From Holosporales bacterium (GTDB lineage: Bacteria > Pseudomonadota > Alphaproteobacteria > UBA3830 > JAIRMZ01), in NCBI GenBank assembly GCA_031266655.1, contig JAISAP010000050.1:1-37301 (forward strand): a DNA stretch of 37,301 nt, given 5' to 3'. Of this stretch, positions 1 through 37,301 are shown one piece after another. The number at the start of each line of letters is the position of its first letter. The first letter of the stretch is position 1. Position numbers and translations under genes: made by a program. The notes beneath the pieces were generated by a model. The model was not told the origin of the DNA. It did no database searches and saw only the letters and a program-made list of their open reading frames with translations.

Positions 1-1440
1 AGCTGTCGCAAGAGCATGGATAATTCTACACCAACGTTACGTACGCAACCTCCAAAGTGCGCCCTGTATCCAGCATGCAGAAAACCGCGTCCCATAGGGA
101 CGCGAGGCCCTCATGCCAACCTTGTACAAACACTTCTCAACAGTACATTGTATCAGGTCCGTATCAACCGCGGCACAATGCCGCGGTAGCCCTTGCGAAC
201 TCTGCCCACTTTTAGTGGACGCAAGGGCGATGATACCTCTACACGCACCTTACGTATAACCTTCAACTGTAGAGCTCTGTATCCAGTTTCGTAGTAACTA
301 CGCGGAGCGCCAATAATGCACAGACTTTTATTGGCCTCTAGCCGCGGCACAACGCTGCAGAGCCCTTGCGATCTTTACCCACTTTTTAATTGGCACAAGG
401 ATAATGATGCTTCTACACCAGCATTACGCGACACCTTCTAAGGTATGTCCCTGTATTCAGTCCATGACAGTGGATATGTCCCCACTAACTTCGTGCAAAC
501 ACTTCCAAGCATTACGCTTGCATTGCATCCGCAGAAACCGCGGCTAAACGCCGCGGGGCCTTTGTGACATCGACTTATGTGAATATGGTCACAAAGGCTG
601 CAATAACACTACACCAGCGTTACGCTAGAACCCGCGAGGCAATACACCTGTATTAAGGTGGGGCATTCTACACCAGCCTTACGTATAACCTTCTAAGATA
701 TATTCCTGTACCAAGGCAGCAATAACCGCGGCATAATGCCGTGGGGCTCTTGCGCAGTCTGTTCCACTCTAGCTGTCGCAAGAGCTGTGGATGCTCCTAC
801 ATAGGCCTTACGCGAAAACTGCAACTGCAGAGATCTGTACCGGCTCTAGACTAGTAAATTGATGCTAGCTGAGGTCAAGCCTGCAACCAATCTTAATATG
901 CACGTCATGGGCAAAACCCTCAAGGACCGTGCTGGTACTGAGCTGCAATAGACACACCACGATGGTGCGCGGCCCTCATGCCAATCTTTTCATTAAGCCA
1001 TAGTCATGAGGACAATGATCCCTCTACACCAACATCACGCGAAAACTTCTCGGCAATATCTTTGTATTAAGTTCGTAAAAGTGGGATAGACGTAAGCGTT
1101 GCGATCAAACTTCAGAGGGGTGTACCTGTATTGAAGCCCGTGGTAGCCGCGTCCCACAAGGGACGCAGGGCCCTCATGCCAATGTCCCCTTATGGGTGGT
1201 CTCATGAGGGCGACGATACCTCCACACCAGCGCTACGTGTACAGTCTCTCAAGTAGATTCCCGTACTAGGTCTACATCAACGTTGCACATACAACCTCCA
1301 AAGCAGATTTCCGTGTCAAGCTCACATTAACCGCGGATGAACGCCGCGAGGCTTTTGCGACATCAGTTCTCCGTAGATACGGTCACAAAACGATACCCCC
1401 TTTAACACTGGCGTTACGCTGGAGCCCCCCAGAAGTACAT
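1..1440. repeat. Array of about 8 diverged ~190 bp units, each with a GC-rich short hairpin, a second longer hairpin and a conserved CTACACCANCNTTACG-like box
   Basis: Hairpin 1 at 86-104 (CGCGTCCC/GGGACGCG), 167-187 (ACCGCGGC/GCCGCGGT), 538-556, 726-744, 1149-1166, 1332-1348. Hairpin 2 at 189-228, 558-598, 746-785, 974-1011, 1170-1211, 1353-1390. The box recurs near 27, 239, 413, 609, 668, 796, 1023, 1212, 1271 and 1403. The window starts inside a unit (CGCAAGAGC at 7-15). Confidence 0.85.
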
Positions 1441-1588
1441 CGGTATGAGTCTATGAGACGCATCTATTCCCCTTGCACCTAAGCCTACAACAGGAGACAC
1501 ACCCGCATACTGCACGCGTAGAACTCTCCAAAGCTACCCTTCCGCATGCCACTTACGTCCTTCCCCGCAACACCACGGCATGACACAC

Positions 1589-2141
1589 CTATAGGGCAAA
1601 CGCGACAGGGGATTTGAGCATGAAAGGCATCTGAGGTACAATGCGGCCGTTCTTTGTTGAAAAGGACTTTGTGATTTTCTCAATCACAAGTCCTAGGACA
1701 ATGTATCTGGTATTGTTGTATTGCAGTTTTTCTCCGCGTGGATACATCATGGGTTTATCGATGAAAAGAGGAATCAAATCGGCCGATTTGCAAATGCGAT
1801 CATTCGGAAAATCTTTCCACAGGTCTGCATAAGCACACATTGTTCGTTCCTCAAAGTAGTCCGGGATCCCGGAGGTACGGATCAATACCCTGCATGTCGA
1901 ATCTCAAGATATCGCCGATGCAAGTATCAAACGCGAGGGTTCTTTGTGCGATCAGTTCCAAAATCGCCACAGCAACAGACGTCTTACCTGCTCATGCTGT
2001 CTGGAACTTCGTATCGATGGTATTGGGAATTTTATTAGCCAAGTCAGTCTAACCATAGGCTTGCTCGAAAATTACTTTTTCATCTCTCGTTACCGAAACA
2101 ACGCCGATAAAATCTTCACCAATCATGTTTTGCAAATTCAT
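1589..2141 (-). pseudogene. Decayed serine hydrolase / class C beta-lactamase-family protein fragment
   Basis: Minus-strand translation from ATG at 2141: MNLQNMIGEDFIGVVSVTRDEKVIFEQAYG*TDLANKIPNTIDTKFQTA*AGKTSVAVAILELIAQRTLAFDTCIGDILRFDMQG, then after a frameshift LIRTSGIPDYFEER...DKPMMYPRGEKLQYNNTRYIVLGLVIEKI. These match family motifs (DTKFRIGSxSK, LLTHTSGIPDY, PGEKFxYNNxGYxLLGxIIE). In-frame stops and a frameshift are present and the C-terminus is truncated. Confidence 0.85.
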
Positions 2142-2270
2142 GTTATTCCCACTCTTCTCCTTTTAGGTTCTAGACTAGTGTCTTTTGTCACTTGACAGAT
2201 GCATCAATAGGCAACGACAGATGCTGGGCAGAAGCCTGGACGAAGAGTGTGTTCGAAATCTTCGGTATTA

Positions 2271-2318
2271 CGAGCGCAGATCCTTCACCTTCGCCAGGGT
2301 CGTCACAATCTGCTCATG
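2271..2318 (-). repeat. Partial degenerate copy of rplQ codons ~30-46
   Basis: Minus strand encodes HEQIVTTLAKVKDLRS, matching RplQ HEQIVTTLAKAKDLRS at 2669-2716 (offset ~398 bp). The flanks are not recognisably rplQ. Confidence 0.75.
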
Positions 2319-2368
2319 CACAACCAAGCAGCATTTAAACGTGATAGAAGCAGTCCTTACGGCTCCGC

Positions 2369-2806
2369 TCAGGCTCCTGGAGATTCCGAAGTTTCTTCTG
2401 ATGCCGCTGCCTCTGCAGTGCGGGAGGGAGCCGTAGGCTTCAGCGTTGTATCGCGATCAACCAACTCAATCACAGCCATAGGAGCGCGATCCCCTTGACG
2501 AAATCCGCAGTGCAGAACGCGCGTATATCCCCCGGGACGCGTTCGGTAGCGCTCCGCAAGGACGCTCATCACCTTCTCTGTCAACGCATCATCCCGCAAG
2601 ACAGCAAAAAGCGCACGGCATCGCGCAAGACCGCCTTTCTTTCCGTAAGTTACGAGCTTCTCGGCATAAGAGCGCAGGTCTTTTGCTTTTGCTAAAGTCG
2701 TCACAATCTGTTCATGAGTGAACAGAGCCTTCGCCAACGCCACAAGCAACGCTTTGCGCTGGCCCGAAGGGCGACTAAACTGACGACCTCTGAACTTGTG
2801 TCTCAC
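2369..2806 (-). CDS. rplQ: 50S ribosomal protein L17
   Basis: MRHKFRGRQFSRPSGQRKALLVALAKALFTHEQIVTTLAKAKDLR; downstream of rpoA. Confidence 0.97.
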   Translation of the reverse strand: MRHKFRGRQFSRPSGQRKALLVALAKALFTHEQIVTTLAKAKDLRSYAEKLVTYGKKGGLARCRALFAVLRDDALTEKVMSVLAERYRTRPGGYTRVLHCGFRQGDRAPMAVIELVDRDTTLKPTAPSRTAEAAASEETSESPGA

Positions 2807-2821
2807 GACCTCTCTCCTGCC

Positions 2822-3862
2822 CTAGTAGTACATGTCCCGCAGACGCTGCGCCAGACCATCCACGTTCTCCGGAGGCCATCCAGAAACCTGCATGCCCAAG
2901 GTCAGCTCTATGGTCGAGAGCACCTCCTTAATCTCATTAAGCGATTTGCGCCCAAAATTCGGCGTTCGCAGGATGGCATTCTCCGAGCATTGCACCAAAT
3001 CCCCGACGTATACGATGTTCTCCCCCTTCAATCCATTGATCACGCGGACAGAAAACTCCAATTCCTCGATGCGACGCAAAAGGTTGGGATTGAACGGGAT
3101 ATCGATCTCCTCGAGAGGAAGCGCAGTACCACGCGCGCTCGCGGGCGTCTTCACAAACTGCTGCAACTGCTCCTGCAGGATCTGCACCGCCTTAGCCACG
3201 GCATCTTCCGGAGAAAGCGCTCCGTTGGTCTCAACCGTCAACGCCAATTTGTCGCAGTCGGTACGATCCCCCACGCGCGTGTTGTCTATTTTGTAAGAGA
3301 CCTTCCTGACAGGGCTAAAAATCGCATCTACGGGCAAAGTGCCAATCGTATTTTCCTCTGTCTCGCTCCGATCAGCAGGAACATATCCCCGGCCCGTTTC
3401 CACCGTCATCTCCATCGAGAATTTGGCCCCCGCGTCCAAGGTGCAAAGAAGGTAGTCTGGATCGAGAACCGTCACCATACCTCTCGTCTCGATCATACGA
3501 GCGCGTACCTCGCAAGGACCCGTTGCAGACACGGAAATGCGTTGAACCCCTGTTGTGGAAGAGGCAAAGGCCAGTCCCTTGATGTTCAGCACGATGTCCG
3601 TTACATCCTCGAGCACGCCCGGCAACACGGAAAACTCGTGAAGAGCGCCCTCGATCTTGATCGAGGTGACTGCCGCTCCCGTCAAAGAAGAGAGAAGAAC
3701 GCGGCGCAAAGCGTTCCCAAGCGTCAGCCCGAAACCCCTCTCAAGGGGCTCCACCACCACCGTGGCGACACGATGGCGGTCTCCCTCGCCTTCTGTATGA
3801 ATTTTATACGGCTTGACCAGGTCTCCCCATTGCCGTGCTCCAACCTGTATGTTCTCTTGCAA
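2822..3862 (-). CDS. rpoA: DNA-directed RNA polymerase subunit alpha
   Basis: Motifs GFGLTLGNALRRVLLSSLTGAAVTSIKIEGALHEF and a C-terminal domain with LGRKSLNEIKE-like sequence. Confidence 0.98.
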   Translation of the reverse strand: MQENIQVGARQWGDLVKPYKIHTEGEGDRHRVATVVVEPLERGFGLTLGNALRRVLLSSLTGAAVTSIKIEGALHEFSVLPGVLEDVTDIVLNIKGLAFASSTTGVQRISVSATGPCEVRARMIETRGMVTVLDPDYLLCTLDAGAKFSMEMTVETGRGYVPADRSETEENTIGTLPVDAIFSPVRKVSYKIDNTRVGDRTDCDKLALTVETNGALSPEDAVAKAVQILQEQLQQFVKTPASARGTALPLEEIDIPFNPNLLRRIEELEFSVRVINGLKGENIVYVGDLVQCSENAILRTPNFGRKSLNEIKEVLSTIELTLGMQVSGWPPENVDGLAQRLRDMYY

Positions 3863-3872
3863 TTTCGTTCTC

Positions 3873-4265
3873 CTAAACGCGTCGCCGCTTCGGGGGCCGA
3901 CACCCGTTGTGAGGAATCGGCGTCACATCGCGGATCGAATTGATGACAAAACCCACAGCCTGCAGGCTTCTTAAAGCAGACTCCCGTCCAGACCCAGGCC
4001 CTTTTACTTCTACGTCCAGCGTCTTGATTCCAAATCCTAACGCCTTGGTTCCTACTTGCTCCGCAGCAATCTGCGCCGCATACGGCGTAGATTTGCGGGC
4101 GCCCTTAAAGCCAGAGCTTCCCGCTGTCGACCAGGCCACCGTATTCCCTTGGGCATCCGTGATCGTGATGGTTGTGTTGTTGAAGCTAGCATTGATACGG
4201 GCAACACCCGCGACAATAACGAGCTGTCTTCCGCGCTTCTTCGCACGCGCCGCTTTGTAAGCCAT
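3873..4265 (-). CDS. rpsK: 30S ribosomal protein S11
   Basis: [41 protein letters not shown]...[13 protein letters not shown]; start placed at 4265 rather than ORF start 4355. Confidence 0.96.
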
Positions 4266-4272
4266 ATCCCCT

Positions 4273-4653
4273 CTACTTCGTCGCTTTTTTCTTGCCAGCG
4301 ATCGCAATAGCGCGCCCACGCCGCGTCCGTGCATTGGTGTGCGTACGCTGCCCACGTACAGGAAGCCGCTTGCGATGCCGGAGGCCGCGGTAGCAGCCCA
4401 GATCCATCAGGCGCTTAATATTCATCGCAACAATCCGGCGCAAATCTCCCTCTACCTGAAACCCTCTGTCCAAAATCTCCCGAATGCGCAGTAATTCGTC
4501 CTCGGTCAGCTCAAACACGCGCCGCACCTCCGGAATCCCGGCGTCCAAACAGATTTTCTTCGCCAAGGTCGGTCCGATTCCGTAGAGGTACCGCAAGGCG
4601 ATACAAACCCGCTTCCGCTCTGGGAGGTTAACCCCCGCTATGCGTGCTACCAC
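4273..4653 (-). CDS. rpsM: 30S ribosomal protein S13
   Basis: [35 protein letters not shown]...[25 protein letters not shown]. Confidence 0.98.
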
Positions 4654-4680
4654 AACCGCCCTCCTTGTCCCGATCGTCCC

Positions 4681-5355
4681 TCAAAACTGCGCCACAGCTT
4701 CCTTAATCTGCGCAGCAACCTTGTTCTCGTCTTGCCCCCCATCCACGGTCCACAACGCCTTACGCTCTGTGTAAACCTGGACAATAGGCAGCGTCTTTTC
4801 CTTGTATTCCTTAAGGCGAGCCGCAATGACTTCCTTTGTGTCATCCTGACGACGTTCAAAACTCGTACCACCACAAGAAGGACACACAAAGGCTCCTGTC
4901 GCCTTCAAAGACCCTATCGTCTTGCAAGATTGGCAGGCCACGCGCCGCTGAAGGCGGTCCATCAACACAGAATCTTCCGTCTTGAGATAGATGGCGCGAA
5001 TTTTGATGGGCGGCAACCCAGGGATTTGACCTAAGACGGCACACAGAGCATCCAGCTCTTGCGCCTGTTTCAGAGTCCGTGGGTACCCATCCAAGATAAT
5101 CACTTTGCCCTTTTTTAGAAACTCCGACAGATGCTCTTTGACAAGTTGCGCTGCCAACTCGTCGGGGACAAGAGCTCCAGCGCCGACCAGAGCCTTGATT
5201 TTCTGGCCCAGAGGAGTGCCAGCAGCAATCTCTTTTCGGATCAACTCCCCCGTTGATAGATGAAGTGCTCCTTGCTCGTGGACCAAATGCTGCGCCTGCG
5301 TTCCCTTTCCGCAACCAGGGGCTCCAAACAAAAGCAAGACCACCAAACAGATCAC
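4681..5355 (-). CDS. adk: Adenylate kinase
   Basis: P-loop LLFGAPGCGKGTQA, DGYPRTLKQAQ, Cys-containing LID (CQSCKTIGSLKATGAFVCPSCGG); located between secY and rpsM; GTG start overlapping the secY stop. Confidence 0.96.
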   Translation of the reverse strand: MICLVVLLLFGAPGCGKGTQAQHLVHEQGALHLSTGELIRKEIAAGTPLGQKIKALVGAGALVPDELAAQLVKEHLSEFLKKGKVIILDGYPRTLKQAQELDALCAVLGQIPGLPPIKIRAIYLKTEDSVLMDRLQRRVACQSCKTIGSLKATGAFVCPSCGGTSFERRQDDTKEVIAARLKEYKEKTLPIVQVYTERKALWTVDGGQDENKVAAQIKEAVAQF

Positions 5356-6689
5356 TTCAACTTTCCTTTGTTCCGCGCCTTTCTCAGAAGGCCTTGATAC
5401 TGGTGCGCCAACAAATGCGTATACACCTGAGAGACCGTCTCAATGGTCACACTCACAACAATCAAAATATTCGTCCCCCCAAAATAGAAGGGAACAGACA
5501 TTTTTGCAATAAGGACTTGTGGGAGCAAACAGATCACCACGAGGTATGCGGAACCGACCACGGTTAATCGCGATAAAATAGTGTCTAAATACTGGGCCGT
5601 ATGCTGACCTGGGCGCACACCTGGAATAAATCCCCCTGCTTTACGGAGATTCTCGGCGGTTTCCGCAGGATCAAAAACGATCGCTGTATAAAAGAAGGCG
5701 AAGAACACCAACAGGACAACGTACGCAATGTTGTAAGCAGGATGTGCTGGAGAAAAATACTGCGCAACCATCTGCGCCCAGTTCTCTCCTACCAGGCTCA
5801 CGACGGTTGCCGGCAGCATCAAGATCGCTCCCGCGAAGATCGGCGGGATCACCCCAGAGGAGTTCAGTTTCAGAGGCAAATGCGTAGAATCTTGCGCGCC
5901 ACGACCAATCGAAGACTGGCGTTGCGGATAATGAATCGTAATGTGCCTCTGCGCGCGCTCCATAAAGACGACAAACGCAATCGCCGAAACGACGACCACA
6001 GCGATGAGGAAGAGCATCGTCGGCGACAAATCCCCCGTCTTTCCCATTTCCAAAGCGTTCGCAATCGCTCGCGGCAGGTTGGCCACAATCCCGGCAAAAA
6101 TAATCAGGGAAGACCCGTTGCCGATTCCGCGAGAAGTGACCTGCTCTCCAAGCCACATGAGGAATAAAGTCCCGCCAATCAGGCTCGGGATGGCGACCAC
6201 CAAGAAAAGTTTGCCAATCACCACCGCTGCCGCCGTAGCGGACAGAGACATCAGACTTACACAGATGCCGTAGGAGTGGATGAAGGCGATCACAACCGTC
6301 AAGTAACGCGTGTACTGACTGAGTTTGCGCCGCCCGCTCTCTCCTTCTTTTTTGAGAGCTTCCAAGGTGGGAGAAACCACCGTAAAGAGTTGAATAATGA
6401 TGCTGGCGGAAATGTAGGGCATCAGCCCAAGAGCAAGAATCGTCATCCTACTCAAGGCGCCTCCAGAGAACATGTCGAACATCCCAAGGAGACCCCCCAT
6501 ATTCTGGCGACCCACTTCGGCAATGATGTCTGGATTCAACCCAGGAAGAGGAACAAACGTCCCGATGCGATAGACAAAAAGAGCCGCTAGCGTGAAGACA
6601 ATGCGCTTCTTCAGGTCTGTCGCCTGCGAAAAAGTGGCGAAGTCGAAACCACGAGAGAAAGGAGAAGAATTCCCTATCCCGGCAACCAT
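5352..6689 (-). CDS. secY: Protein translocase subunit SecY
   Basis: Polytopic; motifs LKKRIVFTLAALFVYRIGTFVPLPGLN, GGALSRMTILALGLMPYISASIIIQL, PLKLNSSGVIPPIFA, IPGVRPGQHTAQYLD. Confidence 0.98.
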   Translation of the reverse strand: MVAGIGNSSPFSRGFDFATFSQATDLKKRIVFTLAALFVYRIGTFVPLPGLNPDIIAEVGRQNMGGLLGMFDMFSGGALSRMTILALGLMPYISASIIIQLFTVVSPTLEALKKEGESGRRKLSQYTRYLTVVIAFIHSYGICVSLMSLSATAAAVVIGKLFLVVAIPSLIGGTLFLMWLGEQVTSRGIGNGSSLIIFAGIVANLPRAIANALEMGKTGDLSPTMLFLIAVVVVSAIAFVVFMERAQRHITIHYPQRQSSIGRGAQDSTHLPLKLNSSGVIPPIFAGAILMLPATVVSLVGENWAQMVAQYFSPAHPAYNIAYVVLLVFFAFFYTAIVFDPAETAENLRKAGGFIPGVRPGQHTAQYLDTILSRLTVVGSAYLVVICLLPQVLIAKMSVPFYFGGTNILIVVSVTIETVSQVYTHLLAHQYQGLLRKARNKGKLK

Positions 6690-7465
6690 TAAGGCGTCTC
6701 TTCTTTTTTGCGCGACCTTTTATTGTTCGCGCCCGCGCTCTTCACGCTGGAAGGAGACTGCGAGGAAGGCTTTCCTTTGGAAGTCTTGGCCACGCTAGAG
6801 GGGCTCTGAGAACTCTTTTTCCTAGCACTCACGGCACTTTTCGACGTCTCTTTTGAAGCGGGCGATTGCGCTTTGGTCGCTTTCCCCGACTCTCTTGAAA
6901 CAGCTGGCTGAGCCTTTGCTGCCTTCTCCGGAGCGGCTTGTGCCTGCTTCCTTGGAGCAGAAGGCCGAGTCTTCGCAGAACTTGCCTTCACCTCCTTCTG
7001 AGAGGTCACACCCGAGAAGGTACCTCCTGCCGCCACAAGGGCGCGTGAGGCGGAAGCGGTGGCATAATCCACCTCTACCTTTAGCGCAACAGAGATTTTT
7101 CCTTTTCCCAACAAGCGCAACACCGTCACTGAGGATCGAACAGCTCCACAAGCCTGCAGAGACGCAAGCGTCACGGTGTCTTTTGCCTTCAGTTTTCCGG
7201 CATCAACGAGTCGTTGCAAATCCTGCACATTGAGGATGCCTCGTTCCTCTTTCTGGGCAAGAGGCGTAAATCCTCGCTTCGGAAGGCGGCGATAGATGGG
7301 CATCTGACCGCCCTCGAAGGCGCATTTCGTCCCTCCAGCACGCGCGCGCGCACCCTTGTGACCATACCCTGAGGTCTTTCCGCGGCCGGAACCGATACCA
7401 CGCCCCAAGCGGCGACGTGCGCGACCTGGGCGCTCCACAAGGATGGTCGAAAGCGTCTCTGTCAT
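6689..7465 (-). CDS. rplO: 50S ribosomal protein L15 with long low-complexity Lys/Ser/Ala C-terminal extension
   Basis: RRLGRGIGSGRGKTSGYGHKGARARAGG N-terminus; start at 7465 (MTETLSTILVERPG); ~100-residue K/S/A/P tail. Confidence 0.93.
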   Translation of the reverse strand: MTETLSTILVERPGRARRRLGRGIGSGRGKTSGYGHKGARARAGGTKCAFEGGQMPIYRRLPKRGFTPLAQKEERGILNVQDLQRLVDAGKLKAKDTVTLASLQACGAVRSSVTVLRLLGKGKISVALKVEVDYATASASRALVAAGGTFSGVTSQKEVKASSAKTRPSAPRKQAQAAPEKAAKAQPAVSRESGKATKAQSPASKETSKSAVSARKKSSQSPSSVAKTSKGKPSSQSPSSVKSAGANNKRSRKKEETP

Positions 7466-7662
7466 GTTGTGCCTTCCAACTTCACTAAGTGCTGCACACA
7501 ACGCACCAAACCTCGGCAGGCGGGCGTATCGGGAAGGTGTACGGTCTTGCCAATGCGCCCCAATCCGAGCGCCTTGAGGCACAGATTCTGGCGTTCCGGA
7601 CGCCGGATGGCACTTCTTACCTGCGTAATATGCATAAGAGGAACCGCCTTTTTATTCGTCAT
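7462..7662 (-). CDS. rpmD: 50S ribosomal protein L30
   Basis: MHITQVRSAIRRPERQNLCLKALGLGRIGKTVHLPDTPACRGLVRCVQHLV. Confidence 0.93.
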   Translation of the reverse strand: MTNKKAVPLMHITQVRSAIRRPERQNLCLKALGLGRIGKTVHLPDTPACRGLVRCVQHLVKLEGTT

Positions 7663-7663
7663 C

Positions 7664-8221
7664 TTATCCCCTCACGCTTCCTTTGGTGCCCTGCGCATCT
7701 CCGCGCTTCGAGATGATTTCGCCCACATTTTTCCCGCGCCGACTAGCAACGGAGCGCGGAGAAGCGGTGGCACAGAGGGCGGAAAAAGTGGACCGCACCA
7801 TGTTGTGCGGATTGGTGGAACCGACGCATTTGCTCACTACATCTTGGATCCCGAGGGATTCAAAAATGGCGCGCATAGCTCCGCCCGCGATGATGCCCGT
7901 CCCCGCAGGAGCGGTCCGCAGCACCACAAGTCCAGCGCCAAAACGCCCCGTTACATCGTGGTGGATCGTCCGAGACTCCCGGAGCGGCACGCGCACCATT
8001 CTCTGCCGGGCCTGCTCAGAGGCCTTTTTCACAGCATCCGGCACCTCTCGTGCCTTTCCTGTGCCAAAGCCCACGCGCCCATGTCCATCGCCAACGATCA
8101 CAAGGGCGGAGAAGGAAAAACGCTTTCCTCCCTTGACCACTTTCGCAATTCTGTTGACAGAAACCAGCTTCTCCGTGTACGCGGTTTTGTTGTCGCCTTC
8201 GGATGTCTCGACTCGGCTCAT
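7664..8221 (-). CDS. rpsE: 30S ribosomal protein S5
   Basis: [49 protein letters not shown]. Confidence 0.98.
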
Positions 8222-8234
8222 GCGTCAGCGTCTC

Positions 8235-8591
8235 CTAAAATAACAGTCCGCCCTGCCGAGCTGCCTCGGCAAGAGCCTTAATTTTTCCATGGTAACGGTA
8301 GCCCCCTCGGTCAAACGTGATCTTCTCGACCCCCGCCGAACGGGCGCGCTCCGCAATCAAAGCACCCACACGCTCCGCGGCTTGCGTTGTGCTGGTTTTC
8401 TTGAGGGCGAGGGACTTGTCCTTCGTTGAGGCCGCGCACAACGTGATGGCGCGCGCGTCGTCAATGACCTGTGCATAAATGTGGCGTTGCGAGCGGAAAA
8501 CCGACAAACGCGGGCGCTCTCCACGCACGCAGGACACCTTGTAGCGTACCCGCGCCGCCCTTTTCTGAAATTTCTGCCCCAAACGCGACAT
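8235..8591 (-). CDS. rplR: 50S ribosomal protein L18
   Basis: [20 protein letters not shown]...[29 protein letters not shown]. Confidence 0.97.
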
Positions 8592-9133
8592 TACTTCTTC
8601 TTTCCTTCTTTCCGGAGAACGTATTGGCCCTCCCGGATCAGCCCTTTCCCTTTATATGGCTCGGGAGGGCGGTACTTTTGCAGCTCGCGCACGACCTGCC
8701 CGACCTTCTGCTTGTTGGGACCGGACACAGCGACCGTCGTCGGCTTTTCACAAACAACTTTTATGCCATCTGGGATCGGGAACACAATGTCGTGACTGTA
8801 CCCTAAGCTCAGAACCAAGTCTTTACCCTGAACGCTCGCTTTGTACCCAACGCCCACAAGGTCAATCCTGCGCACAAACGGCTTGTCCAGGCCCTCAATG
8901 TATCCTGCCAAAAGAGAGCGCATGGTCCCCCACAGAGACCGGATCCGACCATCGCTCTCACCGGAGGAAGAGACCCCCAACACGAGATACGCATCCTTGT
9001 GGGTGGCGGAAATCCCCTCAGGGAGGACCAAGGAAAAGCTCCCTTGAGCGCTCTTGCCGTCGATCTTCTGCCCGCTCATGGAAAGCTGCACCCCTGCTGG
9101 AACGGGAATGGGATTTCTACCGACACGCGACAT
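8591..9133 (-). CDS. rplF: 50S ribosomal protein L6
   Basis: [15 protein letters not shown]...[26 protein letters not shown]; start placed at 9133. Confidence 0.97.
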
Positions 9134-9151
9134 TGCTCTCTCCACTTCCTC

Positions 9152-9547
9152 TTAAAATATGGTGCACAAAAGCTCCCCTCCTAAGTTCTCTGCGCGTGCT
9201 TCTGCGTCGGAAAGAACCCCCTTGGAAGTCGAGAGGATGGAGATCCCCAAGCCGTTATAAACACGGGGCAGGCTTTTTATGTTGGAATAAACACGACATC
9301 CAGGACGGGAAACGCGTTTCGATTCGATGATCGCACCGCGACCTTCGTGATATTTTAACATAATCTTGAAATGTGGCCTTTCATCAACCTGCAGTTGTTC
9401 GTATCCTTCGATATACCCCTCACGCACGAGGACGTCCAAAACCCCTGCTCGGAGACGAGAGGAAGGAACGAGCGTGGTCACATGCCGACGGCTCTGCGCA
9501 TTGCGGATGCGGGCCAACATGTCTGCAATGGAATCGGAGATGACCAT
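9152..9547 (-). CDS. rpsH: 30S ribosomal protein S8
   Basis: MVISDSIADMLARIRNAQ...RPGCRVYSNIKSLPRVYNGLGISILSTSKGVLSD. Confidence 0.98.
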   Translation of the reverse strand: MVISDSIADMLARIRNAQSRRHVTTLVPSSRLRAGVLDVLVREGYIEGYEQLQVDERPHFKIMLKYHEGRGAIIESKRVSRPGCRVYSNIKSLPRVYNGLGISILSTSKGVLSDAEARAENLGGELLCTIF

Positions 9548-9853
9548 TTACCAACTCGCCTTTCTGACGCCCGGCAAGAGGCCTGCAGAAGCCATCTCAC
9601 GAAACATCAGCCGAGAAAGGTTGAACTTCCGGTACACGGCACGCGCGCGCCCCGTCAAAAGGCAACGATTGCGCATGCGCACAGCAGATCCATTGCGTGG
9701 CAATGCGGACAGCTGGAGCTGCGCCTGAAAACGCTCCGTCGGATCCGCTTTTTTGTTCATGATCACGGCCTTCAGGGCAGCGCGCCGCTCTTTTTGCTGC
9801 TGCACGATCTTCTTGACGTGGAGAGAATGCTCTATGGAGCTTTTACGTGCCAT
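9548..9853 (-). CDS. rpsN: 30S ribosomal protein S14 (long, zinc-independent form)
   Basis: [17 protein letters not shown]...[41 protein letters not shown]. Confidence 0.97.
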
Positions 9854-10438
9854 ATCCGTCCTGCACTATGAGTGAGAAGCCTAGTGTTGACCTTAGCTTC
9901 TTGCTCGTTGTAGCCATCTTTGGAGCAACACAGCGTCCTTTTTGCCACTGCGCGGTCTTCTCGATGCGAAGGAAGCGTTCTATGGAGTACCTACATGCCA
10001 TATCAGCCCTGCTCTCCAAGTAAAAAGTCAAATACTGTCATCGGACCCATCTGTTCCTTCATCGCGACCGACTCCAGAGCGGTATACCGCCTCCCTACAG
10101 GAAGCACGTGCTCGATGGGGCTCCTATGCGCCATCAGTCTTGCTCCCTGAATGAGGAGTCGCGCTGTCATCAGCCCTGTCTCTTCGTTCACTGCAGTCAT
10201 CTCCAGGGCAGCGTACTTCCCTTTCTGTCGGCGCACGACACCCCTTACATGGAAAGAAGGCCTTACTGAGCGTTTACATGCCATACGAGTCTCGCTCTTT
10301 AAAGAAAAGGTCAGACACCGGCACTGAACCCACCTTCCTGTCCGCCACGGCCGCCCTCAGAGCGGCGTACTGCTCTCTCCATCGGCACACGATCCCCTCT
10401 ACAGGAAGTAAATACTTAATGAAACTTTTACGCGCCAT
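9854..10438 (-). repeat. Tandem array of 4 diverged copies of the rplE|rpsN junction (rpsN-5'-like mini-ORFs)
   Basis: Starts at 10438 (MARKSFIKYLLPVEGIVCRWREQYAALRAAVADRKVGSV), 10284 (MACKRSVRPSFHVRGVVRRQKGKYAALEMTAVNEE), 10134 (MAHRSPIEHVLPVGRRYTALESVAMKEQ) and 10001 (MACRYSIERFLRIEKTAQWQKGRCVAPKMATTSKK), compared with Rps[36 protein letters not shown]. Spacing 154/150/133/148 bp. Confidence 0.9.
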
Positions 10439-10439
10439 A

Positions 10440-10985
10440 TCAGTCCTGCGCCATGAACGGAAAATTGAAGGCCTTGAGGAGAGCGCAACACGCTTGGTCC
10501 TCTTTGGCCGTCGTTACTACAGAGACATCCAAGCCGCGGATCACGTCGACGTTCTTGGAGCCCACTTCCGGAAAGACGATCTGCTCCTTGATTCCGAAGG
10601 AGTAGTTTCCCCTTCCGTCGAAGGAACGCGCAGACAAGCCGCGGAAATCTCGCACGCGCGGAAGAGCAATCGTCACCAGGCGATCGATAAACTCGTACAT
10701 CCGCGCTCCCCTCAGTGTCACCATCGCTCCGATGGACTGTCCTTCGCGTACTTTAAAGGCTGCAACGGACTTCCGGGCGCGTGTCGCCACCGCCTTTTGC
10801 CCAGCGATCCAAGTCAACTCGTCGACAGCCGCTTTCACATGCTTGCTGTCCGCTACCGCTTCCCCTACACCCATGTTCAGGACAATCTTGACCAACCGAG
10901 GAACGGAGAAATCGTTGCCGCAAGCTAGCTCCTTGCGCAATTCCGGCACGATAGTATTCACGTAATAATCTCGAAGTCGAGCCAT
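10440..10985 (-). CDS. rplE: 50S ribosomal protein L5
   Basis: [20 protein letters not shown]...[16 protein letters not shown]...FNFPFMAQD. Confidence 0.97.
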
Positions 10986-11311
10986 CAGGACTTTCCTATC
11001 ACTTCGCCCGAGCGCTTTGCAACTCGGACTTTCTTGCCGTTTTCCACACGGATGCCCACACGCGTCGGACGGTCGGTCTTAGGATCGATGAGCATCACAT
11101 TCGACACGTGGATGGACCCCTCCTTGCGCACAATCCCACCAGCGTCTTTCTGCGAGGGCTTTGTATGGCGCGCCTGCATCATCAACCCTCCAACAAGAAC
11201 GCGACGCGCTTCCCGGAAAACACGGAGAATCTCTCCGCGGCGCCCCTTCTCCTTGCCCGCGATAACCTGCACTCGGTCGCCCTTCTTGACGCGCCACCGC
11301 TCCGCCATCAT
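10985..11311 (-). CDS. rplX: 50S ribosomal protein L24
   Basis: [38 protein letters not shown] (KOW motif). Confidence 0.96.
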
Positions 11312-11562
11312 CGTCTCTCCTCAGAAGAAGCTTTTGCCACCCTCTTCACGCAGTCCCACTCCCTCACTCAACAACAAAAGACCGGATCGGCACTCCCCCA
11401 AGCTCCGCTTGGACTCAACCGACGGCTTCAAACAAAAACAGGAGCACTCCGGCTCCAAACCCTTCCTTCCCACGCGAACAGCGCGCATTATATGGGCGGA
11501 AGTCCCTCTATGCAACAAGGCTCAGGAGAGGGCCCCTCCCCTCCTCCCAAAAAGGCCCAACA

Positions 11563-11724
11563 TTACGCTTGCGAGGGCTTTGCCATATAATACACATCGG
11601 GAGGAGCGCTTTCTTCTTCCTCTTCCAGGAGAATCCCTCGGAACACCCTCTCGGATCCGCCGACAACGTACTCTCCGCAAGACACTGCAGGAGAGAAAAG
11701 TGCTCCCTCTTTCCAATTTTCCAT
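11563..11724 (-). repeat. Possible degenerate rplX-5'-like mini-ORF starting at the rplN stop
   Basis: ATG at 11724 overlaps the rpl[60 protein letters not shown] shares the nucleotide stretch AAAGCCCTCGCA with rplX at a comparable position, but overall similarity is weak. Confidence 0.35.
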
Positions 11725-12092
11725 CACAAAACCTCCGGTGCAAGAGAAATAATTTTTGTCATTTTGACCTGTCGAAGCTCGCGCGTGACAGGCCCGAAAA
11801 TGCGTGTTCCAATGGGCTCATTTTGCTTGTTGATAATCACAGCGGCATTGGAGTCAAAACGGATGATGCTCCCATCTGAGCGGCGAACCGGCGCTCGCGT
11901 GCGCACAACGACCGCGCGCACGACCTCTCCTTTTTTCACCTTCCCTCTCGGGATGGCTTCTTTGACAGAGGCCACGATGACATCTCCCACGCCAGCATAT
12001 CGACGGCGGCTGCCCCCCAGAACTTCAATGCACATGATCTCTCGCGCACCGGAGTTGTCAGCAACGCCCAGTCGCGTCTGTGATTGAATCAC
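11724..12092 (-). CDS. rplN: 50S ribosomal protein L14
   Basis: [46 protein letters not shown]. Confidence 0.98.
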
Positions 12093-12340
12093 GAGGCACC
12101 CCCTGCGGCGGTCTCGTACAACACTTCCCAGTGCTTGAGTTTAGACACTGGCGGGCATTCCCGGATCGTCACCACCTGGCCTACCTGGCAAGAGTTAAGG
12201 GCATCATGTGCGTGATAGGTCGCGCGTTTTCTGACGTATTTCCGATATTTCGGATGCACCACTTGGCGGACGACCACAACAGTGACCGTCTTGTCGTTTT
12301 TGTTATTCTTGACGGTTCCCGTGAGGATGCGCCTAGGCAT
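12089..12340 (-). CDS. rpsQ: 30S ribosomal protein S17
   Basis: [46 protein letters not shown]. Confidence 0.97.
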
Positions 12341-12527
12341 GTTCCGCCTTTTTCTTGTTAGTTTCTGTTAAACAACGCGCAACGGATTTCCGCAACACCC
12401 GAAAACGGGAGCCACTAACCGCATCTCCCATCGCGCGACGGAAGCGCAGTTTCAAAAGCTCCTTCCGCGCGGCTTCCAAAGAGCCTGCTGACGTCCCCAC
12501 GGTCTCTTTCTGTTTCTGTTTTTTCAT
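12333..12527 (-). CDS. rpmC: 50S ribosomal protein L29
   Basis: Position between rplP and rpsQ; EAARKELLKLRFRRAMGDAVSGSRFRVLRKSVARCLTETN. Confidence 0.92.
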   Translation of the reverse strand: MKKQKQKETVGTSAGSLEAARKELLKLRFRRAMGDAVSGSRFRVLRKSVARCLTETNKKKAEHA

Positions 12528-12532
12528 AATCC

Positions 12533-12943
12533 CTACAGTAGCCTTGTGACAAACTTAGTGGCAATCGGTAATTTCGCTGCTGCAAGAGCAAATGCCTCGC
12601 GCGCCGTTTCCTGCGCAACACCGTCCATTTCAAAAATCACCAACCCGGGACGCACCCGGCACACCCAAAACTCCGGAGCTCCTTTGCCGCCTCCCATGCG
12701 GACCTCCGCGGGCTTCCGAGAGACAGAGACATCGGGGAATATGCGCACCCACACCTTGCCCACACGCTTGATGTGGCGGGTCATCGCACGCCGTGCCGCC
12801 TCGATTTGCGCGGCAGTCACGCGCGCTGGCTCCAACGCTTTGAGGCCAAAGGACCCAAAGCTCACCGTCGTTCCGCGCTTGGCGATACCGTGGACCCGTC
12901 CTTTGAATTGTTTGCGATGCGCGACTTTTTTCGGTGAGAGCAT
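12533..12943 (-). CDS. rplP: 50S ribosomal protein L16
   Basis: [39 protein letters not shown]...[19 protein letters not shown]. Confidence 0.98.
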
Positions 12944-12948
12944 GGATC

Positions 12949-13623
12949 CTATCCTCCCGCATTGCCCCCTGCCCTTTTAGGCAGGAAAATTGGCTCTGTG
13001 TCGTACAGCTCTCCTCGGAATATCCAAACTTTGACTCCGATGGTGCCATAAGTCGTCTTGGCAACGCTGATCCCATAGTCCACATCCGCGCGCAACGTGT
13101 GCAGCGGCACACGACCATCTCGGTACCACTCCATACGCGCTATTTCTGCACCTCCGAGGCGTCCGGAGCAATTGACGCGAATCCCCTGCGCTCCCAGGCG
13201 CAAAGAGGACTGCATCGCGCGTTTCACGGCACGGCGAAAGCCCACGCGCCTTTCTACTTGATGCGCGATATTCTCCGCCACCAGCGCGGCATCGAGCTCC
13301 GGCTTGCGCACTTCGACAATATTGAGGCTCACATCCGAACGTGCTATCCGCGTCAGCTGTTCGCGTAATTTCTCAATCTCCACCCCTTTTTTGCCAATCA
13401 CGACTCCCGGTCTCGCCGTATGAATGGAAACGCTGGTTTTTTGGGACGTTCGCTCGACCACGATGCGGGAGACGCCCGCCTGCTCGAGGCGTTTCCGGAG
13501 GAAGCTGCGAATCACGCAATCCTGGCGTAGGAGCTCCGCGTAGTTGCTGGCGGAGAACCAACTGGAGTCCCACGCGCGGACAATTCCGAGACGCAAAGAA
13601 ATAGGATTGGCTTTCTGCCCCAT
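12949..13623 (-). CDS. rpsC: 30S ribosomal protein S3
   Basis: [23 protein letters not shown]...[18 protein letters not shown] (KH domain). Confidence 0.98.
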
Positions 13624-13994
13624 CAGTTTTCTACCTCACACACCACCACTGTCAGGTGACTATACTCTTTTCGCAGAGGCGTTCCACGCCCCTTGGCTCT
13701 GGGGAGGAACCGGCGCATCGTAAACGCTTTTCCAACGTAGGCTTCTCGCACGCGCAGAAGATCGATGTCTAGTCCATAATTATTTTCCGCATTTGCAATA
13801 GCAGACTGCAGCACTTTTTTGACATCCAGAGCTGCCGTCTTCTTGCAGAAGAGCAATGCATGTAAGGCTCTCTCCACAGGCAATCCGCGAATGCCCCTCG
13901 CAACGACTCCCAGCTTGCGCGAGGTTGAGGCGACGACGCGTGCGCGCGCGTAAACATCACGCGATCGTGGATTCAGATGTAATCGCTTCGCCAC
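13623..13994 (-). CDS. rplV: 50S ribosomal protein L22
   Basis: [52 protein letters not shown]. Confidence 0.97.
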
Positions 13995-13998
13995 TCCC

Positions 13999-14277
13999 CT
14001 ACCCTTTCTTCATTTTGCGATCTCCCGCGTGCCCATGGAAGGTCCGCGTGGGAGAAAACTCGCCGAGTTTGTGACCAATCATCTCTTCTGACACAAACAC
14101 AGGAATAAATTTATGACCATTGTGCACGGAGAACGTCAACCCCACGAAATCCGGGATAACCGTTGAGCGCCGCGACCAAGTCTTGATAGGCTCACGGCGT
14201 CCTGCCGCCTGCGCAACCTGCGCTTTCTTGATCAAATATCCGTCCACAAAGGGACCTTTCCAGACAGAACGCGCCAC
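13999..14277 (-). CDS. rpsS: 30S ribosomal protein S19
   Basis: [18 protein letters not shown]...[52 protein letters not shown]. Confidence 0.98.
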
Positions 14278-14278
14278 G

Positions 14279-15112
14279 CTATTTCCCTCGCTTTCTGCGG
14301 GCGATCACAAACCGATCCGACGGCTTGGATTTTCTCCGCGTTTTGTACCCTTTCGTGGGAACTCCCCACGGCGTTACGGGATGCCGCCCGCTCTTCGTCT
14401 TCCCTTCTCCTCCTCCATGAGGATGGTCCACCGGATTCATCGCGGATCCTCTCACGGAGGGCCGGACGCCTTTCCACCGGTTTCTCCCGGCTTTTCCGAG
14501 TCGAATATTTTTTTGGTCTGGATTGGAAACGGCGCCAATCGTCGCCCAGCAAGCTCCGGGAACGATACGCACCTCTCCAGAAGAAAGCCGCACGATAATC
14601 CCATTAACATCGCGGCCCACAATCTGGGCGGAGGTTCCTGCCGAGCGCGCAATTTGCCCTCCTTTTAGGGGCTTGACCTCGATGTTGTGGATGACCGTTC
14701 CCACAGGAATGCGCATTAAAGGAAGGCAATTGCCCACCTTGATATCCGCGCTTTCCGAAGATTCCACCTTATCCCCCACGTTCAAACGCTGGGGAGCGAG
14801 AATGTAAGAGAGCCCCCCGCTTTCATAACGGATAAGCGCAATAAAAGCAGTCCGGTTGGGGTCGTATTCGATACGCTCGACAACGGCGATCCCTTGGTGC
14901 CGCGCCCGCGCGAAATCGATCAGTCGGTACAGCTTCTTGCTGCCCCCTCCCCGGTGTCGCTGCGTAATGCGACCGTGCACATTCCGCCCGCCGCTTGATT
15001 TTTTGCCGCGTGTCAGCGTTTTTACGGGGCGCCCCTTCCACAGCGCCGATCGATCGACCAGCACCACTCCGCGCATCGAGGAAGTAACGGGCTTCAGAGA
15101 CTTGAGGGCCAC
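14279..15112 (-). CDS. rplB: 50S ribosomal protein L2
   Basis: [26 protein letters not shown]...[30 protein letters not shown]. Confidence 0.98.
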
Positions 15113-15114
15113 CG

Positions 15115-15390
15115 CTAAAATCCTCCCTCTAAGTTGATGGTTCCTTCTTTGAGGCGGATATAGGCTCTTCGGGAGGCGCTTGTGTGCCCAGCCCTGCGTT
15201 TAAAGAATCTCTTTTTTCCGACGCGCGTCAAGATGTTGACCTTGTCTACCTTGACCGAAAACAAGTCCTCCACAGACTTCTTGACTTGCCCTTTTGTCGC
15301 ACCGGGCGCAACGCGGAAGACGTACACCCCTTTCTCCAGGACCTGGCTGGACTTCTCTGTCATGATGGGAGCGACAAGACAATTTAGCAT
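15115..15390 (-). CDS. rplW: 50S ribosomal protein L23
   Basis: [63 protein letters not shown]. Confidence 0.96.
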
Positions 15391-17075
15391 AGGGAACCTC
15401 CCAAGAGGGGTTGTGTGAGGCCTTCTACTGTCCGTCCGGCTAGAAGCATTCCTTCAGTAGCAAGCGACAATTCAACCGGAGATGTTTGCTTGCCTTTTAG
15501 GGGACCTCCCAAGAGGTGTCGCGCGAGGCCTTTTGCTGCCCACCCGGTTGAGGACATCCCTTCGACCGAAAGAATCAACTCGATTGGAAGAGTCGGTTTG
15601 GCGAGAGATGTCCGTTCACCTTTTGAAGAAGCCCCACGCCGGACAGGCGCATCTCTCGCTGTCATCGGCGCTTCCGGTGCACCGGGAACAGGACAAACGG
15701 TACAGACACCCTCTTCTGATACTCGATCAAACCTACCCGTCATAACGGGAGTAACGACGTAACTCAGCACAGAGCACCTCCTCGGAGGTACAACACGAGG
15801 TCCTTTCGCTGTCCGCCCAGTTGGCAAAGTCCTCTCGGTCGGGGGTACGCGCTCAACCGAACAAGTTCGCCCAGCCGGAGGTGTCCACATCACCAGAAAA
15901 GCTCTTCCTATCGGGGGTATCCACGCAACTACAGGCACAATCCTTTGACAGGAAGACGCGCCTTCTACTGCCATCCAGCGCGAAATTTTATGTACTTCTG
16001 ACGTAATGGAACAGCAGCCCATCATGGAGCACCTCCCAGAAGAGGCTGCGTGTGGTACCGTTTCGCCCAGTCGATCTGAAATACCCACTTTATCGAAAGA
16101 GTGGATCCTGCTGTACGGAAAGCTCCCTGTTGGAGAGGCAAACTCTCCGCTCTTGCTCGCATTTTCGCCACACCGAATGGAGTACTGGGGATGCACATGT
16201 CGTCTCCCAGGGTCCCATGGGACTTTTTCCATCCTTGCAGAAGCAGTCATACTGTTCAACATGGAACACCTTCCTGGAGGCCTTGAGTGAAGTGCTCCTC
16301 TGCCCAATTGGTCGAAGAAACTCGCTCGGTCAGAGGTCTCTGCCAAACCGGAAAAGTCCACCTGGCAGAAAGCACCTGCTCCATCAGAGAAGCCCGCTCT
16401 GTCAGAGGCCCCCCTTTAGCCGAGGATGCGTTTCCTCGCCAGATAGACGCATCTCCTGTTGCTACCCAGCTCTGAATTTTACGTGTCATTGACACAACGG
16501 AGTGGAAATTCGTCACAAGACACCTCCCGGAAGGTGCTGCACAAGGCATTTTCTTCCCCAATCAATTTGAGGCGCCCATTCGATCGAAGGAGGCAGCGCG
16601 ATTGGAAGAACCGGTTTGGCCGGAGGTGTCTGCTCATCCAGAGGAGCCCATTCGGTTGTGCAAGCAATTCCGCACCAAGCGGACACATCCCACGCTGTTG
16701 CCAAATGCAAAATCTCACAGGCCTGTGGAGCAACGGAGCAGCTCATCATAGTGCGCCTCTTTGAAGGCGCATCGTGAGCCCCTCTGCCGCCCAGTTGATT
16801 AGGCCGCCCATTTGGGGTGAGACATCCGCCCAGTCGGAGGACCCCTCTCCACCGAGAGCATCCTCCTGATCGGAGAAAGCCGCTCCGCTAGAGGTTTCCA
16901 CCCAGTCGGAGAGATCCAGCCAACCGAAGGCACCCCTCTCGCCGGAGCAGTGCCCCCGGTGAGAGACGTCCCCTCGGTCGCCAGAAAAGCCTTGCGCCGG
17001 GAAAACACACCTATCGCCGTCCAGTAATATAAAATCTTTTTGCGTAACTGGCATAACGGAGTGGCCACTCATCAT
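15391..17075 (-). repeat. Tandem array of 6 diverged copies of the rplD|rplW junction forming SD-led mini-ORFs, with internal minisatellite-like repeats
   Basis: Unit starts at 17075, 16749, 16516 (GTG), 16262, 16025 and 15770 (GTG). Each follows a GAGG/GGAGGT-type SD. Heads resemble RplW (15770: VLSYVVTPVMTGRFDRVSEEGVCTVCPVPGA vs [31 protein letters not shown]). Tails resemble the RplD C-terminus (INWAAEGLTMRLQRGAL* vs TRRAAEGLTKRLQRGAL*). Confidence 0.9.
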
Positions 17076-17707
17076 AACGCACCTCGTTGGAGACGCTTCG
17101 TGAGCCCCTCTGCTGCGCGTCTGGTCAGGATGAGCTTTTTGTGTCGCAGTCCGTCGTACACATTGAGACCTTCGGGAGGAAGAACATCCATGCCAGGAAG
17201 GTTGTGGACGGCACGCGGGAAAAGAGCGTCTGAGTCAAAGGCATCCACAAAAAGAGAGGATTTCCACCCGCGTTTTTCTAAAAGGGCGCGCAACGCACCT
17301 GTTTTGCCGGAAGGAATGGAAAAATCCTCCACAATCCACAAATTTTCTTCTTTCAGTTTCAAGGAAAGCAGCATTTTAAGGGCAAGAAACCGGACTTTTT
17401 TGTTGAGCTTAAAGGCATGAGAGCGAGGAGTGGGGCCAAACACGACTCCGCCTCCACGAAACTGGGAGACGTCCCGAGAACCATGCCGCGCCCGGCCCGT
17501 TCCTTTCTGTTTGTACATCTTTTTTGTCGTCCCGTGCACCTCCCCCCTCCCGCGCGTCGCATGTGTTCCCGCCTGACGGCACGCTAGCTGCCAACGGACT
17601 ACCTCGGAGAGACAAAGGCGGCGAAGAGGAACCTCAAACACCGAACTCTCAAGATCGATCGTCCCGCGCGCTTTTCCTTCAAAAGTTGTCACTGGTGCCT
17701 GAATCAT
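17072..17707 (-). CDS. rplD: 50S ribosomal protein L4
   Basis: GTHATRGRGEVHGTTKKMYKQKGTGRARHGSRDVSQFRGGGVVFGPTPRSH. Confidence 0.97.
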   Translation of the reverse strand: MIQAPVTTFEGKARGTIDLESSVFEVPLRRLCLSEVVRWQLACRQAGTHATRGRGEVHGTTKKMYKQKGTGRARHGSRDVSQFRGGGVVFGPTPRSHAFKLNKKVRFLALKMLLSLKLKEENLWIVEDFSIPSGKTGALRALLEKRGWKSSLFVDAFDSDALFPRAVHNLPGMDVLPPEGLNVYDGLRHKKLILTRRAAEGLTKRLQRGAL

Positions 17708-18357
17708 GGGGTCTTCCTCGGCTTTTTCACCGCTTCACGAACGAGAAGGGAGCCACCATCTGCCCCGGGGACTCCTCCCAAGACGACAAGCAACGCATTC
17801 TCAGCATCCGCCTCAAATACCTTCAGGTTTTGAAGTGTTACCTGGACATCGCCCAAATGTCCGGCCATCTTTTTCCCCTTGAAGACCCGTCCTGGATCCT
17901 GGCGATTGCCTGTGGAGCCGTGGCTGCGGTGAGAAATGGACACCCCATGGGTAGCACGCAAACCACCGAAGTTGTGGCGTTTCATTCCGCCGGCAAACCC
18001 TTTCCCGATGCTGCGTCCCGTCACATCGACGTACTGACCTGCAGAGAAGGACTCTACGCCGACGACAGTGCCCACAGCGGGAAGCTCCTCCTCTGCGGCA
18101 GCGCGACACTCTCGCACAGAGCGAAAAGCCTCTGCTCCTAGTGCTTTGAAAAAACCTGCGCGCGGGCGATTCAATTTCTTCGTATCCACCTTGGAAATCC
18201 CGAGGACAGCCGCGCAATACCCGTGCTTCTCGCGCGTTTTGTGCGCAATCACCACGTTTTCTTCCGCCTTCAGAAGGGTGACAGGGTAGCAAGTTCCATC
18301 GTCGGCAAGAACACGCGTCATTCCTATTTTTCTAACCGACAAACCGAGTTGCATCAT
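17704..18357 (-). CDS. rplC: 50S ribosomal protein L3
   Basis: [26 protein letters not shown]...[56 protein letters not shown]. Confidence 0.98.
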
Positions 18358-18671
18358 TGCTCCAAAAGTTTGATCTCTACATCCACGCCCGTCGCGAGAT
18401 CGAGTTTCATCAACGCATCGACCGTTTGGGGAGAACAGTCCAAGATGTCCACCAAGCGCTTTCTCGTCCGCATTTCAAACTGTTCGCGCGACTTCTTATC
18501 TTTGTGCGGAGACCGCAAGACCGTATAACGATGAATCCGCATCGGCATCGGAACAGGCCCTCGCACCCGCGCCCCCGTCCGACGCGCGGTCGAGACAATC
18601 TCGTGCGTCGAATAGTCCAGGATGCGGTGGTCATACGCCCGCAAGCAAATCCGGATACACTGGTTATTCAT
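18354..18671 (-). CDS. rpsJ: 30S ribosomal protein S10
   Basis: [76 protein letters not shown]; start placed at 18671. Confidence 0.97.
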
Positions 18672-18684
18672 CAAGGACACAACC

Positions 18685-19875
18685 TCACGCAATAATCTTG
18701 GTTACAACACCGGCTCCCACCGTTCGCCCACCCTCTCGGATGGCAAAACGTAGCCCCTCGTCCATGGCAATCGGAGAAATCAGCTCTACCTCCATGGCAA
18801 TATTGTCGCCCGGCATCACCATCTCCGTCCCGCTGGGAAGCTTCACATTGCCCGTGACGTCCGTCGTTCGGAAATAAAATTGCGGACGATAGCCATCGAA
18901 GAATGCCGTATGACGGCCCCCTTCTTCTTTCGTCAGAATGTACGCTTTTCCCTCAAATTTCGTGTGCGGCGTAATCGTGCCAGGAGCCGCCAGCACCTGA
19001 CCGCGCTCGACTTCTTCCCGCTTTGTCCCGCGCAACAGGCAGCCTACGTTGTCCCCCGCTTCCCCTTGATCGAGCAGCTTCCGGAACATTTCCACGCCCG
19101 TCACCACGGTCTTTTGCGTAGCGCGAATCCCAACGATTTCCACCTCGCCCCCAACCTTGATGATTCCTTGGTCCACACGACCCGTCACCACGGTTCCTCT
19201 ACCGGAGATAGAAAACACATCCTCAATAGACATCAAGAACGACTTGTCTTTCGGACGCTCTGGCTGCGGAATATAGGCGTCAATCTGATCCATCAAGGCC
19301 AGAACTTGCTTTTTTCCACGCTCCTCATCCTTTCCTTCAAGAGCGCAAAGCGCACTGCCTCTGATGATGGGGATATCGTCTCCAGGAAATTCATATTTGG
19401 TAAGGAGCTCACGTACTTCCATTTCAACGAGGTCGAGAATCTCCGCGTCGTCCACCATGTCCACTTTGTTGATGAAAACGACGATGGCGGGGACCCCCAC
19501 CTGACGCGCAAGAAGGATATGCTCCCGCGTTTGCGGCATCACGCCATCGGTTGCGGACACCACCAGGACCGCTCCGTCCATTTGCGCCGCGCCCGTGATC
19601 ATGTTTTTTACATAATCCGCGTGCCCGGGGCAATCAACGTGCGCGTAATGGCGCTTGTCTGTTTCATATTCCACATGGGTCGTGGAAATGGTGATCCCGC
19701 GTGCCCGCTCTTCGGGGGCGTTATCGATCTGAGCGTAGTCGGTAAATTCCGCACCGCCTTTCTCCGACAGAACCTTCGTGATCGCTGCCGTCAGCGTCGT
19801 TTTTCCGTGATCGACGTGCCCGATCGTCCCAATGTTACAATGCGGCTTCGACCGCTCATATTTTGCTTTTGCCAT
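18685..19875 (-). CDS. tuf: Elongation factor Tu
   Basis: [36 protein letters not shown]...[39 protein letters not shown]; start placed at 19875. Confidence 0.99.
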
Positions 19876-19891
19876 GTTCCCTTTCCCCTCT

Positions 19892-21973
19892 TTAACTGGT
19901 CCCTTTATGCTTTGCGATGATGTCGTCCGCCGCATTTTGCGGAGCCAACTCATACCGAGCAAACTGCATCGTGTACTGCGCACGCCCCTGGCTCATAGAG
20001 CGCAGAGTGTTAACATACCCGAACATCGTCGACAACGGAACAAGCGCCGATATGACGCGCGCATTCGCCCGCTGATCCATCCCGGAAACCTGGCCTCTCC
20101 GGCTGTTCAGGTCTCCAATAACATCGCCCATGTACTCCTCCGGACTTACGACTTCTACGTTCATAAGCGGCTCGAGTATACGGGCGCCCGCCTTGGCCAT
20201 CGCCTCTCGGAAGGCCGATCGCGCCGCGATCTCAAAGGCCAACACGCTCGAGTCCACATCGTGAAACGCTCCGTCCACCAAGGTACACTTCATCCCTACC
20301 ATAGGGAACCCAATTAGGTAGCCCGATTCCGCTGCCAGACGCAAGCCCTTCTCCACACCCGGGATGTATTCCTTCGGAACCGCTCCTCCAAAAATTTTGC
20401 TTTCGAAGACAACTCCGTCGCCAAAGGTCAGAGGCTCAAACAAGATTTTAACGCGTGCATACTGCCCTGCGCCTCCCGTCTGCTTTTTGTGTGTGTAGTC
20501 AATTTCCGCATTTTTAGTAATCGTCTCGCGGTAGGTCACTTGCGGGGCCCCAACGTTCACCTCAACCTTGAACTCCCTCCGCATGCGGTCCACGATGATC
20601 TCTAGGTGCAGCTCCCCCATGCCTTCGATGATCGTCTGCCCGGTTTCGGCGTTCGACCGGACGCGGAAAGAAGGATCTTCTGCCGCTAGACGACTGAGAG
20701 CCACACCCATCTTTTCCTGGTCTGCCTTAGATTTCGGCTCAACCGCTACTTCGATCACTGGGTCCGGGAACTCCATCTTTTCCAGGAGAATGGGCTTGGA
20801 TGGATCGGACAGCGTGTCCCCCGTCGTGGAGTTTTTGAGCCCAGCAACCGCGACAATATCGCCCGTTCCAGCAGTCTTGATGTCTTCCCGATCGTTGGCA
20901 TGCATGAGCAACATGCGCCCGATGCGTTCCCGCTCTCCCTTGGTCGCGTTCAGCACATAGCTCCCTGCCTCAAGCATCCCAGAATAGATGCGCGCAAAGG
21001 TCAGGGTCCCCACGAAGGGATCCACCATGATCTTGAAGGCCAGCGCGGAAAAAGCCTCTTCGTCAGAGGGAGCGCGCTGCTCCTCTTTCTCCGTCTTGGG
21101 ATTGGTCCCCAGCACGGATCCGACATCGAGGGGAGAAGGCAGGTAGTCACAAACCGCATCGAGAAGTGTCTGGACCCCTTTGTTCCTGAAAGCGCTCCCG
21201 CACAGAACAGGGACAAAAGCAGACCGAACGGTGCCCTTCCGTATGCACAACTTCAGCTCTTCTTCCGTAGGAAGTTGCCCTCCCAGGTAGCGTTCCAAAA
21301 TAGCGTCTTCCTGCTCCACGGCCATCTCGACAAGTTCGGCATGGAACTTTTCCGCTTGGGGGAGAAGGTCGCTGGGGATCTCTCCAATTTCGAATTCCGC
21401 GCCAAGCGTCTCGTCTTTCCAGCGAATCGCTTTCATGCTGAGGACGTCGACCACTCCAGCAAAATCCCCCTCTCGACCGATGGGAAGGTTCATAACCAGC
21501 GGCTTCGCCCCGAGGCGCTCCACGATCATATCCACACAGCGGAAGAAGTCCGACCCCATCCGGTCCATTTTGTTGACGAAGCAAATCCGAGGGACGGAGT
21601 ACTTGTCCGCCTGTCTCCACACGGTTTCCGATTGCGGCTCTACGCCAGCCACTCCATCGAAAACAGCCACCGCTCCATCGAGAACGCGCAGGGAGCGCTC
21701 CACCTCGATCGTGAAGTCAACGTGTCCCGGAGTGTCGATGATATTGATGCGATGATCACGCCAAAAACAGGTTGTAGCCGCCGAGGTGATGGTAATCCCA
21801 CGCTCTTGCTCCTGCTCCATCCAGTCCATCGCCGCCGCCCCTTCATGGACTTCACCGATTTTGTGAGACCGGCCTGTGTAGTAAAGGATGCGCTCGGTTG
21901 TCGTCGTTTTTCCCGCATCGATATGCGCCATGATCCCAATATTTCGATAACGCTCGAGGGATTTGGCGGCCAT
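19892..21973 (-). CDS. fusA: Elongation factor G
   Basis: [61 protein letters not shown]. Confidence 0.99.
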
Positions 21974-21981
21974 ATCTTTTC

Positions 21982-22452
21982 CTACCAGCGGTAATGGGCA
22001 AACGCACGGTTCGCTTCTGCCATCTTGTGGGTATCTTCCCGCTTCTTGATGGTTGCGCCCCGTCCGTTGAAGGCGTCAATGAGCTCCCCCGCGAGCTTGT
22101 CCGACATCGTCCGCTCGCTCCTCTTGGAGGCGCTAGCGATCAACCACCGCATCGCCAAGGCGCGCGCGCGTTCCGCTCGAACCTCGACGGGAATCTGGTA
22201 GGTCGCGCCCCCCACACGTCGGGACCGAACCTCGATCGAGGGCTTTACCATGTCCAAAACGCCCGTAAAAACATCTATGGCCGCCCGGCTGAGTTTCTTT
22301 TCCGCCTGGTCCACGGCTTCGTAGAAAATGCGCTCTGCTACGGAGCGCTTTCCGTCCAACATCAAGCAGTTGACGAAACGAGACACGAAAACGCTTCCAA
22401 ACCGAGAGTCCGGAAGAATTTCCCTTTTTTCTGCTGCATGCCGCCGTGCCAT
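21982..22452 (-). CDS. rpsG: 30S ribosomal protein S7
   Basis: [46 protein letters not shown]...[26 protein letters not shown]. Confidence 0.98.
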
Positions 22453-22466
22453 CGCTTAAAATTCCC

Positions 22467-22838
22467 TCATTTCGGCTTTTTCACGCCATATTTGGAGCGA
22501 CCTTGCTTCCGATCTTTGACTCCCTGAGTATCCAGAGATCCTCGAACGACATGGTATCGCACCCCAGGCAAATCTCGCACACGTCCCCCTCGGATCAGCA
22601 CAACGGAATGCTCGAGCAAGTTATGTCCTTCGCCCGGTATGTAGGCCGTCACCTCATGCCCACTCGTCAAACGCACACGCGCAATCTTCCGAAGCGCTGA
22701 GTTTGGCTTCTTCGGGGTCGTGGTCGTAACACGCGTACACACTCCCCGTCGCTGCGGACAAGCGACCAAAGCGGGAACCTTGTTTCTTTCTGCAAGCGGC
22801 CGGCGCGGCTTGCGAATCAGCTGGTTAACCGTCGGCAT
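22467..22838 (-). CDS. rpsL: 30S ribosomal protein S12
   Basis: [78 protein letters not shown]-like. Confidence 0.99.
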
Positions 22839-22877
22839 CTCTCTCCCTCTCTCCCGCCAAAACTCCCTGGCGGCTGC

Positions 22878-22906
22878 ACTCTATCCTCCCAGGACCTTTT
22901 GGTCAA
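22878..22906 (-). promoter_or_regulatory. Putative sigma70-type promoter for rpsL/str/S10 transcription
   Basis: Minus strand TTGACC - 17 nt - TAGAGT (22906 to 22878), ~40 nt upstream of the rpsL ATG. Confidence 0.55.
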
Positions 22907-23020
22907 GCGCCTTTACAAGCCATAAGGGCATCGCAAGCAGCATAAGAGCCCCCTTTGACTCCCCTACCCTTTTCCTTTCTCAAGCGTAGTTTATAATAGG
23001 ACAATAAAGATGGAACAGGA

Positions 23021-24040
23021 ATGACAGAAGTTGAGAGATACGCCGATCGCGGGCGCTGGAGGGAGTTTTGCCGGACCCTGTGGTATAGGGTGCCGTTCCT
23101 ACGGGAGACAGGGATTGGGACCTGTCGTGCTCTAGACTGGCGCGCGCATTGGACGCGTTATCAGACGAAAGTCCGTCTGCTAGAGACACGGCTGAAGGTG
23201 TACCGCATGGAAGAGAGTGGTATCCAAACGCCGGAGCGTCCCACTCCACGGCTGATTGTTTCCTTGACCTCACATCCTCCGCGGATTGCAGAGTCCTACG
23301 CGGCGGTTTACTCGCTTCTCACCCAATCGCTCAAGCCCGATAAGGTAGTTCTGTGGCTCGCCCAGTCGCAGTTCCCCTGCAAGGAGCATGACCTCCCCTG
23401 GGAACTCCTCCACCTGCGCCAATTTGGACTCTCCATCCAGTGGTGCGAAGACTTGAAGGCGCTCAAGAAGATCCTTCCTTCTCTCAGAGCCTATCCAGAC
23501 GACATTGTTGTGCTTGCCGACGACGATATCTTATACCCCAGCAACTGGCTCGAACGGCTCTATGCCGCCCATCAGAAGGATCCCACTTCTATTCAAGCTC
23601 GTGTTACTTATCGAGTCTTCAGGAACGAACACTTTCATTATTACCTGAGGAGAAACTTCCTGTTCTTTGGAAAAGAGGCTCCTCCGTCTCTCTTGTATGT
23701 CCCGCTCGCGCGGATGGGGGTTCTCTACCCTCCCCACGTCTTGACGGAGGAGGTGCTGCGTACGGATCTTGCCATGCAGTTTGCTCCCTACGATGACGAG
23801 CTCTGGTGCTGGATGATGATGATTGTGAGCGGGGCGAAAGTACATGCCTTATGCGGAGGATGGGAAGATCTTATCGAATTGCCGCTGGCAAGACCCTTGG
23901 CGGCCCGTCTGGTGGAGTTTTGCATGTATTTTGGTCATGCTCTGGCAGAGTTTTATCCTGAAGTTCGCACTATCTTGGTCGAGGAAGAGCGCGCTATGCC
24001 GCAAGCTCTTGGCTACGCTCCCGTAGGGCCCGGCGTATAA
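23021..24040 (+). CDS. Glycosyltransferase-like protein (GT-A-type DDD motif)
   Basis: RLIVSLTSHPPRIAESYAAVYSLLTQSLKPDKVVLWLA...DDIVVLADDDILYPSNWLERLY; TATAAT-like box at 22992-22997 upstream. Confidence 0.75.
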   Translation: MTEVERYADRGRWREFCRTLWYRVPFLRETGIGTCRALDWRAHWTRYQTKVRLLETRLKVYRMEESGIQTPERPTPRLIVSLTSHPPRIAESYAAVYSLLTQSLKPDKVVLWLAQSQFPCKEHDLPWELLHLRQFGLSIQWCEDLKALKKILPSLRAYPDDIVVLADDDILYPSNWLERLYAAHQKDPTSIQARVTYRVFRNEHFHYYLRRNFLFFGKEAPPSLLYVPLARMGVLYPPHVLTEEVLRTDLAMQFAPYDDELWCWMMMIVSGAKVHALCGGWEDLIELPLARPLAARLVEFCMYFGHALAEFYPEVRTILVEEERAMPQALGYAPVGPGV

Positions 24041-24046
24041 AAACGC

Positions 24047-26086
24047 GTGAAAAACACACAGCTATTAAGGGCAATCTCTGCATTTGCCTTGGGAGTACTC
24101 AGTACCCTTCCCGAAGCTAAGGCGATGCAGCTCATCTGGAAAGAGCTTCCAAAGGGGTTTCCCTATGCCCGAAACGTGTTCGCTCGTGAGGGAATCCTGG
24201 TCGTACTTTCTGCTCCCGGAACCAACGTAGTTTTGCAGAGAAAAAGCAGTCTTCGCTCACAAGGCCCCGTGATTCCCGCGAACAAGAGGGTGCTTACGAT
24301 ATGGTGCTATGCCAATGACAGATCCCCTTCCTACCCTGCCTTCGAGGCGCATACGAAACTGATCGAGATAGGGGCGGCAGCCTTTCTCAAATCTCGCTTG
24401 AGGTCCCTCTGTATTCCCGCGAGCGTGCGGACGCTGGGGATAGAGTGTTTCTTTTCCTGTAGATCCATCGCTTCTCTTACCTTTGAGCGTGGCTCCCAGC
24501 TTCGAGAAATGGGAACTGGGGCTTTCTCTGGTTCAAGCGTGCCCTTCATCACGATTCCTGTGCGCGTGCAAACACTCAGCACACAGTGCTTTTCGAATTG
24601 CACCTCCCTTACCTGGGTTACTTTTGAGTCTCCTTCTCGCTTGCAAATCGTGGAAGAGGGTGCCTTCTCTTCTTCCCGCTTACAGTCCATCGTCTTGCCA
24701 AGCAGTGTAGAAGAGCTAGGAGAACAATGTTTTTTCTGCTGCCAATTCCTCGTCACCGCTACCTTTGAGCCTGGTTCTCGACTCCAGGCCATTAAGGAAA
24801 GAGCTTTCTGCCGGTCTGGCTTGCAATCCCTTGGTATTCCCGCGAGCGTGCAAACACTCGAAAGAGAGTGTTTTGCGGATTGTGCCTCCCTTACCTGGGT
24901 TACTTTTGAGTCTCCTTCTCGCTTGCAAATCATAGAAGAGGGTGCCTTCTCTTCTTCCCGTTTACAGTCCATCGTCTTGCCAAGCAGTGTAGAAGAGTTG
25001 GGAAAACGATGTTTTTTCTGCTGCCAATTCCTTGCCATCGCCACTTTTGAGCCTCGTTCTCGACTCCAGGCCATTAAGGAAAGAGCGTTCTACCGGTCTG
25101 GCTTACAATCCCTTTGTATTCCCGCGAGCGTGCAAACACTCGAAAGAGAGTGTTTTGCGGATTGCCGATCCCTGAGAGACGTGACCGTCGAAGCCTGCTC
25201 TCAGCTTCGCGTCATTGGAGATAGCGCGTTCGCATGCACCGGTCTTGAGTCTTTCACGATCCCCGCAAGCGTTGAAATACTTGAGATAGAGGGCTTCAAA
25301 AATTGCCCATCTCTAACTTCCGTTGTCTTTGAGCGCCCTTCTCAGCTGCGAACAGTGGGAAAGAGCGCTTTTGCTCGATCCAGCATACAGTCCATTGCAA
25401 TCCCCGCACGTGTAGAGGTTCTGAGCGCACGCTGTTTCTCGGAATGTGTATCTCTTGCCTCAATTACCTTTGAGGAAGGCTCTCGTCTGAGGGTTGTTGA
25501 GAGTGAAGCGTTTTTTAAGACAGCCTTAGTGTACCCCCATCTCCCGAGAGGGGTCACTCTCGGAAGCTGCGTATTCGGGTGTTCTAGCATCAGAGGGCTG
25601 TGTCTCGGAGGGGAATGGGTAAGCGTTTTTAGCGGTGCTTTTGCATATACGGGCATTCCACAAGTCCTCGTGATTCCACGAAACGTTACAGTCCTCCGGG
25701 CTTTCTGTTTCGCTGGGTGCTGGGCACTGACCTCGGTTTCCTTCGAGGCCCCTTCTCAACTGACAAGGATTGAGCAAAGCGCGTTCGCTGGTTCCAGTAT
25801 TCCGTCCCTTTGCATTCCTGCAAGCGTAAAAGTGCTGGAAAGAGCATGTTTCGCACATTGCCCGTCGCTTACCCTCGTCACTTTCGAGGCGGGTTCTCGG
25901 CTAGAGAGGATAGAACCGTATGCCTTCGACAGAAGCCTTCATGCACAAATCGTACTCCCAGACGGGAGGAGCGTCTCGGCTAGACAGCTCCATCGCGGCT
26001 GGAGGCGCCCTTCTCTGCTTTCCCGCCTCATGGGACGAGAAGATGGGACGTATGCCCCTTCCACAGGAGGCTGCTCTGTTCAGTAG
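24047..26086 (+). CDS. Secreted BspA-like leucine-rich repeat protein (LRR_5 / TpLRR type)
   Basis: Signal-like N-terminus MKNTQLLRAISAFALGVLSTLPEAKA. Many ~23-aa repeats of the form F.GSSIPSLCIPASVKVLERACFAHCPSLTLVTFEAGSRLERIE.YAF. GTG start 4 nt after the upstream gene's stop codon. Confidence 0.88.
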   Translation: MKNTQLLRAISAFALGVLSTLPEAKAMQLIWKELPKGFPYARNVFAREGILVVLSAPGTNVVLQRKSSLRSQGPVIPANKRVLTIWCYANDRSPSYPAFEAHTKLIEIGAAAFLKSRLRSLCIPASVRTLGIECFFSCRSIASLTFERGSQLREMGTGAFSGSSVPFITIPVRVQTLSTQCFSNCTSLTWVTFESPSRLQIVEEGAFSSSRLQSIVLPSSVEELGEQCFFCCQFLVTATFEPGSRLQAIKERAFCRSGLQSLGIPASVQTLERECFADCASLTWVTFESPSRLQIIEEGAFSSSRLQSIVLPSSVEELGKRCFFCCQFLAIATFEPRSRLQAIKERAFYRSGLQSLCIPASVQTLERECFADCRSLRDVTVEACSQLRVIGDSAFACTGLESFTIPASVEILEIEGFKNCPSLTSVVFERPSQLRTVGKSAFARSSIQSIAIPARVEVLSARCFSECVSLASITFEEGSRLRVVESEAFFKTALVYPHLPRGVTLGSCVFGCSSIRGLCLGGEWVSVFSGAFAYTGIPQVLVIPRNVTVLRAFCFAGCWALTSVSFEAPSQLTRIEQSAFAGSSIPSLCIPASVKVLERACFAHCPSLTLVTFEAGSRLERIEPYAFDRSLHAQIVLPDGRSVSARQLHRGWRRPSLLSRLMGREDGTYAPSTGGCSVQ

Positions 26087-26652
26087 AGGCCGCCACTCTT
26101 CCAGCGTCGCCCTACGCGGCCACTTCCCGCCTCTGGAGTGTCTCGGCTAGACAGCTCCATCGCGGCTGGAGGCGCCCTTCTCTGCTTGCTCGCCTCATGG
26201 GAAGAGAAGATGGGACGTACGCCCCTTCCACAGGAGGCTGCTCCGTTCAGTAGAGACGGTCACTCCTCCAGCGTCGCCCTACGCGGCCACTTCTCTTCTC
26301 TGGAGCATCTCGGCTAGACAGCTCCATCGCGGCTGGAGGCGCCCTTCTCTGCTTTTCCGCCTCATGGGACGAGAAGGTGGGACGTACGCCCCTTCCACAG
26401 GAGGCTGCTCCGTTCAGTAGAGACGGTCACTCCTCCAGCGTTTTGCTCTATGCGGCGACTTCCCGCCTCTGGAGCATTTCGGCTAGACAGCTCCATCGCG
26501 GCTGGAGGCGTCCTTCTCTGCTTTCCCGTCTTATGGGGAGAGGAGATGGGATGTGCACCCCTTCCGCAGGAGGCTGCTCCGTTCAGTAGAGGCGGTCATT
26601 CCTCCAGCGTTCCGCTCTATGCGGCGACTTCCCGCCTCTGGAGCGTCTCGGC
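25974..26652. repeat. Four-unit ~167-169 bp tandem repeat of the LRR gene 3' end plus rpoC 3' end
   Basis: The TCTCGGC/TTTCGGC boundary recurs at 25974, 26141, 26308, 26477 and 26646. TAGACAGCTCCATCGCGGCTGGAGGCG is present in each copy. The antisense rpoC tail (LQRREVAA*) is at 26112-26147, 26279-26314, 26448-26483 and genuinely at 26617-26652. Confidence 0.93.
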
Positions 26653-29600
26653 GTCGTGGTGCGCAGCAAGCGCCTTGTAACGCGCGATGCTCGCTCCGGT
26701 ACCCGTAGGAATCAGGCGCCCGACAATGATGTTCTCCTTCGGGCCCAACAGTCGATCGGACTTGCCACTGATCGCCACCTCCGTAAGTACACGTGTTGTC
26801 TCCTGAAAGGCCGCAGCAGAAAGGAACGACTTGGTCTGGAGCGATGATTTTGTAATGCCTTGTAGAATAGGCTTACAGATGGCCAACCTTCCATTTTTCT
26901 GGGCAACCTCTGCGTTGAGCGCCTCGAACTCGTCTCGATCGAGCGCTTCTCCTGTCAGGAGGATCGTATCGCCGGGATCCACCACCTCCACTTTTTGCAA
27001 CATCTGCCGGACGATGATCTCAATGTGTTTGTCATCGATTTTCACCCCTTGCAGGCGATATACAGACTGAATCTCATTGATGACATAGTCCGCAAACGCT
27101 TCCACGCCAAGAACCTGCAGAATATCGTGAGGAACGGGATTCCCGTCGACGACAACCTCCCCCCTTCGAAGAAGATCTCCCTCCTGGACGGTCACATATC
27201 TCCATTTTGGCACAAGATATTCCACCGCTGGCAGCGATTCCTCCTCAGGGCGGACAATGATGCGCCTTTTGCCCTTGTAGTCCTTCCCGAACTCAACGCG
27301 TCCATCTATCTCGCTGATAATAGCTCCGTCCTTGGGCTTACGCGCCTCAAACAACTCAGACACGCGCGGCAACCCTCCGGTAATGTCGCGTGTTTTGCTT
27401 GTCTCACGAGGGATACGCGCCATCACGTCTCCTACATGGACGCGATCTCCCTGATTAACGCTGAGGGCAGTATCGACCGACACAAAGTACCGCGCTTCCT
27501 GGCCATTGGCGAGCGTCAGCGGGTGGCCCGCCTTGTCACACACGACCAATCGGGGACGTAGGTCCGCGCTGTGCGCCTGCTGACGCCAGTCCATGACCAC
27601 GCGCGTCGTAATTCCCGTGGTCTCATCAATCGCCTCTTGCAGAGAAACGCCCTCAACGAGGTCCACAAACTGGATGATCCCCTCCTGCTCCGCAATCAGA
27701 GGCACCGTGTACGGATCCCATTCTGCCAACTTTTTCCCTTTCGCCACCGAGTCTCCTTCGTCCACATAAAGAGTGGCGCCATAAGGCAATGTGTAGCTTG
27801 CGCGCTCGCGCCCTCGGGAGTCTTTGAGCACCACTTCCGTATGGCGATCCATGACGACGTTCCTCCCAGAGGTGTCCGTCACAACATTCCGATTCCGAAT
27901 GACCACCGTTGCCTCGAAGGCCGCCTCTGCAGAAGACCGCTTGGAACCTCCCTGCGCGGCTCCTCCCACATGGAAGGTATGCAAGGTCAGCTGCGTTCCA
28001 GGTTCTCCAATGGACTGGGCGGCAATGATGCCAACGGCCTCTCCTGTGTTGACGAGGCATCCCTTCGCTAGGTCTCTCCCGTAGCACTTGGCGCAAGCCC
28101 CTTGTTTCGCCTCGCAGGTGAGGACCGACCGCACTTTCAGCTCCGTGAGGCCCGCCGCTTCGATCTGAGGAAGCAGCGTTTCATCAATGAGCGTGTGGCG
28201 AGGAATCAGCACTTTCCCAGTCTCCTGGTCCACCACATCCTCCGCCACCGTTCGGCCCAAAACGCGATCCGTCAAGGGGACGGCAATCTCTCCGTTTTCC
28301 ATCACATCCCGCAGGATTAAGCCCCGGTCCGTCCCGCAATCCTCGCTCGTGATGACACAGTCTTGCGCCACATCCACCAGACGCCGCGTCAAATACCCGG
28401 AGTTTGCCGTTTTGAGGGAGGTATCCGCCAACCCCTTACGCGCACCGTGCGCAGAGGTGAAATACTCCAGCATCGTGAGCCCTTCTTTGAAGTTTGAGAT
28501 AATCGGTGTCTCGATGATTTGGCCGGACGATTTGGCGATCAAACCGCGCATTCCTATGATTTGCCGCATTTGCGCTGTCGAGCCACGCGCACCAGAATTG
28601 GCCATCATATAAATCGAATTTTCCCGTTTTCCCAAGTTCGCATCGGAGACCCTCTTAATCATCGCCTCCGTCACCGTTTCGCTACACTGTGTCCAGGCGT
28701 CCACCACCTTGTTGTGCTTTTCTCCCTGCGTAATGAGCCCATCCAGATATTGTTGTTCGTATTGAGACACCTTTTTCCTGGTTTGCTCGACGATCTCGTG
28801 CTTTTCCGAAGGAGCAATCAGGTCATCCTTCCCGAAGGAAATCCCCGATGTTGTGACGTATTTGAAGCTTATTTGCATTAAATTATCAGCAAATACAATG
28901 GTACTTTTCTGCCCACAATGCCGGTAGACTTGACCCACCAACTGAGTCACATCCTTACTCGCCAACCGTCGGTTGATGGTATCAAAAGGAATGTGCGGAT
29001 CCCTCGGAAGGATCGACCAAAGGAGCACACGCCCGGGCGTCGTCTGAACGCGTATTTGGTGCATCGAACCATCTGGTTGCATCTCCTCAAGGCGCACCGT
29101 GACACGCGCTTGAAGCTCCACCACTCTCTCCTGTAGAGCATGCTGGACTTCCCCGATGGAGGAAAAGAGCATCCCTTCTCCTTTGCTTTTTTCCTGCTCG
29201 CTGGTGAGGTAATAGAGGCCCAAAACAATGTCTTTGGAGGGCACAATCACCGGCTTTCCATTGGCGGGACTCAGGATATTGTTGGTAGACATCATGAGCA
29301 CGCGCGCCTCCAAACGCGCCTCCAAGGAGAGGGGAACGTGCACCGCCATTTGGTCTCCGTCGAAGTCCGCGTTGAAAGCGGTACAAACCAGCGGGTGCAA
29401 TTGAATGGCTTTGCCTTCCACCAAAACTGGCTCGAAGGCTTGGATTCCTAGCCTATGCAAGGTTGGGGCGCGGTTGAGGAGAACGGGATGCTCGCGCACG
29501 ACCTCCTCCAGGATATCCCAGACTTCCGACCCATTTTTCTCAACCATACGCTTTGCCGCCTTGAGGGTGTTGGCCAAGCCGTACCTCTCTAGGCGCGAAT

Positions 29601-30750
29601 ACACGAAGGGCTTGAACAGCTCCAGCGCCATCCTCCTAGGGATGCCGCACTGATGGAGCTTTAGGCGCGGCCCAGCAACGATCACGCTGCGGCCGGAGTA
29701 GTCCACGCGCTTACCGAGAAGATTTTGACGGAACCGCCCCTGCTTGCCCTTTAACATGTCGGAAAGGGACTTCAAAGGACGACGACTCGTGCCCGTAATA
29801 AGGCGGCCGCGCCTTCCGTTGTCAAACAGGGCATCCACAGACTCTTGCAGCATCCTCTTTTCGTTGCGAATAATAATGTCCGGAGCACGCAGCTCTGTGA
29901 GCCGCCTCAGCCGGTTGTTGCGGTTGATAACGCGCCTGTAGAGATCGTTCAGATCCGATGTCGCAAACCGCCCCCCATCCAGGGGGACCAAAGGACGCAG
30001 CTCGGGAGGAATAACAGGCAGACAGGTCAGCACCATCCACTCCGGCCGCGAGTGGGACTGCAAAAAGGACTCTACGAGCTTAAGGCGTTTGACGATACGC
30101 CTCCGCCGCATCTCCGAAGAAGTGGTGGCGAGCTCTTCGCGCAGGGTCTTGGAGATCTCGGAGAGGTCCAGCGACATAAGCATCGTCTGCAAGGCTTCCG
30201 CCCCAATGCCAGCGCTGAAGGTATCTTCCCCATACGTATCTTGAGCCTGGATGTACTCTTCCTCTGTGAGGAGCTGGTAGAGCTTGAAAGGAGTCAGCCC
30301 CGGCTCGAGCACGACGAAATTCTCGAAGTACAAGATGCGCTCCATGTCCCGCATGCTCATGTCCAGCAGAAGAGCGACCCTGCTGGGAATCGATTTGGTG
30401 AACCAGATGTGGGCGACAGGAGCTGCCAGCTCGATATGCCCCATACGCTCCCGGCGGACCTTTGCGAGCGTCACTTCCACTCCGCACTTTTCGCAAACAA
30501 TGCCGCGATATTTCATGCGTTTATATTTTCCGCATAGGCATTCATAGTCCTTCGTTGGCCCAAAAATACGCGCACAAAAGAGGCCATCGCGCTCCGGCTT
30601 GAACGTGCGATAATTGACCGTCTCCGGCTTTTTTACTTCTCCAAACGACCAGGACCGAATCCGCTCTGGACTCGCCAAAGAAACCCGAAGGGCATCAAAG
30701 TCATCTGGGCCGTTCGCCCCTCCGAAAATCCTTTGCAATTGAGCAATCAT
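26617..30750 (-). CDS. rpoC: DNA-directed RNA polymerase subunit beta'
   Basis: [52 protein letters not shown]. Confidence 0.99.
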
Positions 30751-31896
30751 CCCGCCTCCGTCTCTTTTCCGTTAACCAATCCCTACAACCGTGGCCTCTG
30801 TAACCGTTCTGCCATCGCAGCTTCTAAGCATTACTGCTTATACGACTTATACGACGAGCAAAGAACCCTTTTATGGGAAAGCTTGGCACTTGTCGCTGCC
30901 GAGCCTCTCCCTTCGGTCCCGAAGACCGAATCCGCTCCGGATCCTCTAGAGAAACCCGAAGCACGTCAAAGTCGCCCAGTTCCGAAGGTTGCGTTTGCTC
31001 CGGACCCGCTAGAGAAACCCGAAGCGCGTCAAAGTCACCAAGTCCCGAAGGCTGAATCCGCTCTGAGCTCGCTAAAGGGACCTGAAGCGCATCAAAGTCG
31101 CCCAGTCCCAAGGACTGAATCCTCTCCGAAACCGCTAGAGAGGCTTGTGGCACACCAAAACCCTCCGGGCCGTTCGCCCTCCTTCCAAGAATCCTCTGCG
31201 CTTGAGCCATCATCCCGCCTCTGTCTCTTTTTTGCTAACCAATCCCTGCACCGTACCCTCTACAGCCGTTCTGCCGGCGCAACCTCTAAGCATTGTCACT
31301 CGCGAGATGAGCAAAAGACCCCTCCGCGGAAGGGCTCTGCAAATGCCGCTGCCGAGCCTCTCCCTTCAGTCCCAAAGGACAAAACCACTCTGGACTCGCC
31401 AGAGAGACCTGAAGGGCATCAAAGTCACCCAGTCCCAAGGACTGAATCCTCTCCGAAACCACTAGAGAGGCTTGCGGTACACCAAAATCACCCGGGCCGC
31501 TCACCGCTCCAAAAATCCTCTGCACTTGAGCCATCATTCCGCCTCCTTAAATTCCTACAGTCGTAGCCTCTACAGCCGTTCTACCAACACGGCTTCTAAG
31601 CATTGTCACTCGCGAGATGAGCAAAAGGCCCCTCCGCAGAAGGGTCCAGCAATGTCCGTTGCTGAACCTCTCCTTTCAGTCCCGAAGACCGAATCCGCTC
31701 CGGATCCTCTAGAGAGGCTTGTAGCGCATCAAAGTCACCCGCTCCCAAAGGTTGCGTTTGCTCCGGACTTGCTAAAGAAGCTTGCAGCGCGCAAAAACCC
31801 TCTAGGCTATTCGCCCCTCCGAACATCCTCTGCACTTGAACCATCATCCCGCTTCCGTCTCCTTAAATTCCTACAACCGTTTCTCTGATGGCGTTC
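30751..31896 (-). repeat. Tandem array of 3 diverged copies of the rpoB|rpoC junction (leader plus rpoC 5' end) with nested ~63-66 bp repeats
   Basis: ORFs starting at 31847 (MMVQVQRMFGGANSLEGFCALQASLASPEQ), 31537 (MMAQVQRIFGAVSGPGDFGVPQASLVVSERI) and 31213 (MMAQAQRILGRRANGPEGFGVPQASLAVSERI), compared with Rpo[32 protein letters not shown]. The leader motif ...CTTCTAAGCATT... repeats upstream of each. Confidence 0.93.
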
Positions 31897-34800
31897 CTAA
31901 GGATTCATCCCAGTGGGATACTCGAACAATTCTTCCGTGGCAGGATCGGGTAACTTTTGCTGCTGAAAATCGACATTGAGTCCCAGAGACTGCAACTCTT
32001 TGACAAGAACGCGGAATGACTCCGGCACTCCGCACTCAATATTTTCCGTCCCCTTGACAATTTCCTCATACGTCTTGGTGCGCCCCACCGTGTCATCTGA
32101 CTTCACGGTCAGAATCTCCTGTAGCGTGTAAGCTGCCCCGTATGCCTGGAGCGCCCAAACCTCCATTTCTCCGAACCGCTGGCCACCGAATTGCGCTTTG
32201 CCTCCAAGAGGCTGTTGCGTGACCAAACTGTACGGACCCGTCGAACGCGCATGCAGCTTGTCATCGACCATATGATCCAATTTGAGCATGTAGATATATC
32301 CAACAGTTACCTTTCTGTCAAAAGGATCCCCTGTCCGCCCATCATACAAAGTCACCTGCCCGGAAGGATCCAAGCCCGCTTTTTCCAGGTGCGCAACGAT
32401 GTCTTTCTCCTTCGCCCCATCGAAAACAGGCGTTGCCATCGGAATGCCTCGCGCCAAGTGCGTCGCCAATTCCACCGTCTCGTAATCGTCAAGCGCATCG
32501 AGATCTACTCGATCCCGCTTGCCATCGAAAATGTCCTTTAGCTCTTGACGCAACGTCGCCATATCCTTCTGCGCCGCTCCCATACCGGAAAGCACGGTCC
32601 GCACGCGCTCTCCTAGGGCGCGAGAGGCCCAGCCGAGATGCGTCTCGAGGATTTGCCCAATATTCATACGAGAGGGGAGGCCGAGAGGGTTAAGGACAAT
32701 GTCCACCGGGGTTCCGTCTTCCAAATAGGGCATGTCCTCAAGGGGCAGAATGCGGGAGACGACCCCCTTGTTCCCGTGGCGTCCCGCTAATTTGTCTCCT
32801 GGCTGAATTTTGCGTTTGACGGCAATAAAAATCTTGACCATTTTTAAAACACCGGGAAGCAAATCGTCTCCCCGGCGGATTTTTTCCACTTTTTCGTCGA
32901 ACCAACGCTTCAAATGATCCAAACTCGCCTCAAAGCACTTCCCCAGGGCTTCCACTTTTTTCATGACGGCTGGATCCTTGACCACAAACTGCGCCCACTG
33001 GCTCTTGGGGTATTTTGAGAGGAGCTTCGCGTCTATTTTAGCTTTCTTTCCCGCGCCCTCTGGACCACTGACGATGGTCTGCCCCAGCAGCAATCCTTCG
33101 ATTTGAGAGTAAAAACTGCGTTCCAGAATGCCGCGCTCGACATCGCTGTCTTTGATCAAAGCGTCAATTTCCGCTTGTTCGATGGCCAGCGCGCGCTCAT
33201 CTTTTTCCACCCCGCGGCGCGTGAAGACTTTTACATCCACCACCGTCCCGTACACCCCAGGGGGTACACGCAGGGAGGTATCCCGCACATCGGAAGCGCG
33301 CTCTCCGAAAATGGCGCGTAGAAGCTTCTCCTCCGGCGTCATGGGAGACTCCCCCTTCGGAGTCACTTTGCCCACAAGGATGTCTCCGGCCTGCACTTCA
33401 GAACCTATGTAGACCATGCCGGCCTCGTCCAAATGGCGGAGGTTTTCCTCCCCCGCATTGGGAACATCGCGCGTGAATTCCTCGTTTCCTAGCTTCGTGT
33501 CGCGAGCCATCACCTCAAATTCTTCGATGTGAATGGAGGTAAAAATATCGTCTCGGACCACACGCTCCGAGAGAAGGATCGCGTCTTCAAAGCCGTACCC
33601 TTCCCACAGCATGAAGGCGACCAAAACGTTTTGCCCCAGCGCGAGTTCGCCCATATGCGTAGAGGGGCCATCGGCGATAATGTCGCCGGCCACAACCTTG
33701 TCTCCATGTCGCACGAGAGGGTGCTGGTTGATGCAAGTGCTCTGGTTGGAGCGCTCAAATTTGCGCAGGTTGTAAATGTCCACCCCAACGGTCGCTTCAG
33801 CAGACTCCTCCGAGGTACGCACAACGATGCGTTCGGAATCGACCTGGTCCACCACACCGTCTCGCTTGGCAACCACCATCACGCCAGAATCTCGCGCGAC
33901 AACACCCTCCATTCCCGTCCCGACAAGGGGCGCTTCTGTCCGCAATAACGACACTGCTTGCCGCTGCATGTTCGCCCCCATCAGCGCGCGCGTGGTATCG
34001 TCGTTTTCCATGAAGGGAATAAGAGAAGTGGCCACGGAGACAAGTTGCCGCGGAGAGACATCGATCATCGTCACGGCCTCCCGGGGAACCGTGATCACCT
34101 CTCCCTTTTGGCGGCAGATGACAAAGGGGTCTACCAGAAAGCCTTTTGCATCCTGCACGGCGTTCGCTTGCGCAATCGTGTGCCGCGCTTCCTCCATGGC
34201 GGAGAGGTACACCACCTCCTCCAGGACGCGACCGTCCACGACCTTTCGGTAGGGAGTTTCGATAAAGCCATACTTATTCACTTGCGCAAACGTCGCGAGC
34301 GCGTTAATCAACCCGATATTGGCCCCCTCTGGGGTCTCGATAGGGCAGATCCGGCCATAATGCGTCGGGTGCACGTCTCGCACCTCGAGTCCCGCGCGCT
34401 CTCGGCTGAGACCTCCGGGCCCCAAAGAGGAAATGCGCCGCTTATGCGAAACTTCGGACAGAGGGTTCGTTTGATCCATGAATTGAGACAGTTGCGAGAG
34501 GCCAAAGAACTCACGGATGGCCACCCCTACGGGCTTGGCGTTGATGACATCGTTGGGCATGGCGTTATCCACGCTTGACGACCCGATCCGTTCGCGGACG
34601 GACCGCTCCATGCGCATGAGACCCAGACGGAACTGGTTTTCCATCAGCTCTCCGACGGAACGCACACGACGATTCCCGAGATTGTCGATATCATCGATTT
34701 CGTTCCGGCCATCCTTTAATTCATGCAAAATTTTCAGAATCCTGACGATATCCTCTTTCGTCAACGTCCGCAGATCGTCCGGCGTCTCCCTCTCAAGGCG

Positions 34801-36126
34801 CATGTTCATCTTGACGCGCCCGACAGCCGACAAATCGTACCGTTCTGGATCGAAAAAGAGGCCGCGGAACAGCTCCGAGGCTCCCTCTATGGTGGGAGGA
34901 TCCCCCGGGCGCAGAACACGATAAATATCGAAAAGCGCCTCCTCCCGTGAATTATTTTTATCGATCACGAGGGTATTGCGAATGTAGGCTCCAATGTTGA
35001 CATGATCAATCGCGAGAACAGTCAGCTCCTTTCCGCCGAATTCCTGGAAACTCTGAAGGAGCTCCGGCGTGATTTCCGCCCCTGCCTCCAGGAGGATCAA
35101 GCCACTCGTTTCATCGATGCAATCGTCCGCAACGTATCGGCCGATCAGTTCCTCCTGAGGGACTAGCAGCTTGCGGAGCCCATCTTCAAAGAGCTTTTTC
35201 GCCAATCTAGAAGTGACTTTTGTCCCCGCGGAGACGACGACCTTTCCCGTTTCGGCATCGACAAGATCTCGTTCGATTTTTACCGCGTGCCATTTGACGG
35301 GATCATAGGGCAACTGCCAGACATCCTCTCCTGCCCGAAGGTACGTGATTCTCCCATAGAAGGTATGCAAAATCTCTTCCTGTGACATGCCGCAAATCTC
35401 AGAGGGTTTGAGGCTTTTCCCCTCTTTCTCCCGCTCTTGGCGTAGGGTCTCCGTGTGCGCGCTCTCCAAGGCCAAAAGGAGCGTTGTGGCCAGAAACCGG
35501 CGTTTCCGATCGATGCGGACGTAAAGGTGGTCTTTTGCGTCAAATTCGAAATCGACCCACGCTCCTCGATAGGGAACCACGTGTGCCGAGAGAAGAATCT
35601 TGCCGGACGCGTGCGTTTTGCCCTTGTCGTGATCGAAAGATACCCCAGGAGAGCGCTGCATCTGGGAGATGACAACCCGCTCGATGCCATTGACGATGAA
35701 GGTACCGCTCTTGGTCATCAGCGGCACATCTCCCATGTAAACCGCTTGCTCCTTGATGTCGCGAATGGCTTTGACGCCGGTGTCCTCCTCCACATCCCAA
35801 ACAATCAGGCGGAACGTTGCCCGCAGGGGCGCCGCATACGTGAGGCCCTTTTGGCGGCATTCTTCCTCGTCATACTTGACGGAATCGAATTCATACCGGC
35901 AAAAATCCACCTGCGCGCGACCCGCAAAATCTTTGATGGGGAACGCGGAGAGGAACACCTCTTGCAAGCCAGCGGTTGTCCGCGCTTCCGGCGCAACGTT
36001 TTTCTGCAAAAACGCCTCGTAGGAAGAGCGCTGCAACTCGATGAGATCAGGAAGCGTAATCGCCTCAGCAACCTTCCCGAAGCTTTTCCGAAACCGCTTG
36101 CGTTCTGTAAACGACCGTTTTGCCAT
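31897..36126 (-). CDS. rpoB: DNA-directed RNA polymerase subunit beta
   Basis: [89 protein letters not shown]-like; start placed at 36126. Confidence 0.98.
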
Positions 36127-36911
36127 ATCTTCCCTCTTGCCTGCCGCGCCTAGGAGAACCGCCTGGCCTGTCTTCCCGTCTTTGGGAGACCAAGAAACGG
36201 CTACACAAACCCATGCAATAGAACAACCCAGATTGATACAAAAAGCAAGACCCATTGCGTGAGGGGGAAGTTTTTGGGAAACTGGGTCAGGAGGAAGCCG
36301 CCTTTTGTGGGAGCGGGTGTCCTAGGGATGCGTTTAGTATTGAGGATGAAGAAGGCATATTGGGATGATTTTTCTTGTCCGCCTGCGGCTGCTTCTTTGT
36401 AGGGCGTAAGACTTTTGGGGATGAGTGCCTGTGAACATGGATGAAGGAGCGCGCTTGGTCGAGATGGGATGAGCCGATCTCATGGAACCCTTGCAAGCAG
36501 GGTGGCGCCCTCTCTGCCGCGGCTTTCCGGACCGAAGGCAATGGACGTGATCAAGAGTCTGCGTCTCTAGAGGGCACTGCCATTGCGAGGAGTTATTGAG
36601 GCGCACCTAACTCTCTACGTGAACGTCATGTTAGACCGTATCCTCTGCGCAGCTGCTGCCGTTTTGAGCAATTCCTGTGTGTCGGATCCCCCGCGGGTGT
36701 TAGGTTGAGTATCACTCTGTAGCTTCCCTCCTTTGCTCTGCTCCTGATTTTTGCTAAGAGTCTGGAGTAAGAAATGGGGAGATCGTGTGCGGAGTTTTTG
36801 GCGTAGGTTTTTTGTGAGAGGGCTGTTTCATTGGCCGACTGCTCGGTCTGGCGATTGGGAAAAGCGTAGCTGTTGGATTTTTAATTTTCGCATGAGTACC
36901 GTGTTAGAAAT

Positions 36912-36928
36912 GACGCTCTATGAGCGTC
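36912..36928. other. Perfect 7-bp inverted repeat with 3-nt loop
   Basis: GACGCTC TAT GAGCGTC. Confidence 0.5.
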
Positions 36929-36951
36929 TAAACGCCCTCTACAGCAACCTT

Positions 36952-36962
36952 CCCCCCCCCCC
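36952..36962 (+). repeat. Poly-C tract (11 C)
   Basis: CTTCCCCCCCCCCCGGCG, 77 bp upstream of the CDS start at 37039. Confidence 0.85.
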
Positions 36963-37038
36963 GGCGTGGGTGATTTAGCACTGTGTTGGCTGTTTATCTG
37001 CGTTCTAAGAGGGGATGGCTTCTGGGGAGGTTGCGTTC

Positions 37039-37301
37039 ATGACGACCAGCCTCTCTCGAGAAGAGCTCTGTGCCGTCATGGAGCGCGTCCAGGTTGCAGC
37101 TCTGGTGATGTCCGGAAGAACGGGGAGTGTTTTTCTGCATGGTCTTTTTGATCAGCACGAAGAGGTTGCCACCGCACCGTTACCCTGGGTCTACGATTTT
37201 TATTCACACGATAACGCAGTACTATCTCCTGAGACCTATCTAGATCTCGTCGTCCAGAATGTCTGGAGCCTTTTTGATCTAAAAGAATATTTCACTCTGG
37301 A
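37039..37301 (+). CDS. Hypothetical protein, truncated by the window edge
   Basis: GGGGAGG SD then ATG; MTTSLSREELCAVMERVQVAALVMSGRTGSVFLHGLFDQHEEVATAPLPWVYDFYSHDNAVLSPETYLDLVVQNVWSLFDLKEYFTL... open to the window end (87 codons). Confidence 0.6.
   Translation, partial: MTTSLSREELCAVMERVQVAALVMSGRTGSVFLHGLFDQHEEVATAPLPWVYDFYSHDNAVLSPETYLDLVVQNVWSLFDLKEYFTL

Follow-up and report, generated by a model that had tools for sequence, protein, structure and literature searches.

A tandem array of rpsN-derived copies in a Holosporales ribosomal operon, probably a relic of old junction-spanning duplications

Organization of the rplE-rpsN junction

The window analyzed in this study is the whole 37,301-nt stretch of contig JAISAP010000050.1 (assembly GCA_031266655.1) from a Holosporales bacterium, whose genome is a 1.29-Mb draft in 80 contigs and which belongs to an order of small-genomed Alphaproteobacteria. 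Genes were called by homology to relatives, codon-usage calling being too weak. The genes for ribosomal proteins L5 (rplE) and S14 (rpsN) are separated in the window by a spacer of 585 nt, which consists of four head-to-tail units (Table 1). Each unit resembles the 5' end of rpsN and is preceded by sequence resembling the end of rplE. The initial annotation placed S14-like starts at 10438, 10284, 10134, and 10001 on the minus strand, described the regions behind them as free of stops, and had the first ORF follow directly on the rplE stop and the last one (to 9843) overlap the rpsN start. All of these features were located as described, with the rpsN frame open in all four copies. It also counted four ORFs; the four S14-like frames are indeed open, but they form only three ORFs, because the stop between copies 2 and 3 is out of frame and the two copies are fused in one ORF of 93 aa. 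Copy 3 also lacks seven codons. The TGAT(AT)GG stop/start arrangement, reported for three of the four copies, is present before copies 1, 3, and 4, and copy 2 has CGTATGG, while the start region of the real rpsN now reads GGATATGG rather than TGAT(AT)GG. An AGGA-like motif precedes copies 1 and 4, and also rpsN. The only invariant run of at least four columns among the copies is ATGGC. The array has no second occurrence in its own genome, and Rfam gave no match to a structured RNA in the window.

Table 1 Positions of the rplE-rpsN array, its flanking genes, and other junction inserts in the window
Feature	Position	Strand	Length	Description
rplE (L5)	10440..10985	-		Intact; Pfam Ribosomal_L5 and L5_C; its final ~12-30 nt are the left border of the duplicated unit
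Copy 1, junction unit	10285..10438	-	154 nt	ORF 10438-10274, 54 aa, begins 1 nt past the rplE stop
Copy 2, junction unit	10135..10284	-	150 nt	ORF 10284-10003 (93 aa) continues through copy 3; start overlaps the copy 1 ORF by 11 nt
Copy 3, junction unit	10002..10134	-	133 nt	21-nt in-frame deletion; ATG kept, in frame within the copy 2 ORF
Copy 4, junction unit	9854..10001	-	148 nt	ORF 10001-9843, 52 aa, sharing 11 nt with the start of rpsN
rpsN (S14)	9548..9853	-	101 aa	Intact; Pfam Ribosomal_S14, 88 bits; sole S14 gene and match in the genome
rplN-rplX insert	11312..11723	-	410 nt	No recognizable repeat
rplD-rplW array	15394..17071	-	1678 nt (gap)	One significant rplD 3'-end copy and further internal repeats; 325-aa ORF
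Young array, convergent junction of rpoC and an LRR gene	25968..26652		4.1 x 167 nt	~90% identity; copies of both gene ends
rpoB-rpoC array	30751..31896	-	1146 nt	Three full rpoC 5'-end copies (ATG 31847, 31537, 31213) and five short repeats of codons 17-33; all in frame

Relation of the copies to rplE and rpsN

The likeness of the copies to the S14 N-terminus reflects derivation from rpsN. When the 5' end of rpsN was aligned locally with the spacer, the scores were 26-32, compared with at most 14 after shuffling, and self-blastn gave E-values down to 1e-14. The copies are 57% identical to rpsN over 43 codons and, for three of them, 65-69% identical over the first 28 codons; divergence from rpsN is nearly equal in all copies (0.43). 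As head-to-tail copies of the rplE 3' end and the rpsN 5' start, the units are strongly defined in their rpsN part and secure in their rplE part over no more than the final ~12 nt (GCAGGACTGAT), since in the 40 nt before the starts the similarity to rplE is weak beyond this stretch (P = 0.02-0.10 per copy).

The initial annotation had proposed a comparison of the same junction in related genomes. The array was absent from all 30 relatives retrieved from the order, among them G001 of the same genus and G002 and G003 of the same family. Because rplE and rpsN lie 4-21 nt apart in all 30, the array represents a lineage-specific insertion, between flanking genes that are both intact. The nearest available genome, of the same genus, is already saturated at four-fold sites (p = 0.66).

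Absence of amino-acid constraint on the copies

Differences between copies are distributed over codon positions 1, 2, and 3 as 128, 139, and 143, respectively (rpsN and rpoC arrays pooled). The pN/pS of the copies is 0.70, and a neutral simulation that includes the transition bias of this genome (kappa about 10) gave a median of 0.77 (5-95% range 0.63-0.98, P = 0.22). The corresponding value for the rpoC copies is 0.52 against a neutral 0.72 (P = 0.11). Substitutions are biased toward transitions (314:96), and the youngest non-coding repeats of the same genome gave a K2P kappa of 9.4. Loss of mismatch repair was considered as the source of this bias and rejected, as mutS and mutL are both present with open frames. 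The copies show no sign of amino-acid selection.

Pfam places the S14 domain at residues 47-100, and the copies end before the residue 47 region. The mini-ORFs have no family match in Pfam or NCBIfam, and the 93-aa ORF has no homolog in 49 other genomes of the order. When the mini-ORFs are considered as functional uS14 paralogs, they have neither a Ribosomal_S14 domain nor purifying selection on the protein.

Retention of starts and reading frames

With the ancestor taken as a consensus and the transition bias set to its measured value, the probability that none of the four copies contains a stop is ~0.09; it falls to 0.01 with the living rpsN as the ancestor, a choice that overstates divergence. 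The absence of stops is therefore unremarkable by itself, as it also is in the rpoC copies (P = 0.20). The initial annotation held that many substitutions in intact frames are not expected of long neutral decay and suggested checks of dN/dS and stop depletion; the neutral pN/pS, the even spread over codon positions, and this stop probability do not support that view.

The starts and the connections between the ORFs behave somewhat differently. Retention of all four ATGs has P = 0.025, uncorrected and for an array picked for its intact look. A chain of ORFs joins rplE to rpsN across the spacer, and each ORF end meets the next start at -11 to +2 nt. In neutral simulation, an unbroken relay of this kind has P = 0.005-0.03 under strict linkage and 0.35 under loose linkage, again uncorrected, the array having been chosen at first sight because it looked intact. 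For the rpoC copies, the retention of three ATGs together with the absence of stops has P = 0.029 (uncorrected). The survival of the starts and of the linked ORF chain is mildly unlikely under neutrality and constitutes a weak signal. In the four junction inserts of the window, 82 stops were counted in the antisense and 121 in the sense direction. A genome-wide estimate of stop depletion from self-blastn copies (6 stops vs 46 expected) was discarded as confounded, as most of these copies are real paralogs (BspA-type LRR and flagellar-rod-like genes).

Other arrays and local repeats in the genome

Similar arrays are present at further junctions of the window (Table 1). In a relative, rplD-rplW and rplN-rplX abut or overlap, and the rpoB-rpoC gap is about 30 nt. 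The arrays form an age series, with 90% identity at its young end and less than 60% at its old end. The 325-aa ORF of the rplD-rplW insert has no family match. The rplN-rplX insert may be an older junction array of this type. Its three antisense frames contain one stop in total, and an antisense ORF of 134 aa is present. Elsewhere in the window, an old diverged repeat array (~60% identity) lies downstream of rplQ at 4-1446, with a short rplQ copy at 2262-2318, and a BspA-type LRR_5 protein (679 aa) encoded at 24047-26086 has a 282-nt in-frame internal repeat with a 91% match.

Local repeats are much more common in this genome than in its relatives, covering 16% of a 308-kb sample compared with 0-6.5% in three relatives, with LRR genes and paralogous families included in the 16%. 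Over 1.08 Mb, 129 local-repeat segments poor in LRR motifs were counted. Many more LRR-type tandem repeats of 141/144 nt are found elsewhere in the genome. About 28 proteins, encoded at 28 places of the genome sample and reaching 550-780 aa in the longer members, have in common the C-terminus GTLERSTTDLAHELSEMIRAQHAYAANTKVLST, which resembles the C-terminal end of a flagellar rod-type (FlgF/FlgG-like) protein from a relative. These places include L115, L116, L118, L119, L121, L128, L155, L164, L169, L230, and L237. Such a paralogous expansion is unusual for a 1.3-Mb genome, and several members adjoin local repeat arrays.

Three further candidates for expanded junctions were rejected. At L130 (13369-13826), the apparent expansion is the charged C-terminal tail of an RND efflux adaptor, built of in-frame ~180-nt repeats. 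Between ruvB and ybgC (L169, 2332-3846) lies an intact transporter-like gene of ~400 codons, which is missing in the compared relative. The corC-lnt case is a gene-call artifact.

Discussion

We propose, with a probability of roughly 0.72, that the array arose by old tandem duplications across the rplE-rpsN junction and is decaying near-neutrally, so that it represents a relic and not a set of new working proteins. A segment of ~150 nt over the junction, comprising the end of rplE and the first ~115-130 nt of rpsN, would have been tandemly duplicated repeatedly, presumably by slippage or unequal crossover. Each event would keep a whole rplE upstream and a whole rpsN downstream. Because both genes stay complete, the cost of such a duplication would be small even where the operon is essential. 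Duplications within a gene would be lost, and junction-spanning ones would persist in the dense essential operon. The stop/start motif and the open S14 frame in each copy would be inherited, so that no special selection is needed to explain them. Later rounds and drift, chiefly by transitions and without amino-acid constraint, would then have led to the present array. The same process would have produced the arrays at rpoB-rpoC, at rplD-rplW, and at the 3' end of rpoC, as well as many local repeats elsewhere. We infer that the copies are without function.

A second reading accepts the duplication as a passive relic and adds selection on translation itself. Tandem duplications would part the operon genes, and the starts and frames of the decaying copies would be kept as a relay that spares ribosomes a long untranslated stretch on their way from rplE to rpsN. 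Translational coupling would thereby be preserved and Rho-dependent polarity on the downstream essential gene avoided, with the peptides as mere by-products. The close joints over the entire 585 nt, the ATG in all copies, the strict-linkage probability, and the AGGA-like motifs ahead of copies 1 and 4 and rpsN point in this direction. So do the retained starts and frames of the rpoC copies and the rplD-rplW insert, where the ORFs are likewise linked in a chain (P = 0.002) and one sense frame stays open for 342 codons (P < 0.001). However, antisense stops are fewer than sense stops in the junction inserts, which argues against a sense-specific opening. The ORFs of the rpoB-rpoC array are parted by gaps of ~50-75 nt and form no relay, the loose-linkage test is not significant, and the significance is uncorrected for an array selected for its intact look. 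We consider this reading unlikely on balance, at about one chance in five. If it were true, duplicated gene starts would be stepping stones constrained in frame and free in amino-acid sequence, and the relay would be a route for new small ORFs to arise in operons. Confirmation of the weak relay signal by strain data would provide a rare example in which selection acts on translation as such and not on the protein.

The remaining explanations are much less probable. Gene conversion from rpsN (and rpoC) could refresh the 5' ends of the copies and keep them open without selection; recA is present in the genome, and each copy is best conserved at its very start (ATGGC). The near-uniform divergence from rpsN and the lack of a long identical tract make this very improbable. 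The copies could also be functional small proteins, mimics of the S14 N-terminus with a role in rRNA binding or in regulation of the operon, as their open frames and residual similarity might suggest. This is hardly credible given the lack of amino-acid constraint, the end of the copies before the conserved S14 domain, the absence of family matches and of homologs in the 49 other genomes, the fusion of copies 2 and 3, and the codons missing from copy 3. Finally, an assembly artifact can practically be dismissed: although several of the draft's contigs end in local repeats, a difference of ~43% from rpsN cannot come from misjoining, and the genes on either side are whole and follow the conserved order.

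The proposed origin of the array by junction duplication has known parallels. Partial tandem duplication can leave truncated gene copies. The present array likewise has copies of gene ends beside an intact gene, but it differs in that several rounds would have occurred at one place and the same pattern is seen at several neighboring junctions. Ehrlichia ruminantium has a genome of ~1.3 Mb with a coding ratio of ~64%, and its non-coding tandem repeats actively expand and contract (PMC10710844, citing Collins 2005 and Frutos 2006). The present case would work in a similar way. Both are reduced alphaproteobacterial genomes of ~1.3 Mb with many local repeats, and spacer tandem repeats lengthen the gaps between genes in both. 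In contrast to E. ruminantium, the arrays studied here are found within essential operons of the ribosome and RNA polymerase and are old (~43% diverged from the source gene), with gene starts and frames kept. The defining dynamic feature of E. ruminantium is variation in repeat copy number between strains; for the present bacterium, no second strain was found. The overlapping or abutting stop/start pairs also resemble the translational coupling of neighboring genes (review PMC12548453), here repeated along an array. This geometry is known from the sequence and was inherited from the duplicated junction, and hence is no proof of coupling.

If the array is a relic of this kind, junction-spanning tandem duplication would survive repeatedly within bacterial operons that are otherwise highly conserved, and the relics that it leaves may easily be mistaken for a family of small genes.
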